Shown here: one piece after another, positions 1 through 64,000 of the stretch
Layout: each line of letters opens with the position of its first letter
How positions within the stretch are numbered: the first letter of the stretch is position 1
DNA from: Aquificota bacterium
GTDB taxonomy: Bacteria > Aquificota > Aquificia > Aquificales > Aquificaceae
Length of the DNA: 64,000 nt
Direction: 5' to 3'
Assembly (NCBI GenBank): GCA_018771605.1
Contig: CP076324.1
Coordinates: 496,001 to 560,000, forward strand
The notes under the pieces: generated by a model
Told to the model about the DNA's origin: nothing
Database searches by the model: none
Seen by the model: only the letters and a program-made list of their open reading frames with translations
Program-made: the position numbers and the translations under genes

Positions 1-1134
1 CGTATTTACCTCACCACCGCCCATCTTCAAAACAAGCACTCCCTTCTTTGTATCCCCTATTATGTCCTCCGGGTTGTCCTTACCGGGAGCTATAAAGGTG
101 TTGGTCATCCTAACTATTGGCACATGGGCATAGCTCTGCCTCCTGCCGTTTCCGGTAGATTCTTTGCCCTCCCTCATGGCCGTCAGCCTATCGTACATAT
201 AGCCCACAAGATAGCCGTTCTCAATAAGCACAGTCCTTTGGGCCGGCACACCCTCATCGTCTACGGTAAAGGAACCAAGGTGGTTTTCAAGGGTGGCATC
301 GTCCAAAACGGTTATAAGCTCGCTGGCAACCTTTTGCCCAATTTTCCCCCTGTAGACAGATAGCCCCTTTTGCACAAGGTCTGCCTCAAAGCCATGGCCT
401 ACGGCCTCATGTATCATAGTGCCACCCGCTTGACCAGCCAAAACCACGGTAAAGTTGCCCGCAGGAGCAGGCTTGGCGCTTAGCATCAAAATAGCTCTCT
501 CTGTGGCCTTTTTTGCCACATCTTCAGGCTTTATCCTTTCAAAGATTTCAAAGCCACCCTTAATTCCTATTGATTCATAGCCCCTTTGCATTATGCCATC
601 TTGGCTTGCCACCACGTCCGTGAAAAAGACCACCCTCTTTTGAAGGTCCTCGGCCATCTCACCAAGGCTGTTGATGATAAGTATGTCCCTTGTCCTGTCT
701 GTTAGGACCACCATCACCTGTTTTACCTTGTCCCCATAGCTTCTGGCCGTCTCGTTTGCCCTAAGGAGGAACTCTGCCCTGTAGTCTATTCCCTTTTCAT
801 CCGGGTCTATCTTTAAATCTGTCCATCCGCGAATGCGCCTTTGGCCCACCTTAACAGGCCCATGACCTTGCCCTCTTGCCAATGTGCGCACTATCTCCAT
901 AAGGTTTTCAAAGGTAGGCTCGGTGGTATATCCGTAGTAGGTTTTACCATCTTTTATTAGCCTTATGCCCACGCCTTCATCTATGCCCCACTGGACCTTG
1001 TCTATCTTGTTGTCCTCAAGCTGTATCCTACAGGCGCGAACCCTCTCATAAAAGATCTCTCCATACTCCCCACCTTGGGATAAAAGGTTTGAAAGAAGAT
1101 AGCCAGCCTTCTCCTTTAACATTTCCTTTACCAT
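1..1134 (-). CDS. tldD: TldD-family metalloprotease (partial, C-terminus beyond window)
   Basis: The minus strand is open from an ATG at 1134 to the window edge, so the C-terminus is missing. The translation carries the TldD/PmbA signature HEAVGH, an HExxxH zinc site about residue 250, followed by an EADLVQKG-like stretch. TldD works with PmbA/TldE as a cytoplasmic zinc metalloprotease that trims small peptides or unfolded chains. A GGAGG Shine-Dalgarno 6 nt before the ATG fixes the start. The gene diverges from efp. The family call is secure; TldD rather than TldE rests on the intact HExxxH, since TldE lacks it. Confidence 0.9.
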   Translation of the reverse strand, partial: MVKEMLKEKAGYLLSNLLSQGGEYGEIFYERVRACRIQLEDNKIDKVQWGIDEGVGIRLIKDGKTYYGYTTEPTFENLMEIVRTLARGQGHGPVKVGQRRIRGWTDLKIDPDEKGIDYRAEFLLRANETARSYGDKVKQVMVVLTDRTRDILIINSLGEMAEDLQKRVVFFTDVVASQDGIMQRGYESIGIKGGFEIFERIKPEDVAKKATERAILMLSAKPAPAGNFTVVLAGQAGGTMIHEAVGHGFEADLVQKGLSVYRGKIGQKVASELITVLDDATLENHLGSFTVDDEGVPAQRTVLIENGYLVGYMYDRLTAMREGKESTGNGRRQSYAHVPIVRMTNTFIAPGKDNPEDIIGDTKKGVLVLKMGGGEVNT

Positions 1135-1166
1135 TTTGAACCTCCAAAGATTCTTTAAATATATGC

Positions 1167-1172
1167 TAAAAT
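1167..1172 (+). promoter_or_regulatory. -10 hexamer of a likely leaderless efp promoter
   Basis: TAAAAT ends 8 nt before the efp ATG at 1181 and no Shine-Dalgarno lies between. A start point 6-8 nt after the hexamer would fall at or next to the ATG. No convincing -35 is visible. Inference from spacing only. Confidence 0.5.
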
Positions 1173-1180
1173 CTTATACC

Positions 1181-1756
1181 ATGGGTGTGAAGATAGATAT
1201 AAACAGCATACAGAGGGATATGTTTATTGAACACAATGGGGTTCCCCACAGGGTTTTGGACTACGAGCATGTTAAGCCGGGAAAGGGTCAAGCCTTTGTA
1301 AGGGTAAAGGCAAAGAATATGCAGACGGGAAACGTGATTGAGATTACCTACAAGTCCTCCGACGCCATTGAACTGGCGGGCTTTGAGCAGGTTTTTGCAG
1401 AGTATTCTTACAACGATGGAGATTATTATTACTTTGTGAGCCAAACCACCTATGAAATGATACCAGTTTCCTCAGAGAACATAAAAGAGGAAACCAAGTT
1501 TTTAAAAGAGGGTATGACGGTAGTGGTCTTTCTCTACAAGGGTCAGCCCATAGGCATAGAACTTCCAAAACAGGTGGAGCTTGCCGTGGTGGAAACAGAG
1601 CCAGCCTTTAAGGGAGATACGGCCGCAGGCGGTTCAAAGCCTGCCAAGCTTGAAACGGGCGCGGTAATACAAGTGCCTTTCTTTGTAAAGGAAGGGGACA
1701 TAGTAAAGGTGGATACGCGCACGGGCGCCTACATAGAAGTGGTAAAGAGAGCCTAA
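1181..1756 (+). CDS. efp: Translation elongation factor P
   Basis: EF-P binds ribosomes stalled on polyproline stretches and stimulates peptide-bond formation. The 191-residue product has the usual three-barrel length. The loop KPGKG (about residues 32-36) carries Lys35 at the position of the modified lysine. An upstream ATG at 1136 is rejected because residues before MGVKID are not EF-P-like and overlap the tldD leader; the ATG at 1181 sits 8 nt after a TAAAAT box. It shares one base with accB (TAATG), so efp and accB are probably cotranscribed, a pairing common in bacteria. Confidence 0.95.
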   Translation: MGVKIDINSIQRDMFIEHNGVPHRVLDYEHVKPGKGQAFVRVKAKNMQTGNVIEITYKSSDAIELAGFEQVFAEYSYNDGDYYYFVSQTTYEMIPVSSENIKEETKFLKEGMTVVVFLYKGQPIGIELPKQVELAVVETEPAFKGDTAAGGSKPAKLETGAVIQVPFFVKEGDIVKVDTRTGAYIEVVKRA

Positions 1757-2193
1757 TGGATAAGGAGTTTATAAAGGAAGTTATAAACTTAGTAAAGGGA
1801 AGCGATATAAAGCAGATAACCATAGAGGCCGAGGGCTTTAAGCTCTTTATAGAGACCCATCAGAAGGAAATATCTCAAAGGATAGAAGCCCCCGTGCAGG
1901 TGCGATATCAGGAGATAATGCCCCCATCGGAGGAAGTGCCAAAGGAAAATCTCCACGTTATAAAAAGCCCATTGGTAGGCACCTTTTACAGGTCGCCCTC
2001 TCCCGGAGCTCCACCCTTTGTAGAGGTGGGAGATATGGTCTCTCCCGGTCAGGTGCTTTGTATAATTGAGGCACTCAAGGTGATGAACGAGATAGAGAGC
2101 GATGTGAGAGGCAAGGTGGTAAAAATTTTGGCGGAGAACGGCGAGACAGTAGAGTATGGACAGCCACTCTTTTTGATAGATACCAACGTGTAA
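1756..2193 (+). CDS. accB: Biotin carboxyl carrier protein of acetyl-CoA carboxylase
   Basis: Carries biotin between the carboxylase and carboxyltransferase halves of acetyl-CoA carboxylase, the first step of fatty-acid synthesis. The 145-residue protein has a variable N-terminal half, a Pro-rich linker (about 50-65) and a biotinyl domain with EALKVMNE, Lys108 being the biotinylated residue. It starts within the efp stop codon. In organisms of this group homologous biotin carriers also serve 2-oxoacid carboxylases, but the short length and the neighbourhood fit AccB. Confidence 0.92.
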   Translation: MDKEFIKEVINLVKGSDIKQITIEAEGFKLFIETHQKEISQRIEAPVQVRYQEIMPPSEEVPKENLHVIKSPLVGTFYRSPSPGAPPFVEVGDMVSPGQVLCIIEALKVMNEIESDVRGKVVKILAENGETVEYGQPLFLIDTNV

Positions 2194-2195
2194 AG

Positions 2196-2600
2196 ATGGA
2201 AGAGAAAAGGGTAATCCTTAAACTTTCGGACTTAGAACACACATATGTGGCCCAAACCTCCCATGGTGAGCTTCTGGTGGGAGAAGAAGGCTATAGGCCC
2301 ATGGAGCTGGTCCTTGTGGCCCTTGCGGGCTGTTCTGGCGTAGATATATCTCACATACTAAAAAAGAAAAGGCAAGAGGTAAAAGACATTCAGATTGAGG
2401 TGGTCGGTAGAAGGAGGGATGAGCATCCAAGGGTCTATGAAAGGATAAGCATAAGGTATAAGGTTTATGGTAAAGACCTAAAGGAAAAGGCTGTGGAAGA
2501 CGCCATAAGGCTTTCTGTAAATAAATATTGCAGTGTTTATGCCATGCTTTCCAAGGCTTGTGATATAGAGGTGAGCTTTGAGGTGATAAATGAGGCTTGA
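2196..2600 (+). CDS. OsmC/Ohr-family protein
   Basis: OsmC/Ohr proteins reduce organic hydroperoxides with two cysteines. Here Cys46 lies in AGCSGVD and Cys112 in KYCSVY, the expected pair. The 134-residue product has the size of the YhfA-like branch, whose substrate is often unknown. It starts 2 nt after accB and overlaps trpA by 11 nt, so it belongs to the same transcript. A peroxidase role is inferred from the family. Confidence 0.85.
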   Translation: MEEKRVILKLSDLEHTYVAQTSHGELLVGEEGYRPMELVLVALAGCSGVDISHILKKKRQEVKDIQIEVVGRRRDEHPRVYERISIRYKVYGKDLKEKAVEDAIRLSVNKYCSVYAMLSKACDIEVSFEVINEA

Positions 2601-3363
2601 AAGCTTTTGGAAGGAGAATAAAAAGGCTTTGCTTTCTTACATGATGGTGGGGTACCCCGATTATAAAGCTTCCCTTGAGGCCTTTAGAATACTCTTAAAG
2701 GAAGGTACAGATATACTGGAGATAGGTTTTCCCTTTTCGGACCCTGTGGCGGACGGCCCAACCATCCAATATGCCCACGAGATAGCCCTACGGAACGGCA
2801 TAAAATCAGACCATGTTTTTGAACTTTCTTCCACCTTAAGAAAGGAGTTTCCAGAAAGGCCTTTTCTTCTTATGACCTACTATAATCCCATCTTTAAAAT
2901 GGGCCATGAGAACTTTTGCAAAAGGGCAAAGGAGGCGGGCATAGATGGCTTTATTGTGCCAGACTTGCCACCAGAAGAAGGAAGAGAGTTAAAAGAGGTT
3001 TGCTCAAGCCTTGGGCTTTCCTTGGTTTTCCTTGCCTCTCCCACAAGCACAGAAAAAAGGCTAAGGCTAATATGTGAAAACTCAGACCATATGGTCTACT
3101 TTGTATCCCTTACAGGCACAACGGGAGCAAGGGAGAGCCTGCCCTTAGAGAGGCTAAGGGAGAAGCTAAAGCTTTACAGGTCTATATGTCAAAAGCCAGT
3201 GGTGGTGGGCTTTGGCATATCAAAGGCGGAGCAGGCAAGAGAGATAGCCAAGCTTGCGGACGGCGTGGTGGTAGGGAGCCACTTTGTAAAGCTTTCTGGA
3301 GAAAAGAGCTTTGAGGAGTTAAGAAGGAGCGTGAGAGAAATAAAGCAAGCCTTGGTGGAGTAA
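2590..3363 (+). CDS. trpA: Tryptophan synthase alpha subunit
   Basis: Cleaves indole-3-glycerol phosphate to indole and glyceraldehyde-3-phosphate; indole is channelled to TrpB. The 257-residue TIM barrel has the catalytic Glu44 in LEIGFPFSDP and Asp55 in ADGP, plus the phosphate-binding loops SLTGTTGARE and GFGIS near the C-terminus. No other trp gene is adjacent, so the trp genes are dispersed, as in other Aquificae. The start overlaps the osmC-like gene by 11 nt. Confidence 0.95.
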   Translation: MRLESFWKENKKALLSYMMVGYPDYKASLEAFRILLKEGTDILEIGFPFSDPVADGPTIQYAHEIALRNGIKSDHVFELSSTLRKEFPERPFLLMTYYNPIFKMGHENFCKRAKEAGIDGFIVPDLPPEEGRELKEVCSSLGLSLVFLASPTSTEKRLRLICENSDHMVYFVSLTGTTGARESLPLERLREKLKLYRSICQKPVVVGFGISKAEQAREIAKLADGVVVGSHFVKLSGEKSFEELRRSVREIKQALVE

Positions 3364-3375
3364 AATATTAATCCT

Positions 3376-4749
3376 ATGTTCTTCTGGAAAAAGTCCAAGG
3401 AAGAAAAGCTGGCCGAAGAAGGAGACAAGGGGGCCATACTGGCCCTCATAGAGAAGGGCAAAAAGGAAAAGGCCATTGAGATTTTGGAGAGGTTCAAAGA
3501 AAACAAAGAGCTAAGAGGCCTTCTTTTCAAGCTTTATATGGAAGAGGGCAAATACTACTATGCCTATCAGCTCATAGAACACTACGACCCAGACCTAGCC
3601 AGCGCAAAGGAAAAGGCCCTTATATACGAGAAGGTTGGAGAGCTTGAAAAGTCTGCCAAGGAATATGCCAAGCTTGGAGATTGGGAAAGCCTTAAAAAGG
3701 CCGGAATGCTCTTGTGGCAAGCAAAAAAGCCCCAAGAGGCCCTTGAGTATTTAAACAGGTCCCTTTCTTTGGCGCCAGCCCTCAAAAGGCAGGAGGTAGA
3801 AGAAGTTATAAATAAAATAAAAGAAGAGCTTGGCCTTTTGCCAAAAGAGGGCCTTTTGGAAAGGCTACGCAAGGGACTAAAGAAGACAAAGGAGGCCATA
3901 GAGTTTGGAATAATCTTTGCGGGAAGGAAGATAGATGAGGAGTTCTTTGAGGAGCTGGAAGAAAAGCTAATAAGGGCGGATGTGGGAAGCAAAAGCACCT
4001 TGTATATAGTGGAAGAGTTAAGAAAAGAGGCCATAAGGAAGAACCTAAAGACCTCCGACCAGCTTTTGGATTCTTTTAAAAGGCTACTTTTGGAACAGAT
4101 AGGAAAGTGCCAAGCAAGCTTAAAAGAGCCTCATGAGGGCCAAACTGTTTATCTCTTTTTGGGAGTAAACGGCTCTGGCAAGACCACCACCATAGGAAAA
4201 CTGGCCTACAGGTTTGTAAAAGAGGGCAAAAAGGTGCTTCTTGTGGCGGGGGATACCTTTAGGTCTGCCGCCATAGAGCAGTTGGAGGTTTGGGCCCAAA
4301 GGAGCGGAGCCCATATAGTAAAAAAGCATGAGGGCGCAGACCCGGCTTCTGTTGTGTATGAGGCCATGCAAAAGGCAAAGGATGAAGGCTATGATGTTAT
4401 CCTCATAGATACGGCGGGAAGGCTTCATACCAAAGAGCCACTCATAAGGGAGCTCCGAAAGGTAAGGGATGTGATCAAAAAGTTCTTTCCCGAAGAGCCT
4501 ACAGAAACCCTTCTGGTGCTTGACGCCACAATAGGACAAAACTCCATACAGCAGGCAAAGGTCTTTAAGGAGGCGGTGGATATAAGCGGAGTGGTGCTTA
4601 CAAAGCTTGATGGTTCTGCAAAGGGCGGTGCGGTAGTACCTATATGTAAGGACCTTGGTATTCCCATAAAGCTTATAGGTGTGGGCGAAGGTATAGAAGA
4701 CCTTCAGCCCTTTGATGCCCAAGCCTTTGTAGAAGAGCTTATCTCTTAG
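3376..4749 (+). CDS. ftsY: Signal recognition particle receptor FtsY with long N-terminal helical-repeat extension
   Basis: SRP receptor GTPase that docks ribosome-SRP complexes at the membrane. Residues about 165-457 form the NG domain: FLGVNGSGKTTT (about 260), DTFRSAAIEQL, DTAGRLH and TKLDGSAKGG are all present. Residues about 1-150 are not the usual acidic A domain but helical TPR-like repeats (pairs such as GDKGAILALIEKGKKEKAIE and KPQEALEYLNRSLSLAP). A TAAAAT box overlaps the trpA stop, 9 nt before the ATG, and no Shine-Dalgarno is seen. lon follows 9 nt downstream with a good ribosome site. Confidence 0.93.
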   Translation: MFFWKKSKEEKLAEEGDKGAILALIEKGKKEKAIEILERFKENKELRGLLFKLYMEEGKYYYAYQLIEHYDPDLASAKEKALIYEKVGELEKSAKEYAKLGDWESLKKAGMLLWQAKKPQEALEYLNRSLSLAPALKRQEVEEVINKIKEELGLLPKEGLLERLRKGLKKTKEAIEFGIIFAGRKIDEEFFEELEEKLIRADVGSKSTLYIVEELRKEAIRKNLKTSDQLLDSFKRLLLEQIGKCQASLKEPHEGQTVYLFLGVNGSGKTTTIGKLAYRFVKEGKKVLLVAGDTFRSAAIEQLEVWAQRSGAHIVKKHEGADPASVVYEAMQKAKDEGYDVILIDTAGRLHTKEPLIRELRKVRDVIKKFFPEEPTETLLVLDATIGQNSIQQAKVFKEAVDISGVVLTKLDGSAKGGAVVPICKDLGIPIKLIGVGEGIEDLQPFDAQAFVEELIS

Positions 4750-4758
4750 GAGGAGAGC

Positions 4759-7125
4759 ATGATTCCAGAAGAGTTTATAAAGGTGCCGGAGGTGCCTTCA
4801 GGGGCTTTTGAAATTCCTGTTATGCCCCTTAGGGACCTGGTGGTCTTCCCTTCCATGGTTATCCCACTTTTTGTAGGCAGGAGCTTTTCCATAAGGGCCA
4901 TAGAAGAGGCCCTAAAGGGCAACAGACTAATATTCCTTGTGCTTCAAAAGGACAAGAATATAGAAGTGCCCACAAAGGAGGAGCTGTACACAGTAGGCAC
5001 TGTAGCTCATATTATCAGGTCCGCACCCATAGAGGAAAACAGATTAAAGCTTTTGGTGCAAGGCATAAAAAGGGCAAAGCTTGTAGACTATAAGCAAAAT
5101 GGGGACTTTTTCACAGCCATAGTTGAGCCTGTGGAGGAGGAGGAGGTTGACCCAGAAAGCCTTTCCAAGGAGATAAGGGCCTATATTAGGTCTGTAAAGG
5201 AACAGCTTGACATAGCAGTATCTCTTGGCAAGCAGATAATTCCGGACCTTTTGATGCTTATAAAGGACCTGGAGGACCCAGGAAAGATAGCAGACCTTAC
5301 AGCCTCTATTTTGGAGATAAAAGCCACGGAGGCCCAAAAGGTTTTGGAGACCTTTGACCCAATAGAAAGGCTAAAGCTTGTGCATCAGCTACTCCAAAGC
5401 GAGGTGGGACTATTAGAAGTGCAAAGTAAGATAAGGGGCGTAGCCCGGGAAAAGATAGAAAAGGAACAAAGAGAATACTTTTTAAGACAACAGCTAAAAG
5501 CCATACTGGAAGAGTTGGGAGAGGGAGACGAAAGAAGGGCAGAGATAGAAGAGTACAGGAAGAAGCTAAGCAAGCTAAAAATTCCAAAGGACTCAAAGGA
5601 GGAGATAGAAAAGCAGATAAAGAGATTGGAAAAACTACACCCTGAGTCTGCAGAGGCGGGAGTGCTTAGGACTTGGCTTGAGTGGGTCCTTGAACTACCT
5701 TGGAACAAAAGCACAAAGGACCGGTATGACCTGGATAAGGCAAGGGAGGTCTTGGACAGAGACCACTACAACTTAGAAAAGGTAAAGGACAGGATAATAG
5801 AATACTTGGCGGTAAAGAAGCTAACAAAGGGCAAAAGCCATATGGTACAGATACTCTGCTTTGTTGGACCTCCTGGCGTTGGAAAAACATCCCTTGGCAG
5901 GTCTATAGCCGAATCCCTTGGGAGGAAGTTTGTAAGAATATCCCTTGGCGGTATTAGAGACGAGGCGGAGATAAGAGGCCATAGGAGGACCTATGTGGGT
6001 GCCATGCCCGGCAGGATAATACAGGCCATAAAGCAGGTAGGCACAAAGAACCCACTCATAGTGCTGGATGAGATAGATAAGCTATCTCTTTCCTTCCAAG
6101 GGGACCCAGCGGCGGCCCTCCTTGAAGTGCTTGACCCAGAACAAAATAAAAGCTTTGTGGACCTCTATATTGGCCTTCCCTTTGACCTTTCGGACGTGTT
6201 CTTTATATGCACGGCTAACAGGGTGGATACCATACCAAGGCCCTTGCTTGACAGGATGGAAGTTATATACCTCTCTGGCTACTCGGAAGAAGAAAAGGTC
6301 TTTATAGCCAAAAACCATCTCCTTCCCAAGCTTTTGCCAGAGCATGGCTTTAAGGATGGACAGGTGCTTTTTAGCGATGATGCCCTCCTTGAGGTAATAA
6401 GGGGCTATACAAGAGAGTCTGGCGTGAGAAACCTCCAAAGGCAACTAAGCACCATCTTAAGAAAGCTGGCATTAAAGCGTCTTAAGGGAGAATCTCCACC
6501 CTTTGAGGTAAAGGCTCAAGACATAAAAACCTTCCTTGGCGTATCCAAAAGGCATGTAATATCGGAAGAAAAACCCATGGTTGGCATAGCGGTGGGCCTT
6601 GCCTGGACAGAGGTGGGTGGAGAGATAATGATAATAGAGGCCACCAAGTTTAAGGGCAAAGGCCATCTTATACTCACCGGTTCCCTTGGAGATGTGATGA
6701 AAGAGTCTGCGCAGGCTGCCCTGTCCTACATAAAGTCAAAGGCAGAGGACTATGGCATAGACCCGGAGGTCTTTTCCCAGGTGGATGTGCATATACACGT
6801 GCCTGAGGGAGCGGTGCCAAAGGATGGACCTTCTGCAGGTATTACCATTGCGGTAGCCTTGCTTTCCCTCTTTACTGGAAGAGAGGTTAGAACGGATATA
6901 GCTATGACAGGAGAGGTCACCTTAAGGGGTAGGGTCCTCCCCGTGGGTGGTTTAAAGGAGAAAATACTGGCGGCCAAGAGGGCGGGCATATACGAGGTTA
7001 TACTGCCATCTAAGAACAAGGAGGAGGTTATGGAGGACTTACCTTCCTATGTGCGAGAAAAGATGAAGCTTCATTTTGTTGACCATCTTGAAGAAGTTTT
7101 TGGTATAATTTTTAACAAAACTTAA
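4759..7125 (+). CDS. lon: ATP-dependent protease Lon
   Basis: Cytoplasmic AAA+ protease degrading misfolded and regulatory proteins. The 788-residue chain has the LON substrate-binding domain (about 15-210), a coiled helical region, the AAA+ module with GPPGVGKT (about 370) and [10 protein letters not shown], and the protease domain with the catalytic serine in PKDGPSAG (about 692) and lysine in [14 protein letters not shown] (about 735). This is the normal length for bacterial LonA. AGGAGAGC precedes the ATG. Confidence 0.97.
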
Positions 7126-7139
7126 GGAGGTGAAAGGTT

Positions 7140-7340
7140 TTGGCGATAGTGGAAGTTTATGAAAACGAACCCTTTGAGAAGGCTTTTAAGAGGTTCAAAA
7201 GGATAGTAGAAAAGGAAGGTATATTAACAGAGGTAAAAAGAAGGCAGTTTTACGAAAAGCCCAGCGAGAAGAAGAAGAGAAAGGAAAGGCAGGCAAGGAA
7301 AAGGATAGTTAAAGCTCTTAAAAAGAGGAACCTTCTTTAG
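7140..7340 (+). CDS. rpsU: 30S ribosomal protein S21
   Basis: Small basic ribosomal protein, 66 residues, with the family pattern [16 protein letters not shown] and a Lys/Arg-rich tail ([13 protein letters not shown]). The start is TTG at 7140, set by an AAGGAGGTGA Shine-Dalgarno; no ATG is available in frame. Its last 23 nt overlap the end of the convergent PilZ gene. Confidence 0.93.
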
Positions 7341-8391
7341 GTTCGCCCATTTTATAGGCTTTGAGCGTTTCCCTTTGTTCTTCCAAAATAAACCTTCTTA
7401 TATAATCTTCCTCCGCACTGCCTAAATTTTCAAACTTTATACCCAGACACGTTCTTTCCACCCCACCCCTTATGTTTTTTACCGTGCCTATAGCCTTTAT
7501 AAGGAGTGGCTTTATTTCAAACTGAACGAAAACCTTATCTTCCAACTTCACCTCTATCAATTTAGGCAAGCAGACTCTTATACCTTTTGGGCTAATATCT
7601 TCTATAACTCCCTCTATGGTGTTCTCTGGCTCCTCCACAAGTAGTACTATGTTATCCGGATAAAGGTACACCCTGGCTGGTATATTTACTTTCCATCTAA
7701 GATGCTCCCTTAGTTGTATTTTAGATAGCTGGTCTGTATGGGGTAATACAACCACCAACTTAGTACCATCCCTATAAACCCTTTGTACCTCACCCTGAAA
7801 ATAGTATCTACCATCATCTTCCCTAAGGAAGGAAACCTTTACCTTTTCTCCCGGTGCGGGAGCCTTTATAGGAGTATCAAGCAAAGCTATGTGAAGCTCT
7901 AGTTCATTTTTATCCCACACAGCAGAGCTGTATGCCACATCCTCAAAAGACAAAAAACCAGTTTGATAAAGCTCTATATCTCTTGTACTACTAAGAGGTA
8001 AAAACCAAGGCATGCTATCAAACCTAAGCTTTTTCCTTATCTGAGATACCACTTCTATGATAGAAAGGTCTTCTTTAACGAGCTTATTTATACACTTCTC
8101 AAAGACAACTTTACTTTGAAATATTTTAGTGGGCTCCTTACTAACATTTGCACACTTCCATAATAGGGATATTTCAGGCTCAAACAACCCAAAGGATTTA
8201 CCCATAGAAAAAAACTCTTTTTTGAGGCTGGCTCTAGCCTTATATCTTGACCATGCATAGGGGAATACTATCAAAAGACCAATAGCAAGGGAAAAACCTA
8301 CAACAACAAAAAGTATATCCGATATGCTTGGAGATTCAAACATATACCTGGTGGCCTCTCTAAAAGTTTCAAACCCTCCCTGATAGTCCAT
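7318..8391 (-). CDS. Membrane-anchored PilZ-domain (c-di-GMP-binding) protein
   Basis: The 357-residue protein has one N-terminal membrane segment (about 24-45), a cytoplasmic helical middle, a YcgR-N-like beta domain (about 180-230) and a C-terminal PilZ domain. The c-di-GMP motifs are present: R-EHL-R (RxxxR) at about 232 and EDISPKG (DxSxxG) at about 268. YcgR-type proteins couple c-di-GMP to motility or surface behaviour; the membrane anchor resembles PilZ proteins acting at the envelope. It follows trxB by 13 nt and may be read through from the arsR-trx promoter. The specific output is unknown. Confidence 0.82.
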
Positions 8392-8404
8392 AGTAGCACC
8401 TTAA

Positions 8405-9343
8405 TTAAAACATATCCTCTATGTACCTTTCTGCCTCTATGGCCGCAATGCAACCCTCTCCAACGGCTACGGCTACTTGACCAGTGGCCCCACTCCTACA
8501 ATCACCAGCAGCAAAAACACCTTCCATGGATGTCCTCATCCTTTCGTCGGTGATTATATATCCTTTATCGTCAAGGTCCACCACTCCTTTAAGGAACCCT
8601 GTATTAGGCTCAAGGCCTATGAATATAAAGACCCCTTCCACGGGAAGCTCCGAAAGGCTACCATCCTTTGTATCTCTAAGCAGTAAGCTCTCCACAAAGT
8701 CCTTTCCTCTTATCTCTTCCACCACCTTATTGGGAACAAAGGTTATCTTAGGGTTGGAGAAAACCTTTTCTTGAAGGTGTTTTTGGGCCCTCAGCTGGTC
8801 CCTTCTATGGACCAAGTATACCTTACTTGCAAACCTTGTCAAAAATAGGCTCTCTTGAGTGGCAGAATCGCCACCACCAATTACGGCTATGGGAACACCC
8901 TCAAAGAGGGCGCCATCGCATGTAGCACAGTAAGAGACTCCACGGTTTAAAAACTCTTCTTCACCAGGCACACCAAGCCTTCTTGGATTGGAACCAACGG
9001 TAAGTATTACCGTTTTACTCCTAACAAGCTCACCGGTCCTCAAATGTATAAATATTTCCTTGCCCTTTTTCTCTATTTTTGAAACTTCTTTCCTAAGTAT
9101 TTTGAGACCAAAACGCTCAGCTTGCTCTTTGAATTTCTGTGTAAGCTCCTTACCGCTTATTCCTTCGGGAAAGCCTGGGTAGTTTTCCACAAGGTCTGTG
9201 ATGGCTATCTGCCCTCCCAAGGTGCCCTTTTCAAAAAGTAAGGTATTTAATTTAGCCCTTGCGCAATAAAGCCCCGCGGTTAAACCCGCAGGACCACCAC
9301 CAACTATGATCGTATCGTAAAGTATATCCTCTGATAGTTCCAT
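8405..9343 (-). CDS. trxB: Thioredoxin reductase
   Basis: FAD enzyme that reduces thioredoxin with NAD(P)H. The 312-residue chain has an N-terminal FAD motif GGGPAG (15-20), the redox pair CATC (Cys139, Cys142), the NAD(P)H motif GGGDSATQE and the C-terminal FAD-contact AAGDCR. It is 2 nt downstream of trxA, so trxA and trxB form an operon under the ArsR-type gene. Electron-donor preference cannot be read from the sequence. Confidence 0.95.
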   Translation of the reverse strand: MELSEDILYDTIIVGGGPAGLTAGLYCARAKLNTLLFEKGTLGGQIAITDLVENYPGFPEGISGKELTQKFKEQAERFGLKILRKEVSKIEKKGKEIFIHLRTGELVRSKTVILTVGSNPRRLGVPGEEEFLNRGVSYCATCDGALFEGVPIAVIGGGDSATQESLFLTRFASKVYLVHRRDQLRAQKHLQEKVFSNPKITFVPNKVVEEIRGKDFVESLLLRDTKDGSLSELPVEGVFIFIGLEPNTGFLKGVVDLDDKGYIITDERMRTSMEGVFAAGDCRSGATGQVAVAVGEGCIAAIEAERYIEDMF

Positions 9344-9345
9344 GT

Positions 9346-9672
9346 TTAAAGGTGGCTGTTTATCATCTGTCTAAGGGCCTCTTTTGGCTGGACGCCTATA
9401 CGCGTATCCACCACTTCACCGTTTTTGAAGAGCATTATGGTAGGTATGGCCCTTATGCCATATCTCATGGCTATGTTTGGGTTTTCGTCTGTGTTTAGCT
9501 TTCCAAACTTTACCTTATCTCCCATTTCCATAGCAAGCTCTTCTATTATGGGTGCTATTATCCTACAAGGTCCGCACCAAGGTGCCCAAAAATCCACAAC
9601 CACTGGCACATTGGAGTTTATAACCTCCGCCTGCCAGTTTGCTTCTGTAAGCACTATAACGCTACCTGCCAT
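9346..9672 (-). CDS. trxA: Thioredoxin
   Basis: 108-residue thioredoxin with the canonical active site WCGPC (Cys33, Cys36), FWAPWCGPC context and the cis-proline RAIPTIMLF. It donates electrons to ribonucleotide reductase, peroxiredoxins and possibly DsrE/TusA-type persulfide carriers. A strong AAGGAGGTG site precedes the ATG. It lies 1 nt after the ArsR-type regulator, whose promoter probably drives the trio. Confidence 0.96.
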   Translation of the reverse strand: MAGSVIVLTEANWQAEVINSNVPVVVDFWAPWCGPCRIIAPIIEELAMEMGDKVKFGKLNTDENPNIAMRYGIRAIPTIMLFKNGEVVDTRIGVQPKEALRQMINSHL

Positions 9673-9673
9673 T

Positions 9674-9964
9674 TTACACCTCCTTACTAAGGATTTTGTA
9701 AATTTCTATTGCCCTTTCGTCTTTGATGTAGTAGCACACTATGGAACCATCCCTCTTACACCCCAATATGCCTTTGTTCCTTAGAATGCTTAGGTGTTGA
9801 GATACGTTCGGTTGAGAAGTGTGAAGGAGGTCGCTAAGGTTTTTGACGCACTGCTTGCCCTCAATTAATACCGATATGATCCTTAGCCTAATAGGATGGG
9901 CAAGGGCTTTTAAAAACTCTGCCCATTCTTCCAACCTCTCCTCGCTTATAATATCCACCTGCAT
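9674..9964 (-). CDS. ArsR/SmtB-family regulator, cysteine-containing
   Basis: 96-residue winged-helix repressor: LKALAHPIRLRIISVL is the ArsR helix 1-2 pattern and SQPNVSQHLSILRNKGI the recognition helix. Three cysteines (39, 69, 77) could form a thiol or persulfide sensor, as in BigR/SqrR and the sHdrR proteins of sHdr-containing bacteria, or bind metal; no metal box is obvious. It heads arsR-trxA-trxB, and a palindrome overlapping its -10 suggests autorepression. Sulfur or redox sensing is inferred from context. Confidence 0.85.
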   Translation of the reverse strand: MQVDIISEERLEEWAEFLKALAHPIRLRIISVLIEGKQCVKNLSDLLHTSQPNVSQHLSILRNKGILGCKRDGSIVCYYIKDERAIEIYKILSKEV

Positions 9965-9983
9965 CTTATCACCTCTCTCGCCT

Positions 9984-10003
9984 ATATTATATCATGCTAA
10001 TAT
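9984..10003. promoter_or_regulatory. Candidate ArsR operator in divergent promoter
   Basis: Perfect inverted repeat ATATTA-N8-TAATAT in the 37-bp gap between arsR and the divergent membrane-protein gene. The minus-strand TATAAT (-10 of arsR) lies inside it. A repressor bound here would block both directions. The repeat and overlap are directly visible; binding by this ArsR protein is inference. Confidence 0.5.
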
Positions 10004-10418
10004 GGATAAATTACAACTTTATAGAAAAAGGTCAAAACAGCTTTACTATGCCTTTGTGCTTTCTCTTACCATAACCTTTTTGGCATGCCTTCCATTGTAT
10101 TTTTATTTTAAGTTGCCGGTCCATCCGGACCTTTCCCGTTCTATGTTCTTTTTCTTATCGGTTATGGGCCTTGCTATCTTACCTATTGGCTTGCTTATTA
10201 AAAAGAGGGCCTTCCCAGTAGATTCTTCCAAGGACCCATACTGGAGCTACACGGCCACTCGCAGATACTTCTGGCTATTCCTTTTATCTTTGGTGCCTTT
10301 TGCCTTTTCCTTTATTGTCTTTATAGTCTTTGCTTTGATTGAGGTGCTTCTGCTTGGATATGTGCTTAGCCTTTGTGGTTTAATATTAGTAAGACCAAAA
10401 GAGGAGGATGTGAGATGA
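10002..10418 (+). CDS. Small four-helix membrane protein, unknown
   Basis: The 138-residue product starts at ATG 10002. It has about four hydrophobic helices (residues about 15-38, 47-65, 88-108, 112-132) and short charged loops, ending in an RPKEEDVR tail. I do not recognise the family. It diverges from arsR across the candidate operator and overlaps the DUF465 gene by ATGA, so it heads a three-gene operon with DUF465 and YjbQ. Upstream ATGs in the frame run into arsR and are rejected. Confidence 0.65.
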   Translation: MDKLQLYRKRSKQLYYAFVLSLTITFLACLPLYFYFKLPVHPDLSRSMFFFLSVMGLAILPIGLLIKKRAFPVDSSKDPYWSYTATRRYFWLFLLSLVPFAFSFIVFIVFALIEVLLLGYVLSLCGLILVRPKEEDVR

Positions 10419-10639
10419 ACAGAGAAGAGATCATTCAAAAACTCTTACAGGAAAACAAGGAATTTAAGTATCACTATGAAAAGCACCATGAGCTTGATGC
10501 CAAGATTGATAAATTGGAAAAGCATCACCCAATGACCCATGAATTGGAAATGGAAATAGAGGCACTAAAAAAGGAAAGGCTTTATCATAGGGATATGATG
10601 GAGGCTATAATAAGCCAATATATGAAGGCGCACACATGA
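10415..10639 (+). CDS. DUF465 / YdcH-family small helical protein
   Basis: 74-residue, highly charged, His-rich coiled-coil protein with the DUF465 layout: N-terminal helix, linker HHPMTHELE, then [18 protein letters not shown]. The function of the family is unknown. The ATG at 10415 overlaps the previous stop (ATGA) and its own stop overlaps the next ATG, so three proteins are translationally coupled. Confidence 0.75.
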
Positions 10640-11049
10640 AGAGCCATACGACCTATCTTACCTTTCAAACCAAGAATAGAAGGGAACTTATAAGGATAAC
10701 GGAGGAGGTCAAAAGGATAGTGGAGGAGTCTGGCATAAGAGAAGGATTATGCCTTGTATCCTCTATGCACCTTACCGCCTCTGTGATAATCCAGGATGAT
10801 GAGGAGGGATTGCACCAGGATATATGGGAATGGCTTGAAAGGTTGGCACCCTTTAGAGAGGACTACAAACACCACAGGACGGGAGAAGACAACGGGGATG
10901 CTCACCTTAAGAACCTTCTTACCCATCTTCAGGTGGTGGTTCCTGTCACCAACGGCAAGCTGGACCTGGGGCCATGGCAGGAGATATTCTATGCGGAGTT
11001 TGACGGCCAAAGGAGGAAGAGGGTGGTGGTTAAAGTGATAGGGCTTTAA
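10636..11049 (+). CDS. YjbQ-family (UPF0047) secondary thiamine-phosphate synthase-like protein
   Basis: 137-residue protein with the YjbQ pattern: [32 protein letters not shown] (conserved His and Asp/Asn residues) and [16 protein letters not shown]. Some family members show weak thiamine-phosphate synthase activity, but the physiological role is not established. Coupled to DUF465 by ATGA; its end overlaps the convergent QueC-like gene by 20 nt. Confidence 0.85.
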
Positions 11050-11638
11050 AGGCCTCCTCTCTTTCTTTGCACTTTTCACAGCGCCCGCAAGGGCTTATCT
11101 TACCTTTTGACCTTTTTGGGTTTATGCAGGAAAGGGTCCTTTCTAAAGGCACATCCTTTGAAAACTTGGCTATGACCTGGTGCTTTTCCATACCCATAAA
11201 AGGTGTTAAGATTTCAATCCCTGTAAGCCTTTGCAAGCTTCTCATATAGTCTAAGTTGTTATCATAAAAAGGGTAAATACCTAAGCTACCTATGGCTATG
11301 CTTTTTATACCTTTTAAAAGGGCGTAGTTGCTTGCAGGTGTTATAAGGTTTAGGTTTCTTAAGGGTATAAGAAGGTCCTTACTATGGCTTCTACTTTTCA
11401 CCTTTTCCGGGTTTGTGTAAAAGAGAATCCTTATTGGCATGAGGTTTTTATAGGTCCTTTTGGCATACTGCCAAAGCCTTTTGGCATTTTCCAGCTCAAC
11501 AGGTTCCCAAGGATAGCCAGCCCTCATATAAACCGGATAGACAAGCCAGCCTTTTTTTAGATAAAGGTACAAAAGGCATGTACTTTCCACCCCTCCACTA
11601 AAGAGGACTACAATTTTATGTGCATTCTCCCGATACAT
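11030..11638 (-). CDS. QueC-like PP-loop ATPase with variant loop
   Basis: 202-residue N-type ATP-pyrophosphatase resembling 7-cyano-7-deazaguanine synthase. It has a C-terminal Zn knuckle ([10 protein letters not shown]) but its PP-loop reads SGGVES instead of the usual SGGxDS, and it lacks much of QueC's middle region. A canonical queC lies at 32405, so this is a paralogue whose product may differ (another adenylation or amidation). Start ATG 11638 lies inside the end of the SDR gene (23-nt overlap); a TTG at 11653 is possible. It is cotranscribed with the pteridine-reductase-like SDR, which hints at pterin or deazapurine chemistry. Confidence 0.7.
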
Positions 11639-12347
11639 GTCTTCCACTGTCAAGGTTTATTATCTCCCCTGTCATGCTTTCCACCTCAAGGAGATAGTGG
11701 GTAAGCTTTATTACATCCTCCACAGATACAGGCCTTTTGAGTGGTGTTTTGTTTATGTACTCTTGCCACTTTTCTTGGGAAAAATCTGGTGGCTTTACAG
11801 TTGGTCCAAGGGCTATGGCGTTTACCAAGATATGGGGTGCCAGCTCCTTTGCCATCACTTTTACTGCCGTGTGGAGGGCGCCCTTTGCCACAAAGTATGC
11901 TGAATAATTCCTATAAGGTGTGGTGTTGGTAGCCCAATCTCCAAAGGCTATTATCCTACCTTTAATATCTCCTGTGTTTTTTAGCATCACAGGGTAAAGC
12001 TCCTTACAAAAGACCAAAAAGGCTTGGGCTATGGGTTTGAAGTGCTTATCTATATCTTCTTCCTTTAAGCTATCAAGGGGTGTGGCCTCATAGGGGCTTG
12101 CCAAGTGCAAAAAGGCATCCACTCCACCAAGCCTCTCAGAAAGCTCCCTTATTGCTCTTTCACAATCCTGCCAAAGGCTAAGGTCAGCCCTTACTCCAAA
12201 AACCCTTGGCCCAAACTCTTTTGAGAGGCTTTTATAAATATCTTCGGAAGTTTTATAAACAACTCCTACAGTCCAACCCTTTTCTAAGAGGCTTTTGGCT
12301 ACTTTATGTCCAATCCGCCTTATGCCCGTTATTATGGCTCTTTTCAT
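11616..12347 (-). CDS. Short-chain dehydrogenase/reductase, pteridine-reductase-like
   Basis: 243-residue Rossmann SDR. The cofactor loop TGIRRIG resembles the TGxxRRIG of FolM/PTR1-type NADPH-dependent pteridine reductases rather than the TGxxxGIG of common SDRs; the catalytic Tyr/Lys sit in AYFVAK. Likely substrate is a dihydropterin, by motif similarity only. A TATAAT on the minus strand (12357-12362) lies 9 nt before the ATG with no Shine-Dalgarno, suggesting a leaderless start. The QueC-like gene overlaps its 3' end. Confidence 0.75.
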   Translation of the reverse strand: MKRAIITGIRRIGHKVAKSLLEKGWTVGVVYKTSEDIYKSLSKEFGPRVFGVRADLSLWQDCERAIRELSERLGGVDAFLHLASPYEATPLDSLKEEDIDKHFKPIAQAFLVFCKELYPVMLKNTGDIKGRIIAFGDWATNTTPYRNYSAYFVAKGALHTAVKVMAKELAPHILVNAIALGPTVKPPDFSQEKWQEYINKTPLKRPVSVEDVIKLTHYLLEVESMTGEIINLDSGRHVSGECT

Positions 12348-12428
12348 CAGGTATTAATTATAGGCTTCTGCCTATGAGCCGATGGGATATTAATCAAGGT
12401 TTGTTAAAATAAACTCAGGGAGGGTGGC

Positions 12429-13325
12429 ATGCGCAAGCTTGCGACCTTTTTAGTAATGGGTTTTTTAATAAGCGCATGTTCGGAGAGGGCTGGGCTGGAA
12501 GTCCTTTGTAAGCTGGGTAGTGCAGAAGCTTGCTATAGTCTTGGAGTTATGTATTCGGAGGGTAAGGGGGTGCCACAGGATTATAAGAAGGCTGTGGAGT
12601 TTTATGAGAAAGCTTGTAATAAAAATATGGGCGAAGCCTGTTTAAACCTTGGAGTTATGTATGCAAGGGGACAGGGTGTTTTGGAGGATCGCAAAAAAGC
12701 CATGGAGCTTTTTGAAAGGGCTTGCCAGATGGACATAGGCTTGGCATGTAGAAACCTTGGGCTTATGTATGCAGAAGGCAAGGGAGTGCCAAAGGACTAT
12801 AAGAAGGCGAGCGAGCTTTATCAAAAGGCATGTGATAAGGGCGAAGCCATGGCTTGTATAAACCTTGGTGCAATGTATCAGGAAGGTAAGGGGGTTTTGA
12901 GGAACACAAGCAAGGCTATTGAGCTTTTTCAAAAGGCCTGTCAGATGGAAAGTGGCTTTGGGTGTTTATTGGTTGGTTATATGTATGCCGAGGGTATAGG
13001 GCTACCAAAGGATATGGAGAAGGCTAAGGAGTTTTATAGAAAGGCGTTGGAGCTGTCCAAAAGTTCTTGCGATAATGGTGATAAGTATGGGTGTTTTGTG
13101 CTTGGTTTTATGCATGAGGAGGGCTTGAGTGTTTCCAAAAACTACTTTAGGGCGGTGGAGTTTTATCAAAAGGCATGTGATCTGAGAAATGGTAGCGCAT
13201 GTAGAAAGCTTGCTTGGATGCATGCAAGAGGCTTAGGCACAAAGGCGGATAGTTCAAAGGCCTATGAGTATCTAAAAAAGGCTTGCGACCTTGGAGAGGA
13301 AGAAGCATGCAAGATGAAATTTTAA
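12429..13325 (+). CDS. Sel1-repeat lipoprotein, Hcp-like (cysteine-paired repeats)
   Basis: 298-residue protein with a lipoprotein signal (lipobox LISAC, Cys17) and about seven Sel1-like repeats of 36-40 residues. Each repeat has the pattern GxxxYxxGxGVxxDxxKAxxxYxKAC with two cysteines (for example EACLNLG and KACNK) spaced as in Helicobacter cysteine-rich proteins, where they form an intra-repeat disulfide. It is probably a periplasmic or outer-membrane-anchored protein-interaction scaffold. GGAGGGTGGC precedes the ATG. A small secreted Cys protein follows 16 nt downstream. Confidence 0.85.
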   Translation: MRKLATFLVMGFLISACSERAGLEVLCKLGSAEACYSLGVMYSEGKGVPQDYKKAVEFYEKACNKNMGEACLNLGVMYARGQGVLEDRKKAMELFERACQMDIGLACRNLGLMYAEGKGVPKDYKKASELYQKACDKGEAMACINLGAMYQEGKGVLRNTSKAIELFQKACQMESGFGCLLVGYMYAEGIGLPKDMEKAKEFYRKALELSKSSCDNGDKYGCFVLGFMHEEGLSVSKNYFRAVEFYQKACDLRNGSACRKLAWMHARGLGTKADSSKAYEYLKKACDLGEEEACKMKF

Positions 13326-13341
13326 TAAGGAGGTGTAAGCC

Positions 13342-13581
13342 ATGAGGGTGTTTGGGGTTTTTGCCTTGTTTGGTCTTTTGTTTTTGGGTGGGGTCTCCTA
13401 TGCCAAGGACCCATTTCCGCCAAAGCCATCAAAGGTGCCGGGTCAAATTAGGTGCAATACCAGATGTATTAACGATATGTGCTGGCGCACCTATGATGAT
13501 GGAAGGAGTGTAAAGTTTAGAGCCAGACCAAAGTGGGACCCATTCCAACAGCGATGGGTCTTTGACCCAGGACCTTGTTAA
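13342..13581 (+). CDS. Small secreted cysteine-containing protein, unknown
   Basis: 79 residues: signal peptide about 1-21 (cleavage after VSYA), then a short basic domain with cysteines in RCNTRCINDMCW and a terminal Cys. I do not recognise the family. AAGGAGGTG lies well before the ATG, and the gene directly follows the Hcp-like lipoprotein, so the two are probably exported together. The even number of cysteines (4) suggests two disulfides. Confidence 0.7.
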   Translation: MRVFGVFALFGLLFLGGVSYAKDPFPPKPSKVPGQIRCNTRCINDMCWRTYDDGRSVKFRARPKWDPFQQRWVFDPGPC

Positions 13582-13722
13582 TAGGAATATTATTTTCTGC
13601 GGGTATGCTTCGGCGTGCCACCACAAAGGCATTTTAGATTTTTAACAGGTAGTATGAGAAGTTTATCTTCTGGGGGCATGCCACTATCAATTTTTACTAA
13701 AAATAAACTTAGACAATTAAAC

Positions 13723-13789
13723 GTAGGGGCACGCTGATGCGTGCCATAAAAAATATAAAAAGAAAGGGCACAGTGCACCGTGCCCCTAC
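13723..13789. repeat. Composite palindromic (REP/BIME-like) element
   Basis: Perfect 11-bp inverted arms GTAGGGGCACG (13723-13733) and CGTGCCCCTAC (13779-13789) enclose two smaller hairpins: GGCACGC-TGAT-GCGTGCC (13728-13745) and GGGCAC-N8-GTGCCC (13766-13785). It resembles widely dispersed GTAGGGGCACG-type palindromes of bacteria. It could act as a terminator/stability element or a nuclease-processed mobile repeat. Confidence 0.7.
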
Positions 13790-13795
13790 AAAAGG

Positions 13796-13852
13796 GAATT
13801 TCTCACCCAGCGTGTATTTTTGCAAAAAATAAATGAGACAAGCAATGTAGGG
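13796..13852 (-). repeat. Dispersed repeat copy 1 (TIR-like 20-mer plus 26-mer)
   Basis: Positions 13796-13815 are the exact reverse complement of 63301-63320 (ACACGCTGGGTGAGAAATTC). The adjoining 26 nt ending at 13850 match 63374-63399 exactly in reverse complement. The 20-mer is also nearly the terminal repeat of the IS at 58133-58788. Confidence 0.8.
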
Positions 13853-13955
13853 ACACGCTGACGCGTGCTATAAAAAAAGTCCAAAAGGATGAATTTCTAT
13901 TAAGGCGCTGAAATGTTATAATTTTAGTCATACCTTTGAAAAAGGAGGTTTGAGA

Positions 13956-15254
13956 ATGAACCTTTATGAGTATGAGGCTTATGAAAAGCTATTTAAAAAG
14001 TATGGCGTGCCAACGCCAAGGTTTATGTTTGGCGACCACTTGAGCGATGATATTGTTAGCTTTATCAATCAATTGGGGGAATGTGTAATAAAATCTCAGG
14101 TGCTTGTGGGAAAAAGGGGGAAGGCTGGCGCTGTAAAGCTGTGTAAAAGCCCAGAGGAAGCCATAGAGACCTTTAACGCACTGCTTAATTACCCTGTTTA
14201 TGGCGAGATGCCCGTGGGCCTTTTGGTTACAGAAAAGGCAAACATACTAAAGGAGCTATATGCCTCCATAACCTACTCTACAGAGGTAAGGGCGCCTGTT
14301 TTGACCTTGAGCCTTGAAGGTGGAATGGACATAGAGGAGGTCCCACCAGAAAAGGTAAAAAGCTGGGTAATAGACCCAATAAAAGGCCTATACCCCCACA
14401 TGGTAAGGAACTACCTCCTTGAGCTTGGCTTTCCAAAAGAATACATGGGAGTCTTAAGGGAGCTATCAGAAGTTATAGCCAATATGTGGAGGGCCTTTTG
14501 GGAGGCAGAAGCCAGACTCTTGGAGATAAACCCACTTGCCATATGCGATGTGGGAGGAAAGCAAAAGGTTCTGGCCCTTGACGCAGTGGTAACCATAGAC
14601 GATGATGCAAGCATACCACCAGCCAAGATATACGGCGTAAGGACAGCCATGAAGAGGCCACCCACAGAAAGGGAGATAGAAGCCTCTCTCATAGATAGGG
14701 ATGACCACAGAGGAAAGGCTGGCTCCTATGTGGAGGTGGATGGTGATATTGCCATGATGACCTTTGGCGGTGGGGGTTCAACGGTTACCATAGAGACCAC
14801 CTACGCCATCGGCCTAAGGCCTGCCAACTTTACCGACATAGGAGGAAATCCACCGGCGGAAAAAATGTATAAGATAACACGCATAATTCTCTCAAAGCCC
14901 GGCCTTAGGGGAGTTTTGGTATGCGGTGGAACGGCCAACAACACAAGGATTGATGTAACCTTGGGTGAAGGCGTGGCAAACGCCATAAGGGACCTCTACA
15001 AGGAAGGAAAGCTAAACCCCAACTGGATATGGGTGGTGCGTAGAAATGGGCCGGAGGCCGAAAAAGGCCTTAGGATGCTATATGAGGCCATGAAAGAATG
15101 CGGTGTGAAGGCGGAGATATACGACTCTTCCCTGCCCTTGACAGAGGCGCCAATAAGGCTAAAGGAACTCCTTGACAGGTGTGAAGCACTTCAAAGGGAA
15201 TCTCAAGAGGATAGACACCTAACAGAAGAACAAGCAAAGGATATGGGGCTTTAA
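13956..15254 (+). CDS. ccsA: Citryl-CoA synthetase large subunit (SucC/ATP-citrate-lyase-like)
   Basis: 432-residue ATP-grasp acyl-CoA synthetase subunit. It is longer than succinyl-CoA synthetase beta (about 385) and shows features of the citrate branch: FIKSQV-like N-terminus (VIKSQVLVGKRGKAG), LEINPLA, and GGGGSTVTIETTYAIG with the conserved ANFTDIGGNPPAEK. In Hydrogenobacter and Aquifex, CcsA with CcsB activates citrate to citryl-CoA in the reductive TCA cycle, replacing one-step ATP citrate lyase. ATG 13956 follows AAAGGAGG at 7 nt; the TTG at 13950 is too close. No ccsB or ccl is adjacent. An ordinary SucC is the main alternative. Confidence 0.75.
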   Translation: MNLYEYEAYEKLFKKYGVPTPRFMFGDHLSDDIVSFINQLGECVIKSQVLVGKRGKAGAVKLCKSPEEAIETFNALLNYPVYGEMPVGLLVTEKANILKELYASITYSTEVRAPVLTLSLEGGMDIEEVPPEKVKSWVIDPIKGLYPHMVRNYLLELGFPKEYMGVLRELSEVIANMWRAFWEAEARLLEINPLAICDVGGKQKVLALDAVVTIDDDASIPPAKIYGVRTAMKRPPTEREIEASLIDRDDHRGKAGSYVEVDGDIAMMTFGGGGSTVTIETTYAIGLRPANFTDIGGNPPAEKMYKITRIILSKPGLRGVLVCGGTANNTRIDVTLGEGVANAIRDLYKEGKLNPNWIWVVRRNGPEAEKGLRMLYEAMKECGVKAEIYDSSLPLTEAPIRLKELLDRCEALQRESQEDRHLTEEQAKDMGL

Positions 15255-15267
15255 GCCCCTTTTTTTA
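15245..15267 (+). terminator. Rho-independent terminator overlapping ccsA stop
   Basis: GGGGCTTTAAGCCCC hairpin (15245-15259) followed by a run of T. The ccsA TAA stop codon lies in its loop. It separates ccsA from the convergent tRNA-Ala gene 5 nt later. Confidence 0.8.
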
Positions 15268-15271
15268 TTTT

Positions 15272-15346
15272 TGGTGGAGCGGAGGGGATTTGAACCCCCG
15301 GCCTCCTACACGCCAAGCAGGCGCTCTCCCACTGAGCTACCGCCCC
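15272..15346 (-). tRNA. tRNA-Ala (anticodon GGC)
   Basis: Full cloverleaf on the minus strand: acceptor GGGGCGG/CCGCTCC with the G3-U70 wobble that marks alanine tRNAs, D arm TAGCTCAGTGGGAGAGC, anticodon stem CCTGC/GTAGG with loop TTGGCGT (anticodon GGC), T arm GGTTCAAATCC and an encoded CCA. 75 nt. Confidence 0.95.
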
Positions 15347-15362
15347 TACGGTAATTAATATT

Positions 15363-15506
15363 TTAATGCATTTTTTGCTTTGTGTCAAAGGCTTTTTTAT
15401 AGATCTCCAGCCTAAGCCTTAGGGCTTTTCTCTTCTTTTCCCTCTCTTCTTTGAATACTTTAATAGCCTCCTTTTTAAGAGCTGTGTATAGGTCCAGCAT
15501 GGCCAT
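15363..15506 (-). CDS. 47-residue basic helical protein overlapping miaB end
   Basis: An ATG at 15506 preceded by GGAGGTAAAAC opens a 47-residue, strongly charged helical peptide (KKEAIKVFKEEREKKRKA) ending at 15363. It overlaps the last 32 nt of miaB in another frame and precedes tRNA-Ala on the same strand. The good ribosome site and helix-like composition support it. I recognise no family. Confidence 0.55.
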   Translation of the reverse strand: MAMLDLYTALKKEAIKVFKEEREKKRKALRLRLEIYKKAFDTKQKMH

Positions 15507-16812
15507 GTTTTACCTCCAAAAGCTCACATTCCATATTAAAAGGTTTGGAGTTTATCACCCTAACCTTTACTATGCTTCCAAGGAGGCTTTCATCTCCTTT
15601 TAGGCTTGCCCACCTGTTTGTCCTCGTCCTTCCAATGAGCCTTCCTTCTTCGTAGCTTTCAATAAGCACCTCCTGCTCTGTCCCTTCGTAGGACTTGGCT
15701 ATCTCACCAAGTATTTTCTTTTGAAGCTCTAAGAGCCTTGTCATCCTTTGAGCTTTTATCTCATCTGGCACTTGCCCTTCCATGGAGTAGGCTGGTGTGT
15801 CTGGCCTTGGAGAGTATTTAAAGGAAAAGACCTGTTCAAACCTAACCTTTTCCAAAACATCAAGCGTATCCTCAAAGTCCTCTTCCGTTTCTGTAGGAAA
15901 GCCCACTATTATGTCTGTGGAGAAGGTTATACCCTTTACATAGTGCCTTAACATGTCTATCTTCTCAAGGTATTCTTCCTTTGTATAACCCCTGTCCATA
16001 AGCCTTAGTATCCTTGTAGAACCGGATTGCACCGGAAGGTGGATATGCTCGCACACTTGAGGGATTTCTCCCATAGCCTTTGCAATGTTTTCTGTTAGGT
16101 CCCTTGGATGTCCTGTGGTGAACCTTATCCTTTCCACTCCCGGCACTTCTGCCACCCTGTAAAGAAGTTCTTCAAAGGGTATGCCAAGGTCTTGGCCCCA
16201 TGCGGTCACGTTTTGGCCAAGAAGATGTATCTCCTTTACGCCATCTTCTACAAGGAACTTTACCTCAGAAAGGATACTTTCCAAGCTTCTTGACCTCTGC
16301 CTTCCCCTCGTTTTTGGCACAACGCAGTAGGTGCAGTTCTTATCACAACCCTTCATAACGGTCACATAAGCACAAAACTGGTTATCTCTTACAGTAGGAT
16401 ATTCCCAAAGCTTATCCTCATCCTCCGGTGGGTTTTCCAAAATGGCTATTGCCTTGTAGCCAGCTTGAGCCTGATGGATAAGCTCTGGAAGCTGGTGCAT
16501 GTTAAAGCTGGAAAACATTATGTCTACCATAGGAGCCTTTTGAATAAGCTCCTCTCCCATCCTTTGGACAAGGCACCCACATACACCAATAAGGGCGTTG
16601 GGGTTTCTTTCTTTTATCTTTTTATATTCACCCAAATGAGAATAGACCTTTTGGTCTGGCTTTTCTCTAATGGTGCATGTGTTTATAAGGATTAGGTCAG
16701 CTTCTTCCCAGCTTTTGGCAGGCTCATAGCCCATGCTTTGGAGTATGCCCCTAAGCCTTTCCGAGTCGTTAAAGTTCATCTGGCATCCAAAGGTCTTTAT
16801 GTAGTACTTCAT
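15475..16812 (-). CDS. miaB: tRNA methylthiotransferase MiaB
   Basis: Radical SAM enzyme converting i6A37 to ms2i6A37 in tRNAs. The 445-residue protein has the N-terminal UPF0004 cysteines (FGCQMNFND, NTCTIREK, CGCLVQR), the radical SAM motif CDKNCTYC (CxxxCxxC) and a C-terminal TRAM domain. ATG 16812 (KYYIKTFGCQ context) is preferred over the GTG at 16830, which lies in a palindrome and adds non-family residues. The start is 18 nt from the divergent KaiC-like gene, with no Shine-Dalgarno; a minus-strand TAAATT lies 8 nt upstream. Confidence 0.94.
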   Translation of the reverse strand: MKYYIKTFGCQMNFNDSERLRGILQSMGYEPAKSWEEADLILINTCTIREKPDQKVYSHLGEYKKIKERNPNALIGVCGCLVQRMGEELIQKAPMVDIMFSSFNMHQLPELIHQAQAGYKAIAILENPPEDEDKLWEYPTVRDNQFCAYVTVMKGCDKNCTYCVVPKTRGRQRSRSLESILSEVKFLVEDGVKEIHLLGQNVTAWGQDLGIPFEELLYRVAEVPGVERIRFTTGHPRDLTENIAKAMGEIPQVCEHIHLPVQSGSTRILRLMDRGYTKEEYLEKIDMLRHYVKGITFSTDIIVGFPTETEEDFEDTLDVLEKVRFEQVFSFKYSPRPDTPAYSMEGQVPDEIKAQRMTRLLELQKKILGEIAKSYEGTEQEVLIESYEEGRLIGRTRTNRWASLKGDESLLGSIVKVRVINSKPFNMECELLEVKHGHAGPIHSS

Positions 16813-16813
16813 A

Positions 16814-16830
16814 GTGATAAAATTTATCAC
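16814..16830. promoter_or_regulatory. 17-bp palindrome between divergent start codons
   Basis: GTGATAAAATTTATCAC is a perfect palindrome around one base. It fills the entire gap between the miaB ATG (16812) and the KaiC-like ATG (16831). It contains a -10-like TAAAAT (16818-16823) for the plus gene and TAAATT (minus, 16826-16821) for miaB, each 7-8 nt before its start. It could be both a bidirectional leaderless promoter core and an operator. Confidence 0.55.
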
Positions 16831-18955
<2,125 letters not shown>

Positions 18956-18956
<1 letters not shown>

Positions 18957-20254
18957 TGTTAAGCTTTGAGGACCTTTTGAAAAAGAAGGAAAGTTTATGC
19001 GTAGTGGGGCTTGGTTATGTAGGTCTTCCATTGGCAGTAGCCTTTGCCAAACATTTTAGAGTTATAGGCTTTGATAAAAATACCAAAAGGGTGCAAGAGC
19101 TAAAAGAGGGTATAGACAGAACTGGACAGGTACCAAAAGAGGAGTTAAAGGAAGTAGATATTAAATTTACCAGCGACGAGAAAGATATAGGAGAGGCAAG
19201 GTTTATAGTGATCGCGGTTCCTACACCGGTTGATAAACTAAAGGACCCAGACCTTTCCTTTCTTAAGCTGGCTTCTGCCACCGTTGGAAGGAATATGAAA
19301 AGGGGGTCTGTGGTTGTGTATGAATCTACCGTATATCCGGGTGCTACAGAAGAGGTGTGCGTACCCATACTGGAAAAGGAAAGTGGGCTTGTTTGGAAAA
19401 AAGATTTCTTCGTAGGCTACTCACCAGAAAGGATAAACCCCGGAGACAAGGAGCATACTTTGGAAAAGATAGTAAAGGTGGTGGCTGGAGATACTCCAGA
19501 AACCTTAGAACTTTTGGCTTCTGTGTATGGTAAGATTATAAGCGTAGGAATTTACAAAGCCAAGGATATTAGAACTGCCGAGGCTGCCAAGGTAATAGAG
19601 AATATACAAAGGGATATAAACATAGCTTTGATGAATGAGCTTGCCATGCTTTTTGAAAAGCTTGGCCTTGATACAAAGAGCGTTTTGGAAGCTGCATCCA
19701 CCAAATGGAACTTCTTAAGGTTTGAACCCGGGCTTGTGGGTGGCCACTGCATTCCAGTAGACCCTTACTATTTAGCTCACAAGGCCCAACAGGTAGGCTA
19801 TATACCAAGGCTTATACTTGCAGGAAGGGGAATAAACGAGGAAGTGCCTTCCTTTATTGCCAAGCAAACCATAAAAATGCTAACTAAGGCTGGTAAGATG
19901 AAGGTAGGGGCAAAGGCCATAATCTTTGGTTTGGCTTTTAAAGAAAACGTGCCAGATATAAGGAACAGCAAGGTTTATGACCTATACAGAGAGCTAAAAG
20001 ATTTTGGCTTGGATGTGTACATATACGACCCTCTTGTAGACCCGGAAGAAGCTTATGAAGAATACGGCCTTGAGGTTCTCAAGAACCCAAGGGAAAAGGC
20101 TCCCTACCATGTAGCCATTTTGGCAGTCAAACACAAGGTGTTTTTGGAAAAGCCTGTGGAATGGTATAAAGAACTCATCACGGAACCATGTGTTTTTATA
20201 GATGTAAAGGGCGTTTATCCAATGGAAGGCAAATGCCTATATTGGAGGCTTTAG
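18956..20254 (+). CDS. UDP-sugar 6-dehydrogenase (TviB/WbpO-like)
   Basis: 432-residue member of the UDP-glucose/GDP-mannose dehydrogenase family. N-terminal NAD motif GLGYVGLPLA, the middle AEAAKVIENIQRDINIALMNE helix and catalytic Cys in GGHCIPVDPYYL are present. The similarity is to UDP-GalNAc/ManNAc dehydrogenases (VGYSPERINPGD), which make uronic acids for capsule or O-antigen. ATG 18956 overlaps the ahcY stop (TAATG). The next two genes (deacetylase, glycosyltransferase) are convergent but fit surface polysaccharide work. Exact sugar substrate is not determinable. Confidence 0.88.
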
Positions 20255-20255
20255 A

Positions 20256-21269
20256 TTATCTAAACCTTGCCAGTATGGCAAAAAAGGACCAAAGGTCTTT
20301 TGGAACGGTTATCCTTGGTAAAAGATAAGGATCATCACCTTGTTTTATCGTTCTTTTTTCTGTGGTAAAGGCAGAGAGGAAGCTTTTGGAAACTTCTTCC
20401 TTAAAAACTTTGTCGTAATCTCCAAAAGGATATGCAGAATGATAGATTTTTCCTCCGATTAACTCTTCAAGTTCCTTCTTAGCCTCTTCTATTTCCTTCT
20501 TTACCCTTTTTAACCTTTCCTCCTCGCTTTCAAAATCAAGAAATCGCTCAAAATGCTTAAAAAGCTCCTCTTTAAGGTCCTTTTTCCATTCTTTCCTTTC
20601 AAAAAAGGACCTTGGCAGGGAATTTATAAAGTCTTTTACCTCTTTCCTTAGCTTTCCTACTCTTATAGATAGAGAACCCTTCATGGGAAATATTGGAAAG
20701 CCAAGCTTTGGTTCTTCTCCATAAGCATGCATAAGGGACCAATGACCTTTACCATCATAAAAGCCCAATAAATCCTCAGAGTAAAAATCCTTGGTATGGT
20801 GCTTAGAATGCCAGCCTATATCAAAAACGTCTTGCATGGCTCTTAGCTCTTCTTGAGTTAAGAAATCTTGGCTTATTCCATCCTTTAAAAACTCCAAGTT
20901 TGCCTCGTGCATACTTTTGGGACCATAGAGTTCTCTAAGGGATGCCTTACCATTCCAGTAGTCTTCTAAGCTTTTTCTTTTGTAATCTTCTCTTATTATC
21001 CTTGAGGAAGCAACAAAGATCGTTGCCCTAAGTCCATGCTTTTTGAGAAGAGGATAGGCATATATGTAGTTGTCCGCATATCCATCGTCAAAGGTTATTG
21101 CTACAGTTCTTTTTGGAATATCCTTTCCAGAATTTAGAATTTCTATGACTTCATCCAAGGAAATTACACGGAAAAACCTTTTTAAAATGCCCAATTCTAC
21201 GTCAAAGGTTTTCCACCAAAGGTCAAAGGAAGGGTATTTTATTACCTTATGATAAAGGAGGACTATCAT
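20256..21269 (-). CDS. Polysaccharide deacetylase family protein
   Basis: 337-residue NodB-homology protein. The metal Asp pair is in TFDDGYADN (about residue 61) and the zinc HxxxH in GWHSKHHTKD; a long charged insert (about 205-275, many Lys/Glu) follows, and the C-terminal YPFGDYD resembles the distal NodB motif. It probably deacetylates an N-acetyl sugar in envelope polysaccharide. No signal peptide is seen, so a cytoplasmic or lipid-linked substrate is likelier. It overlaps the glycosyltransferase upstream by 4 nt. Confidence 0.85.
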   Translation of the reverse strand: MIVLLYHKVIKYPSFDLWWKTFDVELGILKRFFRVISLDEVIEILNSGKDIPKRTVAITFDDGYADNYIYAYPLLKKHGLRATIFVASSRIIREDYKRKSLEDYWNGKASLRELYGPKSMHEANLEFLKDGISQDFLTQEELRAMQDVFDIGWHSKHHTKDFYSEDLLGFYDGKGHWSLMHAYGEEPKLGFPIFPMKGSLSIRVGKLRKEVKDFINSLPRSFFERKEWKKDLKEELFKHFERFLDFESEEERLKRVKKEIEEAKKELEELIGGKIYHSAYPFGDYDKVFKEEVSKSFLSAFTTEKRTIKQGDDPYLLPRITVPKDLWSFFAILARFR

Positions 21270-22336
21270 TTTATAAGCTCCTCAAAAAGTTCTAAGTATT
21301 TTTTGGCTGTGGATTGAATGGAGAATTTTTGAGCTGTTTGAATAGCTTTCTCTGATATATTGTTATAATCTTCTTCCGATAGATGGAGTGCTATCTTCAT
21401 TTTTTCCAACATGGCTTGGAAATTACCCACCGGCACTGTAAATCCATTTACACCATCTACTAAAAAGCTTCCAACTCCGCCCGCAAGGGTGGATATTACT
21501 ACAAGGCCACAGGCCATGGCCTGAAGAAGAGCGTTAGGAAGTCCTTCAAGGAAGGAGGAAAGGACAAAAAAATCCGATGCATTGAGCAAGTCTTGCACAT
21601 CCTCTCTAAATCCAAGGCCCAAAACACCCTTTTCTGGTATTGACTTGTCCTGAGTATCCAGCCCTACCAAAAGCAAAAAGCAATCCTTACAATCAAGCTT
21701 TAAAAAGGTCTCTATTAGCTTGTCTTGGCCCTTGACCGGTGGGTTCCAATTGGCCACATTTATAAACACCTTTGAGTTTAGAGGTATGCCAAGCTCTTGT
21801 CTTTTGGCAGTCCTCACTGCCCTATTTTTCCTAAACCTATCTGTATCTATACCACTTGGTATAACCCTTAACTTCTCCGGAGGAAAGCCCGCATTGAGCA
21901 TTACCTCTGCTACCTTTTCCGATACGGCCACAAGCCTATCAACCCTGCCATACTTAAACCGAAGGGAGAGGGGGTTTGGCAATCTTGCAGACCTTTTTAC
22001 TGCCACAAGCTTGGGCCTTTTGGTAAGAAAGGGATATACCAAGCTAACAAAGTCCAGGGCATGGGGAGAGTTGGCAATCACTATATTAAAGGATCCATCT
22101 TTTATTATCTTCCAGAGCCTATAATAGTTCATAGGGTTTAGCCGGTTGTACTTATTATGGTGTTCAAAAAAGTGAAAACTTATTTTGTAAGGTGATAGTT
22201 TTTGCACCATTTGGGTGTATTCAAAGGACAAGGCAAGGTGGAAATCCACATGGTTGGATAGCTCACGGGCAAGAAGGAAAACCTGTTCTTTTGTTCCACC
22301 CCAACCTATGCCATCTACCACAGAAAGTAAGCGCAT
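21266..22336 (-). CDS. Glycosyltransferase family 4
   Basis: 356-residue GT-B enzyme. The C-terminal donor domain has the family pattern SSFLEGLPNALLQAMACGL (nucleotide-sugar EX7E) and VIPSGIDTDRF. The N-terminus DGIGWGGTKEQVFLLA is the acceptor Gly-rich loop. ATG 22336 is preferred over an ATG at 22393 that reaches past the neighbouring gene's start. It probably builds LPS or exopolysaccharide with the deacetylase (ATGA overlap). Acceptor and sugar unknown. Confidence 0.88.
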   Translation of the reverse strand: MRLLSVVDGIGWGGTKEQVFLLARELSNHVDFHLALSFEYTQMVQKLSPYKISFHFFEHHNKYNRLNPMNYYRLWKIIKDGSFNIVIANSPHALDFVSLVYPFLTKRPKLVAVKRSARLPNPLSLRFKYGRVDRLVAVSEKVAEVMLNAGFPPEKLRVIPSGIDTDRFRKNRAVRTAKRQELGIPLNSKVFINVANWNPPVKGQDKLIETFLKLDCKDCFLLLVGLDTQDKSIPEKGVLGLGFREDVQDLLNASDFFVLSSFLEGLPNALLQAMACGLVVISTLAGGVGSFLVDGVNGFTVPVGNFQAMLEKMKIALHLSEEDYNNISEKAIQTAQKFSIQSTAKKYLELFEELIK

Positions 22337-22375
22337 TCTAATATAATAACAAGGTATAGAGAAGGGAGGTAAGCT

Positions 22376-22768
22376 ATGGAACAAAGTCTTCAAGAGCTTA
22401 GAACTCTACTCAAAAGAATAGAACTAATCATAGCCCAGCATATAAACTATGTGGATAGGTTAAAAAAGAGCTTGAGGAGTGGCGAGGCCTTTCCTCACAA
22501 GAAATGTACCGAATGCGCCTTTGGTAAGCTTTTTTATTCGGAGATCTGGCCCAACAAGGACCAATATACGTTGGAGATTGCCAACCTTTTGGAAAACATA
22601 GAAAGGCTTCATTGCGATTTTCACCAAAAGGCCTTTGAGATAGAATCGGTGGCCACTCAAGAGGAGAAATTGAAAATATTAAAGGAAGTGGAAGAGTATT
22701 CCATGAGTTTGCTTAATCCTCTCTTATCCCTGAGGGGTAAGTTAAAAAGGCTATTCAACGAAGGTTAA
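22376..22768 (+). CDS. CZB-domain (chemoreceptor zinc-binding) protein
   Basis: 130-residue all-helical protein with the CZB motif: an early His (IIAQHINYV), CAFGKLF and HCDFH (HxxxH), the 3 His/1 Cys zinc set of CZB domains. CZB domains sense zinc or HOCl, usually fused to chemoreceptors or diguanylate cyclases; here it stands alone. It is monocistronic between a divergent glycosyltransferase and hsp20. GGGAGGTAAGCT precedes the ATG. A soluble sensor or adaptor is plausible. Confidence 0.8.
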   Translation: MEQSLQELRTLLKRIELIIAQHINYVDRLKKSLRSGEAFPHKKCTECAFGKLFYSEIWPNKDQYTLEIANLLENIERLHCDFHQKAFEIESVATQEEKLKILKEVEEYSMSLLNPLLSLRGKLKRLFNEG

Positions 22769-22778
22769 ACAGTGTGTT

Positions 22779-22815
22779 TCAAAAGGGCCGAACCGTAGGT
22801 AGAGTGGCCTTTTGA
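22779..22815 (+). terminator. Hairpin terminator after CZB gene
   Basis: TCAAAAGGGCC and GGCCTTTTGA form a 10-bp stem with one bulged G around a 16-nt loop. The A and T tracts on the arms give a terminator-like structure just before the hsp20 promoter. Confidence 0.6.
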
Positions 22816-22834
22816 TATTCCCCTCAAAAGATTC

Positions 22835-22862
22835 TTGACATTTTATAATATCGGACTAAAAT
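22835..22862 (+). promoter_or_regulatory. Sigma70-type promoter of hsp20
   Basis: TTGACA (22835-22840), 16-bp spacer, TAAAAT (22857-22862), about 37 nt before the hsp20 ATG. It is one of the two best -35/-10 pairs in the window. No CIRCE repeat is visible. Confidence 0.7.
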
Positions 22863-22899
22863 TAATTTATGTAAAAACACTTAAAAGAAGGTGAGAGCC

Positions 22900-23331
22900 A
22901 TGAGAAGAGGACTTATGCTATGGAGCCCGTTTGCAGAAATTGAACGCATAAGGAGAGAGTTTGATAGGCTTATGGAAGAGCTAATGCCAAGGGAAGAAGG
23001 TGAAAGGGTATTTGCCCCTGTGGTGGATGTATATGAGACAGACCAAGAGCTTGTTGTAAAGGCAGAACTTCCCGGCGTTAAGAAGGAGAATGTGGAAGTT
23101 ACCATCAGAGACAACGCACTACATATAAGGGGAGAAAAGAAAGAAGAAAAGGAAGAGAAAACAGAAACCTACCACAGGGTTGAAAGGGTATACGGAAAGT
23201 TTGAAAGGGTTATACCTCTTCCTACCGATGTAAAGGTGGAAGCTGCAAAGGCAGAGTTTAAGGATGGCGTTTTGGAAATAAGGATACCAAAGGCTGAAAG
23301 CTCCAAAGAAAAGAAGATTGAAATAAGCTAA
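22900..23331 (+). CDS. Small heat-shock protein, Hsp20/alpha-crystallin family
   Basis: 143-residue ATP-independent chaperone that holds unfolding proteins. The alpha-crystallin domain (about 38-130) contains ELPGVKKENVEV, the beta-strand YGKFERVIPLP and the terminal GVLEIRIPKAE; the short N-terminus WSPFAEIERIRREFDRL is typical of bacterial class A. ATG 22900 sits after AAGGTGAG; the GTG at 22891 is part of that site. It has its own TTGACA/TAAAAT promoter and ends overlapping the convergent murA by 4 nt. Confidence 0.93.
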   Translation: MRRGLMLWSPFAEIERIRREFDRLMEELMPREEGERVFAPVVDVYETDQELVVKAELPGVKKENVEVTIRDNALHIRGEKKEEKEEKTETYHRVERVYGKFERVIPLPTDVKVEAAKAEFKDGVLEIRIPKAESSKEKKIEIS

Positions 23332-24614
23332 GACTCTCTTATGGGCAACCTCTCTATGGTTGCCCCAAGCTCTTTTAACTTTTTTTCAAGCCTTTCGTAG
23401 CCTCTGTCTAAGTGGTATATATCCCTTACCAAGGTATTCCCCTCTGCTACAAGCCCAGCCAAAACAAGGCTTGCGGAAGCTCTAAGGTCTGTGGAATAAA
23501 CCTCTGCTCCATAAAGCCTTTCCACTCCCCTTACTATGGCAATCCTGTCTTTTACATGTATGTCTGCGCCCATCCTCTGAAGCTCTGCCACATGTTGAAA
23601 TCGGTTTTCAAAGATGTTTTCCCTTATTTCAGACACACCATTGGCAAGACAGCACAGGACCATAAATTGGGCTTGCATATCTGTAGGAAAGCCAGGGTAT
23701 TCCATGGTGGATATGCTAAGTGGTTTAATCCCCTTACCGCCCTTTACCCTTACTCTATCAAGGCTGAGGATTTCAAGGTCTGCGCCAGCTTCTTTTAACT
23801 TTTCCATAACGCTTCCAAGATGTTCAACCCTTAAGTCTTCAAGTACAATATCCCCACCTGTTATAAAGCCTGCCACCATGAGGGTCCCAGCCTCTATCCT
23901 GTCTGGTATAACTCTATGACTAAAGCCTCTAAGGTATGGATTTCCCCTTATAATGGCGGTTCTGTCTTCTATCTCTATCTCTGCTCCCATCTTTCTCAAG
24001 ACCTCTACGAGGTCCATAACTTCTGGCTCAAGGGCTATGTTTCTTAAAATACTTCTCTTCTCAAGCCTGCTAAGGAAAAGAAGAGCGTTCTCAGTGCCAG
24101 TGACCGTTATTACCTCAAAGGTGTACTCTACTGGTTTTATTTCTTTTAACTCAAGGTGTATATAGCCATGCTTGATTTCTATATGGGCTCCTGCCCTTTC
24201 AAAGACTTTAAGATGTTGGTCTATGGACCTTACTCCTATGGAGCATCCTCCAGGCATAGAAACGACAGCTTTTCCAAACCTTGCCAAAAGTGGACCCATG
24301 ACAAGCACGGAAGCCCTCATACGCCTTACCATTTCATCTGGAGCTTCATAACTCCTAAGGTATTTTGCGTTTAAACTTACCCTTCCTTCCTTGAACTCTG
24401 CTTCCACTCCCAAGTTCTGCAAAAGCTCAAGAGTTGTCCTTGTATCAAGTAAATCTGGAACGTTTTCTATTTGGCAAGTTTGGTCTGTGAGTATGCTTGC
24501 CATAAGTATGGGAAGGGATGCGTTCTTTGACCCAGAGACTCTTACTTTGCCCCTTAAGGGCCTTCCACCCTCAACCAAAAAGGCCTCAGAAGTATATAAT
24601 ATGGTGTTTTTCAT
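23328..24614 (-). CDS. murA: UDP-N-acetylglucosamine 1-carboxyvinyltransferase
   Basis: Transfers enolpyruvate from PEP to UDP-GlcNAc, the first committed step of peptidoglycan synthesis; target of fosfomycin in many species. The 428-residue chain has GSKNASLPIL at the N-terminus and PGGCSIG with catalytic Cys124, so it should be fosfomycin-sensitive by this residue. Its ATG lies inside the preceding 58-residue gene (29-nt overlap), so it is translationally coupled to that and to the RAM-domain gene. Confidence 0.95.
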   Translation of the reverse strand: MKNTILYTSEAFLVEGGRPLRGKVRVSGSKNASLPILMASILTDQTCQIENVPDLLDTRTTLELLQNLGVEAEFKEGRVSLNAKYLRSYEAPDEMVRRMRASVLVMGPLLARFGKAVVSMPGGCSIGVRSIDQHLKVFERAGAHIEIKHGYIHLELKEIKPVEYTFEVITVTGTENALLFLSRLEKRSILRNIALEPEVMDLVEVLRKMGAEIEIEDRTAIIRGNPYLRGFSHRVIPDRIEAGTLMVAGFITGGDIVLEDLRVEHLGSVMEKLKEAGADLEILSLDRVRVKGGKGIKPLSISTMEYPGFPTDMQAQFMVLCCLANGVSEIRENIFENRFQHVAELQRMGADIHVKDRIAIVRGVERLYGAEVYSTDLRASASLVLAGLVAEGNTLVRDIYHLDRGYERLEKKLKELGATIERLPIRES

Positions 24615-24762
24615 CTTTGTTTATTATTATCTTTACCACATCGCCCTTCTTGGAGTAAAAAATCTCAACTCCATCATCCTCTTCTTTGTGTACTGCAGGC
24701 TCTTCCGAATATATAACCACAATCCTTTTTTCCTCTTCCACTACCAAAGGAAGATCTCTCAT
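24586..24762 (-). CDS. 58-residue acidic protein between Lrp-like gene and murA
   Basis: ATG at 24762 overlaps the preceding TGA stop (ATGA), and the stop at 24586 lies 29 nt inside murA. The product is acidic with alternating beta-like segments (RIVVIYSEEP, GVEIFYSKKGDVVKIII). It resembles small YxxxGDVV-type beta proteins, but I cannot place it in a family. Tight coupling on both sides is the main evidence that it is a real gene. Confidence 0.6.
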   Translation of the reverse strand: MRDLPLVVEEEKRIVVIYSEEPAVHKEEDDGVEIFYSKKGDVVKIIINKDEKHHIIYF

Positions 24763-25058
24763 ATCCTTACTACTACACAGGTAAGTGCCTCTTTTACTCC
24801 CTCCAAGGAGTGTATTTTGTTTATAACAAGCCTACCAAGCTCATCTTGATTCCTTAGTTCTGCAAAGACTATTATGTCGTAGGGTCCTGTTACCACATCC
24901 GCTGTCTTTATACCCTCAAAGGTTGAAAGGGCAAGCATAATGGATGGTATCTCCCTTGGGTCAGCCTTTATGAGTATGTAAGCCTTTATAGAGTACTCGC
25001 TTTCAAGCTCCATTAGCTCTGTTATGGACATAGGATAGTTTTCGCCCTGTGTTTGCAT
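24759..25058 (-). CDS. Stand-alone Lrp/AsnC ligand-binding (RAM) domain protein
   Basis: 99 residues forming one RAM domain: AYILIKADPREIPSIMLALS, then TGPYDIIVFAELRN and the terminal VKEALTCVVV. There is no helix-turn-helix. Such SMA-like proteins bind amino acids or modulate full-length Lrp regulators. ATG 25058 is fixed by GCAGGAGGTAGAAG and lies 56 nt inside hemA. A link to heme synthesis (glutamyl-tRNA use) or to murA is possible but unproven. Confidence 0.8.
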   Translation of the reverse strand: MQTQGENYPMSITELMELESEYSIKAYILIKADPREIPSIMLALSTFEGIKTADVVTGPYDIIVFAELRNQDELGRLVINKIHSLEGVKEALTCVVVRI

Positions 25059-26232
25059 CTTCTACCTCCTGCAGGAATATTTTAACCAACTTTTCGGCCA
25101 AGGATGGGTCTTTTCTTATCTCTTCTATGGCTTTATGGATTAATCTTTTCAACATAGGGTTGTTGTCTTGCATGAAGCTCCAACTTTCCTTAATTCTTAT
25201 TATTATGTCTTCCACTTCCAGCACCTGTAGCCATTTCATAAACTTTCCCACCTCATCCCAAACTATTATCTCACCCTTTTCCTTTTCCTTTAGTCTTTCC
25301 TTTAGGTTCTTTTCTGCCACATCCTGAAGGTCGTCAATATCATAAAGAAATACTTCATCAATTTGACTTATGGCAGGGTCTACATTCCTTGGTACAGAAA
25401 TATCTATGAAGAATATGGGCTTGTAGCCCCTTTTCTTTATGGCTTTTTTTACCATTTGATAGTCTATGATGTACTTTTTACTTCCCGTAGAAACTATAAC
25501 TATATCAAACTCATGAAGGTAGTCCGCAAGTTCTTCAAACCTAAGCACATTTCCTTCCAGCTCCTTAGCAAGCTCCACAGCCCTCTCATAAGTTCTATTG
25601 GTTATAAAGAGATGAGCTTTTAGCTTTTTTAAGTACTTGGCAGAAAGCTCTGCCATTTCACCCGCACCTACCAAAAGCACCTTTACATTGGCGAGATTAC
25701 CGAATATCCTTTTGGCAAGTTCCACTGCCACATAGCTTACAGATATGGCATTCCTCCCTATACCCGTCTCCGTCCTAACCCTCTTGGCTGTCCTCAGAGC
25801 CTTTTCATAAAGTCTGTTTAATACCTTTCCTGTACAGCCAAGCTCTTTTGCTATTCGGTAAGCTTCCTTAAATTGGCTTACTATCTGAGTTTCTCCCACC
25901 ACCATAGATTCCAAACCGCTTGCCACCCTAAAAACATGGGCAACAGCCTTATCTCCCTCCAAAAAGAAGGAATTTTTTCTAATTTTTACATCTGCACCCT
26001 TTAGTCTTATAAGTTCAAGGACAAGCTTATCTATGGCTTCATAATTCTCTGCAACGCCGTAGACCTCCACCCTATTGCATGTGGATAAGAGCATAAGCTC
26101 CTTAATACCATCTATGGTTTTTAAAGGTGGAAGAAGATAGTATGCATCATCTCTACTACAGGCGAGAAGCTCTCTATCTTCTACTGGGGCAGTTTTAAAA
26201 TTTACGCCCCATGCAAATATGCGATTCATCAT
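25003..26232 (-). CDS. hemA: Glutamyl-tRNA reductase
   Basis: Reduces glutamyl-tRNA(Glu) to glutamate-1-semialdehyde, the first step of C5 tetrapyrrole synthesis. The 409-residue chain has catalytic Cys52 in STCNRVEVYG, GETQIVSQ and the NADPH motif VLLVGAGEMAELSAKYL, with a C-terminal dimerization helix region. Two ATGs (26232, 26229) are possible; a minus-strand TAATAT ends 8 nt before the first, with no Shine-Dalgarno. Divergent from hisS. Confidence 0.95.
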   Translation of the reverse strand: MMNRIFAWGVNFKTAPVEDRELLACSRDDAYYLLPPLKTIDGIKELMLLSTCNRVEVYGVAENYEAIDKLVLELIRLKGADVKIRKNSFFLEGDKAVAHVFRVASGLESMVVGETQIVSQFKEAYRIAKELGCTGKVLNRLYEKALRTAKRVRTETGIGRNAISVSYVAVELAKRIFGNLANVKVLLVGAGEMAELSAKYLKKLKAHLFITNRTYERAVELAKELEGNVLRFEELADYLHEFDIVIVSTGSKKYIIDYQMVKKAIKKRGYKPIFFIDISVPRNVDPAISQIDEVFLYDIDDLQDVAEKNLKERLKEKEKGEIIVWDEVGKFMKWLQVLEVEDIIIRIKESWSFMQDNNPMLKRLIHKAIEEIRKDPSLAEKLVKIFLQEVEDANTGRKLSYVHNRANGA

Positions 26233-26265
26233 GTATAAATATATTACTCCACCATAGGCCAGAAG

Positions 26266-26271
26266 TATAAT
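26266..26271 (+). promoter_or_regulatory. TATAAT box of likely leaderless hisS
   Basis: A consensus TATAAT ends 8 nt before the hisS ATG at 26280, with only TTATCTTT between and no Shine-Dalgarno. A start point 6-8 nt downstream would fall on or beside the ATG. Confidence 0.6.
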
Positions 26272-26279
26272 TTATCTTT

Positions 26280-27494
26280 ATGCCAGAATTTCAGAGCGTA
26301 AGAGGCTTTCATGACCTTTTTGGAGAAGAGCTTAAAAGGTTTAGGTATGTTTCAAACCTCATAAGAGAAAAGCTAAGGCTTTATAACTTTGAGGAGATAA
26401 TACTTCCTGTGGTGGAATACCTTGAGGTCTTTCAAAGGAGCATAGGTGAAGCCACAGATATAGTGCAAAAGGAGATGTTTGCCTTTCAGGACAGAAAAGG
26501 CAGATGGCTTGCCTTAAGGCCCGAAGGCACCGCAGGTGCAGCAAGAGCCTATGTGCAAAACAGGCTGTATGCTCTAAAGCCTTACGTAAAGCTCTTTTAT
26601 GAAGGTCCCATGTTCCGTTATGAGCGCCCACAGGCTGGTAGATACAGACAGTTTCACCAAATCGGTGCAGAGGTCTTTGGTTCCTTGGACCCCCATGTGG
26701 ATGCGGAAATAATCCAGCTTGTTTATGAGATTTTGTCGGAGTTAAAGGTGGAAGTTATCATAGAGATAAACTCCATAGGTTGTAAGGTTTGCAGGCCAGC
26801 ATACAGGGAGGCTTTAATAAACTACCTTAACACGGTTGAGGGTGGTCTCTGTGAAGTTTGTCTTGATAGAAAGGATAGGAACCCCCTTAGGGTGCTTGAT
26901 TGTAAGGTCCCCACCTGTAAGGAGGCGGTTAAAGAAGCTCCAAAGATGGTAGATTTTCTTTGTGAGGAATGTTCTCAGCATTATTCAAAGCTAAAGGAAT
27001 ATTTAACAGTTCTTTCCATACCATATAGAGAAAATCCAAACTTGGTAAGAGGTCTGGACTATTACACAAAAACTGTATTTGAAGCAGTTTCTACAGAACT
27101 TGATATAACTGTCATAGCAGGTGGAAGGTATGATTACCTTGTAGAGGAGTTTGGAGGACCACCCACGCCTGCCATAGGCTTTGCTGTGGGTGTAGAAAGG
27201 CTTTCTATGCTTGTAAAAGACCTTCCATTGGAGGAACCTCTATACGTGGTTGTGCCTTTTGGTGATGTTATGGACTATGCCCTTATGGTGGCCAAAAGCC
27301 TCAGGTCAGAAGGGAAGAGGGTAGAGGTTTCTTACAGAAAGGGAGGCCTCAAAAAACAGCTTGAGTTTGCCCATAAGATAGGCGCCCAGTATGCGGTTAT
27401 AGTGGGTGAGGAGGAAAAGGCAGGAGGCTTTTACACACTAAAGAATATGGAAACGGGAGAGCAGGTAAGGGTGGAACTTAGCCCTATCTTTTAG
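26280..27494 (+). CDS. hisS: Histidyl-tRNA synthetase
   Basis: Class II aminoacyl-tRNA synthetase. The 404-residue chain has motif 2 (FYEGPMFRYERPQAGRYRQF, about 102-121), the histidine loop GLDYYTKTVFE, motif 3 GFAVGVERL and a C-terminal anticodon-binding domain. A CxxC-C-C insert (GCKVC, GLCEVC, CEEC) is present in the middle, as in several thermophile HisRS, probably metal-binding. Its 3' end overlaps the convergent histidine kinase by 11 nt. Confidence 0.95.
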   Translation: MPEFQSVRGFHDLFGEELKRFRYVSNLIREKLRLYNFEEIILPVVEYLEVFQRSIGEATDIVQKEMFAFQDRKGRWLALRPEGTAGAARAYVQNRLYALKPYVKLFYEGPMFRYERPQAGRYRQFHQIGAEVFGSLDPHVDAEIIQLVYEILSELKVEVIIEINSIGCKVCRPAYREALINYLNTVEGGLCEVCLDRKDRNPLRVLDCKVPTCKEAVKEAPKMVDFLCEECSQHYSKLKEYLTVLSIPYRENPNLVRGLDYYTKTVFEAVSTELDITVIAGGRYDYLVEEFGGPPTPAIGFAVGVERLSMLVKDLPLEEPLYVVVPFGDVMDYALMVAKSLRSEGKRVEVSYRKGGLKKQLEFAHKIGAQYAVIVGEEEKAGGFYTLKNMETGEQVRVELSPIF

Positions 27495-28458
27495 CAAAGC
27501 TAAGGAAAACCGTATAGCCTTTTTTTATCCTTACATTCAAGCTAAAACCATATCTTTTAACCACTTCTTTTGTTAATTCAAAGCCCAAACCCATGCCGGA
27601 GTTTTCCACATGGCTTACATCATTTCTTATTATCAAAGCACCAACCTTAGGACATATTTTGATATGCACCATGCTTTTTGAGTGTTTTATTGCATTGCTA
27701 ATCAAGTTATAAAGCACATCATCAAGGTCTGCCCTGTTCATAAAAACCTGCATGTCCTTTAAGTGAAGTATTAACCTCTTTCTTTTAAGCTCCTCATCAA
27801 AGTAAGATAAACTTTCCAATATAAGCTCTTTTACATTGAGGAAATCCTTCTCCAGTTTTATGTTTTCTCTTGCCAAGTTGGTGAATATACTAAAATCCCT
27901 TTGAGCTTTTAATACACTTTTTTCTATCCTTTGTATATTTCTATCCTCTGGGTATGATTTTTTTAGCAAAGCGATCAGAACCTTTTGAGTGGATATGAGG
28001 TTTCCCAATCGGTGAGTTAAGGCAAGCATTAGCCTTTTTATCCATTCTTCCTTCTCTTTAAGCCTTTTTATATAACCTTCTACCACCGTTTGATATAAGA
28101 AAACAAGGGCCAAAACCAAGAAAAACTCCACTATAAGAAGCCTTTTCATAAGCTGGTTTATCCTCTCGTTAAGATATTCCTTTTTAATGCCTACCTTTAC
28201 ACTTTTAAAGGGGTCTAAGGGGTTATCAAAGACATAAACTCTATATAGTTCTTCTGGAAATGGGTTTATTACCACCCTTTCATCGCCTTTATACTCCTTG
28301 TTGTGTAGATAGATGGTAAAACTTTGATAGGCAAGTCTATATATATGCTCTTCCTCTATCTTTTTTACCTCAAGGAATACGGTAAGGTTTATAAGGCTTA
28401 GGCCCAAAACCAACAAAAGGAATAGGGAAATATAAAGCCAAAGCTTTTCAAGGTTCAA
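27484..28458 (-). CDS. Sensor histidine kinase
   Basis: 324-residue membrane kinase: two membrane helices (about 8-29 and 107-126) flank a periplasmic sensor of about 75 residues. The phosphoacceptor box is ALTHRLGNLIST (His149), which lacks the acidic residue usually after His. The ATPase has the N box NLISNAIKHS and a G box NSGMGLG; the D box (GALIIRND) is atypical. It overlaps the response regulator by 11 nt. Signal unknown; conserved function is likely given the intact pair. Confidence 0.85.
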   Translation of the reverse strand: MNLEKLWLYISLFLLLVLGLSLINLTVFLEVKKIEEEHIYRLAYQSFTIYLHNKEYKGDERVVINPFPEELYRVYVFDNPLDPFKSVKVGIKKEYLNERINQLMKRLLIVEFFLVLALVFLYQTVVEGYIKRLKEKEEWIKRLMLALTHRLGNLISTQKVLIALLKKSYPEDRNIQRIEKSVLKAQRDFSIFTNLARENIKLEKDFLNVKELILESLSYFDEELKRKRLILHLKDMQVFMNRADLDDVLYNLISNAIKHSKSMVHIKICPKVGALIIRNDVSHVENSGMGLGFELTKEVVKRYGFSLNVRIKKGYTVFLSFAKR

Positions 28459-29095
28459 CTCTGTATCCCCAGCCCTTCTGTGATGTTATAAAGCCTTCCG
28501 GCAGGATCTTTCTCAAGTTCTTTATGTGGGTTCTAACCACCTCATCACCCACCACCTCATCACCCCAAACGTAGTTAAGTAGCTCTTGTGTAGGTACATA
28601 CCTTCCCCTGTTTTCCACCAAGTACTTTAACAAAAGCCAATCCTTTTTAGCAAGGCTTACCTCTTTGCCATCCACCCAAACCCTGCCCGTCTCAAGGTCT
28701 ATCTCTACTTTGCCAAGGCGTAGCTTTTCCCGCCTTACCACCCTCCTGTGTAGGGCTTTTATCCTCAGAAGCAACTCCTTTGGTTCAAAGGGCTTTGTAA
28801 GATAGTCGTCCGCACCAAGAGAAAAGCACCTTTCCTTATCCTCAAGCCTTCCCTTTGCCGTAAGTATAAGCACGGGCGTATTGTTCCCCCTTTTTCTTAG
28901 CTCCTTTAAAAGATCTTCTCCACTCACATGTGGCATCATAAGGTCCAACACTATCACATCATAACAAGACACTTCAAGCAAATCAAAAAACTCCCTACTG
29001 TCCTCTATCCAATCCACCACAAGCCCTTCCGAGTTTAAATATTCCTTTAAAGACTCCCCCAAAAGCTTGTCATCTTCTACCAACAGAACCTTCAC
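28448..29095 (-). CDS. OmpR/PhoB-family response regulator
   Basis: 215 residues. The receiver has acidic pair EDD (7-9), phospho-Asp51 in VLDLMMP, the Thr of ILTAKG and Lys of LTKPFEP. The winged-helix effector carries RTHIKNLRKIL. Start is GTG 29095; a minus-strand TATAAT (29104-29109) lies 8 nt before it, within the radA 3' end, with no Shine-Dalgarno. It forms an operon with the sensor kinase. Confidence 0.93.
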   Translation of the reverse strand: MKVLLVEDDKLLGESLKEYLNSEGLVVDWIEDSREFFDLLEVSCYDVIVLDLMMPHVSGEDLLKELRKRGNNTPVLILTAKGRLEDKERCFSLGADDYLTKPFEPKELLLRIKALHRRVVRREKLRLGKVEIDLETGRVWVDGKEVSLAKKDWLLLKYLVENRGRYVPTQELLNYVWGDEVVGDEVVRTHIKNLRKILPEGFITSQKGWGYRVEP

Positions 29096-29099
29096 AAGT

Positions 29100-31831
<2,732 letters not shown>

Positions 31832-31896
31832 TTAAATTATAGTTCAACGATATACGATGAAAAATCTGCTTGTCTAAAATTAGCAACCTCAGAACT

Positions 31897-32265
31897 TTAT
31901 TTTGCACCTTCTCCTTTGTTTTGAGCTATCAAACTCCAGATAAGATAAGCCACAGGTTCTGGTACTATTACGGTTTTCCTATTAGAGCTTTGGCTAAGTA
32001 TTTCATGAAGTTCCGTTCTTATAACAGCATTGCCTGTGAGTTCAAAAAGCACATCTATGGAATCTTCCAAAGCTCTAAGCATATCCCTTGCATCCCTAAA
32101 ATAGGCTATGCCTCTTTCCTTAGCCAGCTTAACGCTTTCAAGCTCTTCTCTTGGCTCTGCTACCGCTATGATTTTGACATTTTCAGAGTTTACACTCAGT
32201 AAAGCTTGCAAAAACTGGCTTCCTACCTTTCCGAGACCGGCTATGGCAACGTTTATACGCCTCAA
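31897..32265 (-). CDS. Short NAD(P)-binding Rossmann protein
   Basis: 122-residue single Rossmann domain: VAIAGLGKVGSQFLQAL, then AVAEPREE and VLFELTGN. It resembles the NAD-binding half of homoserine or aspartate dehydrogenases without a catalytic domain; such short proteins may be NAD-linked sensors. Start TTG 32265 follows AAGGAGGTTTAAC; upstream codons run through the divergent tRNA-Leu. Function unknown. Confidence 0.65.
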   Translation of the reverse strand: MRRINVAIAGLGKVGSQFLQALLSVNSENVKIIAVAEPREELESVKLAKERGIAYFRDARDMLRALEDSIDVLFELTGNAVIRTELHEILSQSSNRKTVIVPEPVAYLIWSLIAQNKGEGAK

Positions 32266-32277
32266 TGTTAAACCTCC

Positions 32278-32305
32278 TTGTAGTCTTGTAAATATATTGT
32301 ATAAT
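32278..32305 (+). promoter_or_regulatory. Promoter of tRNA-Leu(CAA)-queC
   Basis: TTGTAG (32278-32283), 16-bp spacer, TATAAT (32300-32305), 9 nt before the tRNA 5' end. No second promoter lies between tRNA and queC. Confidence 0.7.
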
Positions 32306-32314
32306 TTATCCTTA

Positions 32315-32401
32315 GCCGGAGTGGCGGAACTGGCAGACGCAGGGGATTCAAAATCCCCCGCCCGCAAGGGCGTGCGGGTTCGACTCCCGCCTCCGGCACC
32401 A
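32315..32401 (+). tRNA. tRNA-Leu (anticodon CAA)
   Basis: 87-nt class II tRNA: acceptor GCCGGAG/CTCCGGC, anticodon stem GGGGA/TCCCC around loop TTCAAAA (anticodon CAA), a long variable arm (CGCCCGCAAGGGCG), T loop GTTCGACTC and an encoded CCA. Its last base is 3 nt before the queC ATG. Confidence 0.95.
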
Positions 32402-32404
32402 AAG

Positions 32405-33055
32405 ATGAAAAGAGTTATAGTTTTACTTTCTGGTGGAATGGATAGCGCCACCCTCTTGTGGCTGTGCAAAAGGGAGTTTGAAGAGGTCTATGCTCTCTCT
32501 TTTGACTATGGTCAGAGGCATAAGGTAGAGTTAAAATACGCCAAGGAACTGGCAAGGCTTGCTGGTGTCAAAGAACACATTATAGTAGAAGTACCACACT
32601 ACAGACTTATAAAAGGCTCGGCCCTCTTGGAAGGTGGCCCACAAGTGCCGGAGGGGCCTTATGGTGAAGAAGTTCCCCCCACCAACGTACCCATGAGAAA
32701 CCTCGTATTTCTTGCCATTGCAGGCTCCTTTGCAGACAGCTATGAGATTAACCATATAGCCATAGGAGTGCATGCCCTTGACACTCCCTATCCAGACTGT
32801 AGGGTGGAGTTTATAACCGCCATGGAATCCGCCATAAACTCTGCCTCAGCCTATGTGGCAAGGACAAAAAGAAGGATAAGCCTGTATGCTCCCTTTTTGG
32901 GAATGAGCAAAACGGATATTGCAAGACTTGGAAAAGAACTTGGAGTACCTTTTGAAAAGACCTACTCTTGTTATATGGGAACGGAGCCTCCCTGTGGTGT
33001 ATGCGCCACATGCTTACAAAGGCAAGAGGCACTAAGAAGTATTGGCCTTATGTGA
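32405..33055 (+). CDS. queC: 7-cyano-7-deazaguanine synthase
   Basis: Converts 7-carboxy-7-deazaguanine to preQ0, on the path to queuosine. The 216-residue protein has the PP-loop LLSGGMDSAT, YAKELARLAGV and the zinc site CGVCATCLQRQEA. ATG 32405 lies 3 nt after the tRNA-Leu CCA end with no ribosome site, so it may be released as a leaderless message after tRNA 3' processing. An upstream frame running through the tRNA is rejected. Ends 8 nt inside the convergent pyrF. Confidence 0.95.
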   Translation: MKRVIVLLSGGMDSATLLWLCKREFEEVYALSFDYGQRHKVELKYAKELARLAGVKEHIIVEVPHYRLIKGSALLEGGPQVPEGPYGEEVPPTNVPMRNLVFLAIAGSFADSYEINHIAIGVHALDTPYPDCRVEFITAMESAINSASAYVARTKRRISLYAPFLGMSKTDIARLGKELGVPFEKTYSCYMGTEPPCGVCATCLQRQEALRSIGLM

Positions 33056-33719
33056 TCCTAAGGAGTATCTCTTCCACCTTCTTTATTGGGTTTTCTGCCC
33101 TTAATACACTCCTCCCCATTACAAGGATATCTGCACCAGCCTCAAGGGCCTCTTCAATGCTTACCACTCTTTTTTGATCTTCCGTAGGCTCTCCCTCCAG
33201 CCTTATGCCCGGCACCACTATGAGAAAGCTTCCCTGTACCCTTTCCCTTATCATCTTAGCCTCAAGCCCGGAGCATACCACACCATCCATACCCAGCTCC
33301 ACACCATTTTTTACAAGGTTTATCACATACTCCTCCCTTCCTAAGCATACCCCCATCTCTTTTAGGTCCTCTTCTTGAAGGCTTGTAAGTAAGCTAACAC
33401 CAAGGAGCTTTAACTTTCCCTTTGAGCTTACCGCTTGACTTAGTGCTTCTTTTCCGGAACTTAAATGCACAGTAAGATAATCCGCTCCCAGGTCCTTTGC
33501 AGAGAGAACACCCTCTTTTACCGTGTTTGGTATGTCGTGAAGCTTTAGGTCCAGAAAAAGCTCAAAGCCGTTTTCTTTTACCTTGTCCGTTATTGCCCTA
33601 TGATGGCTTATAAATAGTCTGTAGCCCACCTTGAAGATTAAAGGATAACCTCTTAAAGATTTGACAAGCTCTATTGCTTGCAAAAAGTTTGTGTCAAGGG
33701 CTACGCAAAGCTTAGCCAT
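33048..33719 (-). CDS. pyrF: Orotidine 5'-phosphate decarboxylase
   Basis: Last step of UMP synthesis. 223-residue TIM barrel with the catalytic DLKLHDIPNTV (Lys and Asp pair) and phosphate loop VVPGIRLEG. ATG 33719 overlaps the hisH stop by 8 nt, so the two are coupled, preceded by GAAGGAGGGTGT. The further upstream ATG at 33743 would overlap hisH by 32 nt and adds no family sequence. Confidence 0.95.
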   Translation of the reverse strand: MAKLCVALDTNFLQAIELVKSLRGYPLIFKVGYRLFISHHRAITDKVKENGFELFLDLKLHDIPNTVKEGVLSAKDLGADYLTVHLSSGKEALSQAVSSKGKLKLLGVSLLTSLQEEDLKEMGVCLGREEYVINLVKNGVELGMDGVVCSGLEAKMIRERVQGSFLIVVPGIRLEGEPTEDQKRVVSIEEALEAGADILVMGRSVLRAENPIKKVEEILLRIT

Positions 33720-34323
33720 ACACCCTCCTTCTGAAGTTTTCAAGGATTTTAAGGCCTACCTTTTGACTTTTTTCTGGGTGGAACTGCACTGCAAAGATGT
33801 TTTCATATTCTATGGAAGATACAAAGTCTATGCCATAGTCGGTCGTGGTAAGGATAATGTCTTTTTTCTTTGGTACCACATGGTAAGAATGGACAAAATA
33901 AACGTATTCTCCATCCTTTATACCTTCAAGCAAAGAAGATGGCTTTTTCTTCCAAAGTTGGTTCCAACCTATGTGTGGCACCTTAACGCTTGTGGGAAGA
34001 AGCACCACCTCACCTTCTACCACACCAAAGCCTTTAGCTTCTCCAAACTCATAGCTTTTTTCAAAAAGAAGTTGCAAACCAAGGCATATACCAAAATAAG
34101 GCTTTCCCCTTTCAATATGCCTTATTATCTCTCCATAAAGTCCCATCCTCCTTAGGTTTTCAACCGCATCCTTGAAAGCTCCCACACCGGGCAAAGCTAT
34201 AGCATTGGCCTTTTTTACATCTTCTGGGTCTGAACTAACCTTAACCCTAAAGCCTACCTTTTCAAGAGCCTTTAAAACACTCCTTAAGTTCCCCATTCCA
34301 TAATCTACTATAAGGATATCCAA
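33712..34323 (-). CDS. hisH: Imidazole glycerol phosphate synthase subunit HisH
   Basis: Glutamine amidotransferase that supplies ammonia to HisF in histidine synthesis. 203 residues: DYGMGNLRS, oxyanion strand LPGVGAFKDA, catalytic Cys in GICLGLQLLFE, and the His-Glu pair VQFHPEKS. The start is TTG 34323 after GGAGGATAGACC. hisF is not adjacent, consistent with scattered his genes. Cotranscribed with pyrF. Confidence 0.94.
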   Translation of the reverse strand: MDILIVDYGMGNLRSVLKALEKVGFRVKVSSDPEDVKKANAIALPGVGAFKDAVENLRRMGLYGEIIRHIERGKPYFGICLGLQLLFEKSYEFGEAKGFGVVEGEVVLLPTSVKVPHIGWNQLWKKKPSSLLEGIKDGEYVYFVHSYHVVPKKKDIILTTTDYGIDFVSSIEYENIFAVQFHPEKSQKVGLKILENFRRRVYG

Positions 34324-34326
34324 GGT

Positions 34327-35163
34327 CTATCCTCCAAGGATGGCAGATATTTCGGCCAGCTTGCCAGTGGTTATCAAAAAGCCAAGCAAGATAAGAAGAA
34401 AGCCACCAACTATTTCCACCAATCCAAAGAACTTGCTAAACTTGCGCACAAAGCCGAGGAAGGCAGAAAGAAGACCACCGGCTATCAAAAAGGGTATGCC
34501 AAGTCCAAGGGAGTAGGCAAAGAGCAAGGTGGCACCCTGAAGGGCAGTTTCTTGCTGGCTTGCATAAAGGAGTATGGACCCAAGCACAGGACCTATACAA
34601 GGACTCCAACCAAAGGCAAAGAACATACCCACAAGAAGGGCACCTATGCCTGTAAGGTTCCCTCTTACTTCCTTCCTCATCTGCCTGTAAAGGGCATCAT
34701 GAAGACCAAAAAGGTAAAAAAAGGCCACCATTAATATTATGCCAAGCAAGTCAAAAAGCAGTTTCTGAGAGAGGATGCCAAAGAAAAATAGAGCTATAAA
34801 GAGAGAAGCGACTCCCAAAAGTTCCTTTAAAAAGTTTTGCCTCAACATAAGGCCAGCAAAGTGTAGGCCAAAAAAGACAACCAAACTACCACCCACTTTG
34901 GCTATATAAATTTGATATTCTCTGAGTAATCCGCCAATTCCTGTGGCGGTGGCCCCCATAAGTGTAAAGATTATGGAAAAGCCTATTACAAAGAGAAGGG
35001 AAGCACTAAAAACCTTCCAATTAAAACTTCCACCTTCCTTGGCTTCTTGCGCCCCCACACCGGATATGTATGAAAGATAACCAGGTATTATAGGCAAAAC
35101 ACACGGAGAAAGAAAGGAAAGGATACCCGCACTAAAGGCTATCAAAAGCGATATTTCACCCAT
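34327..35163 (-). CDS. ccdA: Cytochrome c biogenesis membrane protein, CcdA/DsbD-family
   Basis: 278 residues with about seven membrane helices. The two redox cysteines are in SPCVLPIIPGYL and SPCIGPVLGS, the CcdA/DsbD core pair carrying electrons from cytoplasmic thioredoxin (trxA in this window) to the periplasm. GGAGGTACGCA precedes the ATG. Probable role: reducing apocytochrome c thiols. hisH follows after 3 nt. Confidence 0.92.
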   Translation of the reverse strand: MGEISLLIAFSAGILSFLSPCVLPIIPGYLSYISGVGAQEAKEGGSFNWKVFSASLLFVIGFSIIFTLMGATATGIGGLLREYQIYIAKVGGSLVVFFGLHFAGLMLRQNFLKELLGVASLFIALFFFGILSQKLLFDLLGIILMVAFFYLFGLHDALYRQMRKEVRGNLTGIGALLVGMFFAFGWSPCIGPVLGSILLYASQQETALQGATLLFAYSLGLGIPFLIAGGLLSAFLGFVRKFSKFFGLVEIVGGFLLILLGFLITTGKLAEISAILGG

Positions 35164-35284
35164 TGCGTACCTCCATGTGATTAATATATTACTTCAAAAC
35201 GCCAGGTAAGGAATTTATCCCTGTTCGTCCCATTTTATTGTTCAATTAATTTTTTACCTCACCTTTTGTTTTAATATTATTCCT

Positions 35285-36148
35285 ATGAAAGTTAAGGAAT
35301 TCCTAAAGGAGAACAACCTTAGCATAGGCGACAACTTTTACTTGCTATTAAATAAGCTTGGGCTTGAAAAAGAAGAATACATAAGGGCTTTGGAGACAAG
35401 GATTGGAGAATCTGCCAAGATGTCCAAGTCAAAGGGCAACACGGTGGACCCAGAAGAAGCCATAAATAGGTATGGTGCGGACACCATAAGGCTTTACATA
35501 CTCTTTGCAGGCCCTGTAGAAAAGGATTTTGAATGGACAGAGGAAGGAGTCCAAGGAGCCTTTAGATTTCTAAAAAGGCTGTGGAACTTTTTTCATAACC
35601 ACCTTGATAAGATAAAAGACATCTCTTACACAAGGGAAGACTTTTTGGACCTATCGGGCAAGCCAAAAGAGATAAGACACAAGACCCACCAAACTTTAAA
35701 GAAATATCTTGCAAGCATGGAGGACCTTTCCTTCAATACGGCCATAGCCGGTATAATGGAGCTTCTAAATAGCCTCCAAGATTTTGAAGTCTCTTCCACC
35801 ACAGATTGCAAGGTTTTAAAAGAATCCATTGAGATAATCCTCTTTATGCTATACCCCATCACACCCCACCTGTGCGAAGAACTATGGCAAAGGCTTGGCT
35901 ATGAAAGGCTTATGCCCTATTATCCTTTCCCTATGCCAGATGAAAAGGCCCTTGCCCTTGAAGAGATAGACCTACCGGTGCAGGTAAACGGAAAGTTAAG
36001 GGCAGTCATAAGAGTGCCGGTGGATGCGGAAGAAAGCATAGTAAAGGAAATAGCCCTAAGGGACCAAAGGGTAAGCCAGTGGATAAACGGCAAAGAGTTA
36101 AAGAAGGTCATATATATCAAAAACAAGCTTCTTAACCTGGTGGTTTAA
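35285..36148 (+). CDS. Leucyl-tRNA synthetase, beta subunit (split LeuRS)
   Basis: 287-residue C-terminal part of LeuRS: KMSKSKGN (45-52), the DTIRLYILFAGPVEKDFEW stretch, anticodon-binding helices and the C-terminal domain. It starts just upstream of KMSKS and has no HIGH or editing domain, which matches the separately encoded beta subunit of Aquifex aeolicus LeuRS (about 289 residues) and is not a pseudogene. The alpha gene is not in this window. TAATAT ends 7 nt before the ATG, with no Shine-Dalgarno. Confidence 0.93.
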   Translation: MKVKEFLKENNLSIGDNFYLLLNKLGLEKEEYIRALETRIGESAKMSKSKGNTVDPEEAINRYGADTIRLYILFAGPVEKDFEWTEEGVQGAFRFLKRLWNFFHNHLDKIKDISYTREDFLDLSGKPKEIRHKTHQTLKKYLASMEDLSFNTAIAGIMELLNSLQDFEVSSTTDCKVLKESIEIILFMLYPITPHLCEELWQRLGYERLMPYYPFPMPDEKALALEEIDLPVQVNGKLRAVIRVPVDAEESIVKEIALRDQRVSQWINGKELKKVIYIKNKLLNLVV

Positions 36149-36149
36149 G

Positions 36150-36344
36150 ATGGAGAACCTTATAAACTTGCTGATATTTTTTGCAAAGCTTTTGCTTGTG
36201 ATGTTCTTAGTAGGTGCCCCCCTCCTTCTTATAATCATCTTTATAGCGGATAAAGTATATAAGAAGATTGAATCAAGGTATGAGGAGCTGAGGGAAAAAA
36301 GGATAAGGGAGCTTGAAGAGAAGGAGAAGGAAGAAAAAGGATGA
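36150..36344 (+). CDS. Small single-helix membrane protein with coiled-coil tail
   Basis: 64 residues: a hydrophobic segment (about 5-32, LLVMFLVGAPLLLIIIF) followed by a charged helix (EELREKRIRELEEKEKEEKG). No family recognised. It starts 1 nt after leuS-beta and is probably coupled to it. Low complexity limits any homology call. Confidence 0.55.
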   Translation: MENLINLLIFFAKLLLVMFLVGAPLLLIIIFIADKVYKKIESRYEELREKRIRELEEKEKEEKG

Positions 36345-36366
36345 TTTTTATCATACTATTTCCCCC

Positions 36367-36394
36367 TTGACACTCCTTAAGCTCATGCTAATTT
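36367..36394 (+). promoter_or_regulatory. Promoter of the 2-oxoacid:ferredoxin oxidoreductase operon
   Basis: TTGACA (36367-36372), 16-bp spacer, TAATTT (36389-36394), then AAGGAGGT before the first gene at 36425. A strong -35 suits a central carbon-fixation operon. Confidence 0.7.
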
Positions 36395-36424
36395 TTTAAT
36401 AACCTACTTTTAAGGAGGTAAGGC

Positions 36425-37138
36425 ATGCCAATGGAAGTTTTGCCAGGCCCATCTGGATACATACCAACCCCTGCAGCCTTTGAGGGTGTGGAACTACCAC
36501 CACCGGGAAAGGCCTTGCTTTATGGAAAGATAGTGGATGAAGAAACGGCTATGAGAGAAGCCGCAAAGGCGATGCTTACAAGAAGAAATCCAACCATATT
36601 TCCTGGTCCATTAGTTCTATGGGGTTGGAACGCCAGCGCCATGGAAAAGGCAAAGGCTATTCTTGAGCTTGCAATGGAAATACCAAATTGCAGAATCATA
36701 CCTATGCCAGATTATAGGCCCAAATATCCTAAGATAGACCCAGAGGCTGAGATAAACCCCAACCATCCAAATCTTACCATTCTCCACAATAAGATAGAAG
36801 CCTGTATTTTTGTGGGTGTGCATTGCCACTATGCCAATCTATCCCTTAGGATGATAAGGGCTGGAACAAATTGCTTTACCATAGCCCTTTGTGCGGAGAT
36901 GGGCCATGAGGATGCCATGGTATCTCTGAGGGATGTGCATGCCGACGAGATAAGAAGATTTAAAGACGTACTTATACAAGTTAGGGAAGAGCTTGGAATA
37001 AAGTGGGAGCCCAAGCTTCCGCCAGAAAACCCATCCCTTCCCAAGGAAGAGTACCAAACTCTTTCTGTGCTTGACTATGGCGAGTACTCTTATCTTTTGA
37101 TCCCCAGAAGGGGAGAGCATGTAACAGAAAGCGAATAA
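36425..37138 (+). CDS. 2-oxoacid:ferredoxin oxidoreductase, D subunit (CdhB-like)
   Basis: 237-residue first subunit of a five-subunit oxidoreductase. The sequence has a CO-dehydrogenase beta/epsilon-like region (IFPGPLVLWGWNASAMEKAKAI). A His/Cys-containing stretch VGVHCHYANLSLRMIRAG is present. In Hydrogenobacter For and Por enzymes a homologous subunit accompanies alpha, beta and gamma. The order D-A-B-G-E matches the forDABGE operon as I recall it, whereas por is EDABG; substrate (pyruvate or 2-oxoglutarate) is unresolved. Confidence 0.8.
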   Translation: MPMEVLPGPSGYIPTPAAFEGVELPPPGKALLYGKIVDEETAMREAAKAMLTRRNPTIFPGPLVLWGWNASAMEKAKAILELAMEIPNCRIIPMPDYRPKYPKIDPEAEINPNHPNLTILHNKIEACIFVGVHCHYANLSLRMIRAGTNCFTIALCAEMGHEDAMVSLRDVHADEIRRFKDVLIQVREELGIKWEPKLPPENPSLPKEEYQTLSVLDYGEYSYLLIPRRGEHVTESE

Positions 37139-37154
37139 AAGCGGAGGTAGTGCC

Positions 37155-38324
37155 ATGCCAGAACAAAAAGTTGTAGATGCAGATTATCTTCTTTTGGAGG
37201 CACCAAGGGAAAGGAAGTTTATAACTGGTGCCCAAGCAATGGCAGAGGCCGTAAAGCGTGCCAATGTAGATATAGCCATAGCCTACCCCATCACGCCCCA
37301 GTCTGAAGTTATGCACCTTGTGGGAGACCTATGGGCGCAGGGCTATCTTAAGGACTACTATAGGGCAGAGGAAGAATACGGCGCCATGTCCGCCATAGCT
37401 GGAGCCGTTAGGGGTGGTGCAAGGGCCTTTTCTGCCACATCTGGTCCAGGTCTTTTGAGAGGGCTTGAAGCCATAGTTTCTTGGCCAGGCCATAGAATAC
37501 CTGCAGTTCTTGGTGTACTCACCAGAGTTGTAAATGCTCCCCTTTCCATACAGCCGGATAATGTGGAGATCGCATACCTCTTGCATTCTGGTATTGTGGT
37601 CTTGCATGCCGAAAACCAGCAGGATGTTTTTGATTTTACCCTTGCAAGCTTTGTAATATCGGAAAAGGTTGATGTTTATATCCCTATAGCAGTATGCACA
37701 GAGGGATTCTTTGTTACCCACGCCAAAGGCTATGTAAATATGACACCAGAGGATATGAAGCTTCCACCAAGGGACCCATACAAAGCACCCGTTCCGCCTA
37801 CCGACTGTGAAATACCACCCGCAAGGATACAAAGGGATGCCCCAGTGCAAAAGTCCAACTTTATGAGCTACCTTATACACGCCGTATGGCAACAAGAGGT
37901 TTGGGCTTCCAACATAAGGGCTATGAAATACATATACAAGTACCTTGGAGGGCCCATAGAGGTGGTAAATCCAGACGCAGAGGTCTTTGTGGTAGCCTCT
38001 GGCTGTGCGGCAGCCCAAGGAAGGGAGGCCGTAAGGTATGCCCAGATGGAAGGGCTAAACGTTGGCCTTGTAAAGGTAAAGTCCATAAGACCCTTCCCAG
38101 AGAAGGAGATAAGGCAGGTCCTTTCCAAGGCAAAGGCGGTGATAATACCCGAGCATAACATAGTAGGTTGGCTTGCCAAGGAAGTAAAGGCAAGCATACC
38201 AGACAACGATAAGGTTATAGGTGGCCCAAGGGTCTACGGTGGCATGACCTTGCCCGTAGAACTTATCATGGAAAAGATATACCAAGTTCTTGGTATAAAG
38301 AAGGAAAGAAAGGTCGTTGTATAA
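37155..38324 (+). CDS. 2-oxoacid:ferredoxin oxidoreductase, alpha subunit
   Basis: 389-residue alpha subunit with domains I and II: IAYPITPQSEV (substrate loop), AMSAIAGAVRGGARAFSATS and the trailing domain II with ASGCAAAQGREAV. Catalyses reductive carboxylation of an acyl-CoA, or the reverse, with TPP in the beta subunit. GGAGGTAGTGCC precedes the ATG. Acts as a cytoplasmic complex for CO2 fixation in the reductive TCA cycle. Confidence 0.9.
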   Translation: MPEQKVVDADYLLLEAPRERKFITGAQAMAEAVKRANVDIAIAYPITPQSEVMHLVGDLWAQGYLKDYYRAEEEYGAMSAIAGAVRGGARAFSATSGPGLLRGLEAIVSWPGHRIPAVLGVLTRVVNAPLSIQPDNVEIAYLLHSGIVVLHAENQQDVFDFTLASFVISEKVDVYIPIAVCTEGFFVTHAKGYVNMTPEDMKLPPRDPYKAPVPPTDCEIPPARIQRDAPVQKSNFMSYLIHAVWQQEVWASNIRAMKYIYKYLGGPIEVVNPDAEVFVVASGCAAAQGREAVRYAQMEGLNVGLVKVKSIRPFPEKEIRQVLSKAKAVIIPEHNIVGWLAKEVKASIPDNDKVIGGPRVYGGMTLPVELIMEKIYQVLGIKKERKVVV

Positions 38325-38345
38325 AAACTTTAAGGAGGTGTAAAG

Positions 38346-39212
38346 ATGGGCTTGGAATATGTAAGGATTTCACCAGGCTTTGAGAAATATATGCCCAAGG
38401 ACTATGTGGACTTGGTCCAGTATGGGCAGTTTGGCAAGCAGATAGATGTTCAACAGCTCGGCCAGTTCAAAGAGCTTGTGGAAGAGCATCCCATGTGTGC
38501 CGGATGTTTTATGGCATACTTCATAAGGGTCTTCTACGCAGCCCTTCCCAATCCAGAAGACACCATAGTGATAGGAACTGCAGGGTGCGCAAGGCTTGCC
38601 CTTTCTCAGGCAGCTGTGCCTTTCATATATGGAAACTACGGAGATACAAACGCTGTAGCCTCTGGCCTAAAGAGGGCTTTGAGCATCAGGTTCCCAGACA
38701 AGGTAAAGGATGTGGTGGTTATAGCTGGAGACGGTGGCCTTATAGACATAGGCTTTGGTATGACCATGCATTCTTGGTTTAGAAGAGAGAAATTCACCAC
38801 CATAATGGTGGATAACGAGGTTTATGGAAACACTGGAGGCCAAGAGAGCGGTATGTCCCCCAAGGGCGTTCAGCTCAAGATGGCTCCAAAGGGTAAGCAG
38901 TTTGATAAGATAAACGCAGTGGAGCTTGCCAAGACGGCTGGTTGTGTGTATGTGGCAAAGCTTGCACCCACAAACCCCAAAAGGATAGCCAAAACAATAA
39001 GGAGAGCCATCCTTGCCGCAAGGCATTTTGGCCCCACCTTTATACACGCCTACACTTCTTGCAACATAGAATACTCCATACCTACAGAAAAGGTGCTTGA
39101 AGATGCCAGAAAGAGGGAAAAGCAAGACTTCGCATTCTATGAGTGGATGACGGACGAGGTAAAGGAATTCTTTGAAGAGCTTGAGAGGAAGCAAGAGGAG
39201 GTAAAGGCATGA
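38346..39212 (+). CDS. 2-oxoacid:ferredoxin oxidoreductase, beta subunit
   Basis: 288-residue TPP-binding subunit: GDGGLIDIGFGM with the Mg/TPP motif (GDG-NxxYxxTGGQ, here VDNEVYGNTGGQ). Iron-sulfur cysteines include MCAGC (Cys51, 54), TAGC (Cys81) and a late SCNIEYS. AAGGAGGTG precedes the ATG. It overlaps the gamma gene by 4 nt. Confidence 0.92.
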   Translation: MGLEYVRISPGFEKYMPKDYVDLVQYGQFGKQIDVQQLGQFKELVEEHPMCAGCFMAYFIRVFYAALPNPEDTIVIGTAGCARLALSQAAVPFIYGNYGDTNAVASGLKRALSIRFPDKVKDVVVIAGDGGLIDIGFGMTMHSWFRREKFTTIMVDNEVYGNTGGQESGMSPKGVQLKMAPKGKQFDKINAVELAKTAGCVYVAKLAPTNPKRIAKTIRRAILAARHFGPTFIHAYTSCNIEYSIPTEKVLEDARKREKQDFAFYEWMTDEVKEFFEELERKQEEVKA

Positions 39213-39898
39213 GCATGAAAAGGTATAACATCAGAATAGCTGGTGTTGGTGGGCAGGGGGTGGTGACCTCCGCCCACATCCTTGGTAATGCCATGTCCGC
39301 CGCAGGCAAGTATGCCACCCTTGTGCCTTTCTTCGGTTCCGAAAAGAGGATGGCTCCTGTGGAAGCTTATGTGAGGGTTTCAGACCAACCCATATACGAA
39401 GTGGGTGAGGTGGTCTATCCAAACGTGATAATGATATACCATCCCCAAGTTATAACCCATGGAAAGTCTTACACCATGCCCTTCTACTCTGGCCTTAAGG
39501 AAAATGGTATTGTCATAATCAACACGGAAGTGGATATAATCCCACCAGAAGACTGGGCAGTTCTAAAAGAGCTAAACACAAGGGTGTATATGTTCCCAGC
39601 TACAAAGGTGGCCCTTGAGATAGCCGGCACAGAGCTTGCCACAAACATGGCCATGATAGGCCTCTTCTTTGGAATAACCAGGTTGGTAGGCTTTGAACAC
39701 ATAGAGCAGGCAGTAAGAGAGAGGTTCTTAGGTAATACCTTTGTAGCCTCTGGTGGTACTACTGCCCTTGACAGCGCTATTGAGAAGAAGTTCAAGAAGA
39801 AGATGGAACTCCTTGAGAAGAACATGCAAGTTATAAGAGAGGCCTTTAAGATAGCGGAGGAAAGGGGCTGGGTAGAAGAGGAAGCTTTAACAAGCTAA
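39209..39898 (+). CDS. 2-oxoacid:ferredoxin oxidoreductase, gamma subunit
   Basis: 229-residue gamma/domain III subunit: RIAGVGGQGVVTSAHILGNA and the repeated EVGEVVYPNVIMIYHPQVI, FIAP-like MAPVEAYVRVSD, TKVALEIAGTELATNMAMIG. ATGA-type overlap with beta. A C-terminal helical tail (about 190-225) is charged. Confidence 0.9.
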   Translation: MSMKRYNIRIAGVGGQGVVTSAHILGNAMSAAGKYATLVPFFGSEKRMAPVEAYVRVSDQPIYEVGEVVYPNVIMIYHPQVITHGKSYTMPFYSGLKENGIVIINTEVDIIPPEDWAVLKELNTRVYMFPATKVALEIAGTELATNMAMIGLFFGITRLVGFEHIEQAVRERFLGNTFVASGGTTALDSAIEKKFKKKMELLEKNMQVIREAFKIAEERGWVEEEALTS

Positions 39899-39923
39899 AA
39901 TATTTTTAGGAGGCAAGGCGGAT

Positions 39924-40148
39924 ATGTACTATGTGGCTGATGTGAAGGAGTCTGATTGTGCAAAGTATAACTGTAAGCAGTGTGTGCTTTTCTGCCCAGA
40001 GCCGAATACCCTTATGTATCATGATTCAAAGCATGTGGCATGGGTAAACTACTCAAGGTGTAAGGGCTGTGCCATATGCGTCTATGTTTGCTCTGACCTT
40101 CTAAAGAGGAACTGCATACAGATGGTTATGATGACGCCGGGAGAGTAA
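39924..40148 (+). CDS. 2-oxoacid:ferredoxin oxidoreductase, E (ferredoxin-like) subunit
   Basis: 74 residues with two Cys clusters: C12-x4-C17-x2-C20-x3-C24P and C46-x2-C49-x2-C52-x3-C56, plus Cys64. This is a small 2[4Fe-4S] delta-type subunit that passes electrons to soluble ferredoxin. The first cluster spacing (x4) is atypical. AGGAGGCAAGGCGGAT precedes the ATG. Confidence 0.9.
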   Translation: MYYVADVKESDCAKYNCKQCVLFCPEPNTLMYHDSKHVAWVNYSRCKGCAICVYVCSDLLKRNCIQMVMMTPGE

Positions 40149-40162
40149 AGGGAGGCACTTAA

Positions 40163-40459
40163 ATGACCTTAGAGGAAAAGTTTAGGCTACTATCGGAAGA
40201 AGTGATGAAAAACATGGCTAATCCAGACTTGGACTTGGAACTGTGCTTCCCAAACGAGGCAGAAGAAGGCTGTGAGGTAAAGAAGTATCCCTACCTGAGG
40301 GTGAAGTATGTGGTAGAAGGCCACGACCTATACGAAAAGGAGATAGACATAGACCCTGAATATTGGGAAAAGGATGTAAAGGACCTTGCCAACTTTGTGT
40401 CTTTCCAAATCCAGCAATTCATGGAGGAAATAGATTCTGTAGAGTACGGAGGTGAATAA
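40163..40459 (+). CDS. 98-residue acidic protein, unknown
   Basis: Acidic, no membrane segment: EEKFRLLSEEVMKNMANPDL, then VEGHDLYEKEIDIDPEYW and a C-terminal helix. Two cysteines (LCFPNEAEEGCEV). I recognise no family. It lies between the ferredoxin-like subunit and the CobW GTPase, overlapping CobW by 1 nt, so it may assist assembly of the oxidoreductase or be a client of the GTPase. GGGAGGCACTTAA precedes the ATG. Confidence 0.65.
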   Translation: MTLEEKFRLLSEEVMKNMANPDLDLELCFPNEAEEGCEVKKYPYLRVKYVVEGHDLYEKEIDIDPEYWEKDVKDLANFVSFQIQQFMEEIDSVEYGGE

Positions 40460-41340
40460 TGCTACCCGCCCTTGTAATTACGGGCTTTTTGGGAACGGGT
40501 AAAACTACCCTTTTGATAAACTCTGCAAGAGAATACTTTAAAGACAAAAGAATCGCTCTTATAGTGAATGAGCTTGGAGAGGTAGGAGTAGACGGGAAGG
40601 TTTTAAGGAATGCCTACTCGGAAGTTCTGGAATTGCCAGAGGGTTGTATATGCTGCACTCTGCACGCAGAGTTTGAAAAAGCCATTGGGGAGATAAGGGA
40701 GAAGTACAATCCGGAAATTTTACTTGTAGAAACCTCTGGCGGAGCGGTGCCTTTCCCTGTAATGCTTAGTCTACAAGCCTTGGGCTGTTCTGTGGATGGT
40801 GTTATATGCCTTGTGGACTGCGCCAATTTTGAAAAATACAAAGAAGACAACACTGCCAAATACCAGATAGGAAGCTCTAATGTGATCGTCTTAAACAAAA
40901 TTGACTTGGTGGATGAAGACAAAATAAAGAAGGTTGAAGAAGAAGTAAGGGAAATATGGCAATTATACAGGCCTGTGAATGCCTTCACTGGCGAGCCTTA
41001 CTATACAAAGGTAAAGATATACAAAACTCAGTATGGAAAGTTGCCACAAAAAGTCTTTGAAGGGCTTTACACTATACCAGAGCTAAAAGACTTTCCCCAC
41101 CATCACAGCCACAACTACAAACAAAGGGTAATAAACCTTATAGAACCACTTGATTACGATGAGCTTGAGAAGAGGCTTAAAAGCCTACCGGAAAACATAA
41201 TAAGGGCAAAGGGTATTGTTAGGCTAAAGCATTATCCCAAGCCTGTTGTAATAAATTATGCCTTTGGCTACTTAGACTATCCCATAGAAATATCGGACTA
41301 CGACGGGCCCTCCTTTTTAGTCTTGATTGAAGGAGGATAA
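40459..41340 (+). CDS. CobW/COG0523-family G3E GTPase
   Basis: 293-residue metal-chaperone GTPase: Walker A GFLGTGKTT (9-17), the metal site CICC (Cys63, 65, 66), switch II VETSGGAVPFP and the guanine motif NKID. A His-rich stretch HHHSHN (about 215) may bind metal. The C-terminal CobW domain is present. G3E proteins insert or buffer Zn, Fe, Co or Ni; the operon suggests metal delivery to an enzyme of the oxidoreductase operon. Which metal is unknown. Confidence 0.85.
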   Translation: MLPALVITGFLGTGKTTLLINSAREYFKDKRIALIVNELGEVGVDGKVLRNAYSEVLELPEGCICCTLHAEFEKAIGEIREKYNPEILLVETSGGAVPFPVMLSLQALGCSVDGVICLVDCANFEKYKEDNTAKYQIGSSNVIVLNKIDLVDEDKIKKVEEEVREIWQLYRPVNAFTGEPYYTKVKIYKTQYGKLPQKVFEGLYTIPELKDFPHHHSHNYKQRVINLIEPLDYDELEKRLKSLPENIIRAKGIVRLKHYPKPVVINYAFGYLDYPIEISDYDGPSFLVLIEGG

Positions 41341-41372
41341 GTACGGGCCTTGACCTACTTTTACAGAATATA

Positions 41373-42314
41373 TTGAACCCACCAGTGCTTATGTTTTTGC
41401 TTGGATTGGGTTCTGTGCTTTTGAGGACCGAGCTTGAGGTGCCACAGCCTTTGCCTAAGCTTTTCTCTCTATACCTTCTAATAGCCATAGGCCTTCATGG
41501 AGGTTATGAGCTTTCAAAGAGTGGTATAACCCTTGATGTCCTTAAGGTGCTTTTTCTTGCCGTATTTATGGCGATTATAGTTCCCATATATGCCTTCTTT
41601 ATCCTTAGGCTTAAGCTTGATGTATACAATGCGGTAGCCATTGCTGCCACCTATGGTTCAATAAGCGCAGTTACCTTTATAACAGCTGGTTCTTTTCTAA
41701 ACAGCTTGGGGCAAAATTATGGTGGTTATATGGTGGCTGCCATGACCCTTATGGAGTCGCCCGCCATAGTGATAGGCCTTATCCTTTTGACCCTTTTTGC
41801 CAAAAGGAACAACAACTCTCATATAGAATGGAAGGAGGTGTTTAGGGAATCCTTCCTTAATCCATCTGTCTACATACTCATGGGAACTCTCCTTATAGGC
41901 TTTATAACTGGAGAAAAGGGTTGGAAGGCTATGGATCCTCTTTTTGGGGTGCTTTTTAAAGGCATGCTTGCCTTTTTCCTTTTAGACATGGGTATAGTGG
42001 CGGGTCGCAGGATAGGGGAGATAAAAAGGGTTGGCATATTCCTTGTAGCCTTTGGCGTACTTCTTCCTATTTTTAACGCGCTTTTGGGTATATTTCTTGC
42101 TAAACTTTTTGGGCTTTCTAAGGGTGATGCCTTTATGTTTTCCATACTTTGCGCCAGCGCTTCCTATATAGCCGTTCCTGCGGCCATGAGGCTTTCTGTG
42201 CCGGAGGCAAACCCAAGCCTTTATGTAACCATGTCCTTGGCCATAACCTTTCCTTTCAACATAGCTATAGGGATTCCGCTATACTACGTTTTTATAAACC
42301 TTCTATGGGGGTAA
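41373..42314 (+). CDS. sbtA: SbtA-type sodium-dependent bicarbonate transporter
   Basis: SbtA family permease with about ten membrane helices; cyanobacterial SbtA imports bicarbonate with Na+. Seen: NPPVLMFLLGLGSVLLRTEL and EVPQPLPKLFSLYLLI, the family start. The TTG at 41373 is the minimal start; in frame upstream from 41343 (ACG after AAGGAGG at 6 nt) the codons read MGLDLLLQN, matching the usual SbtA N-terminus, so the true start may be non-AUG. sbtB lies 4 nt downstream. Substrate inferred. Confidence 0.82.
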   Translation: MNPPVLMFLLGLGSVLLRTELEVPQPLPKLFSLYLLIAIGLHGGYELSKSGITLDVLKVLFLAVFMAIIVPIYAFFILRLKLDVYNAVAIAATYGSISAVTFITAGSFLNSLGQNYGGYMVAAMTLMESPAIVIGLILLTLFAKRNNNSHIEWKEVFRESFLNPSVYILMGTLLIGFITGEKGWKAMDPLFGVLFKGMLAFFLLDMGIVAGRRIGEIKRVGIFLVAFGVLLPIFNALLGIFLAKLFGLSKGDAFMFSILCASASYIAVPAAMRLSVPEANPSLYVTMSLAITFPFNIAIGIPLYYVFINLLWG

Positions 42315-42318
42315 TAAG

Positions 42319-42612
42319 ATGGAACCAATGAAGAAAGTGGAGGTAGTGGTGGATAGTGTGTACCTTAATAGGGTGCTTGATATCTTGGAAAGGCAAGGCG
42401 TATCTGGCTACACGGTAATAAGAGATGTTTTGGGCAAAGGAGAAAGGGGTATAATGGCTGGGGATGAGCTTACAGATGTATTCAAAAATAGTTATGTATT
42501 TACCGTATGTTCTGAAGAGATTGCCAAAAGCATAGCAGAAAGTTTGAGACCTCTTCTAAGTAAGGTGGGTGGAGTGTGTATAATCTCAGATGTGCTTTGG
42601 CTTATGCACTGA
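42319..42612 (+). CDS. sbtB: SbtB, PII-like regulator of SbtA
   Basis: 97-residue PII-fold protein. VEVVVDSVYLNRVLDIL, the T-loop region GYTVIRDVLGKGERGIMAGDE and ECSEEIA-type end follow the SbtB pattern. SbtB binds AMP/cAMP/ADP and blocks SbtA in the cyanobacteria. Pairing directly after sbtA is the conserved arrangement. GGGG-rich bases precede the ATG weakly. No C-terminal CxxC redox extension. Confidence 0.82.
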   Translation: MEPMKKVEVVVDSVYLNRVLDILERQGVSGYTVIRDVLGKGERGIMAGDELTDVFKNSYVFTVCSEEIAKSIAESLRPLLSKVGGVCIISDVLWLMH

Positions 42613-42673
42613 ATATAAGGAAAACTTATAATATTCATCATAATTACTAATGGCGTGCAACAGATAAGGGGCT

Positions 42674-42679
42674 TATAAT
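42674..42679 (+). promoter_or_regulatory. -10 box upstream of tusA-dsrE genes
   Basis: TATAAT 32 nt before the tusA ATG, followed by AGGAGGTGATT. The -35 is not convincing. A second TATAAT lies at 42628-42633. Confidence 0.5.
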
Positions 42680-42711
42680 ATGTGGATAATCTTACGTAGG
42701 AGGTGATTGAG

Positions 42712-42948
42712 ATGGCAACAATAACACCAGACAAAAGCCTTGATGCTTCTGGGCTTAATTGTCCTCTACCAGTTTTAAAAACAAAAAAAGCTATTGAGGA
42801 ACTGCAATCTGGGCAGGTTTTAGAGGTTATAACCACAGACCCAGGTGCCAAGGCAGATATACCTGCCTTTTGCAACAGGACAGGTCATCAACTTTTGGAG
42901 ACGGTAGAGGAAGGAGGAAAGATCATCTTCTACATCAGGAAGAAATAG
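42712..42948 (+). CDS. tusA: TusA sulfur carrier protein
   Basis: 78-residue SirA-like carrier with DASGLNCPLPVL, the persulfidated Cys17 in the CPxP motif. TusA hands sulfane sulfur to DsrE proteins and to the sHdr system in sulfur oxidizers. ATG 42712 follows AGGAGGTGATTGAG; the GTG at 42703 lies in that site. It heads tusA-dsrE3A-dsrE upstream of sHdr. Confidence 0.92.
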   Translation: MATITPDKSLDASGLNCPLPVLKTKKAIEELQSGQVLEVITTDPGAKADIPAFCNRTGHQLLETVEEGGKIIFYIRKK

Positions 42949-42961
42949 GGAGGGATAAAAA

Positions 42962-43495
42962 ATGGCTACAGAAAGACTTGCCATAATAGCCACAAAGGGG
43001 ACCCTTGATATGGCTTATCCGCCACTTATACTTGCTTCTACGGCTGCTTCTCTTGGTATAGAAACGGCCGTGTTCTTCACTTTTTATGGTCTAAACATAA
43101 TCCACAAAAAGAAGATGCACGAGCTCAAGATAGCACCCATCGGAAACCCTGCCATGCCTATGGCCTTCCCACCCTCTATGCAAAACCAGGTAACTAATCT
43201 CATATCTTCCATCCTGCCAGGTCCTCCACAAATACTGGGAATCATCCCCGGGATGACAGACCTTATGAGCTTTATGATGAAAAAGACCATAAAGGAGCAT
43301 GGGGTTGCAAGCATACCAGAACTTTTAGAAGCTTGCAAAGAGGCCGATGTAAAGCTTATACCATGCCAGATGACCATGGAGCTTTTTGGATATAAGTATG
43401 AGGACCTCATAGATGGTCTTGAGCCACCCGCAGGTGCAGCCACCTTTATAAACTATGTAATTGAGGCAGACAAACCTATGATAATCTTTGTTTAA
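42962..43495 (+). CDS. DsrE3A-type sulfurtransferase
   Basis: 177-residue DsrE/F-like protein of the DsrE3 group: ERLAIIATKGTLDMAYPPL, the conserved PIGNPAMPM and IPCQMTMELFGY with the reactive Cys135. DsrE3A-type proteins exchange persulfide with TusA. GGAGGGATAAAAA sets the ATG. Located between tusA and a second dsrE-like gene. Confidence 0.88.
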   Translation: MATERLAIIATKGTLDMAYPPLILASTAASLGIETAVFFTFYGLNIIHKKKMHELKIAPIGNPAMPMAFPPSMQNQVTNLISSILPGPPQILGIIPGMTDLMSFMMKKTIKEHGVASIPELLEACKEADVKLIPCQMTMELFGYKYEDLIDGLEPPAGAATFINYVIEADKPMIIFV

Positions 43496-43506
43496 GGAGG
43501 ATAAAG

Positions 43507-43923
43507 ATGGCTTATGAAAAGGTGCTGTTTTATATCTTAACCGTGCCTTTTTTTGAAAGGGCTGAGCCAACCACTGGTGAGCTTATCAATCCACAGGCTG
43601 GAGCTCCCTTCTTTTTAGCAACAGCTGCCACCACAATGGACTATGAGGTGGAAATGGTTATAACCTCTGAGGCTGGCTTTCTCCTTATGAGAGACAACGC
43701 AAAAAAGGTAAAGGTAAGGCCTGGTGTGGAACAAACGGTTTATGACTTTATAAAGATGGCAAAGGAAGCCGGTGTAAAGATATATCTTTGTGTGCCTTCC
43801 TTGGACCTTACGGAAATATACAAAAAGGAAGATGTGAATACTGAACTCTGCGATGGCATAATAGGTGGTGCTGCCTTTCTTGATAAGTTGATGAGTGGCG
43901 AGTATGCGGTTATCACCCTTTAA
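43507..43923 (+). CDS. DsrE/DsrEFH-like protein
   Basis: 138-residue DsrE-fold protein: KVLFYILTVPFFERAEPT, TTMDYEVEMVIT and KIYLCVPSLDLTEIY with Cys95 at the active-site position of the family. Substrate specificity cannot be predicted from length alone. AAGGAGGATAAAG before the ATG; part of the tusA-dsrE3A operon. The next gene has its own regulatory region. Confidence 0.82.
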   Translation: MAYEKVLFYILTVPFFERAEPTTGELINPQAGAPFFLATAATTMDYEVEMVITSEAGFLLMRDNAKKVKVRPGVEQTVYDFIKMAKEAGVKIYLCVPSLDLTEIYKKEDVNTELCDGIIGGAAFLDKLMSGEYAVITL

Positions 43924-43981
43924 CCCTTTTTTGTCTATCCTCTTATAAGTATATACTTAAATTTGCATAAGAAAAATTTAA

Positions 43982-43995
43982 TTGACTTTGGTCAA
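43982..43995. promoter_or_regulatory. FNR/DNR-like palindrome upstream of sHdr genes
   Basis: TTGACTTTGGTCAA fits TTGAY-N4-RTCAA, the FNR/CRP-family consensus, 45 nt before the hdrC1 ATG. The first half also reads as a -35 (TTGACT). Both meanings are possible; no FNR-like gene is in the window. Confidence 0.5.
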
Positions 43996-44039
43996 GTTTG
44001 TAATACCTTTATTAAAAGAACTCAAAAGGAGGTTTAGAA

Positions 44040-44768
44040 ATGGATGGACATCCTTATGGATACAACCTCCCCATATCGGAGAAGACCAAGGCTGTGCCTT
44101 GGGAAGAAAAGGTCCGTATAGTAGAAGAGGTAAAATCGGACTTTCGCTTTAAGGAATACATCTTTGGCTGTCTTAACTGCGGTGTTTGCACCGCTTCCTG
44201 CCCTTCCAACAGGTTCTTTGACTACTCTCCCAGAGAGATAGTCCAAAGATTTCTGGAAGAGGATGTGGAAGTCCTCTATGACATGATGCATGAGTATATA
44301 TGGGCCTGTTCTCAGTGTTTTACCTGTTGGATAAGGTGTCCTTTTGTTAACAACCCGGGTGGCCTTGTGGCCATAATGAGGGAAGTGGCCGTTAGAAATG
44401 CCTTTGAAGCCACAAAGGACCTCCTCAAACCCTACGGAAGGGTTCTCCTTAAGGTTATGACCACAGGAAACCAGCTTTCTGCGGACATGCTCCAGCCCGA
44501 CTTCTTTCCAGACTGGGGTCCCAAGATGGCGGACAACATGGAAAACCTAAGGGCCAAAAGGCTTGCCATACCCTTTGATGTAGGAAAATCTGTGAAAACC
44601 GCTTGGGAAGTATCTCTGGAAACTGCCATAGAGATGTATACCATCTGGAGAGAGACGGGCATCTTTGAAATGCTTGAAAAGCTTGACCCCAACCTCTACA
44701 ACGTCATAATGGATATAGTGGAAGAAAATGAAGAAAGGTATGAGGAACTCTATGAGGAAGAGGAGTAA
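44040..44768 (+). CDS. shdrC1: sHdrC1, iron-sulfur subunit of the sulfur-oxidizing Hdr-like complex
   Basis: 242 residues with two [4Fe-4S] motifs: C44/47/50/54 (CLNCGVCTASCP) and C90/93/96/100 (CSQCFTCWIRCP), as in HdrC. Probable electron conduit from HdrA flavin to the HdrB site. It heads the core operon C1-B1-A-hyp-C2-B2. AAAGGAGGTTTAGAA precedes the ATG. Confidence 0.92.
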   Translation: MDGHPYGYNLPISEKTKAVPWEEKVRIVEEVKSDFRFKEYIFGCLNCGVCTASCPSNRFFDYSPREIVQRFLEEDVEVLYDMMHEYIWACSQCFTCWIRCPFVNNPGGLVAIMREVAVRNAFEATKDLLKPYGRVLLKVMTTGNQLSADMLQPDFFPDWGPKMADNMENLRAKRLAIPFDVGKSVKTAWEVSLETAIEMYTIWRETGIFEMLEKLDPNLYNVIMDIVEENEERYEELYEEEE

Positions 44769-44816
44769 GCTAACAAAAGGGGCTAATACCCCAAAAAACT
44801 TTAAGGAGGTGTAATC

Positions 44817-46172
44817 ATGGCACACGGGCATGGTTTTGGACATAACAGCCCAGGAGGGCTTTTGAGGTATCCAGAAAAGCCGCCTTTCCCGCTCAAGGAG
44901 TATAACGCTCACTACGACCACATCTTTGAAATGATGGAAGAGCTTGAGGCAAAGGGCGAAATTCTCATACATAGAATCACCGAGGAACATCAACCTGTAG
45001 AGGTCTACACAAGAACTGGAAGGATAAAGCTTATACCCACCAACAAGCTTTGGCACCACAAGTCTTGTGGTCAGTGTGGAAACATACCAGGATACCCAGC
45101 TTCTATCTTTTGGTTTATGAACAAGTTTGGCCTTGACTATCTCAATGAACCACATCAAACCTCTTGTACCGCATGGAACTATCACGGCTCTGGCACATCC
45201 AACCCTGTAGCCCTTGCAGCAGTTTGGCTCAGGAATATGCACCAAGCTTGGAAGACAGGCTACTATCCTCTAATCCACTGTGGAACCTCTTTTGGTTCTT
45301 ATAAGGAGACAAGGGAACAGCTCATTATGAACAAGGAACTAAGGGATGCGGTAAAGCCCATCCTCAAAAAGCTCGGAAGGCTTACAGAGGATGGAAGGAT
45401 AGTAATACCACAAGAGATAGTTCACTACTCCGAGTGGGTCCATGCTATGAGGTATAGGATCGCCGAACTATATCAAAAGGAAGGAAAGCCCAAGGGCATA
45501 GATGTTTCCAACGTAAGGGTTGCTATACACAACGCTTGCCACACATACAAGATGATAGCTGACGACTATCCTTATGACCCAGAGGTCTTTAACGGCCAAA
45601 GGCCTGCCGCTTCCACCGCTGTAGTCAAGGCTCTTGGCGCCCAAGTGGTGGATTACTCCACCTGGTATGACTGCTGTGGCTTTGGCTTTAGACACATACT
45701 AACAGAAAGGGAATTTACCAGGTCTTTTGCCATACAAAGGAAGCTAAAGGTTATAGCCGAAGAAGTAAAGGCAGACCTTATAGTTACTCACGACACTGGT
45801 TGCACCACCACCTTTGAAAAGAACCAGTGGATAGGAAAGGCTCATGGTATGTACCATCCTGTAGCCGTTATGTCCGATGTTATGTTTGCAGCTTTGGCAT
45901 GTGGCGCCCATCCCTTCAAAGTGGTCCAGCTCTACTGGAACTGCTCCAACTATGAGCCACTCCTTGAGAAGATGGGTATTACCAACTGGAGAGAGCTAAG
46001 GAAAGAATGGGAAGACACGGTCAAGTACATAGCTGAGCTTGAAAAGGCGGGCAAATACGACGAGCTTATGGAGTTCTTCAAGGAGTATGACCTTTATGAG
46101 CCTTACAGCAGAACGTCCACAGGAAAGCCAAGGGCTTCTGCAACGGCCAATATGCCTCTGTTTAAGTCCTAA
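44817..46172 (+). CDS. shdrB1: sHdrB1, CCG-domain catalytic subunit
   Basis: 451 residues with long N-terminus (SCGQCGNIPGYP) and a CCG motif WYDCCGFGFRH in the C-terminal half, plus THDTGCTTTFE. CCG-domain cysteines bind the noncubane [4Fe-4S] clusters in HdrB. sHdrB1 is longer than methanogen HdrB (about 300), typical of the sHdr type. Sits in the putative sulfane-sulfur oxidizing core with sHdrC1. TTAAGGAGGTGTAATC precedes the ATG. Confidence 0.92.
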   Translation: MAHGHGFGHNSPGGLLRYPEKPPFPLKEYNAHYDHIFEMMEELEAKGEILIHRITEEHQPVEVYTRTGRIKLIPTNKLWHHKSCGQCGNIPGYPASIFWFMNKFGLDYLNEPHQTSCTAWNYHGSGTSNPVALAAVWLRNMHQAWKTGYYPLIHCGTSFGSYKETREQLIMNKELRDAVKPILKKLGRLTEDGRIVIPQEIVHYSEWVHAMRYRIAELYQKEGKPKGIDVSNVRVAIHNACHTYKMIADDYPYDPEVFNGQRPAASTAVVKALGAQVVDYSTWYDCCGFGFRHILTEREFTRSFAIQRKLKVIAEEVKADLIVTHDTGCTTTFEKNQWIGKAHGMYHPVAVMSDVMFAALACGAHPFKVVQLYWNCSNYEPLLEKMGITNWRELRKEWEDTVKYIAELEKAGKYDELMEFFKEYDLYEPYSRTSTGKPRASATANMPLFKS

Positions 46173-46180
46173 GCTTTCGT

Positions 46181-46195
46181 GGGGGCTTTGCCCCC
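46181..46195 (+). other. Intercistronic hairpin between sHdrB1 and sHdrA
   Basis: GGGGGCTTTGCCCCC folds into a 6-bp GC stem; it is followed by TTAAATCC but no T run, so it is more likely an mRNA stability or attenuation element than a terminator. Confidence 0.55.
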
Positions 46196-46219
46196 TTAAA
46201 TCCTATAAGGAGGTTAAAA

Positions 46220-47278
46220 ATGGCTAAAAGTGTGTTGGTAATCGGAGGTGGTCCTGCTGGACTTTCAGCAGCAAGGGCTTTGGGAAGGCTTGGTGTTCCC
46301 ACCATACTGGTGGAAAAGGATGGCCAGCTTGGTGGAAACCCCATCAAAAACCACTACCACACCCTCATTCCAAGGAAGCTAAAGCCCTCTCAAGTGATAG
46401 GCCCCTACATAAAGGAGGTGGAGAGCAACCCCAACATTAAAGTGCTTCTTAATACGGAGCTTACCGCTTGTGAGGGTGAGGCAGGTTCCTTTAAAGTGAC
46501 CCTTTCCAACGGAGAAAAGCATGAGGTAGGTGCTATCATAGTGGCCACAGGCTTTGAACACTTTGACCCAAGAAGGAAGGGAGAGCTTGGCTATGGCCTC
46601 TATCCCGACGTTATAACAAACCTTGAGCTTGAAAGGATGTTCTCTCAAGAAGGAAGGCTATACAGACCTTCCAACGGGCAGTTGCCCAAGAGGGTTGCTT
46701 TTGTCTTCTGCGTTGGTTCCAGGGACAGACAGCTTGGAGTTACCAACGTGCACTGCTGTAGGTATGGTTGCGCCCTCTCTGGCCTTCAAGGAATGGAGAT
46801 AAGAGAACATTATCCAGATGTGGATGTTTTCTGCTACTACATGGATGTAAGAACCTACGGCACATGGGAATATCCCTTCTACTGGGCGCCACAGGAGAAG
46901 TACGGCGTTAGGTATGTAAGGGGTAGGATAGCGGAAATAACCTACAGCCCTGCCGATGGTAGGCTAAGGGTAAAGCATGAAGATACCATAGTGCAAAGGC
47001 CTTCTGAAGTTCCTATGGACCTTGTGGTGCTTGTGCTTGGCATGGAGCCATCCCCAGGAACAAAGAAAGTAGCCAAGATACTAGGACTTTCCCAAGATCC
47101 AGACAGCCAATTCCTCATACCTTCCGATGAATCTGGTTCCAACATCATATCCAACAAGCCCGGCATATTCATAGCTGGAGCCTGTAAGGGACCCATAGAC
47201 ATAGAGTCTTCCTTCTCCGAAGGCGAAGCCGCAGCCGCAGAAGCTGCAGCCTTTATAGGCGCAAAGGTGACCGTATGA
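46220..47278 (+). CDS. shdrA: sHdrA, FAD-binding subunit
   Basis: 352-residue flavoprotein: FAD motif VIGGGPAGLSAARALG and a cysteine group CVGSRD...HCCRYGC for an unusual [4Fe-4S] cluster, conserved in HdrA. It is much shorter than methanogen HdrA (about 650) and lacks the added ferredoxin domains, as is typical for sHdrA. Receives electrons during sulfane-sulfur oxidation and donates to an unknown acceptor. AAGGAGGTTAAAA precedes the ATG; ends overlapping the hyp gene (ATGA). Confidence 0.93.
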   Translation: MAKSVLVIGGGPAGLSAARALGRLGVPTILVEKDGQLGGNPIKNHYHTLIPRKLKPSQVIGPYIKEVESNPNIKVLLNTELTACEGEAGSFKVTLSNGEKHEVGAIIVATGFEHFDPRRKGELGYGLYPDVITNLELERMFSQEGRLYRPSNGQLPKRVAFVFCVGSRDRQLGVTNVHCCRYGCALSGLQGMEIREHYPDVDVFCYYMDVRTYGTWEYPFYWAPQEKYGVRYVRGRIAEITYSPADGRLRVKHEDTIVQRPSEVPMDLVVLVLGMEPSPGTKKVAKILGLSQDPDSQFLIPSDESGSNIISNKPGIFIAGACKGPIDIESSFSEGEAAAAEAAAFIGAKVTV

Positions 47279-48009
47279 AGAAGCCAGTTATACTTGATGA
47301 CTTTCTTGTAAGGGACTATCTGATAAAGATACTGGGAGAAGGCGAGGAGTTTGTGCAAGAGTTTTATAAAGACCTCCTCGCCAAGTCCCTCCTATTTCAA
47401 CAGGCTTTTAGCAAAGAAAAACTTGCCTCTCTTACCCAAGAGGATTTGGACCTCATACTTGAAAAGATCTTTGCAGCAAGGAGAAGAAGACAAAAGATTT
47501 TGGAAGAGACAGGAGTGGACAGGCTAAAAAGAGCCATAAGCGACCTGCTTTATGGAAAGGCTAAAAGCTGGGAAGAAAGGGTGGAGAGGTTTGTAAAGGA
47601 GATAAGGGGCGTAGATAGAAAGATGGCAAGGGATATAGCCAGTGAAATACTCCACTTTACCTTTCCAGAGGAGTATGTGCTTTGGACCAGTTGGATATGG
47701 GACCCGGAAAGCGAAAGCGGTGCCATCGTCTTTTTAAAGGAAGAGCCTCCCAAAAAGAGCCTATACGGAGAGACCTACGAGGAGTTTGAACCCATTTACA
47801 AACAGATTCAGGAGAAGCTACTTGACTTTGGTATAAAGGTAAAGGGCTATCTTTTTGTGGATATATTCCTTGCCATGATATACGCCACCTATGTGGACTA
47901 TATGACCTTATCCACCATGCATAGCGCCAAGGGCTTTTTCCCGCCTGCGGGTGTTATGGCAAGAAGGCTCCTTGGCGTTATTAGAAAGGAAGACCTTTTG
48001 GAGGTATAA
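47275..48009 (+). CDS. sHdr-associated conserved hypothetical protein (Hyp)
   Basis: 244-residue, mainly helical protein without cysteines: DLILEKIFAARRRRQKIL, HFTFPEEYVLWTSWIWDPESESG. It occupies the position of the conserved hyp gene between hdrA and hdrC2 in sHdr clusters (C1-B1-A-hyp-C2-B2). No function is established. Translation coupled to sHdrA (4-nt overlap); sHdrC2 starts 3 nt after. Confidence 0.85.
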   Translation: MKKPVILDDFLVRDYLIKILGEGEEFVQEFYKDLLAKSLLFQQAFSKEKLASLTQEDLDLILEKIFAARRRRQKILEETGVDRLKRAISDLLYGKAKSWEERVERFVKEIRGVDRKMARDIASEILHFTFPEEYVLWTSWIWDPESESGAIVFLKEEPPKKSLYGETYEEFEPIYKQIQEKLLDFGIKVKGYLFVDIFLAMIYATYVDYMTLSTMHSAKGFFPPAGVMARRLLGVIRKEDLLEV

Positions 48010-48012
48010 ACC

Positions 48013-48771
48013 ATGGCAATACACGAAAGAAGCCTTGTAGAGCCAGAGAGAATCCTAAGAAAAGAGAGGCTTGTAATTGATGGTGTGGATGTATCTGGGG
48101 ACTGGAACCTTATCATACTCCCCAGGGTTATAAGCGACTATGACCTTGACTTTGCCAAGGAGATCATAAACTCTCCCGACGGCAAGACCATAAACCAATG
48201 CTACCAATGTTCTTACTGTACAGCCTCATGCCCAGTCCATAACTACTGGGATGAAAGGTACAATCCAAGGCACTTTATCTACCTTGCCAGGCTTGGCCTC
48301 ATAGATGAGCTTCAAAAAAGAGCGGATGTAATGTGGAGGTGCGTCTCTTGCCACAAATGCACCCACAGATGCCCAAAGGGTGTTTTGGTGGAAGAGGTGC
48401 TAAAGGTTATCCTAAGGACCATGGCCAAGAAAGGCCTAATAGAGGAATATCCTTCCAAGAAGTTTGACAAGTTCTTTACCGAGTCTGTGCTTGAGTATGG
48501 AAGGATAGAGGATGGTGAGCTTCTCTTTGGATGGATAGAAAAGCAAGGCTACAAGGTCTTCAAAGACCCCATACTCAAAAAGCCTGTGCCTTTTATAGGA
48601 GAAACACCCGAGTGGCTAAAACAGCTTACCCTAAAACCAATAAAGTCTATGAACATAGACTTCCTAATACTAAACGCCAAGCACATGCTCTTCCACCCCA
48701 GAACCAAAAACTGGAGCAAGTTCAAACAGGTTTTGCGTAAAGTTATGCAAGAAGAAGGAGCATTACATTAA
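48013..48771 (+). CDS. shdrC2: sHdrC2, iron-sulfur subunit
   Basis: 252 residues with two [4Fe-4S] motifs: C63/66/69/73 (CYQCSYCTASCP) and C110/113/116/120 (CVSCHKCTHRCP). Second HdrC paralogue of the complex, paired with sHdrB2. Located between the hyp gene and hdrB2. It shares no extensive similarity to sHdrC1 outside the clusters. Confidence 0.92.
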   Translation: MAIHERSLVEPERILRKERLVIDGVDVSGDWNLIILPRVISDYDLDFAKEIINSPDGKTINQCYQCSYCTASCPVHNYWDERYNPRHFIYLARLGLIDELQKRADVMWRCVSCHKCTHRCPKGVLVEEVLKVILRTMAKKGLIEEYPSKKFDKFFTESVLEYGRIEDGELLFGWIEKQGYKVFKDPILKKPVPFIGETPEWLKQLTLKPIKSMNIDFLILNAKHMLFHPRTKNWSKFKQVLRKVMQEEGALH

Positions 48772-48783
48772 GGAGGTTAAGAA

Positions 48784-49743
48784 ATGGGTGTGATAGGAAA
48801 AAGAGTGGCATACTACCCAGGCTGTTCCCTTGAGGGTGCAGCAAGGGCTTATGATGTTTCCACCAGAATAGTGGCTAAGGAGCTTGGCCTTGAGCTTGAC
48901 TACCTTGAGGACTACAACTGCTGTGGTGCCATGGAGTCCAAAAATGTGACCTTTATGGGCACCATGCTATTAAACGCCAGAAATATGTCCCTGGCAAGGA
49001 AGCAAGGACACAACGTAATAGTGGCACCCTGTAATGGATGTTCCTTTTCCCTACAGAGGGCCGAATACTTCTTGGAAACAGACAGGGCTGTTTATGAAAA
49101 GGTGAATGCCCTCCTTAGAGAAGGTGGTGTGGACCCCTTAGACCAAATACCCCATACCTACCATATCCTTGAGTGGTTCTACCATGAGGCAGGGCCTCAA
49201 AAGGTCAAGGAAAAGACCAGAAAGCCCTTAAGAGGCCTAAAGGTGGCCAACTACTATGGATGCCTATACACAAGGCCACACTTCTATTCTAGGACCTACG
49301 CCCACGCGGGTGGTCAAGACGAAGAGGCAAGGCCAAGAAGAAGGGAAACGGCGGACGATGATGAACATCCTTACTACATGAACGCCCTCCTTGAGGCAGC
49401 TGGAGCAACCAGCGTAGAGTTTGAACCTATGCATACCCAATGCTGTGGAGGACCTCACTCCCTATCGGACGAGATGGTTTCTGAGAAGTTTGTAATGATG
49501 ATACTACAGACTGCCAAAAGGAACGGTGCGGATATTATAGCTACTGAATGTCCTCTCTGCCATGCTTCCCTTGAAATGTACAGGCATAGGCTAATGATGA
49601 AAGGTGTACCCGATGTGGATGTGCCCGCAGCCTACTTTACACAACTTCTTGGGCTAGCCTTTGGCTACAGCGCCAACGATGTTAAGTTAAAGGACAACCT
49701 TTCTGATCCTCTGCCAGCTCTCAAAAGATTAGGATTGGCATAG
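48784..49743 (+). CDS. shdrB2: sHdrB2, twin CCG-domain subunit
   Basis: 319-residue HdrB-type subunit with two CCG domains: YPGCSLEG...NCCGAMESK...PCNGCS and YGCLYTRP...QCCGGPHS...ECPLCH. Length matches methanogen HdrB. Probably binds two noncubane [4Fe-4S] clusters and forms the thiol-oxidizing site. Downstream is lbpA1 at 9 nt. AAGGAGGTTAAGAA precedes the ATG. Confidence 0.93.
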   Translation: MGVIGKRVAYYPGCSLEGAARAYDVSTRIVAKELGLELDYLEDYNCCGAMESKNVTFMGTMLLNARNMSLARKQGHNVIVAPCNGCSFSLQRAEYFLETDRAVYEKVNALLREGGVDPLDQIPHTYHILEWFYHEAGPQKVKEKTRKPLRGLKVANYYGCLYTRPHFYSRTYAHAGGQDEEARPRRRETADDDEHPYYMNALLEAAGATSVEFEPMHTQCCGGPHSLSDEMVSEKFVMMILQTAKRNGADIIATECPLCHASLEMYRHRLMMKGVPDVDVPAAYFTQLLGLAFGYSANDVKLKDNLSDPLPALKRLGLA

Positions 49744-49752
49744 GAGGACGGC

Positions 49753-50232
49753 ATGGGATTGGTGCAGGAGCCTCAAAGTTCTAACGAATGGGAATACAAC
49801 GGATGTGTAATTCCATTAGACCTTTACTATGATATAGAAACACAAACCTGGCTAAGGGTTAATGAAGATGGTACAGTTACTATGGGCCTTACGGATGTAG
49901 GCCAGGTTAGGGCTGGGAGGCTCCTGCACGCAAGGATAAAGGACAAGGGTAAGGTTATAAAAAAGGGAAAGCCTGTGGCATCTTTGGAAAGCGGTAAATG
50001 GGCAGGTCCCATAAACGCCCTTGTAGAAGGCGAAGTGATTGAAAGGAACGAAAAGGTCTTAGAACAGCCCGATATAATAAACTATGACCCCTATGGTGAA
50101 GGTTGGATAGTTAAGATGAAGCCCTTTGACTTAGAAAGGGACCTAAAGGACCTGCTCTATGGCAAAGATGCCATAGAGGAGATGAGAAAGTATATTGATG
50201 AGTGGGATATAATCTGTATGAGGTGTACATGA
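49753..50232 (+). CDS. lbpA: LbpA1 lipoate-binding protein (GcvH-like)
   Basis: 159-residue GcvH-like protein; lipoyl Lys82 in ASLESGKWAGP. In sHdr organisms LbpA carries lipoate as the sulfur substrate-binding swinging arm and interacts with sHdr. The usual GcvH glycine-cleavage partners are absent here. C-terminal Cys-containing tail (IICMRCT). Overlaps the thioredoxin-like gene by ATGA. Confidence 0.9.
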   Translation: MGLVQEPQSSNEWEYNGCVIPLDLYYDIETQTWLRVNEDGTVTMGLTDVGQVRAGRLLHARIKDKGKVIKKGKPVASLESGKWAGPINALVEGEVIERNEKVLEQPDIINYDPYGEGWIVKMKPFDLERDLKDLLYGKDAIEEMRKYIDEWDIICMRCT

Positions 50233-50489
50233 TGGCGGCAAAGGACAAGCATGTAATATTGCTTGTTTCTCAATGGTGTGCCACATGTCCAGATGCAGAT
50301 GCCTTATGGAGAAAATTGCAAGCAGAATACGGCTTTAAGTATGAGGTTTTGGACGTGGCACAGCCAGAGGGTAGGATGTGGGCAAAGAAGCTAATTGTTA
50401 GAGCGGTACCTTCCACCATAATAGACGGGAAGCTTGCTTTCGTTGGCGTGCCAGAGGAATCCGAAGCCAGGAGGGCGATAGAGTCGTGA
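50229..50489 (+). CDS. Thioredoxin-like protein with CATC active site
   Basis: 86-residue small thioredoxin-fold protein: LLVSQWCATCPDAD, Cys17/20 in place of WCGPC, cis-Pro in RAVPSTIIDG. No export signal, so cytoplasmic; it may reduce lipoate or LbpA/DsrE persulfides. Start ATG 50229 overlaps the lbpA1 stop; an earlier in-frame ATG at 50202 lies inside lbpA1. Overlaps the next gene by GTGA. Confidence 0.8.
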   Translation: MMAAKDKHVILLVSQWCATCPDADALWRKLQAEYGFKYEVLDVAQPEGRMWAKKLIVRAVPSTIIDGKLAFVGVPEESEARRAIES

Positions 50490-50875
50490 AGGTTATCATC
50501 CTTATGACCAGCGGACCAAGGACGCCTTGGCGTTGTGCCTCACCCTTCTACATTGCTGCCCTTATGGCTGCCAACGAGGCTGAGGTGGAGATGTTCTTTA
50601 ACATGGATGGAACAAGACTCCTCAAAAAAGGTGTAGCAGAAAGAATAATCCCGGGCGAGCCTAACTGCCTTTCACCCAACGGTAAAAAGTTAAAAACGGT
50701 TTATGATTTTATGAAGGATGCTAAGCAAGCTGGAGTTAAATTTTACTCCTGCAAACAAGCCATAGATTCCTTGGGCTACAAGCCTGAGGACTTAATACCA
50801 GAATTGGATGGTGTTTATCCAGCCAGTGAGTTTGCCCTTAGGGCTATGGAGGCTGATAAGGTGCTAACTTTTTAA
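50486..50875 (+). CDS. DsrE-family protein (second type)
   Basis: 129-residue DsrE fold: KVIILMTSGPRTPWRCASPFYIA and KFYSCKQAIDSLGY with Cys89 at the usual active site. Start is GTG 50486, overlapping the thioredoxin-like stop by 4 nt. Its position between two lbpA genes suggests sulfur transfer to or from lipoyl-LbpA. Not seen in minimal sHdr clusters. Confidence 0.8.
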   Translation: MKVIILMTSGPRTPWRCASPFYIAALMAANEAEVEMFFNMDGTRLLKKGVAERIIPGEPNCLSPNGKKLKTVYDFMKDAKQAGVKFYSCKQAIDSLGYKPEDLIPELDGVYPASEFALRAMEADKVLTF

Positions 50876-50898
50876 ATTTCTATAAAGGAGGGTAAAAC

Positions 50899-51345
50899 AT
50901 GGCAACAGTCAATGGGTGCAACATACCCGAAGACCTTTTATACGATGTGGACCCAGAAGCCAACGCCTTTACCTGGGCAAAGGACAACGGCGATGGCACC
51001 TACACAGTAGGGCTTACCTCTGTAGCAGCCGCCATGGCTGGTAGGCTTGTGGCATACACACCCAAAAAGCCCGGAAAGGTCATAGAAAGGCGCAAGAGCA
51101 TAGCTACCATAGAAAGCGGTAAGTGGGTTGGACCAGTGCCTACACCTCTAACCGGAGAAATAGTGGAAATAAACGAGGCTCTGAAGGGAAATCCTGCACT
51201 TGTAAACGATGACCCTTACGGCGCTGGATGGATAGCCAAGATAAAGCCTACAAACCCAGAAGAAGTAAACAATCTTCTAAAGGGCCAAGCTGCCGTTGAT
51301 GCTCTTACCAAGGTAATAAACGAAAAGGGCATAAAATGCGGATAA
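50899..51345 (+). CDS. LbpA2, second lipoate-binding protein
   Basis: 148-residue GcvH-like protein with lipoyl Lys75 in TIESGKWVGP. Diverged from LbpA1, especially at both ends, so not a recent duplication. Separate partners are likely: different sHdrB/C pairs or different lipoylation enzymes. The last bases overlap the radical SAM gene by 10 nt. AAGGAGGGTAAAAC precedes the ATG. Confidence 0.88.
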   Translation: MATVNGCNIPEDLLYDVDPEANAFTWAKDNGDGTYTVGLTSVAAAMAGRLVAYTPKKPGKVIERRKSIATIESGKWVGPVPTPLTGEIVEINEALKGNPALVNDDPYGAGWIAKIKPTNPEEVNNLLKGQAAVDALTKVINEKGIKCG

Positions 51346-52355
51346 TAGACCTAAGGGGTGGTTTGTCCCACCCCTCCTTAGAAGATATTGAGCTTGATAA
51401 GGAGCTTCTTGAGGAGCTAAAGGAAGGCTTTGAGATAAGGTTAAAGAACTTTGGCAAAGATATACACTTTCATAGTCCGGGCTTTAAGCACTATGAAGTG
51501 GATGATTTTTCCATAAAAAGTGGTCCGAAGTTTGTGGATATATCCATAACCGGTAAAAATTGCGAGCTTATGTGCGACCATTGCGCTTCCAAAATCCTCT
51601 GGCATATGATACCAGCTACAACGCCAGAAGAGCTTTGGAAGGTGGCCAATGAGTTAAAGGCCAAGGGAATAGATGGTGTTTTAATATCCGGGGGTTCCAA
51701 TAAGGATGGTGTGGTGGAACTATACCCCTTTTTGGATGTAATGAGAAGGATAAAGGAAGAGCTTGGTATGTTTGTTAGCTGTCATGTGGGCCTTGTGGAC
51801 AAAAGGCTCTCTGAAGGCCTAAAAGAAGCAAAGGTGGATGCAGTGCTTTTGGATATAATAGGCGATGACCAGACCATTGCAGAAGTTTATAAACTGCCTC
51901 ACAAAAGCACAAAGGATTATGAAGAATCTCTTAGACTTTTAAAAGAAGTAGGACACAATATAGTCCCCCATGTGATAATAGGACTTTATTACGGGCAGAT
52001 AAGGGGTGAGTACAACGCCATAGATATGATAGCCCAGTTTGACCCTTCCGCCTTGGTTATGGTGGTGGTTATGCCCTACTACGGAAAGGCACGCTTCCAG
52101 CTTTTACCCCCACCAAAGCCAGAGGATAGTGCAAGGGTTATCTTGCATGCAAGGAAATCCTTACCTAAAAGGCCTGTGGTTATAGGGTGTGCAAGACCTG
52201 CAGGTCCAGAGAGGATAAGGTTTGACCTTTATTCTCTGTATGCGGGTGTAAACGGCATAACTTTCCCGGCGGAAGGCATTTTTACCCACGCCAAAAGCCT
52301 TGGTCTAAACCCAATAATCTCACCCAACTGTTGTTCAACCGTATTTTTGCATTAA
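51336..52355 (+). CDS. Radical SAM protein, candidate LipS-type sulfur inserter for LbpA
   Basis: 339-residue radical SAM enzyme: CELMCDHC (Cys76, 80, 83; CxxxCxxC) inside a TIM barrel with ISGGSNKDG, and further cysteines in IGCARPAGP and PNCCSTVF that could bind a second cluster. In sHdr organisms LipS1/LipS2 radical SAM proteins with sLpl(AB) make lipoate on LbpA. This gene may be one of them, inferred from 10-nt overlap with lbpA2. The partner and the ligase are not in the window. I am less sure which of S1 or S2. Confidence 0.65.
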   Translation: MRIIDLRGGLSHPSLEDIELDKELLEELKEGFEIRLKNFGKDIHFHSPGFKHYEVDDFSIKSGPKFVDISITGKNCELMCDHCASKILWHMIPATTPEELWKVANELKAKGIDGVLISGGSNKDGVVELYPFLDVMRRIKEELGMFVSCHVGLVDKRLSEGLKEAKVDAVLLDIIGDDQTIAEVYKLPHKSTKDYEESLRLLKEVGHNIVPHVIIGLYYGQIRGEYNAIDMIAQFDPSALVMVVVMPYYGKARFQLLPPPKPEDSARVILHARKSLPKRPVVIGCARPAGPERIRFDLYSLYAGVNGITFPAEGIFTHAKSLGLNPIISPNCCSTVFLH

Positions 52356-52358
52356 ATG

Positions 52359-53294
52359 TTATTGCTCTACAAGCTCAACCCTTCTATTTTTTGCCCTTCC
52401 TTCTTCTGTTGAGTTTGGAACCACTGGTGCAAGCGGACCTACTCCAAAGGCTTTTAACCTGTCTTGTCTAATTCCGTATATTTCCACCAGTTCTTTCACT
52501 ACTGCCTCTGCCCTTTTCTTAGAAAGCTCCATGTTATATTCTAACTTTCCTACATTATCAGTATGCCCAACCACATAGACTTTTATTTCGGGATGTTCTT
52601 TTAGAAATCTGGCTATTTCCTCAATGGTTGGTTTGGACTCTGGTTTTATTTCCGCTTTGTTAAAGTCAAAATAAATTCCATAGATAGCAACTTTTCCTTC
52701 ACTTTTTATTGTCTTATATATATCTTCAGCCCTAATTAAACCTCTCTCAATTTCCTTTTTTTCAACTATTCCTAAAAAGACTTTTGGACCATCAAAGCTT
52801 GGTAAAATGCCTAAAGCCAAAACTATATTTTTACTTTTGTTTCTTGCAGATAAGTAAAAGAAGTTTTTCTCGTCATCTGCTGTAGCGTATACATTCCAAA
52901 AGTAAGGATAAAGGAATCTTCTTAATCCTGCAATTTCCCTTCCTCTTGCTGAATAAATAACCTCAAATCCAGCTTTTTTAAGCGCTTCTTCATAATTCTT
53001 GAATACTTCAAGAGGTGATCTGTTTTGTGGGCACTGATATTGGATCTTAGTGATCTTACCTTCTAATTTTTCCTTTTTTGCAAGTTGCATATCTCTATCG
53101 GAAGAACCTTTTATAGGTCCAAGGAGTATTTCAAACTCATCAAATTCTTTCTGTTCGTAATGATAAATAAAAGAGCCAGGATATCTTGAAATAATTGGGT
53201 GATCTTTGCTTCCAGGAACATCTTGTTGTGAAAAGGCAGGCGTAATACATATAAGCAAAAGCATGAGTTGTAAAATAATATTAATCTTTGACAT
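52359..53294 (-). CDS. OmpA-family outer-membrane protein with DUF4892-like N-terminus
   Basis: 311 residues: signal peptide (about 1-22), a DUF4892-like domain starting DVPGSKDHPIISRYPGS, and a C-terminal OmpA domain (about 200-311) with VVGHTDNVGKLEYNMELSKK, NRRVEL. The OmpA domain binds peptidoglycan. Third gene of an exported-protein operon, 1 nt after the propeller gene. Codon and base composition are more A+T-rich than the flanking genes. Confidence 0.85.
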   Translation of the reverse strand: MSKINIILQLMLLLICITPAFSQQDVPGSKDHPIISRYPGSFIYHYEQKEFDEFEILLGPIKGSSDRDMQLAKKEKLEGKITKIQYQCPQNRSPLEVFKNYEEALKKAGFEVIYSARGREIAGLRRFLYPYFWNVYATADDEKNFFYLSARNKSKNIVLALGILPSFDGPKVFLGIVEKKEIERGLIRAEDIYKTIKSEGKVAIYGIYFDFNKAEIKPESKPTIEEIARFLKEHPEIKVYVVGHTDNVGKLEYNMELSKKRAEAVVKELVEIYGIRQDRLKAFGVGPLAPVVPNSTEEGRAKNRRVELVEQ

Positions 53295-53295
53295 T

Positions 53296-54659
53296 TTACC
53301 GCCTCCTATACAATTCTATAGTACCATCCTGCAAAATAATTAATAGGTATGTCCAATCTTTTGTTAAAATTGCTGGTGGATAAATATGGCGAAATCCTGC
53401 GGAAATTGTATGCAACATCTTTCCTTCATCTGTTCCTATTCTCTGAAGGATTCTTTTATTATGGATATCCCAAATGAAAAGCGTAGCCCATCCGTTGATG
53501 CGTTCTTTACCATATAAGACTGCAGCATACCTCCCATCAGGAGAAATGCCCGCAAGACTTTGGAAGTAGAAGCTGGATCCAGCTGGTAAGATATATTCAT
53601 CTAAAAGTGAAAAGTTGTAAGGATCAATTACAAAAAAATCCACGAGCACTCGCTATATAAAGTAACCTACCATCTAATGAAAAGGCTACGCCATAGATAA
53701 CACTGTTAGGAGAACCACCTATACGCCTTAGCATTTTTATATTTGGTTGTCTAATAGAACCATCTGATAGACTGTAAAGACAAAGTGTATCTCTACCACT
53801 AACAACGAAGAACTCATCTGAAATTGCAGCTGCCCTAATAAAGGGCGATTTTATATTGCAAGAAGTTGATTTGAGATCAACTTTTGCTAACTCCTTTAAA
53901 CTTTGCATTTCATACACAATAAAGGAGCTTTCATCTAAACTTTTTATAAACATAAAACGATCATTTAAAGACCAACCAATGGGTGATTGTCCTTGAATTT
54001 TTGCTATTGGTATAAAGTTTCCATCTTTTATTTTAAACAGTAGAAGAAACTTATCCTTTGTTTCAAGTACCCAGAAACCTCCATTAGGTGATGCTCTTAG
54101 GTTAATATCCTCTGTAGGTATACGTGCCCATGACTCTTGGCCATAGAATTTTTCAAGGTCTAATTGAACATTCTTTTCATCCCCATTAGGATAGTGGATT
54201 ATTAAGCCAGATTTTACAACAACTGGTTGGTTGATAAAGTGCTCGCGAGCAAGTGGATAACCGATTTCCATTGCTTGCCTCATTAGCATGGGCATACCGC
54301 GAGCTACTGCAGATAAGAAGGGTTTTACTGTCTTTTCAATAAGTGGTAATTTAGAATGCCATTTGTCCAATTCTTTTGCAATTTCTCTTGTATTCTCTTC
54401 TATTTTAGGAATTCCCCTTTTTTCTGCACTCTTGCGAAATTTTTCCCATTGTTTATCAAACCACTCAGCACGAAGTCGCTTTTCCTCCTCTGTAGGTGGG
54501 CGAGTTTGCTCCCAAAAATAAATTACCTCCCCTTTGGGAAGCAAAAAAAGCCTTGTTAGCATGACCGTTCTTAATCTTGATATCTCCTATTTTTGAAAAC
54601 AGGTCATTACCATGCGATTGTTCTGTTAGTATTATCAATAAAAGGCATATAAATATCAT
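53296..54659 (-). pseudogene. Exported beta-propeller-like protein, two homopolymer frameshifts
   Basis: Three overlapping frames join into one protein of about 453 residues. N-terminus at ATG 54659 is a signal peptide (IFICLLLIILTEQSHG). A T7 run (A at 54543-54549 on plus) shifts frame to the main part (PPTEEEKRLRAEWFDKQW and repeated WD-like strands such as SLDGRLLYIASAR); a second T7 run (53632-53638) shifts to the last repeats (SPDGRYAAVLYG...LFIWDIHNKRI). Deleting one T at each site restores the whole frame. It lies between, and 1-2 nt from, two intact exported genes. Assembly error, phase variation or decay are all possible. Confidence 0.75.
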
Positions 54660-54661
54660 TT

Positions 54662-55597
54662 CTATCTCCTTAGTCTTTGCGTACAGATATTGTTAATACA
54701 CTTTATTTCAAACTGTCCTCCAATGCCAGAGCAGAAATCTGGACATTGTTTGGAAGTATCAATGAAATTTCTATTACCAAAAGCACATTTTCCTGTTTCT
54801 TTATCTACACCACAAACGCAATCCGTATCATGTTGGCAGAATTTTTTTGAAATTTCAGGTTGTATATTTGGATGTAATTGAGAAAAATCAGATACTTCTG
54901 CATTGCAAGCATTTACATCTTTATCAGTAAATAGGGGTAAACCACCCTCCATACCAAAATTAACCAAGGTAATTGAACGACTTTTATCTCCAATTGTTTC
55001 TTTGTTTAGCACCAAATATGTGGGTATTTCGGAAGAAAGCCAAAGATCTCTGGTAATTTTTGCCCCTTGAAGCATACCTCCCATCCTAAACTTAAAAACT
55101 TCAATATTCTTTCCAGAATTTAGCCTTAGATTTTCCTTGCCAATAAATTTCCAAATTGTTAAATCAACTTCATATTCTTGTTCTATGCTTTTCTTATCAA
55201 ACAGTTCAGGCACGTCTTCATAATAAGGAGGAGGTTGGCTCATGCATATGGTTGGAGACCTATTGATTTTTGCCAGATAATAGCTATTTTTGTTATACTT
55301 TTCAAATAATTGTGCGAATATAGACTTTTCAAAAGGCGCAGATTCTTTGTTATCCATTTCAATTCCAATATATTCCTTTCCTTTTATTGTTAAAGGAATA
55401 AGTTTGACTAAGATTTTGCCGATTTTTTCTTCTTCCACATTGTCGTAATATCTTACTCCATAACCTTCAACTCTATACTCAGCCCATGCTCCTTTTTTAA
55501 AACCTGTGCCTTTTATCTTATATACATGTTCATTAGCCAATGTGCTGGATATTATTAAGAAGTAAATATAAAGTTGAAAAACCTTTTTGAAGTACAT
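54662..55597 (-). CDS. Secreted cysteine-rich C-terminal protein, unknown
   Basis: 311 residues: signal peptide (about 1-21), a beta-rich body (AEYRVEGYGVRYYDN...) and a C-terminal eight-cysteine segment CQHDTDCVCG...KCAFGN...CPDFC...IKCINNICTQ resembling eight-cysteine-cluster domains of archaeal and thermophile exported proteins. The body has no recognised family. First gene of the operon, 2 nt before the propeller gene. A+T-rich composition. Confidence 0.65.
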   Translation of the reverse strand: MYFKKVFQLYIYFLIISSTLANEHVYKIKGTGFKKGAWAEYRVEGYGVRYYDNVEEEKIGKILVKLIPLTIKGKEYIGIEMDNKESAPFEKSIFAQLFEKYNKNSYYLAKINRSPTICMSQPPPYYEDVPELFDKKSIEQEYEVDLTIWKFIGKENLRLNSGKNIEVFKFRMGGMLQGAKITRDLWLSSEIPTYLVLNKETIGDKSRSITLVNFGMEGGLPLFTDKDVNACNAEVSDFSQLHPNIQPEISKKFCQHDTDCVCGVDKETGKCAFGNRNFIDTSKQCPDFCSGIGGQFEIKCINNICTQRLRR

Positions 55598-55721
55598 TTT
55601 GTTCTTCCCCCTATTTAGTGTGAATATAGATCGTTATATGATAATAGTCAAGTTTCTTAGTTCTTATACATTGACTTTGATTTATTGCCTAATGCATGTA
55701 CTTGGATTAAACTTAATCTCT

Positions 55722-56099
55722 ATGAAGGTATTTGACTTAGAGACGGCAAGGGACTTAATAACTCTTATAAAGCCCATAGTGGAGGATATAAACCTAAAAA
55801 GGGAGGAGCTACGCGATTGTCTTGTAAGGCTTGAAGAGGAAGAGGACCCTTTGGAGAAGATGTATTTAGAAAGCCATATAAAGGACTTGGATGCAGATAT
55901 AAGAAGGCTATTTCAAAAGATAGAAGCCCTTGGTGGTGTTATTAAGGGTGTGGACCCCATACTGGTAGATTTCCTCTCCTTCCACAAGAACAGATATATA
56001 TGGCTATGTTGGAAGGAAGATGAGGACACCATTATGTACTGGCATGAGTTGGACGAGGGCTTTGTAGGTAGGAAGCCTATAGACCTGCTTTATGAGTGA
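55722..56099 (+). CDS. DUF2203-family protein
   Basis: 125 residues: FDLETARDLITLIKPIVEDI, a helical linker LEEEEDPLEKMYLES, then the conserved DFLSFHKNRYIWLCWKEDED and WHELDEGFVGRKPID. The DUF2203 family has no assigned function. ATG 55722 chosen because family similarity begins here; an ATG at 55587 adds unrelated residues. Convergent overlap of 10 nt with dcd. Confidence 0.8.
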   Translation: MKVFDLETARDLITLIKPIVEDINLKREELRDCLVRLEEEEDPLEKMYLESHIKDLDADIRRLFQKIEALGGVIKGVDPILVDFLSFHKNRYIWLCWKEDEDTIMYWHELDEGFVGRKPIDLLYE

Positions 56100-56623
56100 A
56101 AATCCATATATATCCTTGAGGGCGTAGCTCCCTTTTGCCCTTGATACTTTCCCCTGTAGGGCTTTTCCGCCTTTCTGTCAAGCTTGGCAAGGACTATTTG
56201 GCATATGCGCACGCCTTTATAAATCCTTATTGGACAGCTGTTGGCATTGTAAAGCTCAAGGGTTATCTGCCCCTCAAAGCCCGCATCCACCCATCCTGCG
56301 TTTTCTATAAAAAGGCCAAGCCTTCCAAGGGAGGACCTACCTTCCACAAAGGCTGTTATGTCTTCCGGAAGTTTTATATACTCTTCTGTGGTGGCAAGCA
56401 TAAAGGCTTTTGGGGGAATAAGCAAACCCTCCTCTGGTATGCTTATCCTTTCCACGGGTATATGGGAGCTCTTTATATCTATACACTCCGACCTATAAAA
56501 AAGCACCTCACCGCTTAGGGTTAAATCTATGGAAGAGGCCTGCACGTTTTCTTCCTTGTACGGCTCTATAACCAACCTTCCAGACCTTACAAGCTCCTTT
56601 ATGCTCCTGTCGCTCAATATCAT
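56090..56623 (-). CDS. dcd: dCTP deaminase
   Basis: 177-residue trimeric enzyme that makes dUTP (or dUMP in bifunctional forms) from dCTP. Motifs: VEGRSSLGRLGLFIENAGWVD and GFEGQITLELYN. ATG 56623 lies 9 nt after the tRNA-Leu(TAA) 3' end with no Shine-Dalgarno, so the message may be released by tRNA 3' processing. A longer frame reading into the tRNA is rejected. Confidence 0.94.
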   Translation of the reverse strand: MILSDRSIKELVRSGRLVIEPYKEENVQASSIDLTLSGEVLFYRSECIDIKSSHIPVERISIPEEGLLIPPKAFMLATTEEYIKLPEDITAFVEGRSSLGRLGLFIENAGWVDAGFEGQITLELYNANSCPIRIYKGVRICQIVLAKLDRKAEKPYRGKYQGQKGATPSRIYMDFHS

Positions 56624-56632
56624 GGCTTTGTG

Positions 56633-56715
<83 letters not shown>

Positions 56716-56861
56716 AACTATAGAATTATTATATCCTACACTCTTTATATGTGTTTAATTGGGGCATGGATAAGGGCCTTCCTTACCTAATATAAAATCA
56801 ATTGATTGAAAGCTTAAGGTTTTGACTTCTTACCCAACTATTGATGATGTTATAATATAAG

Positions 56862-58132
56862 TCATCTTTCTATAGGAATAAGGATTATACCAAGGTCATT
56901 GACAAGTTCTCCTTTATCCTTCAGCTCAAGTTTTGTATGAATCGTCTTACCATCTATGTCTATCCTTATCTTGTATGTTCCCGGTCTCAGACCCTCTAAG
57001 TAGAACTCTCCAGCTTTGCCCGTTTGAGCTTTTATCTCCTTTTCTTGTCTTTTTTCGTACAATGTGATACAATTTTTCTTACTTTTTGGCATTTCTTGTA
57101 AGTTCTCTATTGTAAACTCATAAAATTCCAAGGGTTTTTTCTCTCCAGTGTCCAAGTAATATGCTATGAAATATCCAGAGTATCTGTAAACTCTTTGTAC
57201 AGAGAAGTCCAAACAGAAGCCGCTTTTGAACCAAGGAGAAACGGCAATCTCTTTTTTGGGAATATTGTACTCAAGGGAGATTTCTTTGTCGTTTACCGTT
57301 ATGATGTTATCGTAGTAAGAGCTCAGCTCTGGCAGGAAGATAAAACCTTTTCTATTGGCCTTGCCTATGGGTTGACCATTCAAGCTTACTGTTACATTTT
57401 CCACATCACCAACCCTAAGAAGGCCAAAGCTGTCCACTACAGGTCTGGTTATTCCTAGAGTACCATCCACGTAGGCAATAGCTCCAGAGTAGGTAACCCT
57501 TGACCTCTCATAGCAATCTCTGAAATATCCCTCAGCCTCAACAACCCCGTACCTCGACCTATACTGAATATATGGGTTTATAGCATCACCAGATGACGTT
57601 CTTTCTAAGCTCATCCTGTAGCCATAACCTTCACCGATGGGGGGTATTTTGGAAAGCTGGAAGAGCTGAGACCGTGAGCTTAATATGTTCCTATACATTG
57701 AAAACACTGTATAGTCCACCTTAGGATAAAGATTCACTCCTACAAAGAAGCTGTATGTATTATCCTTTCCAAAGTTCTTTGTAAAGTTTAAGAAGAAGTT
57801 TAGCACCCCTCCAAAAGTCTTGTTGTACATTAAGCTAAGAAAGTTTTTCTCTTCGTCCATGAACCTGCTGTGAACCACATCTACGTTCAAGCTGCCAAGC
57901 GTAGGCAAAAAGTAGCTGAATCCCACCGAAAAGCTTCCTCTTAGAGCTTTTGTTTGGTAGTAATTACCAGCGTAGTTTTCGGATGCATAAAGCCCAGTAG
58001 CTCTAAAACCTAAATTCTGTTGGGTGTAGCTGTAAGAGGACATAAGAGCATAGCCCTTTTGACCCCTTAAGTAGCTATTTGAAGCCAAAAGACTTAAAAC
58101 TCCATAGTGCTTTAGCAATATTCTTATTTCAC
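56862..58132 (-). pseudogene. Fimbrial usher, C-terminal remnant truncated by IS
   Basis: About 418 residues of beta-barrel and C-terminal usher sequence (FimD/PapC family): SYSYTQQNLGFRATGLYAS, GEGYGYRMSLER, GRPVVDSFGLLRVGDVENVTVSLNGQPIG and the C-terminal carrier-like domain GKAGEFYLEGLRPGTYKIRI. The N-terminal half is missing: the frame runs into the IS terminal repeat at 58133, then stops. No chaperone or pilin gene is adjacent. The chaperone-usher system is inactive here, unless the rest lies elsewhere. Confidence 0.75.
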
Positions 58133-58788
58133 CACGCCGGGTGAGAAATTAGACCTCAAGTTCACCCCTCCTGTAATAACTATATCCAATAGCATAAGCA
58201 TATACATACACAAGCACACAAGTTAAAGTCCTCCACCCACTACCAGCATTAAAAAGCTTTATCTGACTTATAACACCTTCCACTACCTGCCTTTTTGCCC
58301 TCATCTCCCTACTACCACACACAATCACACCTTCACAACCCCTATAACCCCTATCTCCATACACCACACAACTCTCCACAAGCTTCCTAAACCATAAACT
58401 CCTTCTCTTCCTTTCCCTAAATGCCCTAACCTCATGCACACTTCCAAAGCTTATCCACACATCATAAACTCTTCCCCACCTATCACATAACACCATCATC
58501 AACATGCCATACCTGACCTCCTCAAACTCCACTACCTTCCCATTGTCTCTCCGAACTATCTTCCTTCTCCTCTTTGCCCACCATACCTTCCCTCTTACCC
58601 TCCTTATCTTCTATGTCCTTGCCCTGTTTACATTGGTTATGTCCACTATGGTTCCATCTATTACAAGTTCTATCTTCTTACCATACAAAAGCTTTACCAA
58701 AATCGTAAGCTTGAACTTAAAAAGCTGGTATTCTCTCAATACCCTGTATATTCTCTTCTTTATTGAAGGGAATTTCTTACCCTGCGTA
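58133..58788 (-). mobile_element. Small degenerate insertion sequence (about 656 bp)
   Basis: Terminal repeats CACGCCGGGTGAGAAATT (58133-58150) and, inverted, TACGCAGGGTAAGAAATT (58771-58788) match at 15 of 18 positions. The interior encodes a DDE transposase. No target duplication could be recognised. It lies between the truncated usher and thrC. Unusually short for its class, so internally deleted or truncated. Confidence 0.75.
58149..58786 (-). pseudogene. DDE transposase (IS4/IS5/IS982-like) with in-frame amber stop
   Basis: In one frame the translation reads VIDGTIVDITNV (first Asp), an internal TAG at 58611-58613, then KIRRVRGKVWW, VVYGDRGYRGCEG (second Asp) and KRQVVEGVISQIK (Glu). 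Both halves continue exactly across the stop, so a nonsense mutation is the simplest reading. N-terminus is short. Inactive unless the amber codon is read through. Confidence 0.75.
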
Positions 58789-58814
58789 TAGGTTATAATA
58801 TTCTGCGGTTTATT

Positions 58815-59873
58815 ATGAGCTACTGGCGAGGTATAATCCATAAGTATAAGGATTTTCTGCCAATAACCGAAAGGACACCTATAATAACTCTCTGCGAGGG
58901 CAATACTCCTCTCATACACGCAGAAAACCTTGCAAAGGCTATAGGTTTTAAAGGAGATGTATTCTTAAAATACGAGGGCCTTAACCCTACGGGTTCTTTC
59001 AAGGACAGGGGGATGACTGTGGCCATTTCAAAGGCCGTGGAAGCTGGCAAAAAGGCTGTTATATGTGCTTCCACTGGAAACACCTCCGCTTCTGCCGCTG
59101 CCTATGCTGCAAAGGCAGGGCTAAAGGCTTATGTTCTGCTTCCAAAAGGAGCTGTTGCCCTTGGAAAGTTATCCCAAGCTGTAATCTATGGAGCCAAGGT
59201 TATAGCCATTCAAGGAAACTTTGATGATGCTTTATACATAGTTAGAAAGATAGGGGAAGTTTTGCCCGTGGAGATTGTAAACTCTGTAAACCCTTATAGG
59301 ATTGAAGGACAAAAGACGGGAGCTTTTGAAGTGTGCGATGCCCTTGGAAGGGCGCCCGATTATCATTTCATACCAGTAGGAAATGCGGGCAATATAACGG
59401 CCTACTGGAAAGGCTATAAGGAGTATTACCAAGTTGGTAAGATAAACAACCTTCCAAGGATGATGGGATGGCAAGCAGAAGGTTCGGCTCCCATTGTAAA
59501 GGGCTATCCTATAAAAAACCCTCAAACCATAGCCACCGCCATAAGGATAGGGAATCCCTATAGCTGGCAGTCTGCCTTACAGGCTATGCATGAGTCTAAA
59601 GGCCTTATAGATGCGGTTAGTGATGAGGAGATTTTATATGCCTATAAGCTTATAGCCTCAACGGAGGGTATATTCTGTGAGCCAGCTTCTGCTGCCTCTG
59701 TGGCGGGACTTATAAAGCTTACGCGTGAAGGCTACTTTAAGGGTGGAGAGTTGGTGGTATGCACCCTTACAGGAAATGGTTTAAAGGACCCAGATACAGC
59801 CATAAAGGTGTGCCAAGAGCCTATTACTCTACCACCAGAGGTGGATAAGGTAATAGAAGTTATAGAGGTATGA
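58815..59873 (+). CDS. thrC: Threonine synthase
   Basis: PLP enzyme making threonine from O-phosphohomoserine. 352 residues; PLP Lys63 in GSFKDRGM, the phosphate-binding loop GNAGN and [22 protein letters not shown] (58794-58799) lies 15 nt before the ATG; its -35 region falls inside the IS terminal repeat. No Shine-Dalgarno is evident. The next gene tsaC overlaps by 4 nt: threonine then feeds t6A synthesis. Confidence 0.94.
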
Positions 59874-60565
59874 AAGTAAAAAAAATAACAAAAAGAACTT
59901 TGGAAGAGGTGGCAGACCTCCTCTTGGAAGGTGGTATTGTCTGCTTTCCCACCGATACAATATATGGCCTTCTTGCTATTGCCACAGATAAGGATGCGGT
60001 AGAGAGGCTTTTTTCCATAAGGAGGCCATCCAACAGACCCTTTTTAATACTTATACCAGGCTTGGAATGGGTAGAAGAGTTTGGCCTTCTGGCAAGCAAG
60101 GCACACCTTCTGCTTATGGAAAGGTTTAATGCTACCTTCATTTTTTACAAAAAGAACTCTATTCCACTCTTTTTAACAAGGGGTAGGAAAAGCCTTGCCC
60201 TTAGGCTACCTCCTTATGATAGCCATGTGTTTGAGCTTTTAAGTTTGGTAAATGTACCCCTTGTGGCGCCCAGTGCCAATCCGGAGGGAGAAAAGCCAGC
60301 TTCTAATATAAAGGAAGCTATGGAGTATTTCGGAGATAAGATAGACCTTTATGTGGATGGTGGCACCTTAAAGGCCAAACCTTCCACCATAGTAAGGGCC
60401 TTGTATCCAAAGGGCCTTAGGCTTGTAAGGGAGGGTAATATACCCTTTGACAAAATCCTTAGCTTTTATAAGGCTATAATCACTTCTTCTTCTTTGATTG
60501 CAGCCTTTCCTTTAGAGTCTTCCTCTTTGGACCCTTTTGGTCTGCCTTTCCTTCCACTCCACTAA
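59870..60565 (+). CDS. tsaC: L-threonylcarbamoyladenylate synthase (TsaC/YrdC/Sua5)
   Basis: Makes threonylcarbamoyl-AMP from threonine, bicarbonate and ATP for t6A37 in ANN-decoding tRNAs. 231 residues: [33 protein letters not shown] (family PSAN). The last about 28 residues ([14 protein letters not shown]) are the antisense of the secA 3' end and not family-like, an 86-nt convergent overlap. ATGA overlap with thrC. Confidence 0.9.
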
Positions 60566-63275
60566 ACACTGCCATACTCAAAAGCCTTTCCTTTTCTTGT
60601 TCTTCCTTTTTTATTTCCTCTTGAACTTCTTCCTCAGACTTTATCTGCATATGTATGAGGTCAGATATAGTCCTTTCTCTAAACCTGTTTAGCATATCTT
60701 CAAATATGTAAAAGGCCTCCTTTTTATACTCCACAAGGGGGTCTTTTGAAGCATAACCACGCAGGTAGATGCTTTCCCTTAACCTGTCCATCGTATGCAA
60801 ATGTTCTCTCCATAGGTGGTCAAGGTTGGAAAGCATAAGCACCTTTAGAAGTTCCGTAAAAACTTCCTTTCCTAACTGCTCTTTTTTCTCTTCTATGATA
60901 CCAAGGACCTTCTCCGATAAAAGGTTTATCAAATCTTCTTTATCCCTTGCCTGGGGTATTTCCACATCTCTGCCTGTTAATTCCCTAAGATAATCTTTGA
61001 GTGGTTCAAGGTCCCACAGCTCTGGCTCTTCTTCCTTTATAAGTTCTTCTACCTTTTGGGCCATTAGGTCATACACAAATTCCCTTAGGTATTCTTCAAG
61101 GCCTTTGGATTCAAGAATATCCCTTCTCATGGAATACACGGTGAGCCTTTGAGTATTCATAACCATATCGTATTCAAGAAGCCTCTTTCTTATCTGGAAG
61201 TTTTGGGCCTCTACTCTCTTCTGGGCGTTTTCTATGGCCTTTGTAACCATCCTACTTTCTATAGGCTCTCCCGGTGGTATCTTTAACATATCCATAAGCT
61301 TTTTGACCCTGTCCCCACCAAAGATCCTCATAAGGTCATCTTCCAAAGATAATACAAAACGGGACTCTCCCGGGTCTCCTTGCCTGCCTGCCCTACCCCT
61401 CAATTGGTTGTCTATCCTTCTTGATTCATGCCTTTCTGTGCCTATTACCAAAAGACCGCCCAATTCTACCACCTTCTTCTTTTCTTCCTCCGTTATCTTA
61501 TATGCCTTTTCCAATGCTTCTTTCCATTCTTCCTCTGTGGCTTCTTCTATTGGTTTCCCCTTTGACCTAAGTATCTCCTTGGCAAGATATTCTGGGTTTC
61601 CTCCCAAGAGTATGTCTGTTCCCCTTCCTGCCATGTTGGTGGATATGGTGACCGCCCCAAGCCTTCCCGCTTGGGCTATGATTTCCGCCTCCCTTTCATG
61701 ATGTTTGGCGTTCAATACGTTGTGTGGTATTTTCTCCTTTTGTAAAAGCTTTGACAGATGTTCAGAATCCTCTATGGATACCGTTCCCACCAGTATGGGT
61801 CTTCCCTTTGCATGCTCTTGCTTTATAAGTTCCAGCACTGCTTGCCATTTTTCTTCCTTTGTCTTATAAACCAGGTCTGGGTGGTCCTTCCTCCTCATGG
61901 GCCTGTGGGTTGGCACCACAACCACCTCAAGACCATATATTTCCTTAAATTCAAGGGCCTCCGTCTCCGCCGTCCCCGTCATGCCAGAGAGTTTTTTGTA
62001 TAGCTTAAAGTAGTTTTGGAAGGTTATACTGGCCAAGGTTTGGTTTTCCCTTTGGATCGGCACTCCTTCCTTTACCTCTATGGCTTGATGAAGCCCATCG
62101 CTCCATCTTCTACCGGGCAGGACTCTACCGGTAAATTCATCCACTATCAGCACTTCACCATCCCTTACTATGTAATGCACATCCCTTTTAAATAGGGTGT
62201 GGGCCCTAAGGGCTTGGTTTATGGCATGCAAAAGGTCAATATGCCTTATATCGTAAAGGTTTTCTATACCCAGGAGTTCTTCTACTTTTCTTATGCCTTT
62301 CTCTGTAAGCTGTACCGTTCTGTTCTTCTCATCAACGGTAAAGTCTTCCTCTATTTTTAACTTTCTTACCACCTCATCCGCTTTGTAATAGACCGATGTA
62401 TCCATCTCAGCAGGACCAGAGATTATTAGGGGGGTTCTTGCCTCATCAATGAGTATGGAGTCTACCTCGTCCACTATGGCAAAATTATGGCCCTTTACCT
62501 GCACTATCTCCTCAAGGGAAAAGGCCATATTATCCCTTAGATAATCAAAGCCAAACTCGTTGTTTGTCCCGTAGGTTATATGGCATTCATAAGCTTCTCT
62601 TCTTGTGCAAGGTGTTAGCTTTGTATAAAAGGCCTTTTTGGCTTGTACGTTTATAAGGTCCGAAGGTAGGGTTTCTTCAAAATATCCCTTAGGCCATACT
62701 CTTAGGTCCTCTTCTATGGCCTTTTCCGCAAGATTGGGGTCCGCCCACTCCACCTTGTAGGATGAATAGTCAGAGTTTATAACACCTACCTCCAAGCCAA
62801 GGAAGAGATAAAGGGCGCCCATCCATTGGGCATCCCTCCTTGCCAAATAATCGTTTACCGTTACCACATGCACACCTTCATCGGTCATGGCGTTTACCGC
62901 AGTGGCAGAAGTAGCCACCAAGGTTTTACCTTCTCCCGTTTTCATCTCCGCAATCTTTCCCTCGTGCAAAACAAGGCCACCTATAAGCTGGACGTCAAAG
63001 AACCTAAGCCCAAGAGTCCTTTTGCCGGCCTCCCTCACAAGGGCAAAAACAAGCTCCACCTCTTCTGTTATTTTCCCTTCAATTATCTTCTGCTTTAACT
63101 CTTCATTTTGTAATATCTTTTGATGAAGGTCAAAGGCCATCTGCCTTAGTTCAAGGTTTGAAAGCTTATCAAGCTCTGCCTCTCTTTGTGTTATCCTTTG
63201 AACAACTTTGCGAAGTCTTTTTACCTCTCTATCGCTCTTGGTCCCAAGAAGCTTTTTAATGAGCCATTCTATCAT
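60480..63275 (-). CDS. secA: Protein translocase ATPase SecA
   Basis: 931-residue preprotein translocase motor: MKTGEGKTLVA (Walker A), DEVDSILIDEARTPLIIS, GTAETEALEF, NMAGRGTDILLGG and the helical scaffold and wing. The C-terminal tail ends [10 protein letters not shown] with no CxCx8CH zinc domain. ATG 63275 (MIEWLIKKLLG) is chosen; the upstream frame to 63404 is repeat sequence. Minus-strand TATAAT (63285-63290) lies 9 nt before the ATG with no Shine-Dalgarno. Confidence 0.95.
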   Translation of the reverse strand: MIEWLIKKLLGTKSDREVKRLRKVVQRITQREAELDKLSNLELRQMAFDLHQKILQNEELKQKIIEGKITEEVELVFALVREAGKRTLGLRFFDVQLIGGLVLHEGKIAEMKTGEGKTLVATSATAVNAMTDEGVHVVTVNDYLARRDAQWMGALYLFLGLEVGVINSDYSSYKVEWADPNLAEKAIEEDLRVWPKGYFEETLPSDLINVQAKKAFYTKLTPCTRREAYECHITYGTNNEFGFDYLRDNMAFSLEEIVQVKGHNFAIVDEVDSILIDEARTPLIISGPAEMDTSVYYKADEVVRKLKIEEDFTVDEKNRTVQLTEKGIRKVEELLGIENLYDIRHIDLLHAINQALRAHTLFKRDVHYIVRDGEVLIVDEFTGRVLPGRRWSDGLHQAIEVKEGVPIQRENQTLASITFQNYFKLYKKLSGMTGTAETEALEFKEIYGLEVVVVPTHRPMRRKDHPDLVYKTKEEKWQAVLELIKQEHAKGRPILVGTVSIEDSEHLSKLLQKEKIPHNVLNAKHHEREAEIIAQAGRLGAVTISTNMAGRGTDILLGGNPEYLAKEILRSKGKPIEEATEEEWKEALEKAYKITEEEKKKVVELGGLLVIGTERHESRRIDNQLRGRAGRQGDPGESRFVLSLEDDLMRIFGGDRVKKLMDMLKIPPGEPIESRMVTKAIENAQKRVEAQNFQIRKRLLEYDMVMNTQRLTVYSMRRDILESKGLEEYLREFVYDLMAQKVEELIKEEEPELWDLEPLKDYLRELTGRDVEIPQARDKEDLINLLSEKVLGIIEEKKEQLGKEVFTELLKVLMLSNLDHLWREHLHTMDRLRESIYLRGYASKDPLVEYKKEAFYIFEDMLNRFRERTISDLIHMQIKSEEEVQEEIKKEEQEKERLLSMAVFSGVEGKADQKGPKRKTLKERLQSKKKK

Positions 63276-63445
63276 AGTTATAAAATTATAGACCACACAA
63301 ACACGCTGGGTGAGAAATTCGCCCTTTGTAGTGGCAGGTTTTAAACCTACACCCCCTGCCTTATACCGTGCCTCTACATTGCTTGTCTCATTTATTTTTA
63401 GCAAAAAAATTACTTTATTATCTTCTTAGACCTTGAAAGAGTTCC
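63276..63445. repeat. Intergenic repeat region upstream of secA
   Basis: No gene. Contains the TIR-like 20-mer (63301-63320), a GGCAGGTTTTAAACCTACACCCCCTGCC-type palindromic stretch (about 63332-63360, quoted in part only here as GCAGGTTTTAAACCTAC) and the 26-nt dispersed repeat (63374-63399) shared with 13796-13850. The secA -10 lies at its left edge. Confidence 0.7.
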
Positions 63446-63544
63446 CTACTCCTTTGAAACCTTACTCCTTATTTCAATAGCCGGCTTGTTATCTACCAGT
63501 TTAACTTGTATGAACTCCACCTTTTGTTTTGTGCTTTCTGTCAT
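63446..63544 (-). CDS. Possible tiny cysteine-containing protein downstream of feoB
   Basis: ATG 63544 gives 32 residues (TESTKQKVEFIQVKLVDNK...). In frame upstream to 63583 the codons read KHEYCKTGRCDC, a plausible cysteine motif, but only ATA (overlapping the previous stop) is available as a start there. No ribosome site stands out. Function unknown; kept because of the ordered Cys pattern and its place after the FeoB genes. Confidence 0.35.
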   Translation of the reverse strand: MTESTKQKVEFIQVKLVDNKPAIEIRSKVSKE

Positions 63545-63579
63545 ACAATCGCAACGGCCAGTCTTACAGTATTCGTGCT

Positions 63580-63669
63580 TTATTCACAACAGGACTTTTT
63601 CCTTCTCCACCTTTTCCACCAAAGGTAGGAAGGGATTAATACAAGCAAAAGAAGAATTAAGTACTCCAT
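63580..63669 (-). CDS. FeoB-associated Cys-tail micro-membrane protein
   Basis: 29 residues: one membrane helix (EYLILLLLVLIPSYLWW) and a basic tail KRWRRKKSCCE. It overlaps the feoB stop by 13 nt and resembles the short FeoB-associated Cys-containing membrane proteins seen after feoB in other bacteria. Below most gene-caller cutoffs. Probably assists ferrous iron uptake. Confidence 0.55.
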   Translation of the reverse strand: MEYLILLLLVLIPSYLWWKRWRRKKSCCE

Positions 63670-64000
63670 AGCAGGCTACCAAGCCTATAGGCCAAAAAGC
63701 CCAAAAACCAACCTATCAGAAAGCTATAAGCTAAGAATAGTAAGGCAAAGCCTTTTCCTACCTCTCTCCACATGGTTGCCACTGTACCAAGACATGAGGT
63801 ATAAAGGAGCAGAAAGACCATAAAAGCGAGGGCGGAGGCTGGAGATAGGCTTTTTGCTACTATACTTCTTAGACTTTGTGAATCTTCCTCCTTTACTTCA
63901 AAGGCTGTAGGCACAGGTTTAAATATGTTTAAAAGGGCTTCTTTGAAAGCATTCCCTAAGGCATATACTTGTTCCCTTAGGGCTTTGGATAATTCAAACT
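63657..64000 (-). CDS. feoB: FeoB ferrous iron transporter, C-terminal part (window edge)
   Basis: The minus strand is open to the window edge and ends at 63657 after SLLWST. SPASALAFMVFLLLYTSCLGTVATM is the FeoB gating region (Cys in the TSC segment), followed by another membrane helix GFALLFLAYSFLIGWFLGFL. The GTP-binding domain lies outside. FeoB imports Fe2+ with GTP. The GTG at 63914 is not the real start. Confidence 0.85.
   Translation of the reverse strand, partial: FELSKALREQVYALGNAFKEALLNIFKPVPTAFEVKEEDSQSLRSIVAKSLSPASALAFMVFLLLYTSCLGTVATMWREVGKGFALLFLAYSFLIGWFLGFLAYRLGSLLWST

Follow-up and report, generated by a model that had tools for sequence, protein, structure and literature searches.

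A probable lipS1 gene closing the sHdr operon of an Aquificaceae bacterium, and a lipoate ligase fused to DUF116-like and CODH-epsilon-like domains

The last gene of the sHdr operon in the window, the 64-kb stretch of an Aquificaceae genome analyzed here, is very likely lipS1, a gene of the sLpl(AB)-LipS1/LipS2 pathway already known for lipoate assembly, with the pathway steps as proposed below from sequence. Presence, synteny, cysteine spacing, and co-occurrence speak for this reading, and the points that we counted against it are a shortfall of 7 bits from the cut-off of the LipS1 model NF053742, a LipS2 below its own cut-off, the CX8C pair of that LipS2, the presence of LipA and LipM, and the small number of independent losses. 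The system is mostly a known one; the ligase fusion and a stem-loop after lbpA2 look new.

Results

The operon runs in the order TusA, DsrE2, DsrE3-like, sHdrC1, B1, A, a hypothetical protein, C2, B2, LbpA_a, thioredoxin-like, DsrE-like, LbpA_b, and LipS1 (Table 1), and a convergent gene lies right after lipS1, at 52359. Orthologues of the sHdrB2-like protein were found in 57 of the 136 phylum genomes that formed our comparison set, every one of them in the Aquificaceae, the family of the window organism. The lbpA2 product, LbpA_b, carries the LbpA feature set of a lipoyl lysine (Lys75, in ESGK) together with N- and C-terminal cysteines absent from GcvH (Cys7 and Cys147), the C-terminal cysteine being a conserved LbpA trait (PMC6067878). 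No Rfam family was found in window positions 49700 to 52500. Elsewhere in the window, two neighboring ORFs (58149-58919, minus strand) resemble fragments of a broken transposase.

Table 1. Genes and elements of the sHdr operon, in window positions
Feature	Position	Strand	Evidence
TusA	42703..42948	+	PF01206 3.9e-29
DsrE2-like protein	42962..43495	+	PF13686 4e-50
DsrE-family protein (DsrE3-like)	43507..43923	+	PF02635/PF13686
sHdrC1-like	44040..44768	+	HdrC models
sHdrB1-like	44817..46172	+	HdrB models
sHdrA-like flavoprotein	46220..47278	+	HdrA models
Conserved hypothetical of the sHdr cluster	47275..48009	+	no family match; syntenic in relatives
sHdrC2-like	48013..48771	+	HdrC/QmoC models
sHdrB2-like, CCG domains	48784..49743	+	PF02754
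Second lipoate-binding protein (LbpA_a), Lys82, Cys18/155/158	49753..50232	+	GCV_H 1e-39
Thioredoxin-like protein	50232..50489	+	PF13192 3.8e-13
DsrE-like sulfurtransferase, between trx and lbpA2	50486..50875	+	PF02635 1.7e-15; syntenic in relatives
lbpA2-type lipoate-binding protein (LbpA_b), 148 aa	50899..51345	+	GCV_H 5.5e-41
lbpA2/lipS1 reading-frame overlap, 10 nt, ATGCGGATAA	51336..51345	+	ORF positions
Predicted LipS1-type lipoyl synthase (lipS1), 339 aa, last gene of the sHdr operon	51336..52355	+	NF053742 LipS1 4.2e-66
Stem-loop AGGGGTGG-TTTGTC-CCACCCCT, within the first lipS1 codons, just 3' of the lbpA2 stop	51354..51375	+	

The original prediction described a CxxxCxxC radical SAM protein with extra C-terminal cysteines, its frame overlapping lbpA2 by 10 nt, and proposed a LipS-type enzyme. 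The shared positions and the motif are as described: C76/C80/C83 are the same in 12 of 12 aligned relatives, and C285 (GCARPAGP) and C332/C333 (NCCSTVF) are invariant in these 12. Comparison with the curated models also favored a LipS-type enzyme over an unrelated radical SAM family, given that NF053742 matched with 223.3 bits over profile positions 5-268 of 268, 7 bits short of the curated cut-off of 230, while NrdG2 and BioB followed with only 29-31 bits and neither the LipS2 model nor the LipA model (TIGR00510) matched at 1e-3. Orthologues in 36 of the 136 phylum genomes, some in the organism's own genus and mostly with the same synteny, exceed the NF053742 cut-off. The auxiliary cluster of T. 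kodakarensis LipS1 requires C230/C276/C277, as determined by mutation (PMC9585515), and the C...CC spacing of 47/48 in the window protein compares with 46/47 in that enzyme. The invariant H212, 129 residues after the third motif cysteine, may by its spacing correspond to T. kodakarensis H159, the fully conserved histidine of LipS1, which stands at 125. The least conserved stretch of the protein is its first N-terminal residues.

The predicted structure (pLDDT 81) is nearest to HydE and biotin synthase, with LipA lower down, and such a BioB/HydE/LipA-like fold is expected for a BioB-like lipoyl synthase. With LipS1 of T. kodakarensis, Thioalkalivibrio, and H. denitrificans the protein shares the radical SAM motif and the spacing of the three auxiliary cysteines, and with LipS1 of the sLpl(AB)-LipS1/LipS2 pathway it shares lbpA and sHdr neighbors and a genome that also encodes LipS2 and the ligase. 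Canonical LipA likewise makes lipoyl groups with radical SAM chemistry and a sacrificial auxiliary cluster, and two LipA occur in this genome as well, but the window protein has neither the RSSY motif nor a LipA model match. We considered that it might be another BioB-like or NrdG-activase-like radical SAM enzyme that merely resembles LipS1, as the weak secondary BioB and NrdG2 matches and the score just below the cut-off could suggest; the gap between 223 and 29-31 bits, an auxiliary cysteine spacing that fits LipS1, the lbpA2 and sHdr neighbors, and the LipS2 gene adjoining in genus g4 mostly refute this identity and make it highly improbable.

No second LipS or ligase gene was found within the 64-kb window, and the expectation that both would be encoded elsewhere was borne out in the complete genome, a single contig (C1) of 1,722,082 bases. 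A family search gave 24 radical SAM genes, of which 23 regions were read, and an NCBIfam scan covered ten proteins, chiefly LipS and LipA candidates. A LipS2-like protein is encoded at C1:1677289-1678404 (NF053743, 7.2e-61, 206 bits, cut-off 270), and the LipS2 proteins of Aquificaceae all fall below this cut-off (~205 of 270 bits). Its cysteines comprise the radical SAM set C55/C59/C62 and also C104, C310, and C319; the C310/C319 pair forms a CX8C present in all 30 Aquificaceae members read, whereas LipS2 of T. kodakarensis has CX2C at its C-terminus. The ligase lies at C1:1703889-1706069, more than 1 Mb from lipS1, as does LipS2, and a LipT-like FAD oxidoreductase (38% to an actinomycete protein) at C1:257348-258301. 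The LipS2 at C1:1677289 led us to discard the idea of a solitary LipS1 that acts, together with LipA, on its intermediate. In sulfur oxidizers the published cluster is lipS1-slpl(AB)-lipT-lipS2 (PMC10332631), whereas here lipS1 is the only one of these genes in the sHdr operon, with lipS2, the ligase, and the LipT-like gene scattered; the rule of a 2018 survey that maturation genes lie strictly in the hdr operon in all analyzed Aquificae (PMC6067878) thus fails for this genome. In genus g4 (L140, L156, and L157), lipS1 and lipS2 adjoin in the sHdr operon, and a FUN14 gene after lipS2 is common to g4 and the window genome. The window arrangement looks as though it had been split from an older cluster, or else the g4 genes look joined.

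The genome also encodes a canonical route, in the form of a LipM-like transferase of 213 aa and two LipA that exceed the TIGR00510 cut-off, as well as five GcvH-like proteins, two of which are the LbpA pair. A GcvH/LbpA-like protein with an ESGK-type lysine lies beside formate dehydrogenase-like genes at C1:1187797-1188147 (L074:4669-5190).

The ligase is a 726-aa protein (L068:7890-10070) in which LplAB, a DUF116-like region, and a CODH-epsilon-like domain are joined. Like sLpl(AB) lipoate:protein ligase, it has an LplA-B catalytic domain (3.4e-43) and an LplB-like C-terminal domain, which together make up LplAB (residues 1-350), and it differs in the fusion to the two further domains. The middle region gives a sub-threshold DUF116 match and is rich in invariant cysteines (PYCAKPxWCDYRHxDDCGECGGC, WC, HCC, and TTC), and a CO_dh (CODH/ACS epsilon) domain follows (5.9e-33). 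The structure model of the DUF116-like domain was poor (pLDDT 64), with no significant PDB fold match. Nearly all LipS1-bearing Aquificaceae have the fused ligase. In genus g5 its middle region is 82% conserved vs 31% for the ligase part, and this genus (L138:5356-7359 and L137:5282-6313) has a separate stand-alone LplAB (46%) beside the fused protein with its divergent ligase part, as if the ligase role had moved to the stand-alone protein. A stand-alone CODH-epsilon-like protein in the window (36506-36952), with 36% identity to the C-terminal domain of the fused ligase, adjoins 2-oxoacid:ferredoxin oxidoreductase-like genes. One scan of genome contigs returned just three clearly distant LipS1 loci (L186, L187, and L189). 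The first, in an actinomycete metagenome-assembled genome (L186:8924-12490, JAJRWQ010000014.1), has four consecutive frames, lipS1, ligase-DUF116, lipT, and lipS2, which provides an independent link between DUF116 and the pathway. The ligase-DUF116 frame there has one in-frame stop at ~10285, a sequencing error or real, and is open beyond it.

Aquificota LipS1 and LipS2 were already known from a 2023 survey, which recovered them as a monophyletic cluster. Across the 136 phylum genomes, LipS1, full-length LipS2, and the fused ligase are confined to the family of the window organism, and we counted co-occurrence in its 42 good-quality genomes. Of these, 37 have both LipS1 and LipS2 and 3 have neither; for LipS1 and the fused ligase the counts are 38 and 3, and for LipA and LipM 35 and 5. 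With few independent losses and P values inflated by shared ancestry, these counts support rather than prove membership in one module. LipT tracks more loosely, several good genomes with LipS1 and LipS2 showing a weaker paralogue alone. In nearly all family loci with enough sequence, the gene immediately before lipS1 encodes LbpA2 (66-97% identity), genus g11 and one further genome (G013) being the exceptions.

Two genera form a clean contrast. The two complete g5 genomes have sHdr, LipS1, and LipS2, lack LipA and LipM, and encode three GcvH-like proteins instead of five; g10 has sHdr, both LbpA, LipA, and LipM, and lacks LipS1, LipS2, and the fused ligase. The draft genome G043 is also without LipA and LipM, so that LipS1 and LipS2 are the sole lipoyl synthases found in it, as in g5; in both, a further GcvH-like protein remains despite this. 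The draft has two LipS1 copies (C3:28255-29064 and C47:3811-4620); since one of them lies at the edge of a contig, it could stem from contamination. That the g10 LipA serves as a replacement gene within the sHdr cluster is a weak reading, since this LipA lies ~8 kb off with other genes between and is not in the same operon.

The proposal that lipS1 is dedicated to LbpA therefore describes the common arrangement rather than a strict rule, given the two LipA and the LipM-like protein of this genome, g5 with LipS1/LipS2 and neither LipA nor LipM, and g10, where sHdr occurs with LipA. The two LipA and the LipM-like transferase that we found could in principle modify LbpA. LipS1/LipS2 would thus in principle not be indispensable for LbpA, given that this genome has LipA and LipM as well and that g10 has sHdr with LipA alone. 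We regard it as unlikely, though, that LbpA receives its lipoyl group through the canonical LipM-like/LipA route here, with LipS1/LipS2 redundant or serving another protein. The genes for that route are present, and g10 retains sHdr and both LbpA with LipA as the sole synthase; against this, LipS1 is kept beside lbpA2 across the family, LipM and LipA track each other, LipM of B. subtilis failed to modify LbpA in vitro (PMC6067878), and g5 lost LipA and LipM while retaining sHdr and LipS1/LipS2. Synteny and the specificity of the published system suggest that LipS1 acts on LbpA in this organism.

The original prediction took the 10-nt overlap as tying lipS1 to lbpA2. LbpA2 ends in ...EKG(I/V)KCG* in most genera, and the codons for Lys (AAA/AAG) and Cys (TGT/TGC) in succession, AAR-TGY, always spell ATG or GTG in the shifted frame. 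Because the conserved Lys-Cys end itself supplies the start codon in the -9 register, the overlap is weak evidence of coupling. It is also not universal: it occurs in g1, g4, g8, g9, and some g3, whereas other genera have a gap of 36-52 nt (~430 nt in g5), and genomes with the 36-52 nt gap have the same Lys-Cys end with the LipS1 start downstream. Functional coupling of LipS1 output to LbpA2 translation is conceivable but doubtful. The register is the same in g1, g4, g8, g9, and some g3, and a possible Shine-Dalgarno sequence, AAAAGGG, precedes the start, but the conserved EKG(I/V)KC end brings both the start codon and the GAAAAGG-like stretch with it as a by-product, other genera have a gap, and the position of the stem-loop is kept with or without overlap. 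The conserved lbpA2-lipS1 order and the stem-loop are more telling than the overlap.

Of 46 distinct family loci, 26 have a GC-rich stem-loop, counted as a perfect stem of at least 7 pairs, in the 60 nt that follow the lbpA2 stop, compared with 12 of 920 random upstream windows. After most other operon genes the count was 0-1, with 8 of 25 after sHdrB1 and 5 of 21 after DsrE3. The sequences differ among loci while pairing is kept, whether the site codes for LipS1 or is intergenic; the stem-loop is absent in Aquifex, and also in g10, whose locus is without lipS1. Minimum free energy z-scores over 66 nt were weakly negative (median -1.17), and the perfect-stem count is the clearer test. A canonical terminator was rejected, as terminator-like sites were no commoner than chance, with none at 51354. 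From the sequence we infer a putative 3'-end or attenuation element that may keep LbpA2 above LipS1.

Discussion

The sLpl(AB)-LipS1/LipS2 pathway has been proved in H. denitrificans and Thioalkalivibrio (PMC10332631), and in the published order of steps LbpA first receives octanoate from the ligase, then sulfur at C8 through LipS2 and at C6 through LipS1 (PMC10332631, PMC9585515). In the window organism, the ligase domain of the 726-aa fusion would adenylate octanoate and load it onto the lysine of the ESGK motif in the LbpA proteins that the sHdr operon encodes, after which LipS2 would insert sulfur at C8 and LipS1 at C6 of the 8-mercaptooctanoyl substrate. Electrons would probably arrive via the LipT-like oxidoreductase, possibly also via the DUF116/CODH-epsilon part of the ligase, and LipM and LipA would serve the other GcvH-like proteins. 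Translation of lipS1 would begin at the start codon that arises from the Lys-Cys end of LbpA2, and the stem-loop after the lbpA2 stop probably holds LipS1 low relative to its substrate.

Any role of the DUF116-like and CODH-epsilon-like parts is one that we infer from the fusion and the cysteine content. We tentatively suggest, as a possibility with less in its favor than against it, that the cysteine-rich middle domain of the three-part ligase passes sulfur, iron-sulfur clusters, or electrons to LipS1/LipS2, and that the lbpA2 stem-loop fixes the ratio of enzyme to substrate. A partial literature search found no paper joining DUF116 to lipoate and none with the three-part ligase architecture, and on that partial search the three-part ligase, the DUF116 link, the clean g5/g10 contrast, and the stem-loop are provisionally new.

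In summary, every component of the LipS1/LipS2 pathway could be located in a single complete genome of the Aquificaceae. The family offers a natural experiment, with one genus that has LipS1/LipS2 only, one that has LipA only, and a remainder that mostly has both, and a comparison of lipoylation states between g5 and g10 could tell whether LbpA maturation requires LipS1/LipS2. The fusion suggests that DUF116, a domain of unknown function, may be a partner in the making of lipoyl groups, and the suggested role of the three-part ligase, if true, would answer how the sacrificial clusters of LipS1 and LipS2 are rebuilt.
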